From the NCBI RefSeq assembly GCF_037935975.1, contig NZ_CP149817.1, positions 3,100,001 through 3,164,000 of the forward strand: 64,000 nt of DNA, given 5' to 3'. The translations under genes were made by a program, and so were the position numbers. Below the pieces are notes generated by a model, which was given only the letters and a program-made list of their open reading frames with translations, searched no databases and had not been told where the DNA came from. Shown here piece by piece: positions 1-64,000 of this stretch. Source of the stretch: Teredinibacter turnerae (GTDB lineage Bacteria; Pseudomonadota; Gammaproteobacteria; Pseudomonadales; Cellvibrionaceae). Within the stretch, counting starts at the first letter, position 1; each line of letters starts with the position of its first letter.

Positions 1-258
1 CGAGACACTGTTACCAACGAGCAAATAACAGAACTGACAAACCAGCACTGCAGTGGCTGCCACGCCATACATCCGTCCAACCCTGCGTTCGCTGCAGCAC
101 CTGCGGGAATACTTCTGGAAACGCCGGATCAACTGTTGACGAGCAAACAGAAAATTATACCTGCAGTCCAGTCCGGCTATATGCCTCTAGGAAATATGAC
201 TGGCATGACCCAAAAGGAGCGAGAGACACTGTTGGAGTGGCTGGCTCAAACTCAGTAG
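1..258 (+). CDS. puuD: Membrane-bound urate oxidase PuuD, C-terminal cytochrome c part (5' end outside window)
   Basis: An open frame enters from the left edge and stops at a TAG ending at 258. It encodes a small c-type cytochrome domain: heme motif CSGCH at nt 49-63, then a proline/alanine segment, a candidate heme-ligand Met at nt 181-183 in MPLGN, and the ending MTQKER..LLEWL. This ending is characteristic of PuuD urate hydroxylases, whose N-terminal part is a multi-pass membrane domain that oxidises urate and passes electrons to the cytochrome. Only the tail is visible, so the membrane domain is inferred. The allantoin-degrading genes 21-42 kb away support the assignment. Another cytochrome c with a similar tail is the alternative. 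Confidence 0.75.
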   Translation, partial: RDTVTNEQITELTNQHCSGCHAIHPSNPAFAAAPAGILLETPDQLLTSKQKIIPAVQSGYMPLGNMTGMTQKERETLLEWLAQTQ

Positions 259-324
259 GTATCATCGTACTTGGAGTGAAATACAAGATCGACTGTCGAG
301 AGAATAAGACTAATACTCAAAATG

Positions 325-1491
325 TCATTCTGCGCGAGGATTCTCAAGATTTTTAACAAATCGCGTACGCGCCTGCACGCGAACCTCTGACAGAGAAAAT
401 TCACCGGATACTGTGTATGGCTCGTCAGGCAGCTCTACGACTATACGTAAAGCTTTAACATGTTCAATATTGAAAGCCGGATCGCTAGTTGAACCTACAC
501 CATGCCGTCGGAACCGGTAGCTAAACTCCATGGGGCGATCGAAAAACAAATTTGCCCTGTCTATACTGCGAAGATCAACCACCCGGTCACGGTTGTCAAC
601 CAACTGCACTTTCACGGCGACTGCCATACCCTCAAAATCTGCTGGCAGCGAGTAGCGAAAACTCACACGCCCGCCCACGAGATTGGGAAACCATTCAAAC
701 TGGTGCTCAATCGCCTCGCTCCTACCGCCAGTATTGGCGTTGCTATAACGCACAAGCACATTGCTCGAAACATCGTTCCAAGAAGCAGAAATAACGTTTC
801 CAATAACACTGCTCCAGCGGGCCGAATCGAGCATAAAATCAACCAGGCCACTGTCCTCAGGTAAATTCTGAACATTCCCCAAGCCGACAACAATATTGTC
901 ATAGGCAATTTCACCCGGTGCTAGAGGTAATAGCCCACGAGAATGAATGCTAACGCCGAGCTTTTCAACGTGCTTTGGGTTAAAACCGATGTCCATGTAG
1001 TCAAGACTGGCTATACCATCCATTACTATGTGATGAGAGAATTCACCAGCATGCCCATCCCAAGGACCCAAAACTCTAGTACCTGCAGAGTAGCCGTAGG
1101 AGTCGTATAAAGTTATAAAGCTACCAGCCACATACGCGGGTTGTTCGCGTGTTCCCCCATAGTACGCTGTGGAGTACTTCACATCCGCCGTGATAAACGC
1201 ACCGCTGAAATCGTAGCTAGCCCCAAGCGACGTTACGTAGATCATATACTCATCGGGCTCCTGCCAATCTGGGATAAACGCAATACTTCCGTCGTCGAAG
1301 ACCGGAGAAGTGGGAATTACAGATGGGCTGTAGTACTCCAACTGCCACACGTTGAGACTATCAGGAAAATCAAAACTGAAAGCAAAATCAGGATTTACTA
1401 ATGCTTGAGTGTAACCTGCACGCGAAATAATAGATAATACACACGCGCTAAATAGCCCGGACAATCGAAGTGGCTTGTTGGCAAAGATCAT
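325..1491 (-). CDS. Hypothetical exported protein, 388 aa
   Basis: I do not recognise this protein. It starts at an ATG with no clear ribosome site and has an N-terminal hydrophobic stretch (residues about 9-30) that looks like a signal peptide, so it is probably periplasmic or secreted. The mature part is rich in aromatic, Asp and Ser residues with short beta-prone segments, and residues 40-200 and 215-380 look like two beta-sandwich-like halves, as in carbohydrate-binding modules. No catalytic motif is visible. It is convergent with the puuD tail and separated by about 275 bp from the next gene, so it is probably transcribed alone. Confidence 0.6.
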   Translation of the reverse strand: MIFANKPLRLSGLFSACVLSIISRAGYTQALVNPDFAFSFDFPDSLNVWQLEYYSPSVIPTSPVFDDGSIAFIPDWQEPDEYMIYVTSLGASYDFSGAFITADVKYSTAYYGGTREQPAYVAGSFITLYDSYGYSAGTRVLGPWDGHAGEFSHHIVMDGIASLDYMDIGFNPKHVEKLGVSIHSRGLLPLAPGEIAYDNIVVGLGNVQNLPEDSGLVDFMLDSARWSSVIGNVISASWNDVSSNVLVRYSNANTGGRSEAIEHQFEWFPNLVGGRVSFRYSLPADFEGMAVAVKVQLVDNRDRVVDLRSIDRANLFFDRPMEFSYRFRRHGVGSTSDPAFNIEHVKALRIVVELPDEPYTVSGEFSLSEVRVQARTRFVKNLENPRAE

Positions 1492-1550
1492 TTCAGAATA
1501 TCCCTATTACATCCAGAATTAGCGGAGATAGAGCGATGCTATTAACCTGT

Positions 1551-1635
1551 AACCTGGCTAACTTGGCAATTAAATAGATGATCCCATCTATATGATCGCG
1601 TACCCTTGAAATACTGGCGAAAATGTATGAATTTT
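1551..1635. repeat. Dispersed intergenic hairpin repeat, copy 1
   Basis: This stretch, in the 276-bp gap 1492-1767, closely resembles 42122-42198. Both carry AACCTGGC, a hairpin around TAGAT...ATCTAT, then CCCTTGAARTACTGG and TGTRTGAATTT. It also contains the half-palindrome TAACTTGGCAATT that recurs at 15608, 42499 and 43959. No reading frame is present. It is read as one member of a structured non-coding repeat family of this genome. Nothing else was found in the gap. Confidence 0.6.
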
Positions 1636-1767
1636 CTGATATTTCAAACGATTAATATAAAATCCGACATTTTTCTTAGTCGGATTTGTAGTTCAAATGC
1701 GCGCTTAGTCTCTCAGGAAAGTATGCCCACATCCACAAACCTGGAACAGGCCGAACACCGAATTTAG

Positions 1768-3198
1768 CTAGCGATCCGCATTTGCGTGCTGAATGTTGGC
1801 GCTTATCCAATCCATTATTTTATCCTCACTGGCCATATAGGATACCCAGGTATTTTCAACCTTCATATCAATCGGAAATGAACCCACTTTCCGAAGAAGC
1901 ACCTTGTTTGGCGGCCAACAGTCATCTAGCCAGCCGCAGCCTTTTTCCAGGTCTGTCCAGGCTTTGGTGAGATACAACTGAATTCCGCTGTACGGCAACG
2001 TCGGGTAATAGCCTTCTGCCCGGAACCGTAGCTTGTCCCCTACTTCACTACCCACAACGGTTAATTGCGATGGCAAATAGCGCTTAAACTGTGTTGCCGA
2101 TATTAACCCCGCTGAAAACGTGTTAGGCCCAACAATTAAATACAAACGGCCATTTTCGGGTACTCCTGCAACTACAGCTTTTACAATTGGCAATACCTTG
2201 GTGTAGTCGCCCCCACGATTGTAGCGGAAGTCGACAATAAGATTATCCGGTGACTCCTCGGCGATCATGCGCTCCAAACGCAGTTGCAGCTGATCCAGGG
2301 TTTCGGTTCTATCTGCAAAACTTGCGTTCATTCTTAAATAAACGGCGTTCAGCGAAGGCAGTGAATGCAATAAATGATATTGGTCACTTTTTTGGAGGTA
2401 AAGCGGTAGATCTGTACCTTTGTGCAGCAAGGTGAGCCAGCCTTCGGTATCAAAACTGGTGTTATCGGGAAACGCATCCCGAAAATCCCAGAAGGGATCA
2501 CTGGGCATTAAACTCGCGCTCGCTGTAACGGTTGATTTTATCTCCTGGCCATCCAAAGTTGCAGTTACGAGCGCCACTGATTGCGACCGCTCTTCTCCTG
2601 AATTCAGTGGTTCCTCTACTTCTACATCTACTGTCGCGCCCAAAACTGCCAATATGGTCGGTGAAGTAAATAGGGTTTCACTACGGTATTTAAGCCATGA
2701 TTCCGTGCCCCCGCCGACAAATTTGCGAGCAAGAGGCACCAGTTTATCTGGGCTTACACCTCCCAGCTCGACAACTTTCTGGCCTAGAAGCGACGCATAT
2801 TCCGTGGTCGCCTTAACAATAATCAAATCCTCTCCCAGCCAATGAAATCGCACAGGAAGCCGGTACAACTTCGGCTTCAACACTGTGGTGTGGGCATTGT
2901 CAAACTGCGCCAATGCAGCTAATGCGATAACAGAAAGGTCGTCTATTGTTGCCGGTGCCGGGAACTCACTTATCACATTATTGAAGCCGCTTATCTGAGC
3001 AGTAGTCGCATCTTTTTCGTTATCCAGAACAACTTTTCGAAAATAGTCGAGATCCGATGTGAGCGAAGGTGAGCTGGGCAGAGGAGGCACTTTTGGGCTT
3101 TCCAGCATTTGCATGCCGCCACCCGACAAAAAAATTGCGCCAAGAACAATGTTAATCAGGATGTATACAACAAGAGCTTTCAACAAAAAGGCTTTCAT
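1768..3198 (-). CDS. S41-family (C-terminal-processing-like) serine peptidase homologue, membrane anchored
   Basis: The protein (476 aa from the ATG at 3198) begins with a hydrophobic segment, LLKALVVYILINIVLGAIFL, that should act as a signal anchor facing the periplasm. The C-terminal half has the S41 core: VDFRYNRGG near residue 323 (the family's DLRxNxGG strand) and GPNTFSAG near residue 361, where the Ser is at the family nucleophile position. No PDZ domain is evident, and I could not place the general-base Lys with certainty, so activity is not assured. A longer frame starting with TTG at 3255 exists, but the ATG puts the hydrophobic segment at the N terminus. The gene is monocistronic. 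Confidence 0.65.
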   Translation of the reverse strand: MKAFLLKALVVYILINIVLGAIFLSGGGMQMLESPKVPPLPSSPSLTSDLDYFRKVVLDNEKDATTAQISGFNNVISEFPAPATIDDLSVIALAALAQFDNAHTTVLKPKLYRLPVRFHWLGEDLIIVKATTEYASLLGQKVVELGGVSPDKLVPLARKFVGGGTESWLKYRSETLFTSPTILAVLGATVDVEVEEPLNSGEERSQSVALVTATLDGQEIKSTVTASASLMPSDPFWDFRDAFPDNTSFDTEGWLTLLHKGTDLPLYLQKSDQYHLLHSLPSLNAVYLRMNASFADRTETLDQLQLRLERMIAEESPDNLIVDFRYNRGGDYTKVLPIVKAVVAGVPENGRLYLIVGPNTFSAGLISATQFKRYLPSQLTVVGSEVGDKLRFRAEGYYPTLPYSGIQLYLTKAWTDLEKGCGWLDDCWPPNKVLLRKVGSFPIDMKVENTWVSYMASEDKIMDWISANIQHANADR

Positions 3199-3409
3199 AT
3201 TTTTCGCCAGTAACAAATTTATTACTACCATAACTGACGATATGGAAACATACAATGCGCCAAATGTTTAACCGGAGTATTCGCGCCGAAAACCAAGTTT
3301 TTAAAGGGCATCCACTCCGAATAACGCTTAACTTATAAAGTACTTTGCGTCGAACGCGATCACGCTGGAACACGACTCACCACGCAATTCACTTATACCA
3401 ATTGGTATA

Positions 3410-4222
3410 TCACACACCGCCACTTAGTGCAGTAGCGAGCATTTTAATACTCAGACATACGCACACAACGGAAAATATTTTTTTAAGGATTTTATTTGGC
3501 AATTTATGAGCATGACGCACGCCCACGGTCGTCAGGAGTACGCTTAAAATCGACACCATAATGAATGCCGGTAAGTATACATACCCCAGAACCCCGCTAA
3601 TATCAGCAAAGCGTTGCTCGCTAGTGGTGGCGTAGCTCCAGGTAGCCGAGATGGCAATACTAAAACCCATCGCCGCAGAAGATCCTATCGCCATTTTTAG
3701 GGGGATTTTGCGGTAGGTTAAAAATAATATTGCGAGAAACCCGCCCCCCACCGCCGCCACTGCAGAAACACCGCCAATAACCGCCCCGGCAAGCACCAGC
3801 GTTTTTTTACTGATCTCTGACTTCGCTGATGTAGGCTGCCAACCTACAAATGTCTGTACTGCGGCCAGCAACATAAATAACGCAAAGAAAATACTGATGT
3901 AGACCGGGTTCCAATTTATTACCGAGTGAGCAACCAAGTAAGTCGCAGGTAATAAGCCAATCAGCAGCCACTTTACAACTCCCCAACGCACAGCGCCCTG
4001 GCGGTGGTGATTAAAGGTGCTTACTGCAGACGTTACCAACATACATGGAAAAGCCGTTGCGAGCGCTAGATGCACCTCTGCGCCTGGCGCGATGCCTTGT
4101 GCGTAAAACAGGCTGCTTAATACCGGCACAACCAGACCGCCCCCCGCAACACCCAGCAACCCCGCGAGATAGCCTACCGCTGCGCCCAACAGGGCATAGC
4201 TGAGCAGCCACTCCCAGCTCAC
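3410..4222 (-). CDS. TauE/SafE-family membrane transporter (copy 1)
   Basis: A 270-aa, Gly-rich, multi-pass inner-membrane protein with the two family repeats: GYLAGLLGVAGGGLVVPVL near the N terminus and GGVSAVAAVGGGFLAILFL in the middle, about eight helices in all. The family exports small oxoanions and sulfonates (sulfite, sulfoacetate and similar). The start chosen is a GTG whose bases overlap the TGA of the upstream methyltransferase (GTGA), giving translational coupling. The longer frame to 4339 would run 120 bp into that gene. Its position behind a methyltransferase and a MerR promoter suggests it exports a modified toxic compound, but the substrate is unknown. Confidence 0.8.
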   Translation of the reverse strand: MSWEWLLSYALLGAAVGYLAGLLGVAGGGLVVPVLSSLFYAQGIAPGAEVHLALATAFPCMLVTSAVSTFNHHRQGAVRWGVVKWLLIGLLPATYLVAHSVINWNPVYISIFFALFMLLAAVQTFVGWQPTSAKSEISKKTLVLAGAVIGGVSAVAAVGGGFLAILFLTYRKIPLKMAIGSSAAMGFSIAISATWSYATTSEQRFADISGVLGYVYLPAFIMVSILSVLLTTVGVRHAHKLPNKILKKIFSVVCVCLSIKMLATALSGGV

Positions 4223-4863
4223 GGATTGATGTTCCGGGTGAGTTTCCAAACAGATTCGATTGCCGCAATACGCCCTTTTAACCCACCAGCAACGGCTTTG
4301 CGCTCTAAACATTCCAATTGATAGCGGGTGCCATAACATGTCTGTACCGCTGATTCAGGAACGGAAAACGGTGGCCCTTGATGAAGACTTTGATCATATT
4401 CAAAGGTGACAAGCAACTGCGTGGCACAATTACTTAGTTCGATCAACTTGCGCGCATACTCGAGGCGCATCGACTCTGGCAGTGCCACCAGCGCTGCACG
4501 ATCATAAATTGCGGTAATTTCTCCCAGCCACGCTTTATTTAAGTTAAAAATATCGCCCACCCAAATCGCAATATTTTCTGCACTGTAAAGCTTAAAATTT
4601 TCTACATCGCTCACTGCAGGTTCCATATCGAGCGAAACAAAAAGCTCCTGCACTGCGATCTCACTCAGCTCAACACCAATTACATGCACACCCTGTGATA
4701 GCAGCCAAGCCAAATCCAACGACTTGCCGCAAAGAGGCACAAATACGCGACCACCCACGGCCGACAGCGCATGCCAATGATTGGTGAGCGCCGGGTTAAC
4801 CGCTGACTCGTGGAAACCGATTTCACCTTTTTTCCATTTCTCATGCCAAAAACTCGCTTTCAT
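4219..4863 (-). CDS. tpm: Thiopurine S-methyltransferase (TPMT) family, SAM-dependent
   Basis: The 214-aa product has the TPMT opening FWHEKWKKGEIGFHE and the motif VFVPLCGKSLDLAWLLSQG, the family's SAM-binding loop, then GVELSEIA and YDRAALVALP. Length equals the family norm (about 210-220 aa). Bacterial members methylate sulfur, selenium and tellurium compounds and can give tellurite or selenite tolerance; that role here is inferred. The start is ATG 4863, behind GGTGGGAAG, rather than the in-frame TTG at 4878. It shares one operon with the TauE transporter and lies divergent from a MerR gene whose operator sits in its promoter. Confidence 0.88.
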   Translation of the reverse strand: MKASFWHEKWKKGEIGFHESAVNPALTNHWHALSAVGGRVFVPLCGKSLDLAWLLSQGVHVIGVELSEIAVQELFVSLDMEPAVSDVENFKLYSAENIAIWVGDIFNLNKAWLGEITAIYDRAALVALPESMRLEYARKLIELSNCATQLLVTFEYDQSLHQGPPFSVPESAVQTCYGTRYQLECLERKAVAGGLKGRIAAIESVWKLTRNINP

Positions 4864-4914
4864 ATTCTTCCCACCCAAGGTTAGTCACAGGTTATTGCAA
4901 AAAATCTTCAGATA

Positions 4915-4950
4915 GCTTACAAATTAAAGCGAGCTTTAAGTCAAGTAAAG
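4915..4950 (-). promoter_or_regulatory. MerR-type promoter with 19-bp spacer and palindromic operator
   Basis: Read on the minus strand there is a -35 TTGACT (4945-4940) and a -10 TAAGCT (4920-4915) separated by exactly 19 bp. Between them lies the dyad TTAAAGCGAGCTTTAA (4924-4939). An overlong 19-bp spacer filled by a dyad is the known layout of promoters activated by DNA distortion by MerR proteins. It points at tpm-tauE and lies just upstream of the merR gene on the other strand. Confidence 0.75.
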
Positions 4951-4962
4951 GTGTGACAAATT

Positions 4963-5367
4963 ATGGATATTGGTGAAGTCGCAAAGGCTACTGGCTTGCC
5001 GCCCTCCACACTGCGCTATTACGAGGAAAGAGGTTTGATCCGACCCTGTGGCCGGAATGGTCTGCGCCGCGTTTACCAACGGTCGGTGTTAGACAAATTG
5101 GCGCTAATCGCCCTTGGGCGGCGCGCAGGATTTTCGCTCGATGAAATCGCAGAAATGCAAGCCCAATCAGAGGGCGGCATAGATCGGGAACGCCTTCTGC
5201 AGAAGGCCGCAGAAATAGACGCTTCCATCAAGGAACTCTGCGCTATTCGCGACGGATTAAGGCACGCCGCGGCCTGCAAGGCACCAAGTCACAACGAATG
5301 CAACACGTTTCAACGGTTACTCAAGTTAGCAACCAAGCAGCAACAAAAAACGCGAAGACGAAGTTAA
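4963..5367 (+). CDS. MerR-family transcriptional regulator
   Basis: A 134-aa protein with a typical MerR winged helix-turn-helix at residues 1-70 (MDIGEVAKATGLPPSTLRYYEERGLI, then the second-wing motif). A coiled-coil dimerisation helix follows (about 80-120), then a short tail with Cys at the position of CKAPSHNEC. Two cysteines could bind a metal or react with an electrophile, but the classic MerR metal set is not obvious. It is divergent from tpm-tauE, whose promoter has a 19-bp spacer and dyad, so it most likely activates those genes on sensing the compound they handle. Confidence 0.88.
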   Translation: MDIGEVAKATGLPPSTLRYYEERGLIRPCGRNGLRRVYQRSVLDKLALIALGRRAGFSLDEIAEMQAQSEGGIDRERLLQKAAEIDASIKELCAIRDGLRHAAACKAPSHNECNTFQRLLKLATKQQQKTRRRS

Positions 5368-5418
5368 AGGTGTTATGCCAACTCACCCTGAAGTGATGTA
5401 AAAGAGTATTAAACGGGA

Positions 5419-5955
5419 CTAAACCCGCTCAAGTTTTCGATGAGGTAAATCAGGTAGTTTGACTGCGATTGAATCTCCAACCCTGACACATCCACCGGTT
5501 TCGACAACGGCCATAATGCCCGCTTTACGAATCAGCGTGCCGTCTTCAGCACGATCGAGCACCGCTGCAGTGAGCCCTTGCTGGTAGTTATCCAATTGCG
5601 CGCATGGATTGCGCAGCCCAGTTATACGAACACGCACTGTATCGCCTAGGGTGAGCACTGTGTCAGCAGGCAAATCTAAAAGTTTAATTCCGCGGGTTAA
5701 CACATTCTCGCCAAGTGTTCCCGGAGCAACCGCAAATCCCACGGCGCGCAATTCGTCTAAGAGTTCACTGTGAATCAAATGTACCTGGCGCAGGTTTGGC
5801 TGAGTAGGGTCTACACGCACGCGTGAACGGTGCTTTACCGTCGTGCCGCAGTGCGCATCACCCTCCACGCCCAATCCAGCAAGGAAGTTTAGAGATTCGC
5901 AGCATTCTTTGGTGAAAGAATGCTGCGCTGACTTACTGAGCGCAAGGATCTTCAC
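5419..5955 (-). CDS. MOSC domain protein
   Basis: A 178-aa single-domain MOSC protein: LGVEGDAHCGTTVKHRSRVR at residues 29-48, LGENVLTRGI, and the conserved Cys of GLRNPCAQLDNYQQGL in the C-terminal half. MOSC domains bind molybdenum cofactor through that Cys, or transfer sulfur. Stand-alone short forms such as this are often linked to detoxification of N-hydroxylated or base-analogue compounds. The start is GTG with AGAGGAA upstream. It is convergent with merR and not obviously in an operon. Confidence 0.85.
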   Translation of the reverse strand: MKILALSKSAQHSFTKECCESLNFLAGLGVEGDAHCGTTVKHRSRVRVDPTQPNLRQVHLIHSELLDELRAVGFAVAPGTLGENVLTRGIKLLDLPADTVLTLGDTVRVRITGLRNPCAQLDNYQQGLTAAVLDRAEDGTLIRKAGIMAVVETGGCVRVGDSIAVKLPDLPHRKLERV

Positions 5956-6124
5956 GGCGATTGTTCCTCTGGCTGGCAGGAAAGCAGAAACAGGCTACAC
6001 GAACAGATACCGAACAAAAGAACATTCGATGTGCCTGACCGAGATGGCAAGAACAGAGTAGCAATTCAAGCCAGGTTTAAGTCAAGCGCCCGCCTCTTAC
6101 ATGCGTGTTAAAAACGCCGTACGT

Positions 6125-7198
6125 TTAACCTGAGCTACACAAACATGCGAGCAGATCAGCTTCCCATTGCGGGACAATATCGTTCGCCTCACCATTGGCA
6201 ACATCAAGATTCGCCACAATGACTTCAACACGACTTTCAAGGCAATCGTCCAACACCATTTCGGTCAATGCATCGCCACTAAAGTTGTAACCAAATACAC
6301 CTTCAGATGTGATAAACACGCCCTTTAAGCGTTCGACGTGCAACCCGCACAACCAGCTGTATAGCCTGGCGTAATCGAAGACTTTTTCCGCCGCAAAGCG
6401 CCAACCAACACTTCTATGCCCAGCGCCAACATTGTCTGCCCTAAGCACACCCGACTCTGGCAACGGCATAGATTCAACATTCTGTACCCGGTGATGGTGG
6501 CCCTCGTCTGCGGCGGCCGCGATAAATCGAGCTGAGAGGGACTCACCCGACAATAACGCCAGGTCAAGATTTCCATACGCAACACCGATAACCGGCACAC
6601 TCGCGCGATTGCGGTTCACAACGTACTCTTTTAACCCTTCCAGCTCGCCACCAGCGTATTGGTCCTGCTTACTTGCAACGACAACGTCCGCAATATCGAT
6701 TTGTTGATTAAATATATCGTGCTCGGTGTAGCGCCTATCCGCAATTTTTCTAGCGTCCACCAGCGTAATACATTTTTGCACGGCGAGCAGGTCTTTGTTG
6801 TGATTTGCCATTAATACCTGCAACACTTCCTTCGGGTGCCCCAGCCCGGTGGGCTCAATCAAAAGACGGTCCGGCTTTGCTTTGCGCAGCAATTGGGTAA
6901 GCGCAATTTGCATTGGCAAACCGGCGGCACAACACATACAGCCCCCTGGGACTTCACGCACAAATACATCGCCGTCCTTCGCCTGCTGGCCCTCCATCAG
7001 CGCACCATCCACCCCTATCTCGCCAAACTCATTCACCAAAACCGCCCAACGTTCGGCAGCAGGCTTATTCTTTAACAAATTAAGTATAACCGTGGTTTTT
7101 CCTGCACCAAGAAAACCTGTGATTATGTTGGTAGGTACTGAGCGTATAGGCTGAGTCGGAGCGGTTGGCGGCAAGTTAGAAGCGGTAGGAGTATTCAT
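6125..7198 (-). CDS. CobW/COG0523-family GTPase, probable zinc metallochaperone
   Basis: This is a 357-aa P-loop GTPase: Walker A GFLGAGKT near residue 28-35, the family metal-binding motif CxCC in GGCMCCAAG, a DxxG-like EPTGLGHP, and SKQD as the guanine-specificity motif. A CobW C-terminal domain follows (about 265-350). COG0523 proteins pass zinc or another metal to client enzymes using GTP. The gene lies downstream of a His-rich TonB receptor resembling zinc receptors, which favours zinc. A terminator separates the two, so it probably has its own promoter. An N-terminal Thr/Pro tail of about 20 residues precedes the domain. Confidence 0.85.
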   Translation of the reverse strand: MNTPTASNLPPTAPTQPIRSVPTNIITGFLGAGKTTVILNLLKNKPAAERWAVLVNEFGEIGVDGALMEGQQAKDGDVFVREVPGGCMCCAAGLPMQIALTQLLRKAKPDRLLIEPTGLGHPKEVLQVLMANHNKDLLAVQKCITLVDARKIADRRYTEHDIFNQQIDIADVVVASKQDQYAGGELEGLKEYVVNRNRASVPVIGVAYGNLDLALLSGESLSARFIAAAADEGHHHRVQNVESMPLPESGVLRADNVGAGHRSVGWRFAAEKVFDYARLYSWLCGLHVERLKGVFITSEGVFGYNFSGDALTEMVLDDCLESRVEVIVANLDVANGEANDIVPQWEADLLACLCSSG

Positions 7199-7360
7199 TG
7201 ATAATATTACGTATTCCGGGGATTAAATTTGTGAGCTGACAGCGGAAATAATAGTGGGCCTGATACTACGCTAACCTGCGTGAGCAAAACCGCCGGCCAC
7301 ACTCTGGAATACCGCCTCACGCGGGTTCCAACACGCAAGGTAAAACAGTATGCAGAAAGT

Positions 7361-7396
7361 AAAAAACGCGCAACCACCAATTGATCGCGCGTTTTT
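7361..7396 (-). terminator. Rho-independent terminator behind the zinc-type TonB receptor
   Basis: On the minus strand AAAAACGCGC is followed by a 15-nt loop, GCGCG and a run of six T. This gives a GC stem and U-tract about 65-100 bp after the receptor stop codon. Because the A-run is symmetrical it could also work in the other direction. Confidence 0.7.
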
Positions 7397-7460
7397 ATTA
7401 AACAAAGCGCAGCGGACTACCGCTTCCGCTCAGAATCTGCGAACCTGACTACGTAACTGA

Positions 7461-9857
7461 CTAGAAGGTTCCGCGCAAACCTATCCGGAAATTACGCCCT
7501 GGCTTCGGCGCCAAATCCTTAAGAAAGGAGGTATGTACACGGGCTTCAGTGTCGGTCAGGTTATCAACTTTCAAAAACAGCGACAAATCAGTGCTTGCGA
7601 GGGGGAGCGTCCAATTTACTGAGGCGTCCACCCAATCGTAACCGTCCGTAGACGCTTCCATCGGCGCCACATCGTCCTGGTCACTGTAATGCGACCAGCC
7701 GATTTGAGTATGCACACTCTGCCACTGGTACTCAAACCGTGTTCCAAACCGCATCGGCGGAGTACGTGGTAAATAGGTAGCGCTATCAGCTAATTCCGCA
7801 TGCACATAGTCGGAGAAAACCGTCGCCTTAAATGCTGGCGTCACTTGCCAAATACCCTGGGCCTCGAAGCCATAGAGTACGGCATCTTTCATGGTAAACG
7901 CGTAAACAGGAAGCTCACCACCATGATCATGCTCCTCCTCTGCGCCCTCCTCGTCTTCCGCATCTTCATCATGTTCGTGTTCACCCTCAACGAAGAAGCC
8001 AGTGGCCGTTTGGTAGTAATAGTTATCCACCTGGTTATAAAAGGCATTCAAAATAAGACCAAAATCCCCTTCGTGTTTACGGAAAGTAAGATCGATGTTA
8101 TTTGACGTTTCCAACTCCGGTTCGATCTCAGCGACGTCGAAATACGCTTCATCACCCTCCTCGTGAAGCGCGAACAAAGCGCCAACTTCATAGCTACGCG
8201 TGCCCATATGCGCACCAAAAGAGAACAGCTCGGCGGCGGAGGGTGCGCGTTCCGCGTGGGAAATAGCAATTGCAGCGTTGTAGCCTGGGGTAAACTCCCA
8301 CACCAGCCCAGCCGACAAACTTACCGGGTTGAAGGTTAAATCTTCTGCGAAGATAACGTCATCACCTTCGTGCTCGTGTTCCTCTTCCTCCTCGTGCTCG
8401 CCTTCCTCGTGCGCGTGTAATTCAAGCGCCGGCAGCCGCACCGCATCCGCGCTCACATTCACCTGCTCGATACGAGCACCAAGCTGTACCAGTAGATTGT
8501 TAAAATGACGCTCCTCCACAATCGCCAGTCCAAGTGAATCCGAGTCGGAAGGTGGCGTGAAAGCCTCTTCACCACGCGCCTCTGCATCGCTGGTTTTGTA
8601 TTGCAGTACAACCCCGCCTTTCCAATGAGCGAGCGGCTGGTGCATGAGATCCAATTTAAACTCGGTGGTTTTATTGGAGAACGTGGTAGATGGCTCACCA
8701 TTCTCTATTTCTGAGTGCGTGTAGTCGGTGTAGCCTATTCGAGTGTTGATCGCGCTTAGCCATTCGCTGTCGAGCTGAATTTCACTGATAAGCTGATACC
8801 GATCCTGCTCGAGATCCGCATAAACCCGCTCTGGGGCTTCCACGCCCTCCTCGCCGTGATCATGCGCGTGACCAGGGATACCATATTGTCTGTTTAGCTT
8901 TCCAACCGAGATACCAACATAGCCGTTGTCCATCAGGAAGCTCGAACCGACCGTGTAGCCATTCGACTCGTCATCGCTGTTTGCCACTTCCAGTGCATCG
9001 TGACTGTGGTCTTCTCCGGGCTCATTATCCGGGGCAACAGGCGTTTTGTAGTTATCGGACTCACGCCAAAAACCGTCCAGGTGTAGCGCAAAGCTGTCGA
9101 CACCGGTGTTCAGGTTAATAGATGCCAAATCCTGATCGTTTACTGTTTCGTGAGTAACAAAATATTCGCCGTAAGTATCGGAGTCCGTCGGCACCCGCTT
9201 ATCGACCACATTGACCACTCCGCCAATCGCGCCGCTACCGTAAAAAAGCGTCGCAGGGCCGCGCAGTACCTCAACCTGTTCCGCGGTGGATACCTCTGAC
9301 GAAACGGCATGATCTGGGCCAACACGCGAGACGTCACTCACGTCCAGGCTATTTTGAGTTACCAGCACGCGAGGGCCGCTCAACCCCCTGATTATGGGGG
9401 TCGATGCGACATTGCCATGGAAACTGGTATGAACACCCACTTCATTTTCCAAGGTGTCGCCCAGGGTCGCCGCCTGGCTATTGCGTAGCGCCTCACCGCT
9501 GAGCACAGTAATTGGCTGCGCAGATTCAATCGCCGACGCATGGATTGGCAGCCCAATAACATCTACCTGCTCAATTGCTGAGCGCCGGAGCGTAACCGTT
9601 AAATTTGCAGGTACACCCTCATCCAAATGGAGTACCTCATGACTAAAGCCCGCAGCGGTAACGTGAATTTCGTGCGACGTGCCTTCATCTACGTTAAACG
9701 CCCCGCTTGCATCGGAGGAGGCCACAGTTTTACTACCGACAACCTCAATACGGGCGTTGGGCACAGGATTGCCATCCAGGTCAACTACGGTTCCAGAAAG
9801 CGCGAACGCGTTTGTTGATATTGCTGCAATAGCACTAGCCAGAAGGCATTTTTTCAT
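7461..9857 (-). CDS. TonB-dependent outer-membrane receptor, His/Asp/Glu-rich, ZnuD-like
   Basis: A 798-aa receptor: signal peptide, a carboxypeptidase-regulatory-like beta domain (about 20-95, SGTVVDLDGNPVPNARIEV), the plug domain (about 110-225, ending in VEVLRGPATLFYGSGAIGGVVNVV), and a 22-strand barrel ending ..FRIGLRGTF. Extracellular loops carry dense metal-binding runs, HAHEEGEHEEEEEHEHEG and a second HEHDEDAEDEEG / EEEHDHGG, plus HAHDHGEE. Such His/acid loops are typical of ZnuD-type zinc receptors. The ATG at 9857 has GGAG six bases upstream and is preferred over the TTG at 9869. Its neighbour is a CobW-type zinc chaperone. Nickel or copper uptake cannot be excluded. Confidence 0.85.
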   Translation of the reverse strand: MKKCLLASAIAAISTNAFALSGTVVDLDGNPVPNARIEVVGSKTVASSDASGAFNVDEGTSHEIHVTAAGFSHEVLHLDEGVPANLTVTLRRSAIEQVDVIGLPIHASAIESAQPITVLSGEALRNSQAATLGDTLENEVGVHTSFHGNVASTPIIRGLSGPRVLVTQNSLDVSDVSRVGPDHAVSSEVSTAEQVEVLRGPATLFYGSGAIGGVVNVVDKRVPTDSDTYGEYFVTHETVNDQDLASINLNTGVDSFALHLDGFWRESDNYKTPVAPDNEPGEDHSHDALEVANSDDESNGYTVGSSFLMDNGYVGISVGKLNRQYGIPGHAHDHGEEGVEAPERVYADLEQDRYQLISEIQLDSEWLSAINTRIGYTDYTHSEIENGEPSTTFSNKTTEFKLDLMHQPLAHWKGGVVLQYKTSDAEARGEEAFTPPSDSDSLGLAIVEERHFNNLLVQLGARIEQVNVSADAVRLPALELHAHEEGEHEEEEEHEHEGDDVIFAEDLTFNPVSLSAGLVWEFTPGYNAAIAISHAERAPSAAELFSFGAHMGTRSYEVGALFALHEEGDEAYFDVAEIEPELETSNNIDLTFRKHEGDFGLILNAFYNQVDNYYYQTATGFFVEGEHEHDEDAEDEEGAEEEHDHGGELPVYAFTMKDAVLYGFEAQGIWQVTPAFKATVFSDYVHAELADSATYLPRTPPMRFGTRFEYQWQSVHTQIGWSHYSDQDDVAPMEASTDGYDWVDASVNWTLPLASTDLSLFLKVDNLTDTEARVHTSFLKDLAPKPGRNFRIGLRGTF

Positions 9858-10144
9858 TCGGTACTCCAAAATCGTTTAACAGAACGTCAGTGAACGCACC
9901 AGTTAAGGGCTCACCGACGCATTACTCAAAATTGTGAAACCAGCGGAGATCCTAATAGATTCACAAAGCGCGTGAAGGCTTGAGCTTACAAGTGAAGTGC
10001 ATCAAAAAGCGCGACAACCACAGCTTGCTCCGCAGAATACCCAGGCGCCTGGCCTGAGCAATACAACCACCATAGCGAACGTTAGAAGCAGGTGTTTTCA
10101 CCTGCGCTGACGACCTTGAGCCAATATTTCAAGCTATACCTGCT

Positions 10145-10161
10145 ATGATATACCGTATCAT
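10145..10161. promoter_or_regulatory. Palindrome upstream of the zinc-type receptor, possible Zur box
   Basis: ATGATATACCGTATCAT is a 6+6 palindrome with a 5-bp centre, in the 400-bp gap between the receptor start (9857) and the sulfotransferase (10274). It resembles the AT-rich dyads bound by Fur/Zur regulators, and the genes downstream look zinc-related. The site is almost 290 bp from the start codon, so a long leader is needed. This is a weak inference. No other feature was recognised in the gap. Confidence 0.35.
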
Positions 10162-10273
10162 TATGGATCGGCACTTCTAAGTGTGTCAACCAGAAATATA
10201 TGCCGCCACCTTGATGGCGAGTGAGATTATCGACGGGAATTAAAACTGGAATCGGGTTAAGGCTGTGAAACTC

Positions 10274-10990
10274 TTAGGTAGCCGCACTTTGGACACAGGC
10301 AACCTGAGGATTACTGTTTTCGCGCTGCGAACGTTTCCGTGAGCTTTTCATGGCCCTGCCATCTTTCAGCCACAGCCCTACCAGGTATTGACGTAACATT
10401 TGTTGGCCTTGGTTGATCTGAGGAAAGGGTTCCAATGGAATGGGCTGGGCAAGCCTCTCGCACAGCGGAGGCCATCCAGCGCGAGGATCAAAAATCACCA
10501 AGCGCTCCCGATCGACTGAAGCCTTCACCTCTGCGATATGAGAAAAATAGACTTTTTTGCAGTGCTTACGCTCAAAATTGCTACCGAAGGTTTTTAACAA
10601 GCAAGACTCAACCACAAACAACCAGTTATCCAATCTCGCGGAAATCCCCTTAAAGGCTTTTGCCTCACGGACTAAACCCAGCAACGTCTCAAAACTTCGG
10701 TACCAGGAATCCGCGTCGCGAACATTAAGTAGAACTAGCGCCTGCGGAAAACTGGCGATTATCTCTGGATAGAAGAAGGCTCCTGGCGCATCGACAGTTG
10801 CCCGGTAACCACGAAAAAAAACATTCCAGTTGATATCTCGCCCTTCTTTAAAGTGCGAGACTAGCAATTTGGTATGAAATGTACTCTCACACAACTTAAG
10901 CATGTGGTGGCAATTGTAGCCAAGCATATCCAATGCAGAACATGTCGACATAGTACCGGTGCGGGGGAAACCTACCCCAATAATATCCAT
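10274..10990 (-). CDS. Sulfotransferase family protein (P-loop)
   Basis: A 238-aa protein opening with IIGVGFPRTGTMSTCSALDMLGYNCHHM. GFPRTGT matches the 5'-phosphosulfate-binding loop of PAPS-dependent sulfotransferases, of the Sulfotransfer_4 type often found in marine bacteria and animals. VLLNVRDADSWYRSFE is the 3'-phosphate-binding strand with its Arg/Ser pair, and EPFPQINQ matches the family's late motif. The C-terminal 30 residues are basic and variable. The acceptor is unknown and no sulfate-activation genes are nearby. AGGA precedes the ATG. It appears monocistronic. Confidence 0.8.
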   Translation of the reverse strand: MDIIGVGFPRTGTMSTCSALDMLGYNCHHMLKLCESTFHTKLLVSHFKEGRDINWNVFFRGYRATVDAPGAFFYPEIIASFPQALVLLNVRDADSWYRSFETLLGLVREAKAFKGISARLDNWLFVVESCLLKTFGSNFERKHCKKVYFSHIAEVKASVDRERLVIFDPRAGWPPLCERLAQPIPLEPFPQINQGQQMLRQYLVGLWLKDGRAMKSSRKRSQRENSNPQVACVQSAAT

Positions 10991-11191
10991 ATAGCAGCGT
11001 CCTGAAAGTGTCCTGTGTATATATACCAGCAGCTCTACACGTTACTCTTTTTTACACTAAAAAAACACCCTATCTCTGCTCCAGATGTTTAGGTAGCGGT
11101 ACAACACTGTGGAAACTTTTTAAAGCACAAAATGTTCTCTGTTCCCTCTAAGAGAGGCCCCCCGAAGCAGGCATTTAACACAAGGTGCCAA

Positions 11192-11686
11192 TCAACTCTC
11201 CACGCTTCTTTTCTGTTCAAGCGACCGCACTCGAGAGCTTCGCCGCTCTTTCTGCCATGTTTCGTTGAGCGCATTCCAAATATTCTCGTAGTCGTTAAAA
11301 TAGTGCTCCAGACGGGCAAGCTCGATACTGTCAGGCCGTTTTCCTTCAAGATAAAAACGCAAAGAGTCATACAAATTACTGAACGACGCTACCGCATTTT
11401 CGTGAGCAACCCACAAAGAACGGTTACTCAGAAATGATTCAAGAGAATTTAAAATGGTGACTAAAGCGGTCAATACAAATGCGATGTTTACGAATAATTG
11501 CTTAGTTGCTTCTCCAGCGCTCAGCCCCAGCAGTACGGTCGTAGCGTCACCAAACATAAGCGACGCTACTCTAAAAGCCAGCGCTTTACGCTTGTAGCTG
11601 TGCATTACAGCAGAGGTATAATTAATCGATTCCGAGATAAAATACTCGAGCTTTTTAGCTTTAAGCTCCACTTCGTCTATATTCAT
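11192..11686 (-). CDS. SLATT-domain membrane protein
   Basis: A small protein (164 aa from ATG 11686) with a short helical N terminus, two adjacent transmembrane segments (about residues 40-80), and a helical C-terminal region containing NRSLWVAHENAVASFSNLYDSLRFYLEG. This two-helix plan followed by a soluble helical bundle is that of SLATT (SMODS/SLOG-associated two-TM) proteins, thought to be pore-forming effectors of nucleotide-triggered defence. No nucleotide-synthase partner is adjacent. It starts 17 bp after a GFA-type gene and is probably co-transcribed with it. The family call rests on topology and the Leu/Tyr pattern, so it is moderate. Confidence 0.6.
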   Translation of the reverse strand: MNIDEVELKAKKLEYFISESINYTSAVMHSYKRKALAFRVASLMFGDATTVLLGLSAGEATKQLFVNIAFVLTALVTILNSLESFLSNRSLWVAHENAVASFSNLYDSLRFYLEGKRPDSIELARLEHYFNDYENIWNALNETWQKERRSSRVRSLEQKRSVES

Positions 11687-11703
11687 CCGCAAGTACCAGG
11701 GAG

Positions 11704-12126
11704 CTAGAGCCTATCAGCAGGGTGATCTTCACCGTCGAGCACAGGAACATGCTTTAATACAAACGGATCAATTCCGTCCAAGCAGGCAATATTAAAAGCG
11801 TAGAGCTCAGGATTAGAGCGGCGCTGGTGATGCGTATATATACCGCAGCGGGCACAGAAGTAATGCTTCGCCGTATTGGTGTTAAATTGATATAAACTCA
11901 ATAGCGCTTCACCCTCAATAATCGTTAAATCTTTTAACGCAACCGAAGCAACCACCGCTCCTCTCCGCCGACACATTGAACAGTTACAGCGACGAGGCTC
12001 TACCAATCCGTTCGGCAAATTAACGGTGAACTTCACGCCACCACAGTGGCATTGCCCTTTGTGTATGGGCATCACCTTTATCTCGTCAACCAATGACTTT
12101 TTACTGAAAGTATATTTTACAGTCAT
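11704..12126 (-). CDS. GFA-family (CENP-V/GFA) zinc protein
   Basis: A 140-aa protein with the GFA zinc-binding layout: GQCHCGGVKF near residue 24, CNCSMCRRRGA near 48, and YFCARCGIYTHHQRR near 90, giving the CxC, CxxC and CxxC sets. Members are called glutathione-dependent formaldehyde-activating enzymes, though most have no proven activity. The last residues (DGEDHPADRL) match the usual end of the family. The start at 12126 has GGAG eight bases upstream; an internal Met at residue 19 is possible. It is followed closely by the SLATT gene. Confidence 0.85.
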   Translation of the reverse strand: MTVKYTFSKKSLVDEIKVMPIHKGQCHCGGVKFTVNLPNGLVEPRRCNCSMCRRRGAVVASVALKDLTIIEGEALLSLYQFNTNTAKHYFCARCGIYTHHQRRSNPELYAFNIACLDGIDPFVLKHVPVLDGEDHPADRL

Positions 12127-12272
12127 AACTCAAGCTCCATATGAAGGTCGCGCAGACAATAAAAAGTACCGAAACTCGGTAGTCTGATTTTTACGGCTTT
12201 GTATTAAAGCCAGGCCCAAATTCGGGCAAAAAAGTTGACAGAACCCTCAACGCAGAACGCTTGCATGCACTA

Positions 12273-12535
12273 GGGCCTGTTAACACTAATTCAATTCGCT
12301 CTGCTGGAGCCTGTATTTTCAGGATGAAAGGCATTTTTGGCGTTGTTTAGCGGGCTAAACGAGCGAAAAATAACGCATCTGCCTGGAAATACAGGCCCAG
12401 CCCTACGGGTTGCGGCTAAAATCCCGCTCTCAGCGTTGTTTATCGCTCATTTGGAACAACCAAACTATGCTCCAAACGCCTTGATAGCGAAATTTTAGCC
12501 GCAACAGAATGAATCGAATTAGTGTTAACAGGCCC
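12273..12535. mobile_element. Miniature inverted-repeat element, copy A (263 bp)
   Basis: The ends are inverted copies of GGGCCTGTTAACACTAATTC (one base differs), and the element is flanked on both sides by TA, consistent with a 2-bp TA target duplication. The interior has no reading frame but folds through matched segments (TGCGGCTAAAATC, CATTTGG, ACAGGC). A second copy in opposite orientation is at 42201-42439 and an end fragment is at 51378. It must depend on a transposase from elsewhere. It ends 34 bp beyond the stop codon of the split hpt gene. Confidence 0.8.
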
Positions 12536-12569
12536 TAGCAAAGACTGATGTCTATTTGTTTTCGAGACA

Positions 12570-13352
12570 CTATTTGATACGCCGTTTGACACACGGAAGA
12601 TTTCTGAATTTATTTTGCCAGGGCAAACCATACCCAACTAACAATTCATCAGTTGCCGTCTCGTATGCGTAATACTGCTCCGTCGGAATAGCGATGCGGT
12701 GCGGCTTCACAAACAATGTTGCTACAGCAATGGACGCTGGAAAATATTCTGCAATGTGTGCAACCAAACGAGACATTGTGCCACCAGATTCGATGGCGTC
12801 ATCCACAATAATGACATCCTTGTTCGACACGGTTATATTTTGTTGGTAACTGATGTTAGAGTTGTTGTGCCTATCCCCCGGGGTGTGAGGGCATGAAATG
12901 CCATCCATCTCAATTTCAAAATCAAGCTGCCGAACCAAATCAGCAGTAAAGAGAATACCTCCCGGAACAACGGTCAATATCACAGCACTGCGATAGCGTC
13001 GATTCAACCTGTTGGCGATGCTAGGGAACATCTGATTAACCTAGTAATTTCTCTGCGTGACCTGCGGCGATTAGTTGTTAGGCGCCTTTCGCAGTTAATG
13101 GCCTTAGTCCTTAACAAGAAAGGCAACGCCACAAATGATCGCCGCAGGCCACGCCCTACGGGGCTTTCAGGAATTTAACCTGAGGGTGTTGCGCTCGTTC
13201 GCCGTGCAACCAGCACGCCTCGCTCACGCGCCTACTCACGTTAAATTCCTGTAAGCCAGAGGAATCACTAGGTTAATCAGAGGTTCCCTGGACACCCCGC
13301 ATGCGATGTCCACTTCGCTAAACACGGTTTCACCTAAATGTGACTCTATCAT
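12570..13352 (-). pseudogene. hpt: Hypoxanthine phosphoribosyltransferase gene split by a 267-bp inverted-repeat insertion
   Basis: The 3' part (13022-12570) encodes most of a type I phosphoribosyltransferase: VVPGGILFTADLVRQLDFEIE, the PRPP-binding loop VIIVDDAIESGGTMSRL, and the HPRT-like ending VGYGLPWQNKFRNLP. Upstream of the insertion, 13352-13290 reads MIESHLGETVFSEVDIACGVS in the same frame. Removing 13023-13289 joins GTG TCC to AGC ATC GCC in frame and restores an N terminus of normal HPRT length. As it stands, a frame of 153 codons begins with an ATG inside the element and no ribosome site is visible, so purine salvage by this enzyme is probably lost or reduced. Confidence 0.8.
13023..13289. 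mobile_element. 267-bp non-autonomous inverted-repeat element inside hpt
   Basis: The two 33-bp ends (13023-13055 and the complement of 13257-13289) match at 30 of 33 positions, beginning AGGGAAC and containing TCTGATTAACCTAG. The interior holds two further perfect stems: CCTGCGGCGAT at 13061-13071 with its complement at 13138-13148, and CAGGAATTTAAC at 13168-13179 with its complement at 13240-13251. No reading frame is present. CTAG (13021-13024) and CTGG (13288-13291) at the borders could be a diverged 4-bp target duplication, which would make it a derivative of an IS5-type element. No second copy was seen in the window. Confidence 0.75.
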
Positions 13353-13416
13353 AATTGCGCTCAGTGTATGTCATATCAGCTTTTTGGCTTATTAAAGCGA
13401 TTACCCAGGTGCGTAA

Positions 13417-14544
13417 CTAGTTTACTCGCGACGGCAAAATATATTCCGTAATCAATCTATCTGTTTGCTCGTGCATCCCTCGAGTATTATAGTTTGTACT
13501 TGTGATAACAATAGCCATGTTCAGATCAGGTAGCGCGACGACCTTATTACCGCCATTGCCACTCATGTAGAACGCGTTGTAGTCTTTTTTATTATCAGAG
13601 AAAGATTTTAACCACCACAAATAGCCGTAGGTTGTTTCATCGTCGATCTGAACGTGTGCATTAGTAGATGTTTTGACCCACTCCGAGGAAATAATCCTCT
13701 TACCCTGCCACTGCCCTGCATTTAGATACAATTGTGCCAGCTTGAGTAGATCCGCGCTTCGCATGTTTAATCCGCCTCCGGTCATTGCGAGACCTGTGGG
13801 TGTGTATTGCCATTCGACGGATTTTATTTCGAGCGGGTCAAATAGATTTCGCTGCGCAAACTCTTCCACCTTCGTTTTAGTGGCTTTCTCCAGAACAGCA
13901 CCCAAGGTTACTACACCCGCCGTGCAATAACTAAAACTACGTTTATAAGGTGAATCTTCCGGTTTGGTTGCCCATGCTGGAAAACCTTTAATCGGCAAAC
14001 CCAAGGTAAATTGAACATAGTCTTCAACAAGGTACATACGCTCTTCATTTCCGCTCGAAAACTGGTTCCAATCATCACACTCAAGCAGAGAGCTCATCGT
14101 CAGGAAATCTTCAATCGTAATTTTTTCTTTTCTTGGGTCGGCATGGTTGACCGTAGTAATATGGGGCAAAAAAGACATCACCGTTGATTGCGCATCACCG
14201 ATGAACTTCCGATCTATCGCAAGGCCCACCAACATACCCGCAACAGTTTTTGTCGCCGAACGCGTATTCCGCAATGTTCCGAAATCACCGTCAAAGTAAT
14301 GTTCGTAAACCAATTTACCATCACGTGCAATCAAGATACTTGTAATTTTTGTGAACTCTCCTGACCGCACTGCAGCCTCCATTTGGTGAAGTCGGGTACT
14401 GGACAATCCCACTCCAGCCGCATCCGTAATAGACCAACCCCTGAGTATGTCAATTTCAGAGGATTGACCGGGGGCCGCGATCACGCAGTAATTAATTGAA
14501 AGCAGAAGGGAGAAAAGAGTTGCAACTAAAGAGGTGATTCTCAT
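13417..14544 (-). CDS. Beta-lactamase class C/esterase-like serine hydrolase, exported
   Basis: A 375-aa protein from ATG 14544, with a signal peptide (MRITSLVATLFSLLLSINYCVIA) and a beta-lactamase fold. The SxxK motif is SATK in TRSATKTVAGMLVG, and the tyrosine motif is SYCTAGVVTLG, with Thr where class C enzymes have Asn. The late KTG/HxG-equivalent loop is FYMSGNGGNKVVALP. Proteins of this type are usually esterases, peptidases or of unknown substrate, not resistance enzymes. A longer frame to 14604 would overlap the upstream VOC gene, so the internal ATG, which places the signal peptide first, is preferred. Confidence 0.8.
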   Translation of the reverse strand: MRITSLVATLFSLLLSINYCVIAAPGQSSEIDILRGWSITDAAGVGLSSTRLHQMEAAVRSGEFTKITSILIARDGKLVYEHYFDGDFGTLRNTRSATKTVAGMLVGLAIDRKFIGDAQSTVMSFLPHITTVNHADPRKEKITIEDFLTMSSLLECDDWNQFSSGNEERMYLVEDYVQFTLGLPIKGFPAWATKPEDSPYKRSFSYCTAGVVTLGAVLEKATKTKVEEFAQRNLFDPLEIKSVEWQYTPTGLAMTGGGLNMRSADLLKLAQLYLNAGQWQGKRIISSEWVKTSTNAHVQIDDETTYGYLWWLKSFSDNKKDYNAFYMSGNGGNKVVALPDLNMAIVITSTNYNTRGMHEQTDRLITEYILPSRVN

Positions 14545-14563
14545 AAAACATATCTTCTGTACA

Positions 14564-15028
14564 TTAATTTGATAAAACCGCCGCCTCAATGGCAGCAATA
14601 TCAATTTTTCGCTGTTTCATCATAACTTCAATCGCTTTCGCTGCGACTTCTCTATCCGCACCAAAGGTAAGCTCTGTCAGTCGTTTAGGGTATACTTGCC
14701 AGGACAACCCGTAACGGTCTTTTAACCATCCGCAATGACTCTCCTCGCCACCATCCGCGGTGAGTGCCGACCACAACCTGTCTGTTTCCGCCTGATCTTC
14801 CGTTTCAACCGAAATCGATACAGCCTCAGTCAGAGTAAAATGTGGCCCAGCATCCAAAATCTGATAAGGCGCGCCTGCGAGGGTAAAATTGATAATATTG
14901 CCATGCCCCGGCTCACCTAAATACACCGCATCTACCCGACTATTAGGTAATAGTGTACAGTAAAACTTTGCAGCCTCTTGGCCCAGCCCACTATCAAACC
15001 ACAAACACGTTCTTATTTCAGTTATCAT
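14564..15028 (-). CDS. VOC-superfamily (PhnB/3-demethylubiquinone methyltransferase-like) protein
   Basis: This is a 154-aa protein starting at ATG 15028 with AGGT eight bases upstream. It has the PhnB-like beta-alpha-beta repeats: CLWFDSGLGQEAAKFYCTLLPNS at the start, then FTLAGAPYQILDAGP, and near the end ESHCGWLKDRYGLSWQVYPKRL, the usual C-terminal strand of this group. The function of stand-alone members is not established; they bind a divalent metal or nothing. It lies 19 bp upstream of the serine hydrolase gene and is probably in one transcript with it. A decayed relative lies at 19257-19653. Confidence 0.82.
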   Translation of the reverse strand: MITEIRTCLWFDSGLGQEAAKFYCTLLPNSRVDAVYLGEPGHGNIINFTLAGAPYQILDAGPHFTLTEAVSISVETEDQAETDRLWSALTADGGEESHCGWLKDRYGLSWQVYPKRLTELTFGADREVAAKAIEVMMKQRKIDIAAIEAAVLSN

Positions 15029-15370
15029 ATTAAGGTACCTGCCAAAGTAAATTCGCCTTTGAATATTTACTAAACAGCTTTTAACCGTCGCCAAAAGGCA
15101 TCGCGAAACATCTTTCACACCTAATCAAGTAGAACGCAAAGACAATAATTCGCAGCACCGACATTTAACATTGAGACATAATTGTTAAACGGGTATAAAA
15201 TCAAAAAACTGACACTGTAACGCGCAGTCTTTGACGTTAGAGGCTATAAAAAGCGCAATTCGGAAATTTTGATTTTAACCCCTCGCAGGCACGCCAAGGC
15301 AGTATTCGAGATTTTTTTCGATTATCAGGCGGATTACTTTCTAAGCCGCCAGAGCAGCCTCCGCACCCAA

Positions 15371-15604
15371 CTAAAGGCAGTAACGGAGCTTATGCAGCCA
15401 TACCAAACATACTTCGCTTATGGTGCCCGCGAGACTACCGATCACCAGGCACGTGTCCCCCGCCAGGGCCATCATCACGTATTGCGCATCGCCCATACCG
15501 CACGGAACAAGTGTTGCGCATAGCCAGTCGGGCATGTTGATATCAACGATTGGAATAATACTGACGACATGTCCACCAGCCTTGTACGCTTTTTCCGTGG
15601 CCAA
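15371..15604 (-). pseudogene. Remnant of a SLOG/LOG-like nucleotide-binding protein (TIGR00725-like)
   Basis: The 77-codon frame carries the core of a Rossmann-type SLOG/LOG-like domain: EKAYKAGGHVVSIIP, then VPCGMGDAQYVMMALAGDTCLVIGSLAGTISEVCL, matching the family's GMGxARN...G.GTLSE nucleotide-binding region, with Ser in place of one Gly. The normal N-terminal half (about 80 residues) is missing; a palindromic repeat at 15608-15637 and another gene start where it should be. After the stop codon a weak trace of the C terminus continues to about 15290 with further stops. This indicates a decayed gene. Confidence 0.6.
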
Positions 15605-15607
15605 CTA

Positions 15608-15637
15608 TTAACTTGGCAATGAAAATTGCGAAGTTAA
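15608..15637. repeat. Dispersed palindromic repeat, copy 2
   Basis: TTAACTTGGCAAT and ATTGCGAAGTTAA form a near-perfect hairpin here. The same palindrome, in the opposite orientation, lies at 42499-42530 and 43959-43990. It sits exactly where the SLOG-like remnant loses its N terminus and just after the outer-membrane protein stop codon, so it may also serve that gene as a 3' stem. Confidence 0.7.
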
Positions 15638-15652
15638 ATGCGAGCTCACAAC

Positions 15653-16174
15653 TTAAAATTTATAACCCACACCCACCAAATGGGCAGCACCGGTGTTGTC
15701 GTTTTGGAAGCTAACGCCGAGCGATTCGATTTTTACATACAGCCCTTTGAGCTCATCCGTAAGGAAAAATCGCGCACCAACACCCACGGTAGGGGTTGTC
15801 TCGGTGTATTCGTCGTAGAACAGTGATTCTTCTTCGCTGATTTTACCTAAACCCACTTTTCCATAGATGTTGAGCCAAGTGGTACCCACATTGGAGCCCA
15901 GATTCACACCCATATAGGAAATAGTGAGGTCGGCATCACCATAGTTGTACGAGCTCTCGCCACTTCCATACTTCACCTCGAAACCGGCGATTTTGTTTAT
16001 ATCGTATCCGATTTCGACATGTTGCCCTGAATAGCTGCATCCCGAATATTCACAGTCCGAGCTGTTAGCACCAAAGAAGCCGCCTCCGGCATACACCCCG
16101 CGTACATCTGCTGCGATAGATGACATGGATAACAGGCCAAAAGCCATCAACGCAAATCCTTTGAGATTTTTCAA
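15653..16174 (-). CDS. Small outer-membrane beta-barrel protein, OmpA-like porin fold
   Basis: A 173-aa protein with a signal peptide (LKNLKGFALMAFGLLSMSSIAA) followed by short amphipathic strands such as GVYAGGGFFGANSS, GQHVEIGYDINKIAGFEVKYG and TPTVGVGARFFL, and a C-terminal ...VGVGYKF ending in Phe, as needed for BAM-mediated insertion. This matches eight-stranded OmpA/OmpW-like barrels. A TTG start is chosen because AAGGAG lies six bases upstream; the frame continues 59 codons further but that part has no signal-like order. The DCEYSGCSY loop may hold a disulfide. Function unknown. Confidence 0.72.
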   Translation of the reverse strand: MKNLKGFALMAFGLLSMSSIAADVRGVYAGGGFFGANSSDCEYSGCSYSGQHVEIGYDINKIAGFEVKYGSGESSYNYGDADLTISYMGVNLGSNVGTTWLNIYGKVGLGKISEEESLFYDEYTETTPTVGVGARFFLTDELKGLYVKIESLGVSFQNDNTGAAHLVGVGYKF

Positions 16175-16475
16175 AAATAACTCCTTATATTTCAGATATT
16201 TATACAGCCGCAGTACAAAAAACCGCAACAAACCACGGTAAACCAAGCGGTAAATTATATAATTTTTATGTCGAACAAATGAAAAAAGGCATGACTGTTT
16301 ACAATTCATTACAACAAGCATTGTAAAATTATCAACATGAAACACAACCAAGCCCCTAACCCAAATAGTTACAAGTGAAAAACCACGAACGAATTAGCAT
16401 ACTCATACACTAATAGATACTAACCACCAATTCATTCAAATATAAGTGCTCGATAGAAATACAGATTCAATCAAA

Positions 16476-17444
16476 CTAGCTAGACCTGTACCAGCGTTCA
16501 AAATCTGAACTTCTTTCGGCAGAGTAAGGCGCATCCAAGGCGAGAGCTTCCCACTCACTACCCGGTACAAATATATGATGGGCTGGAATCAAGCTAGCCA
16601 CCTCGCGCACAACAAGATAGATATTTGTTTGCGTATTTCGTAGTACCCAGGCTTCCAAATAACTAAACGCAGTCACCACCGACTCAAGCATATAAAAAAC
16701 GTCATCAAAAACGTCCTGGAGAGACATAGATTTATTTATCGTAATATATTGATCCGAGTTAAGTTCAGAGAAGCGAATTTTTAAGGGCACCTCGTATTCC
16801 ACCAGCTTAGAAGATAACTCTGACCCCATCCGCGCGTTTCCATCCAAAATTTGCGATGCCAAACCAAGAAACCTTCTATCAATATGAGTTTTTAGCGAGT
16901 CAAAAAGATCATAAGATGACATCTCTGAATCAGTTTTCCCTTCCGAATTATTGGCCGGAGCCATAGCTCTTGACAAGCTTGAAATGGTAGACTCCAAAGT
17001 CGGCCTTGATAGCTCTTCATCAAATACTATTTGGTATTTGTTGAGAATTCTCGCCATTAAATTACATAATGAGACATAGTCCGCCACTTTGTATGTTTGA
17101 TACATTGCGAGAGGAAAAGGTATATCCGTAGATATGTCGACGCCAAGAGCAATAGGCACCACATCGCAAGTGGCAAGCCCCGCACCAAAACCACTTTCGA
17201 ATAGAACCCACGGGCGAGAAACACTGTGAGGAGTCACAAGAACAATTATAGCCTTGCTAGATTTTAGTCTCGCCCTAATCTCGTCTAACCAAATCGCTCC
17301 TGGCTGAATCCCACCAAATTCATCTGCATCCGTCGAAAACCAAGCATCGATCTGCCTTAGCGTAATTTTAGAGAGCGCGTTAGCAAGAATTTTTGCACAC
17401 TCTGAATCTCGGTGGTCATGACTAATAAAAATATTTGAAGTCAA
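16476..17444 (-). CDS. TIR-domain protein
   Basis: A 322-aa protein. Residues 1-140 are a TIR domain: NIFISHDHRDSECAKILANAL, DAWFSTD with GGIQPGAIWLDEIRARLKSSKAIIVLVTPHSV, and RPWVLFESGFG, in which the Glu is at the position of the NAD-hydrolase catalytic residue. The remaining 180 residues are helical with no domain I recognise and could be the sensing part. Bacterial TIR proteins often act in anti-phage defence by depleting NAD or making cyclic ADP-ribose signals. The start is TTG with AGGAA eight bases upstream. An insertion sequence lies only 35 bp upstream and may have cut it off from its promoter. Confidence 0.8.
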   Translation of the reverse strand: MTSNIFISHDHRDSECAKILANALSKITLRQIDAWFSTDADEFGGIQPGAIWLDEIRARLKSSKAIIVLVTPHSVSRPWVLFESGFGAGLATCDVVPIALGVDISTDIPFPLAMYQTYKVADYVSLCNLMARILNKYQIVFDEELSRPTLESTISSLSRAMAPANNSEGKTDSEMSSYDLFDSLKTHIDRRFLGLASQILDGNARMGSELSSKLVEYEVPLKIRFSELNSDQYITINKSMSLQDVFDDVFYMLESVVTAFSYLEAWVLRNTQTNIYLVVREVASLIPAHHIFVPGSEWEALALDAPYSAERSSDFERWYRSS

Positions 17445-17566
17445 AACAACATTCCTTTTTCCATAAATTAACTTATTTAAAATTACTAGAGTTTAGAGTT
17501 TCGTGAACTCCAAGAAAGAGGAAAAAAGTAAAAAAATAGATTGACATGGCGGCGAAAAAATCGCTG

Positions 17567-17650
17567 CCGCGCACTGACACTCCTTGTTGTTGCGAGGATG
17601 TCAGTGCGCGGCCTTCAGAAGAAATTTTGACGAATTAACTTCTGGAGGCC
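17567..17650 (+). promoter_or_regulatory. Two stem-loops upstream of the transposase, the second masking its ribosome site
   Basis: CCGCGCACTGACA (17567-17579) pairs with TGTCAGTGCGCGG (17599-17611), extended inward by TCCTTG/CGAGGA. Immediately after, GGCCTTCAGAAG (17610-17621) pairs with CTTCTGGAGGCC (17639-17650), with one mismatch. The second stem buries the GGAGG ribosome site six bases before the ATG at 17654. Read-through transcripts from outside the element would carry both stems and be poorly translated, as known for IS10 and IS50. The effect here is inferred from the pairing only. Confidence 0.65.
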
Positions 17651-17653
17651 GCA

Positions 17654-18970
17654 ATGAACGCATCAGGATGTAGCAGCATCCCAAGCGAACTATGCTATTG
17701 GATAACATTTTTAGCCAAAGCGCTACCCCTAAGATCAGTAGGTACCTTTATTGAGCTTTTAATTGGCTCAATGCTCTGCTCAAGTGGGTTTGTTACTGAT
17801 GCCTATCATGTGATCGACATGCAGAACCATTGGGGGAGTTACTACAAGTGGCTACAGGAAGGAAAGTGGTCATGGCTTGGATTGGCGAGGCAGTTTCTCC
17901 GGTTATGCCTTGTTGTTGTCAAAGTTGACGTGGTTAATCTGGTAATTGATGACACCTTGACGCTAAGGACATCCAAAAAAGCGCCGTGTAGCCAATACCA
18001 TCACCAACACGGCAATAAGCCCAATCTTGCAAACTACGTTTGGGGGCAGTGTTGGGTTAGTCTGGCAATGATTGGCGTGAGAGCAAACAAAAGTCCGATA
18101 GGCTTACCCTTGCTATCCAGGCTGGTTCCGAGCACGAGCAATACAGGCAAGCTAATCGCCGCAAACACCTTGATAAGAGCGGTTTGCGGGCTATTAAAGG
18201 ACATTTCGATACGGGTGCTTGTGGATAGCTGGTATATGCGCAAACGCTTCATTAAAAGCATGAGGGCACGTGGCTTTCATGTTATCGGTCAAGTAAGAAT
18301 TGATACGCGCTTGTACGACGAGCCAAAGCCAAGAAAAAAAGGGCAAAGAGGTAGACCCCGAATATATGGAGAAAAATATACTCAACCACGAATAGCTCGG
18401 CTTAAAAAGACGGAAACATGTTTGAAACTGTACGGTAAAGATCAGGTACTTCGATACCGGACAAAGATAGCCAAAGCGCGATTTCTTGAGGGATTACTGG
18501 TCAGGGCCGTGTGGTGCGAATTTCTGGGGGCCGACGGAGGGTGGAGGTCGACACGCTTGCTGATATCAACGGATGTGATCATGAGCGCAGAACAGGTGAT
18601 TGAAAGCTACGGTTTACGCTGGTCGATAGAGTCCATGTTCAATCAGTTAAAGCTGGCATGGGGTTTAAAAGAAGCCTGGCAGCAAACAAGGCAAACGCTC
18701 CATCGCTGGGTCCATATCACTATGTTTGGTTATGGCCTGATCCAATTGTTGAGTTGTATTGAGAGCGAAACTGTGAAGCAGTTGTGCCAACAGCATTCGC
18801 CCTGGAGAACAAGATCGCCAGTGACAGCAGGTCAAATACGAAAAGGGCTATTAAAGCATTTAATGCATGTTCGAGTAAGATCCTGGTGGAACCGTAAATG
18901 CAAAAAATTCGAACCACCAGATAAGGTGAAATGTGGCAAACGGCAAGAAAATACCTTGTACGCGGTGTAG
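17654..18970 (+). CDS. IS4-superfamily DDE transposase
   Basis: A 438-aa transposase with an intact DDE core: first Asp in NLVIDDTLT (about residue 97), second in VLVDSWYM (about 190), and the Glu in YGLRWSIESMFNQLK (about 320). The last follows the Y-(2)-R-(3)-E-(6)-K signature of the IS4 superfamily. A helix-rich DNA-binding N terminus precedes the catalytic domain and a basic tail follows. GGAGG lies six bases upstream of the ATG but inside a hairpin. No frameshift or internal stop is present, so the enzyme should be functional. Confidence 0.92.
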   Translation: MNASGCSSIPSELCYWITFLAKALPLRSVGTFIELLIGSMLCSSGFVTDAYHVIDMQNHWGSYYKWLQEGKWSWLGLARQFLRLCLVVVKVDVVNLVIDDTLTLRTSKKAPCSQYHHQHGNKPNLANYVWGQCWVSLAMIGVRANKSPIGLPLLSRLVPSTSNTGKLIAANTLIRAVCGLLKDISIRVLVDSWYMRKRFIKSMRARGFHVIGQVRIDTRLYDEPKPRKKGQRGRPRIYGEKYTQPRIARLKKTETCLKLYGKDQVLRYRTKIAKARFLEGLLVRAVWCEFLGADGGWRSTRLLISTDVIMSAEQVIESYGLRWSIESMFNQLKLAWGLKEAWQQTRQTLHRWVHITMFGYGLIQLLSCIESETVKQLCQQHSPWRTRSPVTAGQIRKGLLKHLMHVRVRSWWNRKCKKFEPPDKVKCGKRQENTLYAV

Positions 18971-19256
18971 TTGCGCACGATCAAAGACATTTAATGCGAT
19001 AAATCGAGCCGGAATTTGCAGGCTTGAGGGGTGGGCTCGCTCTAAACTCTAGTAAAATTATGTAGCGTAAAATATTTTCATAGAAAACTTACAAATACAA
19101 CAAACTATTGGGTCACTCAACCATTGAAAATCAAAAGCCCAGCGAATCCAGACTCAGGTAGAGGCGAATGGGCACCTTTATTTACACACGTTAAACTCTC
19201 TTCTCGGCGTTAATTTCAGTGGGGTAGAAAAGAACTGAAATACCATCTACTTTTTA

Positions 19257-19653
19257 CTAAGAAATAAACTGCCAACGAACACCAAACTTATCCTGCAGAG
19301 CTCCGAACAAGCCAAACGGGTTCTCAGCGAACGGATCAGTTACCTGAGCGTCTTCCATAAGGCGGTTGTACACATTTTTAATATCTTCAGCGCTTCCACC
19401 GTGAATATACAGCGACAATTTATGCTTTGCATTAACTTCTCGGAAGTTCGGAGAAAATCGGATGCTGAGAGTTTGAGGTTAACCGATGCGATGGTTGAAT
19501 TTACGACCAAATGGTGAATTGATTCGGGAAACATGTCTGTCATCCGAGATTCACCAACCAAATAAATATTTAGCCCCCAATTAAAACAGATGCGTAATAC
19601 TCCATCACAGGCTTGCAACTCCAATCAACCAACGATTCTGTCGATAGTTTCAT
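19257..19653 (-). pseudogene. Decayed VOC-superfamily (PhnB-like) gene
   Basis: Minus-strand pieces in three frames spell one PhnB-like protein. MKLSTESLVDWS..PVMEYYASVL begins at 19653, then MTDMFPESIHHLVVNSTIASVNLKLSASDF in another frame, then REVNAKHKLSLYIHGGSAEDIKNVYNRLMEDA through FGLFGALQDKFGVRWQFIS ending at 19259-19257. At least two frameshifts and an in-frame stop separate them. The last segment matches the usual end of the family. It is a second VOC gene, related in type to the intact one at 14564. Nothing was found between the insertion sequence end and this remnant. Confidence 0.75.
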
Positions 19654-19788
19654 GTAAGGCTTTTCTTTTGGTCCGCTAAAAAAAATGGCCACACTATTTC
19701 GCTGTTGAAACCTCTACTTACCCGTCTGCAAAACCGTTTTATACCCTAAACGCAGCCAGCAAATCTAACCTAAAATTGCGCACAACGC

Positions 19789-20541
19789 TCAAAGGCCACC
19801 AGAAGGCTCTATAAAACTTCCGGTAACGAAGGACGATTTATTCGATACCAGCCAGTATATCGCTTCTGCAACTTCACTCGGCTCTCCCCCGCGCTGCATA
19901 GGTATTCTATTTTCCAAGCGTTTTACTCTGTTTGGCTCACCGCCACTCGCGTGCATCTCTGTGTAAATTAAGCCCGGCCTCACACCATTCACACGTATAC
20001 CTTCTGCGGCAACCTCCAGAGCCAGGCCACGAGTGAGCGTATCTATCGCACCTTTGGACGCAGCATAGTCAACGTATTCATTGGGAGACCCTGTAACTGC
20101 TGCCCGGGAGGACAGATTGACGATAACGCCCCCTGCACCACCATACTTCGTCGACATACGCTTAACGGCTTCTTTACAACAGAGAAAGCAGCCCATTACA
20201 TTAACCCTTAACACCTCACTAAACCGATCTTCCGAAATGGCGTCCAGCCGGCATTGCTCTCTTAGAATTCCAGCGTTATTCACCAGTACAGAAAGACTGC
20301 CCAACTCCTGGTCGACTGTTTCAAACAACCTGGACACATCGCTCGAAACAGAAACATCCGCTTTAACGCTGATGCACTGCACGCCCATTTCTGTAATGTC
20401 CCGTTTTAGAGCGTGGGCAGTAGTATCATCTTGTAGATAATTCACACAGACAGCATAGCCATTCAGCGCTAACAGTTTTGCAGTTTCAGCACCTATGCCG
20501 CGGCTGCCACCAGTAATAATGGCGACTTTGTGTTCGCTCAT
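19789..20541 (-). CDS. Short-chain dehydrogenase/reductase, YgfF-like
   Basis: A 250-aa classical SDR: TGGSRGIG nucleotide loop (residues 10-17), NNAG near 88, catalytic Ser in NLSSRAA, and YAASK (Tyr and Lys about 158-162). The stretch NEYVDYAASKGAIDTLTRGLALEVAAEGIRVNGVRPGLIYTEMHASGGEP closely follows the E. coli YgfF type, an NAD(P)-dependent oxidoreductase of unknown physiological substrate. GGAG precedes the ATG. It is monocistronic, flanked by gene remnants on both sides. Confidence 0.85.
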   Translation of the reverse strand: MSEHKVAIITGGSRGIGAETAKLLALNGYAVCVNYLQDDTTAHALKRDITEMGVQCISVKADVSVSSDVSRLFETVDQELGSLSVLVNNAGILREQCRLDAISEDRFSEVLRVNVMGCFLCCKEAVKRMSTKYGGAGGVIVNLSSRAAVTGSPNEYVDYAASKGAIDTLTRGLALEVAAEGIRVNGVRPGLIYTEMHASGGEPNRVKRLENRIPMQRGGEPSEVAEAIYWLVSNKSSFVTGSFIEPSGGL

Positions 20542-20574
20542 AAAAGAATCTCCACAACTTGATTTCCTGCTGAT

Positions 20575-20886
20575 TTAATCGCGAAACCGTGTCTCTCGCG
20601 AGTCAATATCGAAAATAGCACAAACGGTATTGCTGATATAGATGGGGAACAACATCAGTGTTGATTGGGTTTGAGCGGACAAGACTAGCCACGATTTGGC
20701 GAAGAGCCTTGAGTTCTCAAGTGAAGTGCAATGATTGGAGGCTGGCAAACCTTTGTATATTAAAAAGTTGCGAGCAAGTATAGACAGAGAAAGTATCGTG
20801 GCACTTTTATTATTAGTGCGCCAAATCAGGCACATTGCTAACGATGTAAAGCCAAAAGATGCACCCACAATGCAACGTGCGAACAA
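20575..20886 (-). pseudogene. Probable remnant of a GAF-domain (free methionine-R-sulfoxide reductase-like) gene
   Basis: The 103-codon frame has one recognisable part, its end: STLMLFPIYISNTVCAIFDIDSRETRF, which resembles the closing strands of fRMsr-type GAF domains (…S.I.VPI….V.GVLDIDSP…RF). KGLPAS earlier may be the trace of the family's QGKPAC. The catalytic Cys motifs are not intact, the start is unclear and the middle is too short. It lies just upstream of the SDR gene. I read it as a decayed fragment; a spurious frame is the alternative. Confidence 0.35.
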
Positions 20887-21084
20887 GATCCAACCATAGT
20901 GTAATCATCGAACGCGGCTTCTCTCACTAGCCCGCACTTTTGTTTGGGGAATGGTGAGCGTTGAAAAATCAGCGCTAATACCCATCGAATTACCTCATCA
21001 GACCTACAACGGGAACCATGTATCGTCCGGGATGAATATTAATGAGTAGCGGCTCGGATGAGTACTTTTTGCAGAATAGGCTCG

Positions 21085-22341
21085 TTAAATATTGCCCAAC
21101 AGGCGAGCAAATACCTGAAGACCGGCTCTAACGTCGGCAACATCGACCGCTTCGGCAGGATTATGGCTTATGCCTTTTTCACAGCGCACAAATAGCATGG
21201 CGATATCGAATACATCGCCAAATATCATGGCATCGTGACCGGCTCCACTCATCAGGGAGTGAACCGGCAACTCAACCTCTCGCAGACTCTGCTCGATTTT
21301 GGTCTGCAGCCAAGCCGCGCATTCAACGGCATCGGCGTGATGAAATTCTTCTGTGTCCAAGTCAATTCCGCTGGACTCGCAAAACGCCTCGGCTACAGCG
21401 AAAATGGCGGATACGGTTTTATCCCGTACAGTGTCTTCACTGCTGCGAATATCGAGGGTAAAAACACACTCACCAGGAATCACATTAACGGCCGCGGGAC
21501 GCACCTCCAGCTTGCCGACTGTAGCGACCACACTGTTAGCTATCGCCAGATTTTCTATTTCGGTCAGAATTTTGGCCGCAGCGGTGAGCGGGTCACGGCG
21601 CATCGACATGGGAACTGTACCCGCGTGGCCGGCCAGCCCTCTCAGGGTGAAACGAAACCGCCTTGCACCGGCGATAGCAGTAACAATACCCACCGGTAAC
21701 CCCATCTGCTCCAGCACCGGGCCCTGCTCAATATGTAGCTCGAGATACGCCTTGATGTCGTCTTTGGCGCGATTTGCCGAACCTATCTCTTCCGGGTTTA
21801 GTCCGAATTGGCGAAAGGCTTCTGCCAAAGTGACACCGTTCTCATCGGTCAGATTAAACCAATCGTTCTGCCATCGCCCGGCCACAGCAGCACTACCTAG
21901 TAGTGTCGTCCCAAAGCGTACGCCCTCCTCATCACCAAAACCCACCACGTCTATGTGAAAAGGCAACGTAAGATCCTCTGTCTTCAGAAGCTCGACAACC
22001 TCTATCGCACTTAAAACCCCGAGAATGCCATCGTATTTTCCGGCCATTGCCACCGTATCCAGGTGCGAACCTAAAATAACGGTTTGCGCATCCGGGTTAT
22101 CACAGGCCCAACGCCCCCAGCAATTGCCTGCGGCGTCAATCCAGGTCTGCATTCCAGCTTCAGACATCCACGCCAAAACCCGCTGATTACAAGCCGCATG
22201 CTCAGGTGTAAGGTAATAACGGCCGACACCATTGGTCAAACAGGAGATCGTAGCAAGCGATTCGCAGCGCTCATAAACGCGCAGCGCTGACTGCTGTAAC
22301 GCACTCTCGCTTGGATGGCGAAACACTTCTTGGTCACTCAT
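21085..22341 (-). CDS. allC: Allantoate amidohydrolase, M20 family
   Basis: A 418-aa M20/M28-type metallo-amidohydrolase of the allantoate/N-carbamoyl-amino-acid group. Metal and catalytic motifs are in place: GSHLDTV (His93), GKYDGILG (Asp104), GDEEGVRFG (Glu138/139), ELHIEQG (His203) and the late SGAGHDAM and GISHNPAE (His). It would hydrolyse allantoate to ureidoglycine, CO2 and ammonia in the cytoplasm. The gene follows pucG on the same strand by about 45 bp, and PuuE lies 15 kb away, which favours allantoate over carbamoyl amino acids. No signal peptide is present. Confidence 0.88.
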   Translation of the reverse strand: MSDQEVFRHPSESALQQSALRVYERCESLATISCLTNGVGRYYLTPEHAACNQRVLAWMSEAGMQTWIDAAGNCWGRWACDNPDAQTVILGSHLDTVAMAGKYDGILGVLSAIEVVELLKTEDLTLPFHIDVVGFGDEEGVRFGTTLLGSAAVAGRWQNDWFNLTDENGVTLAEAFRQFGLNPEEIGSANRAKDDIKAYLELHIEQGPVLEQMGLPVGIVTAIAGARRFRFTLRGLAGHAGTVPMSMRRDPLTAAAKILTEIENLAIANSVVATVGKLEVRPAAVNVIPGECVFTLDIRSSEDTVRDKTVSAIFAVAEAFCESSGIDLDTEEFHHADAVECAAWLQTKIEQSLREVELPVHSLMSGAGHDAMIFGDVFDIAMLFVRCEKGISHNPAEAVDVADVRAGLQVFARLLGNI

Positions 22342-22385
22342 TATTGTTAACTACCACACCCATACACCTACGAGGCTCTGTTGCA

Positions 22386-23612
22386 TTATTGGTAAACCGT
22401 TAACGCCTGACGCACCGCAGCACCGGCGGGTAATTTAAGGCCATTGAGCAGCAGGCACTGCTCCAGAGAAGCCAGAGTTTGTAATACTGCGCTTCTCCGG
22501 GCGTTGTATCCCATTGTGCCGATCCGCCAAATCACACCATGTAGCGGACCAAAAGAAGTGCCAATTTCGATACCGAAATCCTCCAGCATTTGTTGGCGTA
22601 CACGGTCACCATTAACGTGTTCAGGAATATAGACTCCGACGACATTATTCATCCGCTGGGACTGATCACCGTAAAGGGTTAACCCCATCGCGCGCAATCC
22701 TGCGGCGAGGGCATCGCCATTTTGTTTGTGCCGCGCGACAGCATTGTCGACCCCCTCCTCCAGCAAAATGCGCGCGCACTCGCGGGCCCCGTAGAGCATG
22801 CTGGTGGCCTCCGTATGGTGGTTCAGCCGCTCTTCCCCCCAATAATCCATGATCATCGCCAGATCAAAATAGTTGGAGTTTATTCGTGAGCCTGTGGCTT
22901 CGATGTGGTGTGCCGCTTTTATTCCCGCTTCCACATGGCGACGTTTATTAATTTCGTCAACTGCCTGCGAACTCAAGGTTATGGGGGCGCTACCGGAAGG
23001 ACCTGACAAACACTTCTGCAATCCTGCTGTAACCGCGGATATTTTCCATTCATCGGTACGAAAGCCATTGCCGCCGAGTGAAGCCGTAGCGTCACAATAC
23101 GTCAGTACGCCCATGTCAAAACACATTGGCCCAATATCGGCCAAGGGTTGGCACATGGTGGTAGAAGTGTCGCCCTGTACCAGGGCAACTAATTTGGGGT
23201 TGAACCTATGAATTGCCGCTTCAATTTGTTCTGGCTGCGCCACTTGTCCCCACTCAAGATCGAGCGTATGAACTAGAGCTCCGCAGCGCTCGGCGATTTC
23301 TTTCAGCAACAGCCCGAAACGCCCAAAGACCGGCACCACCACTTTATCGCCTGGATTCAAAAGGGACACCATCGCGGCCTCAATCCCACCGCGCGCCGTA
23401 CTGTCGACAATAAAAGTCCAGGGGTTTTTGGTTTTAAATACCCCCCGATAAAGCGCCATGGTTTCTGTCATACAGCGAGTCATTGCCGGGTCAAACTGAC
23501 CGACCAGCTGATATGACATTGCACGCAAAACGCGGGGATCACAATTAATCGGGCCAGGGCCCATAAGCAAACGTGGTGGAGGCAGAAAACTTTCGTGCAA
23601 ATAATCCGACAT
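22386..23612 (-). CDS. pucG: (S)-Ureidoglycine:glyoxylate aminotransferase
   Basis: A fold-type I PLP aminotransferase of the alanine/serine-glyoxylate class, 408 aa from ATG 23612. It has LLMGPGPINCDPRVLRAM at the N terminus, STARGGIEAAMVSLLNPGD, DATASLGG, and the PLP lysine in GLQKCLSGPSG (Lys200). Between allC and hpxW it is best read as PucG, which transfers the amino group of ureidoglycine to glyoxylate, giving oxalurate and glycine. The longer frame to 23675 would overlap the upstream TauE gene. Ordinary alanine-glyoxylate or serine-glyoxylate aminotransferase is the alternative on sequence alone. Confidence 0.85.
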   Translation of the reverse strand: MSDYLHESFLPPPRLLMGPGPINCDPRVLRAMSYQLVGQFDPAMTRCMTETMALYRGVFKTKNPWTFIVDSTARGGIEAAMVSLLNPGDKVVVPVFGRFGLLLKEIAERCGALVHTLDLEWGQVAQPEQIEAAIHRFNPKLVALVQGDTSTTMCQPLADIGPMCFDMGVLTYCDATASLGGNGFRTDEWKISAVTAGLQKCLSGPSGSAPITLSSQAVDEINKRRHVEAGIKAAHHIEATGSRINSNYFDLAMIMDYWGEERLNHHTEATSMLYGARECARILLEEGVDNAVARHKQNGDALAAGLRAMGLTLYGDQSQRMNNVVGVYIPEHVNGDRVRQQMLEDFGIEIGTSFGPLHGVIWRIGTMGYNARRSAVLQTLASLEQCLLLNGLKLPAGAAVRQALTVYQ

Positions 23613-23626
23613 AGCAAACCCTAAAA

Positions 23627-24445
23627 TTAACTGGCGAGTACGGCCTGATAAACCATGCGCGCTCCGCTGAGACAAAGAAACACAGCAAAAGTCCGCTTTA
23701 ACAAAACGTCGTTGAGCATCGCACCCAGCTTCACGCCTACCGGTGCCATAAGTACTGTCAAGGGCACGATCACCGCAAAGCCTAACAGGTTAACAACACC
23801 GACTGTTCCCAGCGGCGCGTCTGCTGGAGTGCTGCCATACACTAATAAAAGTGCGGCGCCGGGCAAGGCTATAATAAAACCGAATACAGCTGCGGTACCA
23901 ACAGCGCGATGTGCTGGAAAATTACACGCTGACAGGGTGGGCACACCCAGTGTACCGCCCCCTATACCCATAACCACAGACACAAGACCGATGACTGCAG
24001 CGATCATCGACTGCCAGAGTTTGCCAGGTAAACTGGAAAACAAGGGCTCCGCATTTGCGCGGAACATCATATTGGCGGCAACAAGAATAGCTACGATACC
24101 AAAGATAATTGCCGCAACCTGGCCTCCCGCTTCAGTTGCAAAAAGGACCCCCAAGACAACACCCAAAACAATAAACGGCCACCACAATTTCACCAGTTGC
24201 CTGTCGATGTTACCGCGTTTGTGGTGAGCGCGAATGGAGGAAATACTCGTGGGAATAATAATGAGCAGCGAAGTACCAGTGGCGACCGTCATTGCGGTAG
24301 CAGCGGAAATACCAATGAACTGAAAAATAAAGTAAAGCACGGGAACGATAACAATGCCCCCGCCTACGCCCAAAAGCCCAGCGAGCAAACCTGCCAACGC
24401 GCCGGTTGCAATCAACGCGGCAATAATAGGAAGCCATTCAGTCAC
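23627..24445 (-). CDS. TauE/SafE-family membrane transporter (copy 2, purine locus)
   Basis: A 272-aa multi-pass protein with both family repeats, ALAGLLAGLLGVGGGIVIVPVLYF near the start and GLVSVVMGIGGGTLGVPTLSACNFP in the middle, and about eight helices. The start is GTG behind CAGGAAATTGT. It sits between hpxW and pucG with gaps of only 14-27 bp, so it belongs to the same transcript. The family exports small anions, and oxalate or oxamate, end products of this pathway, would fit. That substrate is inferred from position alone. It differs clearly in sequence from the copy at 3410. Confidence 0.82.
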   Translation of the reverse strand: MTEWLPIIAALIATGALAGLLAGLLGVGGGIVIVPVLYFIFQFIGISAATAMTVATGTSLLIIIPTSISSIRAHHKRGNIDRQLVKLWWPFIVLGVVLGVLFATEAGGQVAAIIFGIVAILVAANMMFRANAEPLFSSLPGKLWQSMIAAVIGLVSVVMGIGGGTLGVPTLSACNFPAHRAVGTAAVFGFIIALPGAALLLVYGSTPADAPLGTVGVVNLLGFAVIVPLTVLMAPVGVKLGAMLNDVLLKRTFAVFLCLSGARMVYQAVLAS

Positions 24446-24472
24446 ACAATTTCCTGCTTTGTTTAGCGATCA

Positions 24473-26074
24473 TCACTCTATGGGGTATGAGCTTGAAAGC
24501 GCAGCACCATCACTGCGCGGGTCGGTTGCAGCCAATGCGCTGCCTTGTTCGTCGGCCTGCAAAACGATGGCGCCCGCATGCCCCATCGATTCCGATTTCG
24601 CGGATAAGACGTTTACCTTGTGGCCACGACTTGCGAGCGAACTGCCAATGCGCGCACCCAGTTCGGGCTCAATTTTCAGGTCGGTAGAGTTATCACCCCA
24701 GGTGCGCCCCAGTAGCCAGCGGTCGTCTGCGATAGCCTTTACCAGCGGCTCACCGCCGTAAGCGTAGCGGGAAAACAGCGCGGCTTGTGTTTGCGGCTGC
24801 CCCTCTCCCCCCATAGTGCCGTATACCATACGGCGACCATCAGAAAATTCGGCGAAAGCGGGGTTAAGGGTGTGGAAAGGCTTTTTACCCGGTGCGAGAA
24901 CATTTGGGTGTGTCGTATCCAGAGAAAAACTGCAGCCGCGGTTATTCCAGACGATCCCGGAACCCGGTAACACCACACCAGAACCAAACTCCCAATAGAT
25001 GCTCTGAATAAAGCTCACCATCACACCATCAGCGTCGACACAGCCCATCCAAACGGTATCACCTGGATTGCCTGGGTGAGGCCAAGGCGCCGCGGTCTCT
25101 TTTATACCGCGGGCAAGATCATCAAGAAACTCGGGGGCCAGCAGCTTGGCCTCCGCACCGGCTGCGACTTTCGGGTCAGCGATCACGGCATCTCGGTAGC
25201 GAAACGCCAGCTTAGTGGCTTCCACCAACAGGTGGATCGATTCCTCCTCACTTAAATCCGGAGTACACAGACGATCGTAAAGGGCCAAGATCATCAGGGA
25301 TGCTGCGCCCTGGGTCGGCGCTGGCAAATTGTAGAGCTGTGCTGAACGTAACGCCGTATTAAGAACCGGGCATTCGTTAGCCGCAAACCCGAAAAAATCG
25401 TCTGCAACGATAGAAATACCCAAAGCTTGCGCATCCCTGCAAATCGTCTTTGCCAAATCTCCCCGATAAAAGTCGTCGAGCCCGGCATCAGCCAACTGGG
25501 AAAATGTCGCCGCCAAAGCAGGATAACGGATAGTTTGAACCCGCTGTTTCAGAACCGGATGCAGAAACAAGCGTTCCAACTCGCCATAGGTATCCGAAGT
25601 GCGTTCACTGGGTAACAATTCGCCTGCGAGTTTTGCACACGCAGCTTTTAGAGACTCGCTCACGGCAACGCCTTCACTGGCGAGCGATATTGCAGGCGTT
25701 AACAACGCATGAAGGCCTATAGGCGCTCTGCTGGACACGCGCGCAACAGCTTCACGCGCACGCTGCCACGCCGCAACAGTGCCCGGCAAAGTGATACATG
25801 CACCCGCTCCGCGGCTGGGCAATTTACCCGAGAAGGTTACTGGGGACAGACTTTGCAAACACACGCCAGCCCCATCGATAGCGATGGGGCTGGCTCCTGG
25901 AGAGCTGATCAACCAGAAGCTGTCGCCGCCGATTGAATTCATGTGCGGGTAAGCCACCGTGATAGCCGCTGCTGCCGCTATCATGGCATCGACTGCGTTA
26001 GCCCCATTTGCAAGCATGCTGTAACCGACATCAGCAGCGACTGCATGCGGTGCGGTAAAGGCGTAATCAGTCAC
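24473..26074 (-). CDS. hpxW: Oxamate amidohydrolase HpxW (gamma-glutamyltransferase fold)
   Basis: A 533-aa Ntn-hydrolase of the gamma-glutamyltranspeptidase family. The nucleophile Thr follows the self-cleavage site in NPGDTVWMG (Thr340), giving a large chain of about 339 and a small chain of about 194 residues. The small chain carries GSGIVWNNRG and YGTMGGEGQPQTQ. Unlike true GGTs it has no signal peptide, so it is cytoplasmic, as expected for HpxW, which hydrolyses oxamate to oxalate and ammonia at the end of urate breakdown in Klebsiella. Clustering with pucG and allC supports this. The start is GTG. Confidence 0.8.
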   Translation of the reverse strand: MTDYAFTAPHAVAADVGYSMLANGANAVDAMIAAAAAITVAYPHMNSIGGDSFWLISSPGASPIAIDGAGVCLQSLSPVTFSGKLPSRGAGACITLPGTVAAWQRAREAVARVSSRAPIGLHALLTPAISLASEGVAVSESLKAACAKLAGELLPSERTSDTYGELERLFLHPVLKQRVQTIRYPALAATFSQLADAGLDDFYRGDLAKTICRDAQALGISIVADDFFGFAANECPVLNTALRSAQLYNLPAPTQGAASLMILALYDRLCTPDLSEEESIHLLVEATKLAFRYRDAVIADPKVAAGAEAKLLAPEFLDDLARGIKETAAPWPHPGNPGDTVWMGCVDADGVMVSFIQSIYWEFGSGVVLPGSGIVWNNRGCSFSLDTTHPNVLAPGKKPFHTLNPAFAEFSDGRRMVYGTMGGEGQPQTQAALFSRYAYGGEPLVKAIADDRWLLGRTWGDNSTDLKIEPELGARIGSSLASRGHKVNVLSAKSESMGHAGAIVLQADEQGSALAATDPRSDGAALSSSYPIE

Positions 26075-26109
26075 GCGGAATATGAACCTGAACGAACAAC
26101 TTGCACAAA

Positions 26110-27198
26110 TTAATTGCCAGAGCCAGGCAGTGTAGTTTCGTAGGTGGCCCAGTCAGCCAGAAGCGCATTCACCACTTTGCTTCCCACCAAATAAGCAGAC
26201 TCGAGAGCAGCCTGTAACCCGGCATAACCTTCATTTTCCGCCATCAAGTTTTGTGCAGCGGTGATACCAGGAGGGGGCATGGTGAAGTTACTACCCGTAC
26301 GCAACACGAGGTAACGATCGAGATCCACGCGACCAATGTTGTCCAGGTAGCTGAGCGACAAATAGGTTCCAGTATCCTCCATCGCCGATGTCACAAACTC
26401 GCCCTGACCTTTCGTCCAGTAACTCACCCAATCGTTGGCCCAGTCATTCATCATCGCGCCGTGCCAGAAGGTCATCGCTGCCAATTGATCCCCTTTCATT
26501 ACCACCGCCTGTTGCTGAGCCTTCGGGTGGTTCACATAGAGTTTGCGCGTTTCTTCGAGCGAAGGCATATCAGGCAAAACGGTGTCTTTGGTCAATTCGT
26601 AGGCCCAGTCAACTAACGAGAGATTCAGCGTATACATTTCACCATTGAACGGCTCCTGGTAGGCCGCCATCGGTGTTGCACTCTCGCTAAACAACGGGAA
26701 ATACCCGTGTTTCCAGTCATTAGGCATCTCACGCGGATCAATTTCATGCGCAAGGTCCCCGTCAATCAAGTGCTCCGCCCAAGCCGCAGAGCCAATAGAT
26801 GCATCTTCTGGGTCGATTCCGGCAATCCCCGCAACCAGCCAATACGCTTTAGAGAAATCAAACCGTGGATCGAGCCCCAGCGCCATAATCGCTGACGTGG
26901 ATTTGGCGGTTCCCATACCGGTAACAACCCCCATCACACCTTTGTCCATATTCATGTAAATATCGTGGTGTGAATTTGGAAAGGCGAACCGGGTATCCAG
27001 ATCCATTCTCTCTTTCCAAAGTTGAAACTCGCCAGCCGTATCGCCCTCGTCCTCACCGATTTCGAACATAGAGACAACCACGACCTTAACCGGTATTGGC
27101 GTCTGCGTGATGGTAACACCCGAGTTAATCGGGCTAGACGCACAACTGCAAAGCCAGCTACAAAATGCAAATATGCCAATCAATCTTTTGTTGAACAT
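26110..27198 (-). CDS. Purine nucleoside permease (NUP) family lipoprotein
   Basis: A 362-aa protein with a lipoprotein signal (FAFCSWLCSCASS, lipobox ending in Cys) and then the NUP domain: VVVVSMFEIGEDEGDTAGEFQLWKE, the NMDKGVMGVVTGMGTAKSTSAIMALGLDPRFD stretch, WLVAGIAGIDPEDASIGSAAWA, and GTYLSLSYL with LRTGSNF. The family name comes from a yeast transporter, yet it has no membrane segments and its fold resembles nucleoside phosphorylases. The lipoprotein form here is therefore more likely a periplasmic or surface nucleoside-cleaving enzyme. It lies between the Ton machine and hpxW on one strand. The preceding 257-bp gap holds only short direct repeats of AACCTTTTAG. Confidence 0.82.
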   Translation of the reverse strand: MFNKRLIGIFAFCSWLCSCASSPINSGVTITQTPIPVKVVVVSMFEIGEDEGDTAGEFQLWKERMDLDTRFAFPNSHHDIYMNMDKGVMGVVTGMGTAKSTSAIMALGLDPRFDFSKAYWLVAGIAGIDPEDASIGSAAWAEHLIDGDLAHEIDPREMPNDWKHGYFPLFSESATPMAAYQEPFNGEMYTLNLSLVDWAYELTKDTVLPDMPSLEETRKLYVNHPKAQQQAVVMKGDQLAAMTFWHGAMMNDWANDWVSYWTKGQGEFVTSAMEDTGTYLSLSYLDNIGRVDLDRYLVLRTGSNFTMPPPGITAAQNLMAENEGYAGLQAALESAYLVGSKVVNALLADWATYETTLPGSGN

Positions 27199-27455
27199 GG
27201 TCTAACCTTAATCGTCATTGAAAGAGAAGATCCTGCGTGCAACCGCTCAGGGCTCTGCTCATTGTTTTTTGCCTGGGCCGCATCAAACCTTTTAGATTAT
27301 CGAACCTTTTAGCTTAACGGCCCTACTCTAATTTCAAGGGTCTAATTTAATTTAACGGCTCTAGGCAAAAGTTTTTAATGGACCAACTGCCAGGACAAAG
27401 CCAAAGCCAAAACATTAGTTCAGAGCGCAGATACAGAGCTTTCAACCAGGAACAT

Positions 27456-28682
27456 CTAGCTATTGGCTTTAACTTCCGCCATCCAATCCGCCTGCCGCTT
27501 CATATCGTCCACATATTTCATCCATCGATTCGCCGATTTCGTGGTTTCTTTGAAAGCAACGGATTTACGCAACGAATTCTTGGCTGAATCGAATTTTTTA
27601 AGCTCCATTTGCGCGATGCCTAACAACAACCACGCCTTGCCTGGAGATTCCAGTTTTGCATCCAGCGCTTTTTTAAGTGCGGTTTCCGCCTGTTTCCACT
27701 CGCCCATCTCAACGTAAATATTTGAGATGGAAATCCATGGGTCGCCGGTTTCACTCATCGGCGCGAGTCGCTCATACGCCAGAATTGCCTTTTCTCGTTC
27801 TCTCGCGGCTGCGTAAGCGGCAGCCAGCATTTCCAAAAAAGTGGCATTTTCCTCGAGCATCTCGTCGGCAAACGCCTGCTCCAACATACGCGCTGCGTGC
27901 TCGGGAATTCCACGAGTCACCGCTAATTGGAGCAGCGATTTAATTGTGGATTCCTTATCGAGCAGTTTTTGCTGAAACGCAAGTTTCAAGACCGCCAACG
28001 CCGATTGCTCATCTTCCAACATCACATACACGCTGGCGAGCTGCTCCCAATAGGTCGCCTTCTCCGGCCAGTTTTCAACCATCTGCTGTAAGCTCTTCGC
28101 GGCTTTGGGATACCGCTTCAACTCAAAAAAGCTTGCCGTAAGCAACTGATACCAGGTTTCTTTGGGCTTGTCGGAATCGCCGATGGCCTTTTCCGCATAG
28201 GGAATCGCTTCTTCATAGCGTTTCATCTGCGCATATATATTGGCAAGGAAGATCGATTCCGTCGGCTTCGGAGTTTCAAGCTGTGTGTACCAGTCCTCTG
28301 CAAAATCCAGCGCCTGATCATACTCGCCAACAGCCGCATGAAGTTGCGCAACCATGTAACCGACATTGATAACCACTTTTTCTGGTAACTGGTTTAACGC
28401 AAGACTTTGCTTAAGGTAACCAATGGCTTGCTGAAAATTTTCTCGCGCCATTTCCACATACCCAAGGGTTTGCAAAGTTAGCGCTTTATCCAGGGAATCG
28501 TCGTCCACCTCCGCCAATAACGTCTGTAACCGAGTGTAAGCCTCTTCAGTCTTGCCCTCTCCCATCACCGTTTGAATATCGGTCAGCTCTTTAAATATTT
28601 TTCCACTTACCGAGCCCGCACTCCAACTGTAGCTGCAACACAGCAGCATCAACAGCGAGACTAGAATTCGAAATACACGCAT
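27456..28682 (-). CDS. TPR-repeat protein of the Ton machine
   Basis: A 408-aa exported protein: signal peptide (MRVFRILVSLLMLLCCSYSWS) followed by about ten tetratricopeptide repeats spanning residues 40-400 (for example QTLGYVEMARENFQQAIGYLKQSLALN and WISISNIYVEMGEWKQAETALKKAL). In marine gammaproteobacteria a periplasmic TPR protein often closes the ExbB/ExbD/TonB operon and is thought to assist coupling to the receptor. It starts 14 bp after tonB. No enzymatic motif is visible. Confidence 0.85.
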   Translation of the reverse strand: MRVFRILVSLLMLLCCSYSWSAGSVSGKIFKELTDIQTVMGEGKTEEAYTRLQTLLAEVDDDSLDKALTLQTLGYVEMARENFQQAIGYLKQSLALNQLPEKVVINVGYMVAQLHAAVGEYDQALDFAEDWYTQLETPKPTESIFLANIYAQMKRYEEAIPYAEKAIGDSDKPKETWYQLLTASFFELKRYPKAAKSLQQMVENWPEKATYWEQLASVYVMLEDEQSALAVLKLAFQQKLLDKESTIKSLLQLAVTRGIPEHAARMLEQAFADEMLEENATFLEMLAAAYAAAREREKAILAYERLAPMSETGDPWISISNIYVEMGEWKQAETALKKALDAKLESPGKAWLLLGIAQMELKKFDSAKNSLRKSVAFKETTKSANRWMKYVDDMKRQADWMAEVKANS

Positions 28683-28696
28683 CGCTCTCCTCCTCG

Positions 28697-29350
28697 TTAG
28701 CGGCTCAGTTTAAATTCGATCGTTTGCTTTGCCCGTTGAGCCTTCGGCATACCATCGACAATTTTGGGTCGAAATTTCCAGCGTTTGATTGCAGCTATGG
28801 CCGCCTGATCGAACAACCGTGGAGGCTCAGCTTCCAGAACTTCGGCATCAGAAACGGTTCCGTCCGGGTTAATCGTAACCGCCATGGTAACGTAGCCTTG
28901 GATCTTCGCCTGCTTGGCCGCACGCGGATACGTCGGCGGCACTCGCACGACTGGAATCACATCAGTATCAAACCCGGCGAGACCATCACCCTGGCTCAAG
29001 GCACCTAAAAATGGTCCGTCCCCAGAGTTAATAGGTACTCCGATACTGGGCATATTCATATTGAGATTCGGATTAATATCCGTCATCTGCTGGTTCATTT
29101 CCGGTGTTTCTGGTGGCGTTTCCGGTGGTGGTGGCTCCTTCGGTGGTTTGCGCTTTTTGGTTTGCAAGTCATCATCGCTATTGTCAACACGCACGAAATT
29201 CAAATACGTTTGCTGGCCATCCAGTTTTTCCAATTCGCTTCCCGGGCGGATTAATACGTGCATCAACAGGAAAATAAGCAGACCAATGGCGACTGCCAAA
29301 ACCGAAATACTTAGCCCTTTAAGGGCGGGATTTGCAGCAGTGGTGGCCAT
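28697..29350 (-). CDS. tonB: TonB energy transducer
   Basis: A 217-aa TonB: one N-terminal membrane anchor (LSISVLAVAIGLLIFLLMHVLI), a Pro/Lys/Glu spacer (KKRKPPKEPPPPETPPETPE), and a C-terminal TonB domain (RVPPTYPRAAKQAKIQGYVTMAVTINPDGTV...AAIAAIKRWKFRP). The ATG at 29350 is chosen over the TTG three bases upstream, because GGAGG lies about ten bases before it. It transmits proton-motive force from ExbB/ExbD to outer-membrane receptors. The gene abuts exbD, and the receptor at the head of the same gene run is its likely partner. Confidence 0.92.
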   Translation of the reverse strand: MATTAANPALKGLSISVLAVAIGLLIFLLMHVLIRPGSELEKLDGQQTYLNFVRVDNSDDDLQTKKRKPPKEPPPPETPPETPEMNQQMTDINPNLNMNMPSIGVPINSGDGPFLGALSQGDGLAGFDTDVIPVVRVPPTYPRAAKQAKIQGYVTMAVTINPDGTVSDAEVLEAEPPRLFDQAAIAAIKRWKFRPKIVDGMPKAQRAKQTIEFKLSR

Positions 29351-29353
29351 CAA

Positions 29354-29764
29354 TTACTGGCCTCCCTCGGCTGCGACAGACACACTTTCCGCGCCCGCCA
29401 TTCGCGCCTGATCCATCACTTCAATCAGAGTTTCGGTTTTGGAGTCCGAATCCGCAACAATAATCACCGCGGCACCTGGGTTTTCCGCCAAACCTCGCTC
29501 GACGTTCGCCCGCACAGCACGCTTGTCTACCAGTCGCTTGTCCATAAATATCTGGTTATTCGCCGTTATACCTATCTGGATAGCATTCGACTTGGCAACC
29601 ACCGCTGTTTCTGCATTGGGTCTGCTTACATCAACACCGGCTTCTTTTACGAATGTGGAGGTCACAATAAAAAAGATGAGCATGATGAAAACCACATCGA
29701 GCATGGGTGTCAAATCGATCTGGCTTTCTTCTTCTTCGTCGATTAAAAATTCTGAATCAGACAT
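29354..29764 (-). CDS. exbD: ExbD-type proton-channel subunit
   Basis: This is a 136-aa protein with one membrane helix. Its LTPMLDVVFIMLIFFIVTSTFV contains the conserved Asp that carries protons in ExbD/TolR. A short cytoplasmic tail precedes it (EEEESQID) and a periplasmic ExbD domain follows. It starts 8 bp after exbB and abuts tonB, so the three are made together. Confidence 0.92.
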   Translation of the reverse strand: MSDSEFLIDEEEESQIDLTPMLDVVFIMLIFFIVTSTFVKEAGVDVSRPNAETAVVAKSNAIQIGITANNQIFMDKRLVDKRAVRANVERGLAENPGAAVIIVADSDSKTETLIEVMDQARMAGAESVSVAAEGGQ

Positions 29765-29772
29765 ACAAAGTC

Positions 29773-30285
29773 CTAATGTTGTTTAAGCGCTGTTTTTAGC
29801 AGACGTAATTCTCGTTTATAGCGGCGATCCAACCCCGTGGCGAATGGGATTGCAATGAGCGCAACCACCATGCCCGCCATAGTTGGAATGGTGGCAGCAC
29901 TCACTCCATTCGCCATTGCTCGCGGGTTCCCAGACCCCATAAATGCCATGACATCGAATACCTGGATCATCCCGGTTACGGTACCCAGGAGGCCAAACAT
30001 CGGCAGAAGCGCGATCAGCGTCGGTATCATCTTAAGGTTTTTAAGCATTGAGCAATCAACTTCGGAAATAAGCTGAGCGCGTTCCCGGTCGGCGTACCAG
30101 GACGTGTATTCGTCTCTGGCTTCCCAAGTACTGATACACGCTTTTTTGCCCAGCTTATGCTCTGCAAAAAAATACCAGTAGCGCTCTAGAATCATCCACC
30201 ACAGCCAAATCGCCATGAACAGGATGGCCCACAACACGTTGCCACCCTTATCCATAAAATCCTGAAACATTGGCAGAAGTCCCAT
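29773..30285 (-). CDS. exbB: ExbB/TolQ/MotA-family proton-channel subunit
   Basis: A 170-aa protein with three membrane helices (WAILFMAIWLWWMILERYW; MIPTLIALLPMFGLLGTVTGMIQVF; ATIPTMAGMVVALIAIPFAT) and the MotA/ExbB core LPMFGLLGTVTGMI...GVSAATIPTMAGMVVALIAIP. It forms the stator with ExbD. It is 2 bp from the larger paralogue upstream, so this operon encodes two different ExbB-type proteins, a known trait of this Ton variant. Confidence 0.92.
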   Translation of the reverse strand: MGLLPMFQDFMDKGGNVLWAILFMAIWLWWMILERYWYFFAEHKLGKKACISTWEARDEYTSWYADRERAQLISEVDCSMLKNLKMIPTLIALLPMFGLLGTVTGMIQVFDVMAFMGSGNPRAMANGVSAATIPTMAGMVVALIAIPFATGLDRRYKRELRLLKTALKQH

Positions 30286-30287
30286 GA

Positions 30288-31640
30288 TCAGGCTCCTTTC
30301 GCGTCGGCTTCCGCTTTTTTCGCCATCAAACCAGCGGCTTGTTCACTAATCATTTTTCCGATCTGGGTTGCTCGTGCAGCCAGCATGCTGTGGCTCAGCA
30401 ACAGAGGAATCGCTGCACACAAACCCAGCACCGTGGTGATAAGCGCCTGCGAAATACCGCCAGCCATCAATTTAGGATCACCCGTACCAAACAGCGTGAT
30501 GGCCTGGAATGTGCCGATCATGCCGACCACCGTACCCAACAGTCCCATTAGCGGTGCGACCGCTGCAAGCACTTTAACAATCGAAAGCCCACCGCGAATG
30601 CCCGCCATATCGTGAATAATGACTTCCTGCATTTTTCTGGAAATAGTTTCCAGATCCAGGTGGCGGTGTTCGAAATAAGCCTGCATTACCCGACCTATAG
30701 GGTTGTCTTCCTCTACCTGATCAAGGTTTTTCAGCTGGCGTTGCATTTTGCTGCGGGTGCGCATCAAACTCAGCATGCGCTCCAATACAATTAACATTCC
30801 GATAATGCCCACAATAATAATTGCATAGCCCACCGTACCGCCCTGCTCGATTCGCTCCATAAGACTTGGCGACTGCACTAATAAACCGAGTAGCGCGCCG
30901 CGTGACGGGTCAATAGTAAAATCCACCACTTCGCCTGGAGCCGCGGAGGTGAGTGTGTCGGCGCTGCTGCGCGCATAGCCAGCCGGTTGGCGAGCCAGTT
31001 CGACCAGGGTACCGTCTTCGGATAGGTAATTAAGGTACTTATCACCCGTAACCACGTTAAACGCACCAACGCGAACGATGTCTGCGTCGTAGGTTGTACC
31101 ATCCGGGTTAATCACTTCGTGTTTAAACCGACTCAGCTCGCCAGAAAGTGCCGTTTCCTGAATCAGCAATTGCCACAAGCTGCGGATCTGATCAATCGAT
31201 GGAATCTCTGCACTTTCTGCCAATTCGGACACAATCGCTTTGCGTTCTGGCTTTTCCGCACTGACTAACGATGCGAATATAATAGACTCAGCATCGTCTG
31301 CGGTTTGGCGAAACACACCAAATAGCTCCCCCAGATCGCCCGAGCGGCGGTCCAATAAATCTTGCAGCTCTGCAAGTACCGTCTCGTTTTCATCAAAAGT
31401 TTTACGCAAAGAATCGCGCAGCGCTTCCTGCTTTTTAACCTCGGCTTCGGCAGAAGCCATCAGCGATTCCTGTTCGCCAGCTGCAGCACGAAACTTGGCT
31501 TCACGTTCTTTGTTGCGCTTGGCTTCGGTGCTCGCGTTGGCAGTAACTTCATCCATCAAGTCTTTCAACGACTGAGTGCCTTGCGCATGGGTTAGCATAG
31601 GCATCATGGCCAGTAAGGCGATACATATTGCTCTAAACAT
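30288..31640 (-). CDS. Long MotA/TolQ/ExbB protein with periplasmic coiled-coil domain
   Basis: A 450-aa protein with a signal peptide, a long charged coiled-coil (about residues 25-115), a beta-rich periplasmic part (about 120-260), and a C-terminal MotA/ExbB channel domain (270-440; LAAVAPLMGLLGTVVGMIGTFQAITLFGTGDPKLMAGGISQALITTVLGLCAAIP). This extended form, paired with a DUF3450 protein, is found in marine Ton operons and is thought to reach toward the receptor or cell wall. Its ATG overlaps the last base of the DUF3450 stop codon, which indicates coupled translation. Confidence 0.88.
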   Translation of the reverse strand: MFRAICIALLAMMPMLTHAQGTQSLKDLMDEVTANASTEAKRNKEREAKFRAAAGEQESLMASAEAEVKKQEALRDSLRKTFDENETVLAELQDLLDRRSGDLGELFGVFRQTADDAESIIFASLVSAEKPERKAIVSELAESAEIPSIDQIRSLWQLLIQETALSGELSRFKHEVINPDGTTYDADIVRVGAFNVVTGDKYLNYLSEDGTLVELARQPAGYARSSADTLTSAAPGEVVDFTIDPSRGALLGLLVQSPSLMERIEQGGTVGYAIIIVGIIGMLIVLERMLSLMRTRSKMQRQLKNLDQVEEDNPIGRVMQAYFEHRHLDLETISRKMQEVIIHDMAGIRGGLSIVKVLAAVAPLMGLLGTVVGMIGTFQAITLFGTGDPKLMAGGISQALITTVLGLCAAIPLLLSHSMLAARATQIGKMISEQAAGLMAKKAEADAKGA

Positions 31641-32401
31641 CAGTTGGCCTCCGGCGCGTTAAAGGGCAAGGTGAGAAGCGAGGGCGGAGCCTGCTTACGG
31701 GCAACCCGCAGTCCATCCCTCACAGTTTTCCGATAACCAGACCCGGAAAGCTTTTCCCAGTGGTTTTCCGCTGAGTTCCACCGGCCGGTTTCACTGCCAT
31801 CTAATGTTTGGTAAAACAGTCCCACGCGGCCGAAGCGCAAAAAGCTGACTGTGCGACTGGAACCATCTTCCGCCAGTTCGCCACTGTAGGCCTCAATGGT
31901 GCGTCCGTATTCCGCTTCAACCATGTAAGCTTCCATAATACGACGGTATTTTTCGCCCACAGTCACGTCGGCACGATCAATCATCGACTTAAGATTCTCA
32001 ACTCTATCCAGGCGTTCTTGAATTAAAAACGGTACATCGGCTTCCACCAGTTTGGTGAGTACGTCCGTCATTTCAATCATTAACGGGAGCGCACCGGTTT
32101 CTATCGTTTCAATTTCTTCTGTTTGCCGCTTAATCGAAGAGATTTCGCCCTCCTGGGACTCCACCAGACGAGCTAACTGACGGTTATAGATTTCCAGGCT
32201 TTCTGCTCGCGCGAGCGCAGCACGGTAACGTTGAAAAGCTTCCTGCTTTTTATCATCCAAATTGTTAATACGCTCTTGGCTTGCAGCGGCAGCTTTATCT
32301 GAAGCAACCTGCTTGTCGATGGTAGCTTGCTGCGCGTTAGCCACCATCGGCACCGCGAGTGCCAGACACAAAGCCTTCCAGGAAAATTTCGGGTTAGGCA
32401 T
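31640..32401 (-). CDS. DUF3450 periplasmic coiled-coil protein
   Basis: A 253-aa protein with a signal peptide (ALCLALAVPMVANA), a long coiled-coil (about residues 35-110, QERINNLDDKKQEAFQRYRAALARAESLEIYN...), and a compact C-terminal domain including FLRFGRVGLFYQTLDGSETGRW, typical of DUF3450. The family is found almost only next to TonB/ExbB genes and receptors; its molecular role is unproven. It is the first machine gene after the receptor, separated from it by a strong hairpin. Confidence 0.85.
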   Translation of the reverse strand: MPNPKFSWKALCLALAVPMVANAQQATIDKQVASDKAAAASQERINNLDDKKQEAFQRYRAALARAESLEIYNRQLARLVESQEGEISSIKRQTEEIETIETGALPLMIEMTDVLTKLVEADVPFLIQERLDRVENLKSMIDRADVTVGEKYRRIMEAYMVEAEYGRTIEAYSGELAEDGSSRTVSFLRFGRVGLFYQTLDGSETGRWNSAENHWEKLSGSGYRKTVRDGLRVARKQAPPSLLTLPFNAPEAN

Positions 32402-32473
32402 GATCTCTCCGAATCAAAAATAAATCGACTACCCCAACTCAGAGTCGGGAAATTAGAATCGGTTTTGGGGAAG

Positions 32474-32497
32474 TGCGGCGGTCGAAAGACCGCCGCA
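32474..32497 (-). promoter_or_regulatory. Intercistronic stem-loop between receptor and DUF3450 genes
   Basis: TGCGGCGGTC and GACCGCCGCA form a perfect 10-bp GC-rich stem with a 4-nt loop, 13 bp after the receptor stop codon. No T-run follows on the minus strand, so it is more likely a stabilising 3' stem or partial attenuator than a full terminator. It would let the receptor be made in excess over the machine proteins. Confidence 0.6.
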
Positions 32498-32510
32498 TAT
32501 GTGTCACGTA

Positions 32511-34886
32511 TTAAAATTTATACGTGGCAGAAAGTTCCCAACTGAAGGGTTTTTCGGGCAATACAACCGAGCTTCCGAACAGGTTCGGGAAGTTAGAGCG
32601 GTAGTATTTTTCATCTGTGATGTTTTTGAAGTTCGCCCCGACTTCCCAGGTATCGTTCGAATAGGAAATGCCGGCATTAAACAAGTCATACGAAGGCAGG
32701 GTTACCGAACCGGTAAAACCAGACGCAGTTTCGTCCGCGTGGAAATAGCTAACCACCGCAGACCAGTTATCGTAGAAACTGTATTGCGCAACGAGGCTGT
32801 AGCTGTTCTCTGGAATACCCGCTTTTTCCGCTGGGCCAAGCACAAACCCACTGACCGTACCGCCGTAGAATGCGGCTGGGTCGACATTAGGTAAGTCTTC
32901 TGCGCCCAGGAATGTCCAGCGGCCGCCGCTCGCTTCAGTGTTAATGTTCACCACTTCAATCTGGGTGTAGTTTGCGGTCAGGGAGAAGCTATCGGATACT
33001 AACCAGCGCATCTCGAATTCGGTGCCTGAAGTTTCAACCGACTCGTTAGTCGTGGCAGACTGCGCACTGTAATCCGTACGATCCTGTTCGAAATAGGCGA
33101 TCGCTGCGTACAAGCGGTTATCAAAGAAACTGCCTTTCACACCGAGTTCCTGCAAGGTGGAGTCATCGATCGCACTCCCTTCCTCGACGTTACCCAAATC
33201 CAGTTCCGCGCCCTGCCCTACGATCATCGTCATCTGCGACGACTGGGTGTAGTAAGGGGTAATGTTCAACATTGGAATTGTGTAAGAAACACTGCCCGTC
33301 CAGGATGTGCCTGATTCGGTCGATTCAGCGCGGTCACCGGATGGCGTATGCACGTACATATCAATGGAGTCGTAGCGTACACCACCGGTAAAGCTCAGAC
33401 CGAAATCGAAATTAAAGTCACCCATTACACCCAAACCAGAGTCGGTGTAATTACCCATAACGTAGGTTGCCCATACGCCATCAGGGCTGGCGGTAGCAAG
33501 CGCGAGCTTATCAACAGGCGTGGAAGGTTGGGTAATATCACGGCGGTCGAAATACTCGTAGAAGAAATCGTCACCGTGCTTGAAGTCGGTATGGCGAACC
33601 GAAGGCGAAATCTGAATGCCCGCTTCCATATTGCTGGTATTGAATTTGTAATCGATGATAAGTTTTTCTTCAATTACAAAAGAGTCATGGAACTGAGAGA
33701 AGCCGTACGCGTTTTCGTTCAGGTTGTCATAAGCATCGTAGAAGATTTTGTTAGTAACTGTTAAACCGTTGCCTTTATCGAAAATGTAATCCAGGTAAAA
33801 GGTCGACGCTATGTTAGTCAGCTGATCTTCCTCAGACACCAACACCTGGTTGTGCTTGAGTTTGGCGGTACCCGGGTTCACCAGCGCCATGCCTTCAGGA
33901 ATGTCTGCGGTGGTAACTTCGCTCGGGAAAACGGTGTCTATACCATAACCACAACAACCCGCCGCGGCATCGTATTCTGCGGGAGATATACGACCATCGC
34001 CGTTAGTGTCCAATGGTTGCGGGCTGCCCGTCACATAGGTACCGTTGTCGATGAGATCCTGACTCAGGCGGTTCCAGCCAGCTACCTGGTTACCATCGTA
34101 CTCGTGGTACATACCGCCAAACTCAAGGCGGTGTGCGCTGTTAATGTCGAGGTTGAACGACGCTTGAAAAATATTCTGGTCGGTCTGGGTATTGTCGTAA
34201 TAGCTGCCGGAATTTTCAGTTTGAAACAGAGCGTAATAACCAAATCCTTTACCTGCGATCTTGCCTGGACCACCCACTTCAGTGGTGAGAACATTTTGAT
34301 CCCAGCTACCGCGCTCCACTTTAACTTCGCCTGTGGGCGACTCGAGGTATTGCCCGGTTTCTGCACGTGCAGACTTAGGCACAAAGTTAATATAACCACC
34401 GATTTTAGAAGGCCCCATAATCGGGGTTGACGGACCGCGGACGATATCGATGCGGTCTGTTGCACCTAATGGTGTTGGGTAGTTGCCTGGGTTATCCAGG
34501 CGACGCATACCGCGGAAATAAACTTCACCAGCGGTACCTCGCACATCCAGCGCACCTGCGACACCGAAGAACGATTGGGTAAACGCACCTGGTGATGCAA
34601 CCACCAGATCATCGATATCAGAAATATTGAGACCATCAATCATTTCCGAACTAATAGAACTCACCGCGCGAGGCGTTTCCAACAGTGTTTTGCCGAACCC
34701 GAACACGGAGTCTACGGGCTCGGTAGGCAGCAGGCCCAGATCGTCCTCAACTTCGCCCTCTGCGGTGTAGGTTTCCAGTTCCACCGCCTCCTCTTCTTGT
34801 GCCCAGGTCGCCTGAACCGCAAAAACGCCCAAAGATGCGCTAACCGCGCACGACAAAAAATTCTTCTTAAATTGGTGCATATCCAA
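32511..34886 (-). CDS. TonB-dependent receptor at the head of the Ton machine/purine gene run
   Basis: A 791-aa receptor: signal peptide, plug domain (about residues 60-185, with DVRGTAGEVYFRGMRRLDNPGN and DRIDIVRGPSTPIMGPSKIGGYINFVP), then a barrel ending ..PFSWELSATYKF. It resembles siderophore-receptor-type plugs, but no iron genes lie nearby. The surrounding adenosine deaminase, NUP lipoprotein and permease suggest a purine or nucleoside ligand. An extracellular loop has an EF-hand-like calcium motif, DTNGDGRISPAEYD (about residue 290). Three palindromes lie in its promoter region. Confidence 0.85.
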   Translation of the reverse strand: MDMHQFKKNFLSCAVSASLGVFAVQATWAQEEEAVELETYTAEGEVEDDLGLLPTEPVDSVFGFGKTLLETPRAVSSISSEMIDGLNISDIDDLVVASPGAFTQSFFGVAGALDVRGTAGEVYFRGMRRLDNPGNYPTPLGATDRIDIVRGPSTPIMGPSKIGGYINFVPKSARAETGQYLESPTGEVKVERGSWDQNVLTTEVGGPGKIAGKGFGYYALFQTENSGSYYDNTQTDQNIFQASFNLDINSAHRLEFGGMYHEYDGNQVAGWNRLSQDLIDNGTYVTGSPQPLDTNGDGRISPAEYDAAAGCCGYGIDTVFPSEVTTADIPEGMALVNPGTAKLKHNQVLVSEEDQLTNIASTFYLDYIFDKGNGLTVTNKIFYDAYDNLNENAYGFSQFHDSFVIEEKLIIDYKFNTSNMEAGIQISPSVRHTDFKHGDDFFYEYFDRRDITQPSTPVDKLALATASPDGVWATYVMGNYTDSGLGVMGDFNFDFGLSFTGGVRYDSIDMYVHTPSGDRAESTESGTSWTGSVSYTIPMLNITPYYTQSSQMTMIVGQGAELDLGNVEEGSAIDDSTLQELGVKGSFFDNRLYAAIAYFEQDRTDYSAQSATTNESVETSGTEFEMRWLVSDSFSLTANYTQIEVVNINTEASGGRWTFLGAEDLPNVDPAAFYGGTVSGFVLGPAEKAGIPENSYSLVAQYSFYDNWSAVVSYFHADETASGFTGSVTLPSYDLFNAGISYSNDTWEVGANFKNITDEKYYRSNFPNLFGSSVVLPEKPFSWELSATYKF

Positions 34887-34970
34887 CTATCCCCAAGTCA
34901 AATAAATCGGCCCAAAAAACGGGCTCTGTACATAGCCGGAAGGGCTTGAGCAATCGGTGTGCCAACAAGC

Positions 34971-35057
34971 TGTCCAAATGGTCAGGTTTTCAAAAACCTG
35001 GAATAATCACTTTGTTTTCAATGCGTTACAAAGTATCTTGGTTGACCTAATGGTCAA
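34971..35057. promoter_or_regulatory. Putative operator cluster upstream of the TonB receptor
   Basis: Two near-identical sites, TGTCCAAATGGTCA (34971-34984) and TGACCTAATGGTCA (35043-35056, within TTGACC...GGTCAA), are 72 bp apart. Between them lies a separate palindrome, CAGGTTTTCAAAAACCTG (34983-35000), overlapping the first. Paired identical sites with this spacing suit a dimeric repressor or activator contacting two places. The regulator is not in the window or not recognised. The rest of 34887-35156 holds the terminator of the upstream gene. Confidence 0.5.
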
Positions 35058-35077
35058 AATCCGTTTTTTGCAGTCAT

Positions 35078-35100
35078 AAAAAAGGGCCCGCAGGCCCAAA
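35078..35100 (-). terminator. Rho-independent terminator behind adenosine deaminase
   Basis: On the minus strand GGGCC, a 4-nt loop, GGCCC and six T follow about 60 bp after the deaminase stop codon. This is a compact, GC-rich terminator and makes the receptor run below it depend on its own promoter. Confidence 0.8.
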
Positions 35101-35156
35101 GTTAGTGCTTTTTAAAAACAAGCGTTTATGTGTGCACCAAATTAATTAAAGCCCCG

Positions 35157-36566
35157 CTACGGCGTAGAGCACAATTCGTAGTGATTACAGATAAATCCTC
35201 GCATTGGCGGCGTACTTGACAGTATGCGCTGACCACTCTTTTGGAACTGCCGAGCGAACTTATCCATTTTTTTCTGATAGTCGTGCACCAACTTCGTCTT
35301 TATCTCGTCATCCATAAATCCGTATTTGAGCGAGTTTAGTCCTAGAGTTTGCAGTTCCGCCCAGGACAAATTGAACTCTTTGACTGCGACAAAAAATTCA
35401 TCTGTCAGGTTCGAATCCCACATCCCGCGATCATCTGTTGACAAGGCTACCGGCACATTAGTGCGCAACAACTCCGGAAAAGGATGTGTGCTGTAATCGT
35501 CCACATATTCCAACAACAAATTACTGATGAGATTAACCTCCACCATATAACCACTGTGCCGCATCAACAGATAGGTGTCTGGGTCGGTAAGTAAGTTCAC
35601 GCCGTGGCCAATTCGGTTTGCGCCGAGCAACAGGGTATTGCGAATATGCTTGTTGGGCTCGTCCACCTCTCCCGCGTGAATGGACAAATCGATGCCCGGG
35701 TACTGCGCCCGCAATTTTCGCAGTGTTGGCAGAAACCGCAGTGGGTGCCCCTTATCGTTGTCTTCCCGGCCAACCATATCAATGGCTACATACATATCCC
35801 GATGGGCATCGACGAACGCATACATTTGCGCAAGCCGCTCTTCAGCGTTGGGGGCGAATCGCAACAATGCATATTGGAACTTCACCGTTACACCTGATTC
35901 CACAGCATCTTTCTGTTGAAGACGCTCTTTGTAATAGCGGTAGACTTCTTCAGAGTCAATCAAACTGCCATCCGGACGCATACCCACCGGGGAGCAGTCG
36001 ATTTCCAGGTACATTAATCCCTCGCGACCAAAAGCCTGCATGTTGCGTACAAGAATCTCCGCCAGCACATGGTGGTTCATGTAGAGTTCATTCAACCGCT
36101 GCCAGTGCGTCTGAAAAAATTCGTCACGCCCTTCATGAGCGGTATCCAGTTTCAGGCTGTTCAGCCATCCGGCTTTTTGCTCTGCGGTCATATCCTGTAG
36201 GCGGACGTACTCTGCCTGCTCGCAGGTCGAGAGTTTCTTATAAGTGGATTCCTGAATGTTTTTGAAATACAACAAGTAGGGGCTGCCGCCAAATTCATTG
36301 CTACCGTAACCTGCGCAGTTATTGATTTTGACCTTGGTGTAATAAACATAACCTCGCTTCTCCTGTGCGAGTGCCAGCTCCAGCCACCACTCGGGAAACC
36401 CGGCACCGCTGAGGTGATTGTGCAAATCGCCGCCTTTAGGCATGGCATACAGGAACTGGTACAGTTCTTTGTCGGTGGCCGTTTTTTTAAAGCTTTCGAA
36501 CCAGTTTCCCTCGGCACGGACACTACTGCCTACCAATAACAGAGCAATAATAAAAACTTTGTACAT
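35157..36566 (-). CDS. Exported adenosine deaminase (ADGF-like)
   Basis: A 469-aa protein with a cleavable signal peptide (MYKVFIIALLLVGSSVRAEG) and the metal-dependent deaminase core: DLHNHLSGA (His49, His51), the long insert with CAGYGSNEF and HVLAEILVRNM, SIHAGEVDEPN (His and Glu), GHGVNL and ALSTDDRGMW (paired Asp). This is the extended adenosine deaminase type found outside the cytoplasm. It would turn adenosine into inosine in the periplasm, ahead of nucleoside cleavage and base uptake. It has its own terminator and lies divergent from puuE. Confidence 0.9.
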   Translation of the reverse strand: MYKVFIIALLLVGSSVRAEGNWFESFKKTATDKELYQFLYAMPKGGDLHNHLSGAGFPEWWLELALAQEKRGYVYYTKVKINNCAGYGSNEFGGSPYLLYFKNIQESTYKKLSTCEQAEYVRLQDMTAEQKAGWLNSLKLDTAHEGRDEFFQTHWQRLNELYMNHHVLAEILVRNMQAFGREGLMYLEIDCSPVGMRPDGSLIDSEEVYRYYKERLQQKDAVESGVTVKFQYALLRFAPNAEERLAQMYAFVDAHRDMYVAIDMVGREDNDKGHPLRFLPTLRKLRAQYPGIDLSIHAGEVDEPNKHIRNTLLLGANRIGHGVNLLTDPDTYLLMRHSGYMVEVNLISNLLLEYVDDYSTHPFPELLRTNVPVALSTDDRGMWDSNLTDEFFVAVKEFNLSWAELQTLGLNSLKYGFMDDEIKTKLVHDYQKKMDKFARQFQKSGQRILSSTPPMRGFICNHYELCSTP

Positions 36567-36605
36567 AATGCGTTCTCGAAAATTTATGTTCGCAACTCTT
36601 AAATA

Positions 36606-36690
36606 CGTGTAATACGTGAGCGTAATACTAATATGTGAGTGTAATACGTTAGTGAAAAACTACTTGAGTGAAAATACTACACGAGCGAAA
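36606..36690. repeat. Degenerate short tandem repeats in the ada-puuE intergenic region
   Basis: The motif GTAATAC followed by a TGAGYG-like element recurs about four times with 17-19 bp spacing (GTAATACGTGAGC, GTAATACTAATATGTGAGT, GTAATACGTTAGTG, AAATACTACACGAGCG). The copies are imperfect. They lie just upstream of the deaminase start and could be regulator sites or slipped sequence. No gene is present. Confidence 0.45.
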
Positions 36691-36721
36691 AGTAAGTAAA
36701 AGTTAGCCGAACGCAATCATA

Positions 36722-36737
36722 ATGCCAACTTTGGCAT
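36722..36737. promoter_or_regulatory. Palindrome upstream of puuE
   Basis: ATGCCAACTTTGGCAT is a perfect 7+7 dyad with a 2-bp centre, located between the divergent deaminase and allantoinase genes, 127 bp before the GTG start of puuE. It is a good shape for an operator, but no regulator gene is adjacent. Confidence 0.45.
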
Positions 36738-36863
36738 AATTCTTGTTCTCCGCGAAACTACTGGATTCTTTTTTAAAACTGCCAGAGCAAACTGCCAGTT
36801 TACGATTCGGCAAAAATGTTACTGACAGCCGAAAATATTTTTCTAACCGCGGAGACACCCTTA

Positions 36864-37799
36864 GTGACAGAGCAGATAGTGAAAAAACAGACACCCTATC
36901 CACGCGACCTTATTGGCTACGGTGCACAAACCCCCACCAATCCCTGGCCCAATAATGCGAAGATCGCGGTGCAGTTTGTCATAAATTATGAGGAAGGTGC
37001 GGAAAATTGTGTGCTCCACGGCGACGAAAATTCAGAAACCTTTTTGTCCGAAATTATTGGAGCCCGCGCCTACCCCGCGCGTCATATGAGTATGGAATCC
37101 CTATACGAGTACGGTAGCCGCGCTGGCTTTTGGCGGCTGCACCGCTTGTTTACCGAGTATCAACTACCCGTAACGGTATACGGTGTAGCTATGGCGCTCG
37201 CACGAAACCCCGACGCCGTAGCAGCGATGAAAGATGCTGGATGGGAAATTGCCAGTCATGGGCTGCGCTGGATAGACCATCAGTTTATGCCAATACAGGA
37301 GGAGCGCGAGCAAATAGCCGAAGCGATCAGACTGCACACTGAAGTTACCGGAGCGCGTCCGCAAGGCTGGTACACCGGTCGCGACAGCCCGAACACGCGC
37401 GCTCTGGTGCTGGAAGCCGGAGGATTTCTTTACGATTCCGACAGCTACGCCGACGACCTACCCTACTGGGTTAATACCGACAGCCAGCCTCACTTGGTTA
37501 TTCCATATACGCTGGACACGAACGATATGCGCTTCGCCGCGCCGCAGGGATTTAATTCAGGTGATCAGTTTTTTACCTATTTAAAAGATGCTTTCGACGT
37601 ACTCTATGAAGAAGGTGACAGCGCGCCGAAGATGCTCAACGTGGGGTTGCACTGCAGAATTATTGGCCGCCCCGCGCGAATGAAATCGCTGCAACGTTTT
37701 ATAGAACATATACTGCACCACGACGATGTATGGGTTTGCCGCCGTATTGATATCGCACAGCACTGGCATACCCATTTCTACCCAGAGACTACTCCCTAA
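36864..37799 (+). CDS. puuE: Allantoinase PuuE (polysaccharide-deacetylase fold)
   Basis: A 311-aa metal-independent-type allantoinase of the NodB/polysaccharide-deacetylase fold: YPRDLIGYGAQTPTNPWPNNAKIAVQFVINYEEGAENCVLHGDENSE, then MESLYEYGSRAGFWRLHRLF, GWEIASHGLRWIDH, GWYTGRDSPNTR and DSDSYADDLPYW, all typical of PuuE. It opens allantoin to allantoate in the cytoplasm. The GTG at 36864, with GGAG nine bases upstream, gives the usual length; an ATG 48 bp earlier is in frame but adds residues not seen in the family. It overlaps the next gene by one base. Confidence 0.92.
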   Translation: MTEQIVKKQTPYPRDLIGYGAQTPTNPWPNNAKIAVQFVINYEEGAENCVLHGDENSETFLSEIIGARAYPARHMSMESLYEYGSRAGFWRLHRLFTEYQLPVTVYGVAMALARNPDAVAAMKDAGWEIASHGLRWIDHQFMPIQEEREQIAEAIRLHTEVTGARPQGWYTGRDSPNTRALVLEAGGFLYDSDSYADDLPYWVNTDSQPHLVIPYTLDTNDMRFAAPQGFNSGDQFFTYLKDAFDVLYEEGDSAPKMLNVGLHCRIIGRPARMKSLQRFIEHILHHDDVWVCRRIDIAQHWHTHFYPETTP

Positions 37800-38095
37800 T
37801 GAGCGCTTACATTATCGTCGATATCGCTATTAAAAATGAAACCGAATATAAAAAGTATATCGCCGCAATTACGCCATCTGTAACTCAGTACGGCGGGCGT
37901 TATCTGGTACGGGGAGGCAATCCAGAAACACTCGATGGAAGCTGGCAAAGTTCGCGTATGGTCGTGATGGAATATCCGGATCGGGCTACCGCTGTTGCCT
38001 GGCTGGAAGCGGCGGAGCTCGCCTCCATTCACCAGATGCGTAGAGACAACGCCCACTTTTGCAATATGATTGTCTGCGATGGTGTGCCAGTGTGA
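37799..38095 (+). CDS. DUF1330 family protein
   Basis: A 98-aa ferredoxin-fold protein of DUF1330: MSAYIIVDIAIKNETEYKKYIAAITPSVTQYGGRYLVRGG and SRMVVMEYPDRATAVAWLEAAEL are the two typical halves. Its ATG overlaps the stop codon of puuE (TAATG), so translation is coupled. The family's function is unknown; relatives resemble small isomerase or monooxygenase-like dimers. The coupling suggests a step in allantoin or ureide metabolism. Confidence 0.85.
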   Translation: MSAYIIVDIAIKNETEYKKYIAAITPSVTQYGGRYLVRGGNPETLDGSWQSSRMVVMEYPDRATAVAWLEAAELASIHQMRRDNAHFCNMIVCDGVPV

Positions 38096-38207
38096 ATGGT
38101 ATGCATCTTTAGATTGTGCACCCAATTCCCGATTAAAAATGACCTGCCCTCTTTCTCTGCACCGCTAATTAACGCTGCAGTTCTCGTTCGTGCTAGCAGG
38201 CAGAGGG

Positions 38208-38251
38208 TTTACTCAAAATACCGGGGTTTGGTTACCGGGGATTTGAGTAAA
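38208..38251. repeat. Inverted repeat between convergent genes
   Basis: TTTACTCAAA (38208-38217) and TTTGAGTAAA (38242-38251) form a 10-bp stem around two TACCGGGG units, and further TACCG units follow to 38278. It lies between the ends of DUF1330 and the purine permease and may act as a bidirectional transcription end, although no T-run is present. Nothing else was seen in 38096-38315. Confidence 0.45.
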
Positions 38252-38315
38252 GTACCGCGGGCGTAGTTAAAGTACCGGGAAATAATTGCAGCGTAAACCA
38301 ACAGTTAAACATTTC

Positions 38316-39728
38316 TTACTGCGCTCCCTCAGACAACGCATCTTGTGCTTCGCCCGCATGCTGGTTACCACACGGCTCCGCGTCAACTGGTGCCGGTTTG
38401 GCTCGGAATATCTCCAATATGAACGCGCATATCGCACCGGTTGATATGGGAAACTGCAAAAAACTTTTGAGCCATTGCGGTAAAAATGAGAGGAGTGGCA
38501 CCACAACTGAGCAAACAAGCCCGAAAATAACAGCTGCCGTCACCAGGGGCCAACTGCGGACTCTCGCATCACCACCAGCAACAATCATCAAGCCCGATAT
38601 AAAGACCATGATAAACATCAGCAGCGTTGCGCCAGACAGCACAGCCGCAGGCATGATAACGAAAAATCCACCGACAATCGGAAATAGGCCGAGCACGATC
38701 AACATAACAGCAACAAAACGGCCCACGTAGGGACTGCATACGCCAGTCAGTCGAATAACACCATTATTTTGGCTAAACGTTGTATTTGGAAAGGTACAGA
38801 AGATCGCGGCAATGAAGGAGTTTAGCGCGTCGCCACTTAAACCGCCGCGCACCCGCCGCCAAAACGCGCGATTGTTAATGGCCAGGCCAGAGAGCTTCGA
38901 GGTTGCGGTAAGGTCTCCCAGGGACTCCGTTGCAGAAATTAAATACACCGGCATCAATACCAGAAAGGTGGTCAAATCAAAACTCAGCGGAAATTGCGTG
39001 ACGCTCGGCACGAATACATTCGGCATGGCGTTGAGCGGCGCAGTGTCGACCATACCCAACGTCCAAGCCACGCCAAACCCAATTAACAAGCCTATTGTGA
39101 TACTGGTCATTCGCAACAGCGCATTTCCAGTTCGCACCAGAATTAGCGTGATCACAAACACGAGCAACGCCAAAGCCAATACCCACCAACCCGGATATGT
39201 GTCGACTCGAGTGTAATCACCGTACAGGTTCTTAAGCGTGGTCCACACCAGTGAAATGCCGATCAGAGCCACTGCGGTACCAGACACATTCGTTGTAATC
39301 CAGCGGCGTAAATGCTCGACAAACTGTACTAGCACGAGCATACACAACGCGCAGACACCACTGGTTCCCAACACAGCACCCAGCGCTTGTGCCGAGCTCG
39401 CGCCGTTTAATAGCGTGTAGTAAGAGAAGATCAGCGGGCCAATGAACGTAAAACTCGTGCCCTGAATACTCAGCAGCCCGGACCCAATCGGACCCACTCT
39501 GCTCACTTGAATTAAGGTCGCGACACCTGAAATTACCAGAGAAGAACTTACCAGATAAGCGGTGTCCACCGGCGAAAGTTTCATCCCCAGCGCAATGATA
39601 AGGGGGGCAGTGACTATGCCGCCAAATACCGCGAGTACATGCTGCAGCGAGGCAAGCAGCGTTTTACCCGCTGAGGGTCGATCGTTGAGGCCCACAAGCA
39701 TGGGAACATTCAGCCGAGAATCGGACAT
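38316..39728 (-). CDS. NCS2-family purine (xanthine/urate) permease
   Basis: A 470-aa multi-pass protein with about 12-14 helices of the nucleobase:cation symporter-2 family: the first-helix segment LLASLQHVLAVFGGIVTAPLII, SIQGTSFTFIGPLIFSYY, the helix-8 loop YLISATESLGDLTATSKLSG, and FSQNNGVIRLTGVCSPYVGR, equivalent to the family's N..Q/NxGxxxxT.V..R signature. The QNN form suggests xanthine, urate or related purines rather than uracil. It would bring bases made in the periplasm into the cell. The start is ATG 39728 (AGG eight bases upstream); a GTG five codons earlier is possible. Confidence 0.87.
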   Translation of the reverse strand: MSDSRLNVPMLVGLNDRPSAGKTLLASLQHVLAVFGGIVTAPLIIALGMKLSPVDTAYLVSSSLVISGVATLIQVSRVGPIGSGLLSIQGTSFTFIGPLIFSYYTLLNGASSAQALGAVLGTSGVCALCMLVLVQFVEHLRRWITTNVSGTAVALIGISLVWTTLKNLYGDYTRVDTYPGWWVLALALLVFVITLILVRTGNALLRMTSITIGLLIGFGVAWTLGMVDTAPLNAMPNVFVPSVTQFPLSFDLTTFLVLMPVYLISATESLGDLTATSKLSGLAINNRAFWRRVRGGLSGDALNSFIAAIFCTFPNTTFSQNNGVIRLTGVCSPYVGRFVAVMLIVLGLFPIVGGFFVIMPAAVLSGATLLMFIMVFISGLMIVAGGDARVRSWPLVTAAVIFGLVCSVVVPLLSFLPQWLKSFLQFPISTGAICAFILEIFRAKPAPVDAEPCGNQHAGEAQDALSEGAQ

Positions 39729-39743
39729 GGAATACCTATCCAC

Positions 39744-40447
39744 CCACTTAGGGAGTCGGTTTTTAGACGTGTTTTAATGTAAACAATGCGCACGGCCATG
39801 GTTAGGCTGCAATCTAGACAGAGCAATTTCGGTGCCCGCTTTTTACCCTCGATCATATTCGCTTTAACTCAACGGTTGAGCGCAAAAAATATACGCCAAA
39901 CGACGTGCCTGCTGGAATACGGGCAAATTATTTCAATTTATTCAAGGATAAAAACGGCGCCAAACTACTCCAACAACCAGCCGGCAAAAATTTCGGCTTC
40001 ACAACCACTCATTCTGCAACGATAAGCGAACCAAATACGATCACGGAAAAATGTACTGCCCCATAAAGGGGCCAACCCGGGAGGTCGAGCGCGTTTTATT
40101 TAAGCCATGAACATCACTCACGCGCCAACCCCAAAAGCTACTGCTATTTATGCAAACAAAGAAACACAGTTTTTATTTTTCGCGGTATAAGTTTTGCCAT
40201 GCAAGCATATACAGTGAAGAAGCCCCACCTGGTATTCGCTTCCTTTGCGCAGTGGTCGCATCAGGGCAAAAGACAGATTTGTCTATTATTTATATAACCA
40301 CAGCCATATTTTCGGCTTCTGTGTATCGCGCAAACCAAGTCAGCCGTGAATTAAGACATTTTCTCGCCGAGAACTCGTACCAGCAGCTAGAGCGGGGATA
40401 ATCTGACTATATTCTGCGGAAGATGTACCTAAGAGATATAAAGACCA
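39744..40447. other. Gene-free stretch upstream of hpxXY
   Basis: No convincing gene was found here. An 83-codon plus-strand frame (40150-40401) has no ribosome site, no recognisable domain and no coding-like composition. GCCCCATAAAGGGGC near 40060 is a small hairpin. The divergent promoters of the purine permease and of hpxXY should lie here, but no operator resembling those upstream of the receptor was seen. Confidence 0.5.
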
Positions 40448-40669
40448 ATGAAAATCGAAGAAACGCAACTTCAATACTTGCTCACTTTAAGCTCCGAAAT
40501 GGGTCTGGAGATAAAGGAAGAATGGACCGATGGTGTCCTGGCGCATCTACAAAATGCCAGACGTATGGCGAATATTCTTTATCAAGCTCCCATCGATAAC
40601 AATGACCTTGCTTTGGCCAATATTTTCCGGGCCGATGGACTTGTCGTAACAGAGGGCAGCAAAAAGTGA
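40448..40669 (+). CDS. hpxX: HpxX/AtzG-like small subunit (DUF4089)
   Basis: This is a 73-aa protein of the DUF4089/AtzG type: MKIEETQLQYLLTLSSEMGLEIKEEWTDGVLAHLQNARRMANILYQAPIDNNDLALANIF. AtzG is a small partner that stabilises the amidase AtzE in cyanuric acid breakdown, and HpxX is its equivalent in the urate pathway. Here its last bases overlap the GTG start of the amidase gene (GTGA), consistent with a 1:1 complex. Confidence 0.85.
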   Translation: MKIEETQLQYLLTLSSEMGLEIKEEWTDGVLAHLQNARRMANILYQAPIDNNDLALANIFRADGLVVTEGSKK

Positions 40670-42057
40670 CGGGACGTTTAAATGAAATTCAGGCGTTCTA
40701 CGCAGAAAACCCACTCAATATTGTACAACACACTGAACAACAACTGGACGCTATAGCCCAACGGAATCCGAGCTTAAACGCATTCACATCAATCTCTCGC
40801 CGCCGTGCGATAGAAGCTGCAGAGCGCCTCACAGAAAAGCAAAACCTTGCCGAAATGCCTCTCGCTGGGGCGACCTTTGCGGTCAAAAATCTGTTTGACA
40901 TTGCAGGGGAAGTCACCCTGGCGGGAAGCAAATTGAACGAATGTCATAGTCCGGCGAGCCAGGATGCCACCCTTATAGAACGGCTAGAAAATGCAGGCGC
41001 GATTCTTACAGGTGCCCTCAATATGGGCGAATACGCGTACGACTTCACCGGGGAGAACTGCCATCACGGCAATTGCAGCAACCCCTATAAGCTCGATCAT
41101 ATGGCAGGAGGCTCTTCTTCTGGGTCCGCCGCAGCTGTGGCCGCTGGCCTGGTGGACTTTTCGTTGGGGTCGGACACCAACGGATCTATCCGCGTACCCG
41201 CGTCCTTCTGTGGAATATTCGGCCTTAAGCCAACCTACGGCCGTCTGCCACGAACCGGGACGTTCCCGTTTAGCGATAGCCTGGACCATCTTGGCCCATT
41301 AGCGCGCAGCACCCATGATCTTGCCCGCGTGTACGACGTATTACAAGGGTACGATGGCGCTGATCACGCATGTGTAGACCGCCATATTTCTCACACCGCC
41401 ACCCAGTTAAACCTGGGGATACAACATTTGCGTTTTGCGCGCCTGGAGGGCTACTTTAACTGTGCGCACTTTCCACAGGCAAACAAGGCTATGGACAAAG
41501 TCTGTAAAGCGCTGGACGTTCAACAGGAGATTGTGCCAGAAGGTGTCACAGAGGGTCGCTCAGCGGCCTACCTGATAACCAATGTGGAGGGCAGTAGTCT
41601 ACACCTGTCGCGCTTGCAGCAGAGTGCGGCAGAATTCGACCCGGATACCCGCGATCGATTTCTCGCCGGAGCAATGCTCCCTGCGGCATGGTACATTCGA
41701 GCTCAGCAGGTTCGCCGCTGGTACCAGGAGAAAATGCTGGCGTTGTTCAAAAATGTGGAAGTACTTATCGCTCCGGCAACGCCCTGTGTAGCGCCTAAGC
41801 AAGGTCAAAAAACCCTGAAAATCGCTGGAGAAGAGCAGCTGCTACGGCCAAATCTCGGTTACTTTACACAACCATTTTCAGCAATAGGTCTGCCTAGTAT
41901 TGTTGTACCCACGCAAGACGAAGAAACCGGTATGCCTATCGGGGTGCAGATCATCGCCGCGCCCTGGCGGGAGGACATTTGCCTTCGTGTTGCCGCCTAC
42001 TTAGAAGACGCGGGGTTTTGCTTTGTCCCACCGCCTTTGTATTCATCAGCGGCCTAG
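40666..42057 (+). CDS. hpxY: HpxY/AtzE-like amidase-signature enzyme
   Basis: A 463-aa amidase-signature hydrolase with the complete triad: Lys74 in FAVKNLFD, cis-Ser150 in [16 protein letters not shown], and nucleophile Ser174 in [16 protein letters not shown] (Asn in place of the usual Gly, as in AtzE). It forms a translationally coupled pair with the DUF4089 protein. In Klebsiella the hpxWXYZ genes serve the last part of urate breakdown, so oxalurate or a related ureide is the probable substrate here; this is not proven. hpxW is 14 kb away on the other strand, and no hpxZ is seen. Confidence 0.82.
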
Positions 42058-42118
42058 AACACAGCGCAGCCTTCAGGCCACCCTTAATTCAAAGCAAACC
42101 GAGGCAGGTTAATCGACT

Positions 42119-42198
42119 ATTAACCTGGCGATTAAGTAGATAAGATAATCTATTTAATCGCGCGCCCTTGAAGTACTGGAATAAATGTGTGAATTTAC
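42119..42198. repeat. Dispersed intergenic hairpin repeat, copy 3 (left part)
   Basis: GCGATTAAGTAGAT pairs with ATCTATTTAATCGC, forming a hairpin, and CCCTTGAAGTACTGG follows. The sequence matches 1551-1635. It is cut at TA by the miniature element beginning at 42201, and CTTCAAGGGC on the other side of that element (from 42445) is the complement of GCCCTTGAAG, so the element sits inside a larger structured repeat. Confidence 0.6.
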
Positions 42199-42200
42199 TA

Positions 42201-42439
42201 GGGCCTGTTAACACTAATTCGATTCATTCTGTTGCGGCTAAAATTTCGCTATCGAGTGATGCGGCACCCCGACGTTTGGAGCATAGGTTGTTCGGCATAT
42301 CCCTATGCCTCACCCCTGCGGGGTTACACGCTAAAACGCTCCCGGCGTTTTAGTGGTTATTCCAAATGAGCGATAAATAACGCATCAGCCTGGGAATACA
42401 GGCTCCCGCAGAGCGAATTGAATTAGTGTTAACAGGCCC
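42201..42439. mobile_element. Miniature inverted-repeat element, copy B (239 bp)
   Basis: This copy has the same ends as copy A (GGGCCTGTTAACACTAATTC) with TA on each side. Its left third is the complement of the right third of copy A (TGCGGCTAAAATTTCGCTAT..., GTTTGGAGCATAG) and its right end the complement of copy A's left end, so it lies in opposite orientation. The centre differs: it contains a segment around CACCCCTGCGGGGTTACACG absent from copy A. No reading frame is present. Confidence 0.8.
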
Positions 42440-42444
42440 TAAGA

Positions 42445-42530
42445 CTTCAAGGGCTTACATTGCCCTTTGGACAATGGCGGTGCATACCTGCACCGCCTGT
42501 TAACTTCGCAATTTTAATTGCCAAGTTAAC
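42445..42530. repeat. Dispersed intergenic repeat, copy 3 (right part) with palindrome
   Basis: CAAGGGCTTACATTGCCC, then CTGCACCGCCTGTTAACTTC, then the palindrome GTTAACTT.GCAAT / ATTG.CAAGTTAAC (42499-42530). The same order of elements occurs at 43910-43990, 1.4 kb away on the far side of the cupin gene. From 42531 to 42876 I see nothing more than short direct repeats of AAAACTCAGCACC (around 42630-42680). Confidence 0.7.
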
Positions 42531-42876
42531 AGTATGAATGACTAATATTTGGCCTGCCCGTAAAAAACACATATGTCAATTGGCGAAGTAGCAGTTCCTA
42601 GCGCCTCACGACTTTCAGAAAGCTCCTTAACTTTAAAACTCAGCACCTATAAAACTCAGCACCTTTAAAACTCAGCACCGATAAATTTTTGACCAGCCCA
42701 ATCACTGGGGGTACAACTTTATAAATTTTCAAGGCTTTGCTTATACACTATCACCCAGAGACGCATGGCCAGCTCAGTATTGTAAACGTCCTTTCATTCG
42801 ACACCGCTACTTAGTCAAAATCCAAACCAGCGGAGCCGTAGCAAGAGCGAAGCCATAGCAGGAACCGAGCTGGGAG

Positions 42877-43809
42877 CTAGGAGATATAATTCAGGTAACT
42901 TCTATAGTAGCGAAAAATTTGTCTCTCAGGGATTTGACCGAAGATACCAAGAAATACCAGAAAATTATAAAACACATTTTTTGCCGGCATTCCCATCGGC
43001 ATAGCAGCAAAGCTCTTTAACACGCTACTCTTTGTGTGGAAATCGACATTGAATGAAATAGAAGCCTCGCGCGTGACAACGTGGTGCAGTGTGCCCGCAG
43101 GCATAAACAATAAATCACCGGCCTCGACGATTGCCCGTGTAGCTGACGACTCCTGATATTCCGGATACGTCGCGTAATCGACCTCTAATGGATCAACATC
43201 AAACCACCGCCAATCTCGGCGATAGCATCGCTTGGATTCAGAGAAAGGTAGAAGTACAAACTCCTTTTGCCCTTTTACCTGAAAGAAAAGATTATGGGTG
43301 AGCAACGTATCGAAATGCAGAGGGGTGCAACTGCCGGTACAACTCATGAAAAACTGCGCATATCGCCACCAGGCACTTTGATACCATGAGGGAAAAAGCC
43401 CGGCTGGAATGCTGCGCACATCGTCGATCAAGTGCTCGGCCAAACAAAACAGCGGAATATCGTGGCAGTAAGCAGGTTTGTCTAACGTATCACCAGCTAA
43501 ACGTCGGTTCTGTTCATACAGCAAAAGGGACGCAATGTATTCGTTTGCGGCTTGATGCTCAACCTCGATACGACCATCAGGCATAAAGCGTTTCAACGGA
43601 AGGTTCATTCCAGATAACTTTTCCTGCAAGTATCCAAATCCCCAGTTATCGACACCTTCAATATTACGTAAATAATTCTTAACAATAACGGGAATTCCCC
43701 GGCGCAAATAGTATTCGTTAAAAAGCGTCGCATTCAAATCATAGCGGGTTTCAATAGTTCCCCAAGCTTGCGTAGAGCAAACACCACTCACTTCGATTGC
43801 TGTACTCAT
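42877..43809 (-). CDS. Cupin/JmjC-type Fe(II)/2-oxoglutarate oxygenase-like protein (copy 1)
   Basis: A 310-aa protein of the cupin-8/JmjC group. GIPVIVKNYLRNIEG near residue 38 is the usual opening (R/G.PV.....). The double-stranded beta-helix carries CTPLHFDTLLTHNLFFQVKGQKEFVLLPF (HxD metal pair near 165) and GDLLFMPAGTLHHVVT (distal His near 240), followed by SISFNVDF. Such enzymes hydroxylate peptides, proteins or RNA. GGAG lies six bases before the ATG. It stands alone between two copies of the dispersed repeat. A second member of the family lies in the NRPS cluster at 51481. Confidence 0.8.
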   Translation of the reverse strand: MSTAIEVSGVCSTQAWGTIETRYDLNATLFNEYYLRRGIPVIVKNYLRNIEGVDNWGFGYLQEKLSGMNLPLKRFMPDGRIEVEHQAANEYIASLLLYEQNRRLAGDTLDKPAYCHDIPLFCLAEHLIDDVRSIPAGLFPSWYQSAWWRYAQFFMSCTGSCTPLHFDTLLTHNLFFQVKGQKEFVLLPFSESKRCYRRDWRWFDVDPLEVDYATYPEYQESSATRAIVEAGDLLFMPAGTLHHVVTREASISFNVDFHTKSSVLKSFAAMPMGMPAKNVFYNFLVFLGIFGQIPERQIFRYYRSYLNYIS

Positions 43810-44807
43810 TATGGCTCCATAATTTAACCATCGTTTGCTTTAGACCAGTCAGCTACATACTAATGTTGAATCCGCAGGAAAATAGATAACCCCACCTATT
43901 TCATTTCGAGGGCTTACATTGCCCCATCCCGCAGTGGAGGGGTAGCCCTGCACCGCCTATTAACTTCGCAATTTTCATTGCCAAGTTAATAGCAGCGTCC
44001 TAACTCACCGACTGACACAGAAATACTTCAAGGAACCTCGAATAAATTCACGCCAACCAGGTCACTCTTTACACAGAAATATTTATATACTTTACGGTAC
44101 GTAGACACCGCAAATCAGTCAATAAATTTGGGCACCAAAAACGCCGACCGCAAATCACGTATTCCCCTGAAAATTTCGGGCGTATCGTAACGATCCTTTC
44201 CCACCATTCTCAACCGTACCGCAAATATTTTTTATCACAACGATAAGTAGGTTCACATTTGAAGGTCATTTTTTACAGCTGCATACATTATTCAAAAGCA
44301 CCTACAGAAGAATTTAAAAATCTGAATATATATGCACGGCATTTTTAACCCTCACGATGAAATGTATTTTAATCCGTTAAAAATTAACTTACCGACATAC
44401 GCCATATACGGACAAAAGCAGAGCAAACAAAAACCAGAATAACTTCTCGTCCAGATAAACTCCTTCTCTGATCGCCAAGTAAAATAATTAGAAGCAACGT
44501 GTAGCTTCGTAAGAAATATTCGCAGCAATCGACAAAACCGAACACTGCCATTTATAGGAAAAACAATGGAATACTGTGCTAGTTAAGCCAATGCACGCTG
44601 GCTGGCTAGCAGCCTCAATTACCTCCACACTGGCTCTCACAGCGCATGCACCGGCAACGCTCCCGGTAACCCTTGGTCGGCACCGTGCAAGACCTATCTA
44701 GCAAGCTTGCACCTGCCGTACTTTGAGCTAATTTTATAGGGTAGTTTGAATCCTTTTACAAACGCCTCATACCAACAATCGATGAAATAGCCAGCCGGAC
44801 ATATCGT
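43810..44807. other. 1-kb gene-free region with dispersed repeat (copy 4)
   Basis: At 43880-43990 is another copy of the dispersed repeat (AATAGATAACCCCACCTATT, GAGGGCTTACATTGCCC, CTGCACCGCC) ending in the palindrome at 43959-43990. The remainder, to 44807, is AT-rich with no frame above noise and no tRNA-like fold. It must include the promoter of the response-regulator gene. A structured RNA cannot be excluded by eye. Confidence 0.5.
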
Positions 44808-45980
44808 ATGACAGAGCAAAAAAAGCAGGTATTGATAGTCGACGATGCCCCGACAGATATTCAGTTTGTTATCGAGAACTTAAAAGACGAATTCGCTATA
44901 AAGGTTGCAGGTACGGGACGGAAAGCTCTTGAGATGGCTGAGGCCTATCCGCCTGTGGCCATTCTACTAGACGTCACAATGCCGGAACTGAATGGCTACG
45001 AGACCTGCGAGAAGTTGAAGTCGATAGACACCACAAAAGATATTGAAGTCTTGTTTGTTAGCGCAAATGATTCTATCGAAGAAATCCTGAAGGGTTACGA
45101 AGTTGGTGGCAGCGACTACATCGTCAAACCTGTTAACCCCGAGGAACTCAGGCGCAAAGTCCGGTTAGCTGTACAAAATACCGAAGCCCGTTTTTCCGTC
45201 GTTTCCGAAAAGAAAGCCGCAATGGAAGCGGCGATGACAGCGATTATGGATGCCAGCGAGCAGGCGTTTGTTGTCGGTTTTTTACGCCAAAGTTTTAATG
45301 TTACGTCGTTTAAAGATCTAGCCAAACTCACAGTTGAGTACACTAACAAGTTCGGCCTGGCAAACACAGTTCAGATCAGGGGCCCCTGGGAGACCACCAC
45401 TATATCCAGTTCTTTACCGATAGCGCCACTGGAGTCGGAACTAATGTACCGCCTTGCCGACAGCGGTCGAATATTAGAAAAAGGGAAACGGCTCATCCTC
45501 AACTTCCCCTTGGTATCCCAGCTTATCAAAAATATGCCTAACGACGATCCGGATAAGTGTGGCCGCCTCCGGGATCATCTGGCACTCATCATTGAAGGCG
45601 CAAGTAACTGCGCCAAAAACATCCTGGTGAATGACGAGATTGCACGCTTGATCGAAGAATCGAATGAAACCTTGCTACAGATTCAAAAACTACAGACCAA
45701 CCAAAAAGAAACCAACATGAAAATCATGGACCGCCTAATGGATGAGGTTCAACAATCGTTCCTAACATTTGGCATGTCTGAGGAGCAGGAGGACTTAGTA
45801 CTTTCAAAAATTCGTAACGCGGTAGACGACACCCTGGACAATTTTGAAGCAGGTCTGAAAATCGATGAAGAGTTAAAAAACATTGTCGAAAGATTAGAGG
45901 ACGCTACGGTTCACATGCAAGTCAGCGAACCCTATTCCGGAGAGGAGGAATCCAACGATGACGATGATTTTCTTCTTTGA
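44808..45980 (+). CDS. Response regulator with novel helical output domain
   Basis: A 390-aa protein. Residues 7-125 are a receiver domain with the acidic pair Asp12/Asp13, phosphorylatable Asp55 (ILLDVTMPE), Ser/Thr in FVSAND and Lys107 (YIVKPVN). The rest has no DNA-binding or GGDEF/EAL motif. Residues 140-290 look like a compact alpha/beta domain, and 290-390 form long helices with an acidic end (EESNDDDDFLL). The end resembles a CheZ- or dimerisation-like coiled coil. It lies next to Hpt, H-NOX and kinase genes and is a likely phosphoacceptor of that relay. Confidence 0.8.
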   Translation: MTEQKKQVLIVDDAPTDIQFVIENLKDEFAIKVAGTGRKALEMAEAYPPVAILLDVTMPELNGYETCEKLKSIDTTKDIEVLFVSANDSIEEILKGYEVGGSDYIVKPVNPEELRRKVRLAVQNTEARFSVVSEKKAAMEAAMTAIMDASEQAFVVGFLRQSFNVTSFKDLAKLTVEYTNKFGLANTVQIRGPWETTTISSSLPIAPLESELMYRLADSGRILEKGKRLILNFPLVSQLIKNMPNDDPDKCGRLRDHLALIIEGASNCAKNILVNDEIARLIEESNETLLQIQKLQTNQKETNMKIMDRLMDEVQQSFLTFGMSEEQEDLVLSKIRNAVDDTLDNFEAGLKIDEELKNIVERLEDATVHMQVSEPYSGEEESNDDDDFLL

Positions 45981-46084
45981 CGGCCCTCTAAAGATGGGCA
46001 GCCTGAACAGATTATCCAAGGGGTTGTTCACACGTACTGACTTCGACAACAATCTGAGGGAGCATATACAAAAAAGTTATTGAT

Positions 46085-46726
46085 TCACGCCCCTTCAATA
46101 AGGCTATCGATATATTCATTTAGTTCGTCAAGCTGAAACGACATCAACATTGCATCGACCTTACCAGCCTCCGTTTCGTACTCCGTTCCCTTCGCAGAAA
46201 CCTTGAGACGCTCCACCATATCCATTGCACTGGCTACGTCCGCTTCAAGCTCTTTTTTAATCGCACTGAGATCACGCAAAAAATCCTCCTTCGTAAGAGA
46301 CCCATTCTCACACACCCCGGTGAGTTGACACTCCAAATCGGTTAAAGCGCTATGCAGAGTCTGCAAATGCGTGAGCTTATCAAGTAACGCAGCCAACGCT
46401 TCCTCGTCTACTTCTTTGCCGCCAAGTTTGATCGGGGTTTCTATCGAAGCCGCAAGCCGTGAAATGGCCATGGCGCCAACATTTGCAGCAGTGCCCTTTA
46501 TTTGGTGTGTCAACCGCTGTAGATTAGTGAGATCGCCTTGTTTATAGAGCCGCTCTATTTCTTCGCCCGCCATCATATAACTTTCGCAAAACATCTTTAC
46601 CAGACGAAGCAATTTACTTTCATTACCGCGCAAACGGTCAACACCCGCGCCCACATCAAAACCAGCATCCGTCAATAAGTGTTGCGCTTCTTTAAATAAC
46701 GACGGCGGGCAGAGCTCATCATTCAT
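46085..46726 (-). CDS. Histidine phosphotransfer (Hpt) domain protein
   Basis: A 213-aa protein with an Hpt four-helix bundle at residues about 35-120. The phosphorylatable His74 lies in RLTHQIKGTAANVGAMAISRLA, the usual H.xKG..xN.G motif. A further helical region (130-213) ends the protein. It would shuttle phosphoryl groups between the hybrid kinase's receiver and the stand-alone regulator. It faces away from the H-NOX gene with a 169-bp shared promoter region, and is convergent with the response regulator gene. Confidence 0.85.
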   Translation of the reverse strand: MNDELCPPSLFKEAQHLLTDAGFDVGAGVDRLRGNESKLLRLVKMFCESYMMAGEEIERLYKQGDLTNLQRLTHQIKGTAANVGAMAISRLAASIETPIKLGGKEVDEEALAALLDKLTHLQTLHSALTDLECQLTGVCENGSLTKEDFLRDLSAIKKELEADVASAMDMVERLKVSAKGTEYETEAGKVDAMLMSFQLDELNEYIDSLIEGA

Positions 46727-46895
46727 TACAGTTTCCTTTTACCAGTTATAACAAGGTCGACCTAAATACCATTTGCACATATCCAGCTAAACCGAAGTAA
46801 ATCTGTACAATAGCAAAGCACGCAAAACCTACAATTACTATAGTTAGATGACTACGTGAATGCACTTAGCTGTAGTTATTTAAAATAGGTGACAC

Positions 46896-47447
46896 ATGAA
46901 AGGCATCATTTTTACCGTTTTTTCTGACTTCGTGGAAACTACCTACGGCGTCGACCAATTGGATGACATCTTAGATTCGTGTGACCTTGCATCAGGTGGC
47001 GCCTATACTGCCGTTGGCACATACGATTTTTCAGAACTGCAGGCGCTTTTTGGCGCGCTCTGCAAAGCACAAAACATGGAGCTGAGTGAAGCGCTAAGGC
47101 TGTACGGTCACCACCTGGCAGCCGCTTTCGTTACCCAGTATCCAGACTTTTTCCAGGAAGTTGACGATACCTTCTCCTTGCTCAAAAACATTGAAAATCA
47201 CATTCATGTAGAGGTGCGTAAACTCTACCCGAACGCCGAGCTTCCCAGCTTCTCGCACAAGCACGATGAATCAGACCGCCTCACTCTCATTTATAGTTCA
47301 CCGAGAAAACTAGGTGACCTTGTAGTTGGTCTAATAGAAGCGGCCTCAGGCTACTATAAAGAAACGATCCGAATAGAGCGAAAAAGCCCGATAGATGCAC
47401 CCGCAGAAAGCGAGCACTTTTATCTAACAAGACTCAGTAATGGATAG
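46896..47447 (+). CDS. H-NOX heme nitric-oxide sensor
   Basis: A 183-aa H-NOX protein: [26 protein letters not shown] at the start, proximal heme ligand His102 in [20 protein letters not shown], and the propionate-binding YxSxR motif at Tyr133-Ser135-Arg137 (IYSSPRKL). It binds NO (or oxygen) at heme in the cytoplasm and controls its partner kinase. Its end overlaps the kinase start by 8 bp, so the two are made in fixed ratio. I did not see the distal Tyr needed for stable oxygen binding, which favours NO. Confidence 0.92.
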
Positions 47448-49113
47448 CGAAATCGAAAAACTACAACGCCGTTGCGAACGAGAGCGAAAAGCACGACAAG
47501 AAGCAGAACAACTTCTCGAGTCCAAAAGTCGGCAGCTGTTCCACGCTAACGAATGCCTGGAAAAAGCAACGCGACATCTCGAAAAAATCGTTTCAGAACG
47601 GACTGAAGAACTTGAAAGAGCTAGAGACGAGGCCCTGGCCAGCGTGCGCGCAAAGGGTGAATTCCTGGCAAATATGAGCCATGAGATCCGTACCCCCATG
47701 AATGGTATCGTGGGAATGCTGCGTGCACTGAAGAAAGACCAGCACACCGACAAGCGCGAAAAACTTGTCGATACCGCCATTCACTCCAGCAAAATTCTGG
47801 TGGATATTCTTAACGACATTATTGAGTACTCCAAATTTGAAGCCGTGGGTGTCGATATAGAATTAAGCCCGACCAACATAACTGACACTTTGGAGTCCGT
47901 CGCCGACACCTACGCCTTTCCCATTCAAAAAAAGGGGCTCGAATTTATTCTCGATTTTTCATTGGATATACCCAAGCTTATAAGCACTGATGCGGTTCGC
48001 ATAAAGCAGGTGGTGGGCAACTTCTTGAACAACGCGGTAAAATTTACCGAATCAGGTTACATTATTCTAAGCGCACACATGCAAAATGACGGGGCCATTG
48101 CGATTTCCGTGACCGACTCTGGTAAAGGCATCTCCCAAGAGCAGCTGGAATTGATATTTCAAGCCTTTAACCAGGGAGATACCTCAGTAACACGAAAATA
48201 TGGTGGCTCGGGATTGGGGCTGGCAATATCATCCAAAATAGTCAAACGCTTGGGTTCAAAAATACAGGTAGTAAGTCAGGAGTCTGTTGGTTCGCGATTT
48301 AGCTTCTCATTGTCAGCGCCTATCGTCAGCCATAGAAACTATTTGGAAGATTTGGCAAAAACAAAAATTAATTCAGCGATTCTAATATCGCCAAGTGTTG
48401 AGTTTCAGGAATCATTTCTCTGGTTGTTTTCCCGCTCCAGCAATATCAAAGGACACTGCTACTCATCAGTTAAAGAAATCGATTTTAAGGAACGCTTTGA
48501 CGAAAACACCATCATTTTCTTCGATGTGCGCGACGATTTCAACGCAGACGTCATGCCCATTCTAAGAAAAAAGTGCCCTGAACCGTTACTAATTGCCTTG
48601 GAAAATATCGAAGCCAAATGCGACAACCATCCCTACGCTAATCATGTAATCACGGCGCCTCTAAAGCCACGCAAAGTGGTTGAACTGATCACCAATATCA
48701 GCGAGGACGATTCGGAGCCTGAAGCAGAAAAGATTTTATTTTCAGGTAAGCGCCTGTTGATCGTTGACGACAACAGCATCAACCTTGAAGTGGCAGACTG
48801 GCTATTGTCCGACTTACAGTTTGAAGTAGAAACCTGCAACAGCGGCATGGCCGCTATAGAGAGGCTTGACGAGAAGCGTTTTGACTTAGTACTGATGGAT
48901 ATTCAAATGCCGGAGATGGATGGGCTGACCACAACACGGCATATCCGACAGCACAGCGTCAAAAACAAGCATACGCCCATCGTAGCAATGACAGCGCACG
49001 CTCTGGAAGAGGACAGAGAAAAAAGTTTAGCGTCTGGTATGAACGATCACGCAACAAAACCCCTCGATCCAGACGCCCTGGCAGAAAAACTCAAAAAAGT
49101 ACTGAGCAAATAA
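47440..49113 (+). CDS. H-NOX-associated hybrid histidine kinase
   Basis: A 557-aa soluble kinase with no membrane segment. It has a coiled coil (1-65), HisKA with His81 in [15 protein letters not shown], HATPase_c (N box [30 protein letters not shown]), a degenerate receiver-like linker (about 305-435), and a C-terminal receiver with Asp487 in [13 protein letters not shown] and Lys in HATKPLDPD. It is translationally coupled to the H-NOX sensor and should be inhibited or activated by it, then pass phosphate to its own receiver, the Hpt protein and the response regulator. Confidence 0.92.
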
Positions 49114-49129
49114 ACGGCAGAACTGTCCG

Positions 49130-49201
49130 TTACTCCCTTACTCCCTTACTCCCTTACTCCCTTACTCCCTTACTCCCTTACTCCCTTACTCCCTTACGCC
49201 C
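49130..49201. repeat. Octanucleotide tandem repeat (TTACTCCC) x9
   Basis: Eight perfect copies of TTACTCCC (49130-49193) are followed by one variant TTACGCCC (49194-49201). The array begins 16 bp after the kinase stop codon and lies between it and the convergent TonB receptor gene. It is outside any reading frame. Such short perfect arrays change copy number by slipped-strand replication. Confidence 0.95.
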
Positions 49202-49278
49202 TTTACCCTATCTCGCGGCCGGCTTTACCTGAGCACCCTTACCTGACCATTTTTGCCTTACTAAACGTCAATTCGGGT

Positions 49279-51321
49279 TTAGAAAGTAATCGAAACACCT
49301 ATCGACGGGAATACACCCATGTCAACTGACTCTTTGAGATAAAGTTCGCCAGTTTCGTTTACTTTTTTGTAATCGAGATTTTCTTCCGATACGTTCTCAC
49401 GATTCAGCAAGTTAAGAATATCTACAAAAAAGCTGGCCTCATTACCCGCGACGGAAAACCGGCGTTCCGCACGAAAATCCAGTCGAGAGTAATAGGGCAA
49501 GCGTTCCGCGTAAGCCTCACCGTAAACAGGTAAATAACGGCCTTCAAAATCTTCATTCGGTTTGATACCGACAATTTCCGTTGTGGCCTGCCCACTCTTA
49601 TAAGTAAACCTCCCGCCGAGCATCCACTTTTCAGTGAGCTGATAGTTCGCCACTAAGTTAAACACTACGGGCGTATCTAACGTGTATTCACGGGTTTCTT
49701 CGGTACGTAGATTAGTGCGTTCACTCTCGGCGAGCGATACGGCAACCCAGCCAAACCACTTTTCAGCAAGGTTTTTATTGAGCATAATATCAACACCACG
49801 TACCTCCCCTTCTACGTCGTTGCTGTAGTAGTTGTCGGCATCGGGTTGACTCTCGTCAAGCGCAAGTGGAAGATTAGTTAACATTTTAAAATAGCCTTCC
49901 ACGGACCAGGTCCAGGAATCACCCACTTCGCCGGCTAAGCCAAGTGTATAGTGCTCCGCGCGATGTGATTCCAGCGCAGGGTTACCTACTGCTGGCACAA
50001 TTGTTTCAATATCCGGTGTACGATTATAGCGACCACCCGAGGTAGACACCGTTAAGCCCTCAACGAACATCCAAGAAAGTGCCAGCTTAGGGTTTACGTA
50101 ATAATCTTCCGTATAATCGTTACCACTTCTCTGTACACCGAGCTCTACCGATACCCTGTCGGTTGGCTGCCAAAAATCGGTTAAATAGATATTCGTCTCG
50201 GCAATATCGACACTCACCACTTCTTCAACAAGACCACGACGATCTTCACAATCAACATCGAAATCCGTACATATAAAGCGAATTAAACGCGCATTATAAT
50301 CATGGGTTTTATTACTGTATTCACCACCCAACGACACAGTATGATTGCCAAACTGCTGACTAAGGTGGCCTCGCGCCAAGATATTTTCCAACTCCAACTC
50401 AAGATAATAGTCATCACCCCACTCCACTAATCGCGAGTCGGCGTAACGCGCGAGGGTTAAATTCGACTCTACGTTATTATCGGATACAAACGTGTAGTTA
50501 ATACCCTGACTATGAAAATTTCGATCAATCGTCGCCAGACCAGCGAAATCAGGATTTTTCTGGGCTTCATTGTTATATTCACCAAATTCAGCTTCGGCAA
50601 AATCGGAGGCACCTGCCAGGCTCAAACTTAAGCTATGACTGTCTGCCATGTCCCATTTGGTTTTGAACTGATAGTCCGTATCTTTCGGGGCGCTGATAAC
50701 ACGAACGCCATCATCATCCGGCTCATCATCCTCACTCACAAACAAATGAATAAGGCCATGGCGGGCAGAAAGGTAAAAAGCTGCGCTATCCGAGAGTCCA
50801 CTTTCCACAAACACACCAGCTCGCAGCATAGAAGCAGTAACTTTGGTCACAAAGGCGTCATTGACTGGATCCCGCAATCGGATATCAAAAACAGCACCGG
50901 TCGCTTCAGAATATTGCGCACCAAATCCCGCTGCAAATAGTTGGAAATCCTGCACAACATTTTCATCGAATATCGATGTATTAAATTCATGAAAAATATA
51001 ACCCGCAGGCATTCCATCGATATAATAGCGATTGTCCTCCGGCGCAGAACCTCGCACAGCGGGTTCACCGCCATCCCGTGGAGTGATAACGCCAGGCAGT
51101 GCAGTAATCGCGCCTACAGGATCACCAAAACTCCCCGGCATATTGGTGAGCTTCTCTGCGCTTTGAGTAATTTCGGTATAGCCAGCTTGGCGAAAACCGA
51201 GCACGATGGTCTCCTCTATATTATTAGAGTTCGCGTTATTATCGGTAAGCGTTTGAGCGACTAGAATTCCTGGCTGACAAGCTGCCATCGCACCAAGTGC
51301 GGCAATGTATAGCGATTTCAT
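49279..51321 (-). CDS. TonB-dependent receptor of the NRPS cluster
   Basis: A 680-aa receptor with a signal peptide, a plug (about residues 50-155: LTNMPGSFGDPVGAITALPGVITPRDGGEPAVRGSAPEDNRYYIDGMPAGYIFHEFNTS), and a barrel ending PSIGVSITF. It lacks the long TonB-box spacer seen in sugar receptors, and the plug is of the short type. It is the last gene of the minus-strand NRPS run and may take the peptide product or its metal complex back up. The gap of 159 bp to the next gene holds a fragment of the miniature element. Confidence 0.85.
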   Translation of the reverse strand: MKSLYIAALGAMAACQPGILVAQTLTDNNANSNNIEETIVLGFRQAGYTEITQSAEKLTNMPGSFGDPVGAITALPGVITPRDGGEPAVRGSAPEDNRYYIDGMPAGYIFHEFNTSIFDENVVQDFQLFAAGFGAQYSEATGAVFDIRLRDPVNDAFVTKVTASMLRAGVFVESGLSDSAAFYLSARHGLIHLFVSEDDEPDDDGVRVISAPKDTDYQFKTKWDMADSHSLSLSLAGASDFAEAEFGEYNNEAQKNPDFAGLATIDRNFHSQGINYTFVSDNNVESNLTLARYADSRLVEWGDDYYLELELENILARGHLSQQFGNHTVSLGGEYSNKTHDYNARLIRFICTDFDVDCEDRRGLVEEVVSVDIAETNIYLTDFWQPTDRVSVELGVQRSGNDYTEDYYVNPKLALSWMFVEGLTVSTSGGRYNRTPDIETIVPAVGNPALESHRAEHYTLGLAGEVGDSWTWSVEGYFKMLTNLPLALDESQPDADNYYSNDVEGEVRGVDIMLNKNLAEKWFGWVAVSLAESERTNLRTEETREYTLDTPVVFNLVANYQLTEKWMLGGRFTYKSGQATTEIVGIKPNEDFEGRYLPVYGEAYAERLPYYSRLDFRAERRFSVAGNEASFFVDILNLLNRENVSEENLDYKKVNETGELYLKESVDMGVFPSIGVSITF

Positions 51322-51377
51322 GCTGTAGAAGTCCTTGTTTAAGCAGAATGCAGATAGACAACACGGTTAGGGCCTAA

Positions 51378-51398
51378 GGCCTGTTAACACTAATGCAG
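51378..51398. mobile_element. End fragment of the miniature inverted-repeat element
   Basis: GGCCTGTTAACACTAATGCA repeats the outer end of copies A and B, and TAGGGCCTA just before it (51368-51376) looks like a second end joined directly. The rest of the element is missing. It lies about 60 bp upstream of the TonB receptor start, in its promoter region. Confidence 0.6.
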
Positions 51399-51480
51399 TG
51401 AGCAAGAATGAAGCGGGGGAATTATAGTGGGGGGAAGGTGCTTACACAGCGAATAATACTGTGTAAGCCAAGAGAAATTA

Positions 51481-52422
51481 TCAGGCTGTGAGAGCGTCCT
51501 CAATCTCTGCAAAACGCTCGCTGTATTTTTTTACAATCTCGCTGGGCGAACTATAGTTTTCCCCTGCCCGGCTGTAAAAATATTTTAATACTTCTAACTC
51601 CGGATCAGCATGGGGATCTTCCATCAGATAATCGATGAATTCCAACGAGCCCATTTCGTGGATAAAATTCCAAGTAATGGAGACTGAATCTTCCAGTACC
51701 AACACGTCGTGCAACCAACCATGTGGTACATATGCCACATTGCCGGGGCCAACAACCCCGTGAAAGTCGGGTTCTGGCTGACATTTTTCCAGCGCGTTTG
51801 GGCGCACGTCAATGAATCCGCCAAACGATGTAGAGTCAGGAACCGTATCACGCAGCTCTTCCGCGCGATCAGGGCTATACATTACGAAATCTTTCACCCC
51901 ATAAAATTGCGCAACCACGGCATCACTACAAAATGGGTCGGTGTGCAGGCGCGTACGGGCTCCCTTCGCAGCGATTAGAATCCCCCTATAGGGGAACCCA
52001 TCAGTAACAGGGTCGACATAGCCAGACTGGCTCGCTGGCACCAGCAGATCCGTTGCCGGCAAGAATTCAGGTTTGCTCCATAAATGTTTAACCCGATCAA
52101 ATGCTTCATCGCCCCAGGCATGATCAATCGCCTTAAGCTGGTTGTACCAGCGAACATAGCGCACCTGATCGCGAAAGTCTGAATGGCCGAAATTTTCGTC
52201 GAGGTATTTTTTGAGTGTTGATACTTCCTGTAATGCGAACAAGGTATCGTACACCTGCACTTCCAGGTCGCCAGCGAGTTCCGCCAGCGCCTCTGGCGAC
52301 CAACATTCCGCTTTAAAAGTGGTATCTTTTACAACGACTGGTCGATTCGGTTTTACGTACTCTTCGATAAATTCGCGTTCCGTTAGGGTTTCGCGATACT
52401 CGATATTCTGGACACTTGCCAT
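51481..52422 (-). CDS. Cupin/JmjC-type Fe(II)/2-oxoglutarate oxygenase of the NRPS cluster (copy 2)
   Basis: A 313-aa cupin-8/JmjC protein with PNRPVVVKDTTFKAECW at the start, the HxD metal pair in RTRLHTDPFCSDAVVAQFYGVKDFVMYSPD (about residue 158), GNVAYVPHGWLHDVLVLEDSVSITWNF with the distal His (about 237), and a helical C-terminal end. A very strong AAGGAGGGGG site precedes the ATG. It lies 28 bp after the diaminobutyrate aminotransferase gene. In this setting it may hydroxylate an amino acid or the carrier-bound peptide. It is only distantly like copy 1 at 42877. Confidence 0.83.
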   Translation of the reverse strand: MASVQNIEYRETLTEREFIEEYVKPNRPVVVKDTTFKAECWSPEALAELAGDLEVQVYDTLFALQEVSTLKKYLDENFGHSDFRDQVRYVRWYNQLKAIDHAWGDEAFDRVKHLWSKPEFLPATDLLVPASQSGYVDPVTDGFPYRGILIAAKGARTRLHTDPFCSDAVVAQFYGVKDFVMYSPDRAEELRDTVPDSTSFGGFIDVRPNALEKCQPEPDFHGVVGPGNVAYVPHGWLHDVLVLEDSVSITWNFIHEMGSLEFIDYLMEDPHADPELEVLKYFYSRAGENYSSPSEIVKKYSERFAEIEDALTA

Positions 52423-52450
52423 GTTCCCCCTCCTTTAAATAACGTCCGAT

Positions 52451-53764
52451 TTATACGTTCTCTGATACTGAGTGATTAGCACCGAAAGGTTTAAAGTGCT
52501 CTACGCTCAACCCTATCGATTCCGCAATAGAGTATTCAACAATATCAAGCCCTTTCCGTAAAACATCCAGATCGACATTGAGCGCGGGCATGATTTTGAG
52601 AACTTGATCCCGATCACCCGCCCGCTCAATAACCAGGCCATTTTTAAAGCACAGCTTGGATATTTGAGCAGTGAGGTTTTCATCAAAAAACTCCATACCC
52701 TGCATTAAACCCAAGCCACGGGCCACCTTAATCAGGCCAGAATGTTCACGGTGCATTCGGTGGCAAAAATCGCTCACAATCGCGGCGCGCTGTGCAATCT
52801 CTTGCTCAAATTCAAAACCTTGCCAGTAGCCGTTAACCATCGCAGCAGCAGCGACAAAGGCCATATTGTTGCCGCGGAAAGTACCGTTGTCTTCTCCTGC
52901 ACCCCATACATCCAACGCATCTTTAAATAGGAGCAACGACATTGGAATGCCAAAGCCTCCAATCGACTTGGACAAGCACACCAGGTCAGGCTCGATGCCT
53001 GCACGCTCAAAACTGAAGAACTTTCCGGTTCGGCCACAACCCGCTTGCACATCGTCGACGATAACAAGTGCTCCGAACTCCTTGGCCAGCTCCATCAAGC
53101 CTTGTAGCCATTTCTCGCTGGCAACGTTAATTCCACCCTCACCTTGCACAGTTTCGAGGATAAACGCAGCGGGAAGATCGACACCTGAGCTATTGTCCAA
53201 CAAGAGTTTGCGGTAGTGAGCGATCTCGTCGAAACCTTCACCCATGTAGCCAAAAAATGGCAGGCGGGTCACGCTACTATAGGAAATTGCCTGGCGGTTG
53301 TATCGATTACCAGTAACACTGAGTGACACGCCGGTCATTCCATGGAAACCATTGGTAAACGCGATAATATTTTCACGACCGGTAAATTTCCGTGCAAGTT
53401 TAATCGCCGACTCAACCACACTAGTACCGGTCGGACTGGTAAACTGCATGCGATAGCGCAGGTTGCGGGGCATGAGAATTTGCTCATTAAAGGTTTGGAT
53501 AAACTCCCGCTTAGCCTGGGTGTGAAAATCCAACCCCATCGCAATACCATCACTATCGAGGTAGGCCATAATCGCGTCTTTAATGATCGGGTTGTTGTGG
53601 CCATAATTGACCGCACCAGCGCCGCACAGAAAGTCGATATAGCTATTACCGAATTCATCGTATAAAAGGCTACCTCTCGCCTTCGAGAAAACAGAAGGAA
53701 AGGCGCGGCAGTAAGACCTCACTTGCGATTCATTATCTTCGAACACACTCAAGTTCTTTTCCAT
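52451..53764 (-). CDS. Diaminobutyrate-2-oxoglutarate aminotransferase
   Basis: A 437-aa class III PLP aminotransferase of the EctB/Dat type: RGSLLYDEFGNSYIDFLCGAGAVNYGHNNP, QFTSPTGTSVVESAIKLARKFTGRENIIAFTNGFHGMTGVSLSVTG, IVDDVQAGCGRTGKFFSFE, and the PLP Lys in LVCLSKSIGGFGIPMS. It makes L-2,4-diaminobutyrate from aspartate semialdehyde. No ectA or ectC is present, so it is not for ectoine but for supplying the NRPS. ATG 53764 has GGAG six bases upstream and is preferred over the ATG at 53776. Confidence 0.9.
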   Translation of the reverse strand: MEKNLSVFEDNESQVRSYCRAFPSVFSKARGSLLYDEFGNSYIDFLCGAGAVNYGHNNPIIKDAIMAYLDSDGIAMGLDFHTQAKREFIQTFNEQILMPRNLRYRMQFTSPTGTSVVESAIKLARKFTGRENIIAFTNGFHGMTGVSLSVTGNRYNRQAISYSSVTRLPFFGYMGEGFDEIAHYRKLLLDNSSGVDLPAAFILETVQGEGGINVASEKWLQGLMELAKEFGALVIVDDVQAGCGRTGKFFSFERAGIEPDLVCLSKSIGGFGIPMSLLLFKDALDVWGAGEDNGTFRGNNMAFVAAAAMVNGYWQGFEFEQEIAQRAAIVSDFCHRMHREHSGLIKVARGLGLMQGMEFFDENLTAQISKLCFKNGLVIERAGDRDQVLKIMPALNVDLDVLRKGLDIVEYSIAESIGLSVEHFKPFGANHSVSENV

Positions 53765-53802
53765 GCAATACTCCATACCAGATGTTGCTGCCTTACCGGC
53801 AC

Positions 53803-55173
53803 CTAAAAGTTGTAGATGATCCGGGCAATGGTACTACCCTGATCGAATTCGCCGCTTATGTTATCCAAATTAAAAACATCTACCTGAACGGTCAGGTTGT
53901 CAGTAGCGCGATAGGATGCCATAAGGTGTGCAATACTCGATTCCAACGCAATTTCGTATTGATATTCCAGATAAACTTCTACAAGCTCATGATAAAACCG
54001 ATTGGATACACCAAAATAAAATTCGTCCAGGCGACTCTCTTTTAATTCAAAGTGTTCGGTGTAATCAAGAAACTCGGTGTGTAAAACGCCAAAATTCCAC
54101 TCTCGCAATCCATTTTCCTGATAAGTACTATTCACTGCGAATAGCACCTCATCGCTTTCCGCATAACCCAAATTATATTTTGCGAGCGATGCGCCGCTCC
54201 CATCGATGCCTTGCGCGCGCTCATTATTAAAAGCAGCTTCAATTTTGAGCGACGTATTCCCGAGGTTAATGTTCGCCGCCGCACCAAACATACTGTAAGC
54301 CGCGTAGTAGTTTGCCTCTTCTTCGCCAGTACGGGTGTTATAGCGGGTGACCGCCCCGTTATCCAATACATCGGCGTACATCAGGGACAGATCGGCCCTG
54401 CCGACCGCCGCCTTCCAACGCAAACCGACCTCGATGTCTTTATCTTCCTCCTCGGCAGTCAGGTCGTTCGTCGCGACTGCGGGCTGTTCGTCAAACTTGA
54501 TATCGGGGTTTGCGATCAGCGATAACTGATGTTTACCCACGTATTGGTCGACGACCAGCATTGTTTGTGACAAGCGCGACTCATCCAGACTCGTGAATAC
54601 CAGGTCTTGTATGTTTTGCGGGCTGATAATATCCGTCACCGGGCTAGCCTCAGCCTCACCCCAGACAACTATCTTCCTGCCGAAAGTAACTGATGTAGTG
54701 CCCTGGGTAAAAGACGCATATAGCTCTTTGGTTTTCAGTTCGCCGTCAATATCCTGATCTGACTCAAGCGCGTCGTCGCCAGGCAAATACACGATGGGCT
54801 TCACATCAACGTTCAGGTACAAATGATTGCCGACAAATCGGTTCCACTGAAAGCGAAGCGAAGAGCGATTGCTACCGACCTCTTCGGGGTCGGTAAAAAT
54901 ATAAGCCAGATCGTGCTGATAAATAAATTTTCGATTGCCGCCCAAAAGCTGCTTGGATTGCGGTGCGGCAGAGCTTACCTGATCACCACCGGAATCCAGC
55001 GCAAACTCCTCCCCCAACGACAGGGATTCACCAAGATATAGCTCGGAGTCGTCACTAAACTCCAGGTCATCAAGCTCGGTATCGTCTTGTGCGACAGCCA
55101 CTGGTGCAAGCGCAACGCCCGCAAACGCGCATCCGGCGAGCAGAGCCCGCCGGTTAAATCTTATTGTTTTCAT
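53803..55173 (-). CDS. Outer-membrane beta-barrel protein, DUF1302-like
   Basis: A 456-aa protein with a signal peptide containing RFNRRALLAG, then an acidic region (30-70), then a barrel of about 16 strands. GRKIVVWGEAEASPVTDIISPQNIQDLVF (about 165-195) resembles the WGE...D..SP.N motif of DUF1302 barrels. The protein ends in ..IARIIYNF with a C-terminal Phe. It follows the ABC permease by 13 bp. Within this cluster it is the natural candidate for the outer-membrane exit or a protective pore for the peptide; this is inferred from position. The twin Arg in the signal is unusual for a barrel protein. Confidence 0.6.
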   Translation of the reverse strand: MKTIRFNRRALLAGCAFAGVALAPVAVAQDDTELDDLEFSDDSELYLGESLSLGEEFALDSGGDQVSSAAPQSKQLLGGNRKFIYQHDLAYIFTDPEEVGSNRSSLRFQWNRFVGNHLYLNVDVKPIVYLPGDDALESDQDIDGELKTKELYASFTQGTTSVTFGRKIVVWGEAEASPVTDIISPQNIQDLVFTSLDESRLSQTMLVVDQYVGKHQLSLIANPDIKFDEQPAVATNDLTAEEEDKDIEVGLRWKAAVGRADLSLMYADVLDNGAVTRYNTRTGEEEANYYAAYSMFGAAANINLGNTSLKIEAAFNNERAQGIDGSGASLAKYNLGYAESDEVLFAVNSTYQENGLREWNFGVLHTEFLDYTEHFELKESRLDEFYFGVSNRFYHELVEVYLEYQYEIALESSIAHLMASYRATDNLTVQVDVFNLDNISGEFDQGSTIARIIYNF

Positions 55174-55186
55174 TCGTCGACTCGGG

Positions 55187-56311
55187 TTACCACTTGAACT
55201 TCATTTTTGAGATAACCACAGATACCACACACCAGGCAAACAGTACTACCAGCTCCAGACTCATGCCGCCAATCACATTCATATCGTTCGGTTCAAATAA
55301 TACCTTTTGCATAGCCACGTTCAGTTGGGTCAATGGAATGGCCAATGCAATGTACTGAAGCCAGTCTGGAAATAAGCTTACAGAAAAGAACACGCCACCG
55401 AGAACGATAAATGGCATCTGCACGAAATTGACAATTCCGTTAAATGCAGTCGTCGATGGACTGACAGTTGCGATAAACAAGCCAATTCCCAAAAATGCGA
55501 TACTTCCCAAGGTCACCACCAGGAAAAACATAGGAATGTTAAAATCGAACTTGATACCGAACACCAACATGGCTACCAGACACAAACCAATAGCGACAGA
55601 GTGCGACACCAGAAGGCGCGACAAGAACAAACCCGCCAAAAACGGCACAGGAGAAACATCAATGGTTTTGATATTTTTAAATAAACCGTGATGCTCTTCC
55701 TCAATAAGCACTGAACCAAATCCGTTAAAGCCAATGATCATGAGGGTCAGACCAATGAGGCCGGGCAATAACGTGACCAGGTAAGATGTAAGGCGATCGC
55801 TTTTTAAGGTGTACTGGTCCAACTCAATTTCAGTATCACCAGAAACGAGTTGGTCTATAGCGCTCGCCAAGGCAGCATTTTCTATTCGATTTTCATCAAT
55901 ATCATTTTTAATCAGATGCAATGAAATCGTGCCCAGCTTCTCGTTCGCGACTTGCGCAGGTTCAACATCTACCCCGTAAGCGGTAAGGTCTGGCGCTTTG
56001 TCCTGCGCCAGAATTGTCAACACACGCTTTACATCGTTGTCTGCTACCGCCTCATAGGCGGGAATCGATTCCTCATAGGGCTTAAGCTCGATCAGCTTTT
56101 GCTCGTCAAGTAGCGTGATTGTCGCTTTACTTTCTTCATTCGCGGCAAAATCCTGATAGTACACCTCAATTTTAGGGTCGCTCTGTAGCTGCAATGGATA
56201 ACCAATACCCAGCAGCAAAATCACCGGGAACACGTAGCAAAAGAAAAGCGCCGTTTTATCGTACTTCAGCTGCAACATTCGGAGTTTGAAAAATATCCAC
56301 GTCTTCATCAT
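55187..56311 (-). CDS. ABC-2-type transporter permease
   Basis: A 374-aa permease: one N-terminal helix (TALFFCYVFPVILLLGIGY), a large periplasmic domain of about 140 residues, then five to six helices (LVTLLPGLIGLTLMIIGFNGFGSVLIEEEHHGLFKNIKT..., FVQMPFIVLGGVFFSVSLFPDWLQYIALAIPLTQLN). This is the usual plan of ABC-2 drug or lipid exporters. Its ATG overlaps the stop codon of the NRPS-ABC gene (ATGA). Its ATPase partner is therefore the ABC domain at the end of the NRPS. Confidence 0.9.
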   Translation of the reverse strand: MMKTWIFFKLRMLQLKYDKTALFFCYVFPVILLLGIGYPLQLQSDPKIEVYYQDFAANEESKATITLLDEQKLIELKPYEESIPAYEAVADNDVKRVLTILAQDKAPDLTAYGVDVEPAQVANEKLGTISLHLIKNDIDENRIENAALASAIDQLVSGDTEIELDQYTLKSDRLTSYLVTLLPGLIGLTLMIIGFNGFGSVLIEEEHHGLFKNIKTIDVSPVPFLAGLFLSRLLVSHSVAIGLCLVAMLVFGIKFDFNIPMFFLVVTLGSIAFLGIGLFIATVSPSTTAFNGIVNFVQMPFIVLGGVFFSVSLFPDWLQYIALAIPLTQLNVAMQKVLFEPNDMNVIGGMSLELVVLFAWCVVSVVISKMKFKW

Positions 56312-59300
56312 TCTACGAGATCCTTTTTAGTGCTAGAAAGAAATACATCTTCCAGATTCGGGCGGTTAATATTGAAATTGAGAATCTCGAGACTACGCGC
56401 TTCGCTAATACTCAAAATATCTTTCAGTGTTTCTGTGAACTTCGCTGTTTTAATAGTTAACTGGTTGGCCTGGCTTTCCCACTGGTAATCGATAATGCCG
56501 GAAAGTTCCACCAGATAGTCGGTATTAAATTGACCGCGGCCAAACTGAAGGTGAATATCGTGATGCGGACTGAGCTTGTTGATCAGTTCCACAGGAGACC
56601 CTTGTGACACGATCTGCCCCTCACTCATAATCATCAGTTCATCGCACAGCGTTTCTGCTTCTTCCATGTAGTGCGTCGTCAGAATAATCGTTTTGGTTTT
56701 ATCCTGTTTCAGATACTCGATAAAATCCCACACTTCGTGACGACTGTGCGGATCGAGTGCTGAGGTAGGCTCATCGAGGAATAAAATATCCGGATCTTCC
56801 AAAAGCGCAATTGCGATTGACAACCGCTGTTTTTGTCCACCGGACAACTCATCGACTTTGAATTTCTTTTTATCGGTTAAATTGAGACGTTCCAGGAGCT
56901 CGTCAACCGATGCGCCGTTAACCTTGCGCTTATTCGCAGACCGCAAATCTTTGTAAAATTTCAACAACTGATCAACTGTCAGAAATTCAAAGTAGTTGTT
57001 TTGTTGAAGTTGAACACCAATGTGCGGCTGGATTTTTTTGATCTGGCTTTTAACGTCCATGCCCAGCACGCTAATACTGCCAGATGTAATGGAGGATATT
57101 CCTTCTATCATACCAAGCAACGAGGTTTTACCGGCGCCGTTTGGCCCAAGAATGCCAAAGCATATCCCCTTTTCAACGTTGAAACTGACTCCCTTGACCG
57201 CTTCGAAACTTCCGTAGTGTTTCTTGACATCATTGACTTCTATTGAATAACGCATTTCTCGCACTCCATTATTGGATAGCTTGGTACTCGTGGCTGCACT
57301 GGCTGTATTTTCAGCGCGTTGTTGTGTCGCGTTTTTAAGATCATCCAGCGCAGCCTTTTCGCAAGGCAAAACGTTAAACATCTGTTTTTCATCTTTTCCG
57401 TCGCCACGGAACGCACAGTGCACAACCAGCTGGTCGTTCAAGCTTGACGCTTCAAACAGAATTCCACAAAACTGTTTGAGTTTGTCTTCTGCCTGGGTAT
57501 CAGCCAGCAGTTCGTGCATGGTGTCGTAGTCGCTCATTTCCCCTTCATAGTTAAACAAGATTTCGTGTATGAGCCCAGGGAAGGACTGCTTACACAGGTC
57601 GTACCCCTTCTTCTCCAACGCCATGTAACTCAAGCCTGACTCCACCAACACCTGTGTCTGTTGATTGAACGCTGTCATAGTGCTTTCAGGCGTCACTGCA
57701 AAAGGAATCTTGTCGAGAAATAGACCAATTTGGTCAAAATAGCTCTCCTCTCCCAACTGGCGGCCATAGTGATTCATTACCATGACAAAATCATTGAGAT
57801 TAAGAAGACTTGTGACCCATTTTTTAAAATAATCGAATGCCTGGTCTACAGGATTTCGATTCGTATCCAGTGGCAACTTTATAACGACACTACGAAGCTT
57901 TTTGCTACTGCGTGCACGCAGTGCATCCACTGTTGGAGCGACCACTCTGGATGTTCTTTCGAGTGCCAAAATATTGGATATCTTTTCGTAGGCTAGATCG
58001 CTCGCGCTACCCCAGACCTGGGATACATAATCGCGATAGTTATGTCCGATGCATTGCGCACGACCTTTCAACAAATCTTCCAACCGCTGCTGCAGGAATG
58101 CGGAAGACACACCGTCAGACATAAAGTGATCATTCATCATCATTAACTGGTGAAGCGTATCAGACCGCCTTATCCAGGTTCCCATGTAGGGCAGAGATGA
58201 CTTCGCCTGCTTCTTGCGCAACTGGGTAAACAATTGCTTGAGCAGCTTGTTGGCCTCAGATTCTTTCATGCCGGACAGATCGACAACCGGAAAATTCGCC
58301 GTTAAGCTTTCGCGGTCGACAAGCGTCCACTGCTGATTGGATTCATCCAACAGTGAACGCAACATATCCTGCTCCACCATAAGCTGATAGAAGGCATCCT
58401 GTAACTGCGCGGTAGAAAAGTAGCCGTGTACCGAGACCCATTCGAAATGATCCCGTGTACGCCATTGTGTCAATTCCTGTTGCAGCGGGGTGAACGGAAT
58501 ATCGGCTTCTGTTTTGGCAGTCGTAAGATTGCGCTCGAATTCGTCGAGCTGTGCTGACAGCGATTTTTTCACCGCACCTGGATTCGTAGCTTGCCAATGC
58601 GTCAGCGCATGTAACCCACGAGTTTCCAGGCGAGCTACCGCAGCGCTCGGCGAGCCATCAAAGCAGATGTAATCAGGGAGATTGGTGGGTTCTTCAGCCG
58701 ACAAAATACGGCTCAGCTCCGCTTGCTGCTCTTGAAGCTCGTCGGCAACCACGAGGACTTTTATGGGTGAACTGTGCCAGTTCACGTGCGCCCATAGCAC
58801 CGGAGCTGTTTGTTGTTCAATCCATACAGCGAGTGTTTTTTCTGCCACAACCACACACGCCGAACAATCTTTAAGCACGCGGTGCTGATAAATATCGTTG
58901 GCACGCAGCTCAATTCCGACAGCTTTCAATTCGCTTAACATGCGAATAATTTGAATGGAGTTACCACCCAGATCAAAAAAGTTATCGTTGCGGCCGATCT
59001 TGTCAATTTGCAGAATCTGTTGCCAGGTTTCAGCCATTGCGATTTCCACATCCGTCTCCGGCGCTGCGTACTCGGACTGCATTGACGACAGTTCGGGTTC
59101 AGGCAACAACTTGCGATCCACCTTGCCGTTGTTATTCAACGGCATAGCGTCCAGCCCCATAAATACGGCTGGCACCATATACTCTGGCAGTTCCGCCGCA
59201 AGATGCTGACTGAGTGCGTCTTTGGTGACGGGTGTGCTGTGGTAGGTAAGGTACGCCACCAGGTACTTTTCACCTTGCGCATTCGGCCGTGCCATAACCA

Positions 59301-62300
59301 CGGCCTCTCGTACTTGCGGATGCTGAGACAGGCGGCTTTCGATTTCACCGAGTTCGATGCGGAAGCCCCGGACTTTTACTTGAAAGTCTTTTCGCCCCAT
59401 ATATTCGAGGCTGCCGTTTTCATGGCGCTTTACTAGGTCGCCCGTGAGATACAGACGTGTGTCCAGGTCGTCCTGGGCGTAGGGATTGGCCTTGAAAACT
59501 TCGTTAGTCAGCTCAGGGCGATGCAGATAACCACGCCCAACCACCGGGCCTGAAATGGCCAACTCACCGACAACACCAACCGGCAATAGCGCGAGCTGGT
59601 TGTCCACTACATGCAATCGGGCATTCGCCACAGGTTTACCGATAAACACTCTTTCGACCGGGCCATGAATTGGCTGGAACGACACATCATCCGAACACTC
59701 CGCAGGACCATAGGCGTTCATCAACGGTACGGCGGGGTATTGTTTGAACCAGCGCTCCACCAAGCCGGACACCAGGGCTTCACCTGTCGGTAATACCCAA
59801 CGCAAATCGGGGAGCGGATGCGCCAAAGGCAGAAGGGCCTGCATAACCGAAGGAACCGGCTCCCACACGGTGACATGATTGTCCGCAAGACAAGATACCA
59901 ACGCCTGTGGGTCTTTAGTGGTTTCGTTGGTAACGATGACTACCGTTGCACCCAGAATCGGGGCGGTTAGAAATTGCCAAACCGAAATATCGAAACACTG
60001 AGACGCGGTTTGTGCGATCACGTCACCAGCAGATAAACCGAGCGGTTCAACTTTGGACATCATGTTGTTCACCATCCCCAGGTGTTCGATCATGACGCCT
60101 TTCGGCTTACCTGTTGAACCGGAGGTGAAAATAACGTATGCGAGGTCATCCAGCGCAACATCCGACAGCGTAACATCCGCGTTTTCACCACCCACGCACG
60201 CCTCGTCCAGCGTAACAATACTGTCCTTCGCCCATTTCCGTTTTAGCCAACGGGACTCTATCGCGAAGCCGTTACCAGTAATTAACAGGTTCGGTTTTGA
60301 ATCCTGCAAAATTTCAAGCCAGCGCTTGGTAGGCTGGGTTGGGTCTAGCGGCAAATAGGCGGCACCAGCACGAAGCACACCGATAATCATTATCAGCAGA
60401 TCAATACCGCGGTGATCCAGCAGGCCGATAATACTACCCCTACCCAGCCCTTTGGCTTGCAGAGCACGAGCCAGTACACCGGTGTGCGCTTCGAGTTCGG
60501 CAAAGGTCAGTGAGCGATCGTCACAAATGGCAACCACTTTATCTGCCGACTGTGCGACTTGTTCGTGAAAAAGTTGCAACCAGGTTTTACTGAACAATTG
60601 TCGCTGCAAGGGCGCGTTGAATTCGGACAATAATTGCGTCTGTTCGTCATCTGTCAATACAGGCAAAGTCAGCAAATGACTTTCCGGTTCGTTGATAAGC
60701 GCCAAGCTGACTTGTTCCAGAGCGCGACTCATGTACGCCATGATTCGTTCAGCGCCGATATCCCGGTCAATACTCGCGGTCAGCTCAAACGTGTGGCCCT
60801 GATCGCTGATCGACATGTCGAACAGATAGTTACTAATATCACCAGGGCTGGAAAGAATGCTCACACCTTCCAACGCCTGTTGCAGGTCCAGCTTTTCACC
60901 GCCCTCATGACGGTAGTTCAATACCGCACTGAACAGCGGCGTGGAGCCGGGAAGATCTGCGCAACGCTGAGCATCTACCAGCGGCGCTTGTTCGTAGTTG
61001 AGCAGCTCTACCAAAGAGTCTCGTGTTAGCTGCATAGCCTGCGCAACACTCAGCCCCGCCAATTTGAGCCGCATAGGCAACATATTAATAAACAAACCGA
61101 AAGTGCGGTCAGAACCACTGGCTCCCTGCAACCGGCCGGATGTTACAGTGCCAAAGACCACATCATCCCGGTTGCAACACCGTGCGAGAACCAGGCCCCA
61201 CGCCAAATGGAATATTGCCGCCGGCGATGCCGCCAGGCGATTAGAGACATCGCGAATGAGCTGCGTGGTTTTGCCATCCAGGGTTCGAATGAGTTCTTCG
61301 GTTTGCTTATCTCCGCGATAAACATCCATTAAGCCAAAAGGCGCTGTTGGCTCGTCGATGCCTGCCAATAACTGAGTAAAATAAGCCGTCGCATCATATT
61401 TTTCGGCGCGGTACATGCTATGAGCAACAAACTCGCGATAAGGCACTGGCGGTTTAAGTTCCGCGCCTCGCCCTTCCATCAATGCCATAATGTCCTGGAA
61501 CTCAATTTCCATGGAGACCTGATCACACATTAAGTGGTGCTGTTGTTGCAGCACAATCCAGAGACCGGTCTTTTCATCCTGAGCGATTGTTAAGCCGACC
61601 ACTGGTGCACGCGTCAGATCAATATGGCGACCTTCCAGCGACATCATCTCTTCAAACTGAGCGACTGCATCCCGGTCAGTATCCAGCGTTATTTCATTTA
61701 TTTTCAGTGGTGCATCGCGATAAACAACCTGTACCGAACGGGGCAGGTTTTCCCAAATAATCGCTGACCGTAACGAATCATGGCGGTTAACCAACTGCTG
61801 CATCGCATCAAGATAGCGGTCCAATACCGCACGGGTTTCGAAACCCACTAAGACTGAAGCGAGATAGGTATCGCCGACATCGCTCACCAGGTGGTCGAAT
61901 AAAATCCCTTCCTGGAGAGGTGTGAGCGGATAAATGTCTTGAATATTGCTGTGTCCGCCTGGCACCTGCGCCGCGATCTGGTCTATCTGCGTTTGCGATA
62001 GTGCCACCAGCGGCAACATTGCTGGCAGAACCTGGTTACAACCAGCAGGAATCAAGTTCTGCGGTGGAACATAAGTTTCCTGTACCTCATCGGATTGAAT
62101 ATGACGCGCAAGGTCGGCAAGATCTTCTGCATCAAACACCCTGCGCACATCCATATTCAAGTTGTGCGCACGCAGTGCCTCAATGAGTTTCATTACCAGC
62201 AGCGAATGGCCACCGAGGTTAAAGAAATTATCTTTGCGCCCTACCCGTTCAACATTCAGCAATGATTGCCAGGTTTCCGCCAAGATGGTCTCGACACTTC

Positions 62301-64000
62301 CGACGGGAGCTACATATTCTGCGGTACTTAAACTATTGGCGTCCGGCTGCGGCAAGGCTTTATTGTCAACTTTGCCATTTGGCGTAAGTGGAATAGCCTG
62401 CAGTTCAATCAACCAGCTTGGCACCATATATTCGGGGAGCTGGGCGCGAATAGCTTCGCGAATCTGATCGATATTGGCCTCACTGGAAGGTTGCTTAACC
62501 ACATAGCCCACCAGCCGCTTATCTTGCTCGGCCACTTCGACAACCCGCACCACAGCTTCTTTAACGTCAGACAGCTGTACCAGGCGTGACTCAATCTCAC
62601 CCAGCTCGATGCGAAAGCCACGCACTTTTACCTGGTTATCCTTGCGGCCAATAAATTCCAAGCTGCCGTCGGCATGGCGTTTTGCCAAATCGCCTGTTAA
62701 ATATAAACGCGCATCCATATCGTCTTGAGGATAAGGATTCACGCGGAAGGCCTTATCGGTAAGGTCTGGGCGATGCAGATACCCACGCCCTACAACGGGA
62801 CCGGATACAGCCAGCTCGCCAACAACGCCTACCGGTAACAGGTTAAGGAAGTTATCGACAATATGCAGGCGCGCATTTGCCACCGGGGTGCCGATTAAAA
62901 CCCGATCCACGGGGCTGTACATAGGTTGTAGCGAAACATCGTCCGAACATTCTGCCGGGCCATAAAGATTCAGAAGTGGAATTTCCGGGTATTTTTCAAA
63001 CCAGCGATCGACCAGTGCCGATTTGAGCGCTTCACCGGTCGGCAGTACCCAGCGCATCGAGGGAAGCGATTTGTCGAGCGGCAAAATCGCCTGAATCACC
63101 GAAGGCACCGGCTCCCAAATGGTGACCTGACACTGCTCTAAAAAGTTAACCAACGCCTGCGGATCTCGCGTGGTTTCGTTGGTAAAAATAACCACTTTCG
63201 CCCCGAGGATGGGCGCGGTAAGAAACTGCCAAACAGAAATGTCAAAGCATTGAGAGGCGGTCTGAGCGATCACGTCATTTTCAGTCAAACCCAATGGCTC
63301 AACTTTAGATAACATGTTATTGATCATGCCGCGATGTTCCACCATGACCCCTTTGGGCTTGCCAGTAGAACCCGATGTAAACAACACGTACGAAAGATCG
63401 TCCAGGGAAACCTCTGGCAGCGCGCGATCATCCGCGTCCATACCGTAGACTTCGTGCAACTGTGCTATCTGGTCTGCTTCCCAGCTCGCGCGCAGCTGAT
63501 TCGCAGACTCAGTTAGACTGTCGCCAACCAGCAAGACATCCGGGCGTGAATCCTCGAGAATCTCCAACCAACGCTTTTCTGGCTGTGTCGGGTCTAGCGG
63601 TAAATAGGCCGCACCAGCGCGCAGAACGCCGACAATCATCGTCAACAGATCTAAACCTCGGTGGTCCAACAATGCCACGATATTGTCGCGACCGAGGTTG
63701 TTGCACATTAAAACGCGGGCGATGCGCGCAGAACTGGCTTCCAGCTCGGCGAGCGTGAGCGTTTTGCCTTCACACTCGGCAACAATTTTTTGTGGATTTT
63801 TTTCAACTTGCGCAGCAAACAGAGCAGGCCAGGATGCACTGATTAATTCAGGAACCACGGGGTGGTTAAAGTTGCGCAATAAATCGGTTATTTCCGGCTC
63901 ATCCATAACCGTTATACTGTGTAGCGGCGCTTGAGGTGCAGCTATCGCGTTCACAATAAACCGTTCGAAATGCTTCGCCATACGCGCGATGGTCGATTCA
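56308..64000 (-). CDS. NRPS with C-terminal ABC-transporter ATPase fusion (5' end outside window)
   Basis: The open frame continues through the right edge. Visible order (residues counted from the Met at 63981): end of a condensation domain (1-45); A1 (50-555); carrier (570-640, DNFFNLGGHSLL); condensation (675-1110, IYPLTPLQEGILF, HHLMCDQ); A2 (1130-1640); carrier (1650-1720, DNFFDLGGNSIQ); a divergent terminal condensation domain (about 1820-2240, DHFMSDG); and an ABC ATPase (2243-2557, GPNGAGKTS, LSGGQKQR, ILFLDEPTSALD). There is no thioesterase. The specificity codes I read are D-I-W-E-L-T-L-D-D and D-I-W-E-L-T-A-D-D, whose acidic residues suit a basic side chain such as diaminobutyrate. 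Confidence 0.92.
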   Translation of the reverse strand, partial: ESTIARMAKHFERFIVNAIAAPQAPLHSITVMDEPEITDLLRNFNHPVVPELISASWPALFAAQVEKNPQKIVAECEGKTLTLAELEASSARIARVLMCNNLGRDNIVALLDHRGLDLLTMIVGVLRAGAAYLPLDPTQPEKRWLEILEDSRPDVLLVGDSLTESANQLRASWEADQIAQLHEVYGMDADDRALPEVSLDDLSYVLFTSGSTGKPKGVMVEHRGMINNMLSKVEPLGLTENDVIAQTASQCFDISVWQFLTAPILGAKVVIFTNETTRDPQALVNFLEQCQVTIWEPVPSVIQAILPLDKSLPSMRWVLPTGEALKSALVDRWFEKYPEIPLLNLYGPAECSDDVSLQPMYSPVDRVLIGTPVANARLHIVDNFLNLLPVGVVGELAVSGPVVGRGYLHRPDLTDKAFRVNPYPQDDMDARLYLTGDLAKRHADGSLEFIGRKDNQVKVRGFRIELGEIESRLVQLSDVKEAVVRVVEVAEQDKRLVGYVVKQPSSEANIDQIREAIRAQLPEYMVPSWLIELQAIPLTPNGKVDNKALPQPDANSLSTAEYVAPVGSVETILAETWQSLLNVERVGRKDNFFNLGGHSLLVMKLIEALRAHNLNMDVRRVFDAEDLADLARHIQSDEVQETYVPPQNLIPAGCNQVLPAMLPLVALSQTQIDQIAAQVPGGHSNIQDIYPLTPLQEGILFDHLVSDVGDTYLASVLVGFETRAVLDRYLDAMQQLVNRHDSLRSAIIWENLPRSVQVVYRDAPLKINEITLDTDRDAVAQFEEMMSLEGRHIDLTRAPVVGLTIAQDEKTGLWIVLQQQHHLMCDQVSMEIEFQDIMALMEGRGAELKPPVPYREFVAHSMYRAEKYDATAYFTQLLAGIDEPTAPFGLMDVYRGDKQTEELIRTLDGKTTQLIRDVSNRLAASPAAIFHLAWGLVLARCCNRDDVVFGTVTSGRLQGASGSDRTFGLFINMLPMRLKLAGLSVAQAMQLTRDSLVELLNYEQAPLVDAQRCADLPGSTPLFSAVLNYRHEGGEKLDLQQALEGVSILSSPGDISNYLFDMSISDQGHTFELTASIDRDIGAERIMAYMSRALEQVSLALINEPESHLLTLPVLTDDEQTQLLSEFNAPLQRQLFSKTWLQLFHEQVAQSADKVVAICDDRSLTFAELEAHTGVLARALQAKGLGRGSIIGLLDHRGIDLLIMIIGVLRAGAAYLPLDPTQPTKRWLEILQDSKPNLLITGNGFAIESRWLKRKWAKDSIVTLDEACVGGENADVTLSDVALDDLAYVIFTSGSTGKPKGVMIEHLGMVNNMMSKVEPLGLSAGDVIAQTASQCFDISVWQFLTAPILGATVVIVTNETTKDPQALVSCLADNHVTVWEPVPSVMQALLPLAHPLPDLRWVLPTGEALVSGLVERWFKQYPAVPLMNAYGPAECSDDVSFQPIHGPVERVFIGKPVANARLHVVDNQLALLPVGVVGELAISGPVVGRGYLHRPELTNEVFKANPYAQDDLDTRLYLTGDLVKRHENGSLEYMGRKDFQVKVRGFRIELGEIESRLSQHPQVREAVVMARPNAQGEKYLVAYLTYHSTPVTKDALSQHLAAELPEYMVPAVFMGLDAMPLNNNGKVDRKLLPEPELSSMQSEYAAPETDVEIAMAETWQQILQIDKIGRNDNFFDLGGNSIQIIRMLSELKAVGIELRANDIYQHRVLKDCSACVVVAEKTLAVWIEQQTAPVLWAHVNWHSSPIKVLVVADELQEQQAELSRILSAEEPTNLPDYICFDGSPSAAVARLETRGLHALTHWQATNPGAVKKSLSAQLDEFERNLTTAKTEADIPFTPLQQELTQWRTRDHFEWVSVHGYFSTAQLQDAFYQLMVEQDMLRSLLDESNQQWTLVDRESLTANFPVVDLSGMKESEANKLLKQLFTQLRKKQAKSSLPYMGTWIRRSDTLHQLMMMNDHFMSDGVSSAFLQQRLEDLLKGRAQCIGHNYRDYVSQVWGSASDLAYEKISNILALERTSRVVAPTVDALRARSSKKLRSVVIKLPLDTNRNPVDQAFDYFKKWVTSLLNLNDFVMVMNHYGRQLGEESYFDQIGLFLDKIPFAVTPESTMTAFNQQTQVLVESGLSYMALEKKGYDLCKQSFPGLIHEILFNYEGEMSDYDTMHELLADTQAEDKLKQFCGILFEASSLNDQLVVHCAFRGDGKDEKQMFNVLPCEKAALDDLKNATQQRAENTASAATSTKLSNNGVREMRYSIEVNDVKKHYGSFEAVKGVSFNVEKGICFGILGPNGAGKTSLLGMIEGISSITSGSISVLGMDVKSQIKKIQPHIGVQLQQNNYFEFLTVDQLLKFYKDLRSANKRKVNGASVDELLERLNLTDKKKFKVDELSGGQKQRLSIAIALLEDPDILFLDEPTSALDPHSRHEVWDFIEYLKQDKTKTIILTTHYMEEAETLCDELMIMSEGQIVSQGSPVELINKLSPHHDIHLQFGRGQFNTDYLVELSGIIDYQWESQANQLTIKTAKFTETLKDILSISEARSLEILNFNINRPNLEDVFLSSTKKDLVE
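57255..57274 (-). promoter_or_regulatory. Possible internal ribosome site and start for the ABC ATPase
   Basis: Inside the NRPS frame, GGAG lies eight bases before an ATG (57255) that is the natural first residue of the ABC domain (MRYSIEVNDVKKHYGSF). The piece from here to the stop is 315 aa, the normal length of a free ABC-2 ATPase. A separate ATPase could thus be made from the same message. This is suggested by position only. Confidence 0.45.

Follow-up and report, generated by a model that had tools for sequence, protein, structure and literature searches.

We describe here a nonribosomal peptide synthetase (NRPS) gene whose frame leads from a divergent terminal condensation domain, by way of a 52-codon linker, to a complete ABC-2 exporter ATPase, all in one chain, with a ribosome-binding-site-like sequence and an in-frame ATG just before the ATPase portion. 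The arrangement has the look of a nested gene: a single frame would yield a tethered ATPase and probably a free ATPase too. The passage of nonribosomal peptides from synthetase to exporter is poorly understood, and a natural fusion together with its split relatives forms a matched set in which physical coupling of synthesis to export can be tested.

The fused gene and its neighborhood

The window analyzed is a stretch of 64,000 nucleotides (G000:C1:3100001-3164000) from a genome, G000, that consists of a single 5.35 Mb contig. The whole NRPS-ATPase frame spans G000:C1:3156308-3176749 and encodes 6813 residues. The features discussed below are, in window positions:

49279..51321 (-): TonB-dependent receptor-like outer-membrane protein (Pfam)
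51481..52422 (-): Cupin_8 protein (Pfam)
52451..53776 (-): diaminobutyrate--2-oxoglutarate transaminase, EctB type (above cut-off)
53803..55173 (-): DUF1302 protein (Pfam)
55187..56311 (-): ABC-2 permease, overlapping the NRPS-ATPase stop at ATGA; PF12698 (ABC2_membrane_3), 108.9 bits, cut-off 31.6
56308..64000 (-): 3' part of the NRPS-ATPase gene, whose frame starts beyond the window at 76749 in window numbering
56308..57255 (-): ABC-2 ATPase portion from the internal ATG; Walker A (57147), LSGGQ (56847) and Walker B (56787) intact
57236..57417 (-): 182-nt run without a difference between G000 and G003, longer than any other in the alignment of their clusters, where local divergence is reduced
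57256..57267 (-): Shine-Dalgarno-like GGAG with 8-nt spacer, inside the frame and 5' of the ATPase ATG
57256..57411 (-): 52-codon linker, diverged in sequence among G000, G005 and G001, with no gap, and with no stop in four orthologs
57412..58782 (-): terminal divergent condensation-type domain with the stretch that precedes it after the last PCP (profile, 11-row alignment)

A sequence-only reading of this DNA had proposed that the NRPS is fused without a stop to an ABC-2 ATPase with intact Walker A, signature and Walker B motifs, that its stop codon overlaps the permease start, and that it lacks a thioesterase and closes with a condensation domain, and each of these points held up. The frame is continuous, with the junction also open in all three other same-genus orthologs; all three motifs are present in the ATPase portion; the TGA and ATG overlap by 4 nt; and Pfam, run on the entire NRPS in four pieces, found no thioesterase, the C-terminus included. 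The part of the frame within the window contains AMP-binding, Condensation and PP-binding domains together with ABC_tran (108.9 bits) by Pfam, and motifs and Pfam together place five adenylation domains, condensation domains and an epimerization-like domain in the whole NRPS, the last of which we take to be marked by its HHxxxDG and EGHGRE motifs. For one 438-residue stretch of the NRPS, Pfam returned only a Condensation domain.

The terminal domain is a divergent member of its family, scoring 35.5 bits against PF00668, above the cut-off of 30.6, and 8 of the 11 aligned terminal-domain rows match this family at E 0.01. The usual condensation catalytic motif is HHxxxDG; in its place the window's terminal domain has DHxxxDG, of which the His and both Asp are invariant over the 11 rows, with Gly replaced by Lys in three. 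No solved structure matched the terminal-domain sequence significantly (best E 0.041). This unusual domain also closes a third NRPS family (L021, L022, L023; frames of 2964-2979 residues), where it is not fused.

Among NCBIfam models, the ATPase matches DrrA (TIGR01188) best, at 253.8 bits under a curated cut-off of 312.45, followed by NodI, and the permease also matches DrrB weakly. Between G000 and G003, 63 codons of the ATPase portion have changed synonymously and one with an amino-acid change; on this comparison, the ATPase is under strong purifying selection.

Beyond the permease, the EctB-type transaminase is probably involved in building-block supply, and the Cupin_8 protein is possibly a hydroxylase. 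Upstream of the NRPS lie LolA-like, MMPL and acyltransferase genes, an alpha-oxoamine-synthase-like enzyme (matching oxononanoate synthase and serine palmitoyltransferase models, both under cut-off), an epimerase-family protein and a 5311-residue polyketide synthase (PKS), in which, scanned as two pieces, no acyltransferase domain was among the families listed. The alpha-oxoamine-synthase-like enzyme and the HpnA-like epimerase-family protein adjoin the PKS (L008:7596-9852), as if the polyketide chain were converted to an amino alcohol. Adjoining the cluster at window positions 46896-49113 (+) are a Haem-NO-binding (H-NOX) protein and then a hybrid histidine kinase, and genes matching them in size and ends adjoin the cluster of G003; NO-responsive control by this pair is possible.

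Fused and split relatives

With the terminal domain as query (E 0.001), 10 of 97 genomes matched, the window's own included, and five held a close ortholog. Four of these are fused, namely G000 and three other genomes of the same genus, G003, G005 and G001, whose terminal domains are 93, 55 and 50% identical to the window's. The other four of the eight same-genus genomes carry free ATPases only, at most 41% identical to the window's ATPase, and 41% is the best value for a free ATPase across the same-genus genomes. The fifth close ortholog, in Cellvibrio mixtus J3-8 (G008), consists of two genes. A scan of named genomes, from which G000 and its nearest relatives may be absent, gave more distant loci in Cellvibrio sp. 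79 (L051), Cellvibrio mixtus J3-8 (L052) and Collimonas humicola (L053); L051, G449 and G881 denote a single place, counted once, and L015, L032 and L052 are one genome. At all three loci the NRPS stops and the ATPase is an adjacent separate gene. The sequence-only reading had named related genomes with two separate genes as evidence against its fusion, and such genomes do exist (3/3 distant orthologs, two Cellvibrio and one Collimonas), but all four orthologs within the genus are fused.

The ATPase as query (E 1e-60) matched 8 of 144 family genomes: four with fusions (G005 twice), two Cellvibrio with separate genes, and two distant matches in short frames. Larger samples of the order (390 genomes, E 1e-65), the class (369, E 1e-60), the order of Collimonas (399, E 1e-60) and the phylum (398, E 1e-55) gave matches in NRPS-length frames only for G000 and G003, in samples that overlap and were scored on the best few candidates per genome, such that an NRPS fused to a less similar ATPase would be missed. 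An initial contig scan with a single protein as query gave no match, and among at least 5000 plasmid records none covered 80% of the query, the best 15 listed being NodI ATPases. Counted in this way, the joint architecture occurs as an ortholog in four same-genus genomes and a second time in G005.

This second NRPS of G005 is a 5356-residue frame whose terminal domain, 28-29% identical, is in frame with an ATPase 52-53% identical to the window's, and it is followed by its own permease, a DUF1302 protein (also placed 3' of the permease in the window, by Pfam) and a TauD-like enzyme. Between 87 and 11 codons before its Walker A motif there is no ATG, GTG or TTG, with the rarer ATT and ATA present, and therefore this ATPase has no common start codon from which to be translated on its own; it probably works fused. 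In G000 and G003, an NRPS similar to this one stops, the next gene listed is TauD-like, and the ATPase-permease-DUF1302 set is missing; downstream, G000 has an ABC exporter of ABC_membrane type (Pfam), and G003 a gene that equals it in length and start. Otherwise similar NRPS clusters (L062 and L063 against L061) have exchanged exporters, with a fused set in G005 versus a one-piece ABC exporter in G000.

In a tree of ATPase plus permease (eight rows with both proteins and two outgroups with the ATPase only), the fused same-genus orthologs form a clade (97/92) sister to Cellvibrio (99.2/97), followed by Collimonas, with the G005 paralog outside at weak support (75.4/75). This tree was used in place of an ATPase-only tree with distant outgroups, which gave no resolution within the family. 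The simplest reading of these relationships would be two separate fusions, although one old fusion with later splits may also account for them.

A stop codon lost to a sequencing or assembly error, which the sequence-only reading had raised as a way in which its fusion could fail, is excluded: the frame crosses the junction without a stop in the window and in all three other orthologs of the genus, whose terminal domains are 50-93% identical, no support for such an error was found, and we assign it a vanishingly small probability. Across the linker, gap columns among G000, G005 and G001 number zero. Over its last 34 codons, differences among these three are spread evenly over codon positions, i.e. 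there is no codon periodicity, and by this measure the amino acids of the linker tail are hardly constrained. Nucleotide shuffles of these 34 codons stay open in 18, 11 and 8% of cases singly and in 0.14% for all three together, a figure that takes the three lineages as independent when they are only partly so.

A probable internal start and what the fusion may do

The Shine-Dalgarno-like site and the ATPase ATG, a pair that the sequence-only reading leaves unmentioned, together occupy 57267-57253, and the ATG is kept at the position where the separate ATPase genes of Cellvibrio begin. Ranked by anti-Shine-Dalgarno duplex energy among in-frame ATGs, it stands 6th of 133 in G000, 5th of 133 in G003, 3rd of 128 in G005 and 2nd of 129 in G001. 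Among the 74 Met columns common to the four orthologs, it alone has a strong site in all of them (worst value -5.9 kcal/mol, the next column -3.5), and it also ranks first with four other spacer settings; the register of the site in G001 differs from that in the other orthologs. Equally strong sites occur at about 4% of sampled in-frame positions in G000, G003 and G005 and at 1.3% in G001. Counting against this evidence, synonymous recoding alone reaches an equal site in 19, 17, 7 and 37% of trials (G000, G003, G005 and G001, respectively). Fourfold-site divergence between G000 and G005 is 0.53-0.70 among the ten 200-column windows listed.

The 182-nt run identical in G000 and G003 covers the internal start. 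The second longest such run, of 153 nt (53677-53829), lies across the DUF1302-EctB junction, over the EctB start. In 90-nt start windows, the internal ATPase, permease and EctB starts each show one difference, a count as low as that in 1.9% of windows, and the DUF1302, cupin, TonB and NRPS starts show 10, 10, 11 and 7. As a sign of an internal start this identity is only suggestive, because it lies in a locally less diverged stretch and gene conversion is possible. Predicted RNA folding at the internal start is unremarkable (z 0.10), and a search of 56900-57700 turned up nothing resembling a promoter or a terminator, leaving an internal promoter unsupported.

We favor, at a probability of roughly 0.55, the reading in which a flexible linker ties the terminal condensation domain of the NRPS line to its own exporter's ATPase and so would dock the synthetase on that exporter, with free ATPase also made. 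Read-through would give the 6813-residue fusion, a separate ATPase product, about 315 residues long, would probably come from the conserved ribosome-binding site and in-frame ATG, and either or both forms would pair with the permease encoded directly downstream. By analogy, the fused ATPase may hold the synthetase at the membrane exporter and the finished product may be handed to the pump, with the terminal condensation domain presumably releasing it. We infer these dual products and their expression, the docking, the hand-over, the release and a joint exporter of tethered and free subunits from the arrangement of the genes. Docking is favored because the gene joins partners of the same two kinds as the ATPase CesC and the condensation domain of CesA in cereulide synthesis. 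The conservation of the internal start in turn suggests that the free ATPase matters and that the tether is less than obligatory. The earlier proposal that the fusion tethers the finished peptide to its exporter therefore stands in part: the fusion is conserved and occurs twice, but free ATPase is probably made from the conserved internal start as well, which would leave the tether of this gene less than obligatory, the relatives have split genes, and a coupling of release to transport is conjectural. The terminal domain and the ATPase were modeled together from a 7-row alignment, but the prediction was of low quality (mean pLDDT 51.6) and uninformative on docking, and in a PDB search with the predicted model the best 50 of 1501 matches were ABC transporters or their ATPases, with nothing on the terminal domain.

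The two-gene state of all three distant orthologs and the unconstrained linker tail count against docking and would sit well with a fusion that is incidental, in which an ancestor lost the stop, the working ATPase comes from the internal start, and the tail is tolerated or only couples translation of ATPase and permease to that of the synthetase. The ATG and its Shine-Dalgarno-like site have been kept despite the high synonymous divergence given above, and the relatives have two closely spaced genes, as this account would have it; a linker open and free of gaps in three diverged lineages, and a second fusion, whose ATPase lacks any common start codon and hence probably functions in the fused state, speak against it, and we regard it as rather unlikely. 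Still less probable, in our view, is that the fused ATPase mainly serves the synthetase as a structural or regulatory subunit, with export secondary, a role that has been suggested for CesC. In keeping with it, contact with CesA is weakened or abolished and synthesis stops when the Walker A motif of CesC is mutated or deleted (PMC7527721), but in the loci examined here an ABC-2-type permease comes after the ATPase, and the catalytic motifs of the ATPase are complete. Building on the docked synthetase-exporter, we offer tentatively, at somewhat less than even odds, a wider picture in which the nested gene makes a megasynthase with its motor as well as a free motor, exporters that combine a tethered with a free ATPase sit docked on the assembly line, and covalent coupling has two origins within a single genus, one with a free form and one lacking it.

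Comparison with known systems

Among the titles and abstracts listed in searches of open-licence literature, none describes an NRPS that carries an ABC exporter ATPase in its own chain, in line with the sequence-only reading, which knew of no described NRPS of such a plan. The locus, with one PKS and one NRPS, fits the description of GCF_3, a hybrid trans-AT PKS-NRPS cluster of the same composition that is widespread among shipworm gill symbionts (PMC7329324), and GCF_3 is probably its home, a match made by description only; "ABC" as the start of a word is absent from the main text of that paper.

Close relatives are the NRPS-ATPase-permease genes found in Cellvibrio mixtus J3-8, Cellvibrio sp. 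79 and Collimonas humicola, which have the same kind of terminal domain, the same gene order and an ATPase 62-80% identical. In Cellvibrio the downstream genes are also similar to the window's, judged by their ends, and a protein with a C-terminus similar, by eye, to that of the DUF1302 protein comes after the permease. Unlike in the window, the Cellvibrio genes are separate, with a 16-nt gap, and those of Collimonas would overlap as ATG and stop if the homologous ATG is used. As an exporter, the pair resembles the ABC-2 systems DrrAB and NodIJ, by the ATPase and permease matches given above, but differs from DrrAB in that its ATPase falls under the DrrA cut-off and is carried on an NRPS.

A physical link between a synthase and its transporter is also known for MmpL7 and PpsE in the export of PDIM lipids (as cited in PMC7527721), which differs from the window in that an RND permease and a polyketide synthase are involved and the two are not fused. 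Nearer in kind is cereulide synthesis, in which the ATPase CesC attaches to condensation domains, among them the one at the C-terminus of CesA, the CesCD transporter holds CesA at the membrane, and deletion of cesCD stops cereulide synthesis (PMC7527721). Like CesAB/CesCD, the window has an NRPS beside an ATPase-permease pair, a likeness by kind of partner; unlike there, where contact is between separate proteins (PMC7527721), the ATPase and the terminal condensation domain are here one chain. Physical coupling of an NRPS to an ABC transporter is thus already known, and it is its covalent, nested-gene form that appears to be new. By analogy, the fusion may fix in one chain the kind of non-covalent contact that CesC makes with CesA, and in this way it lends support, from genome evolution, to a contact that had been found by experiment (PMC7527721).
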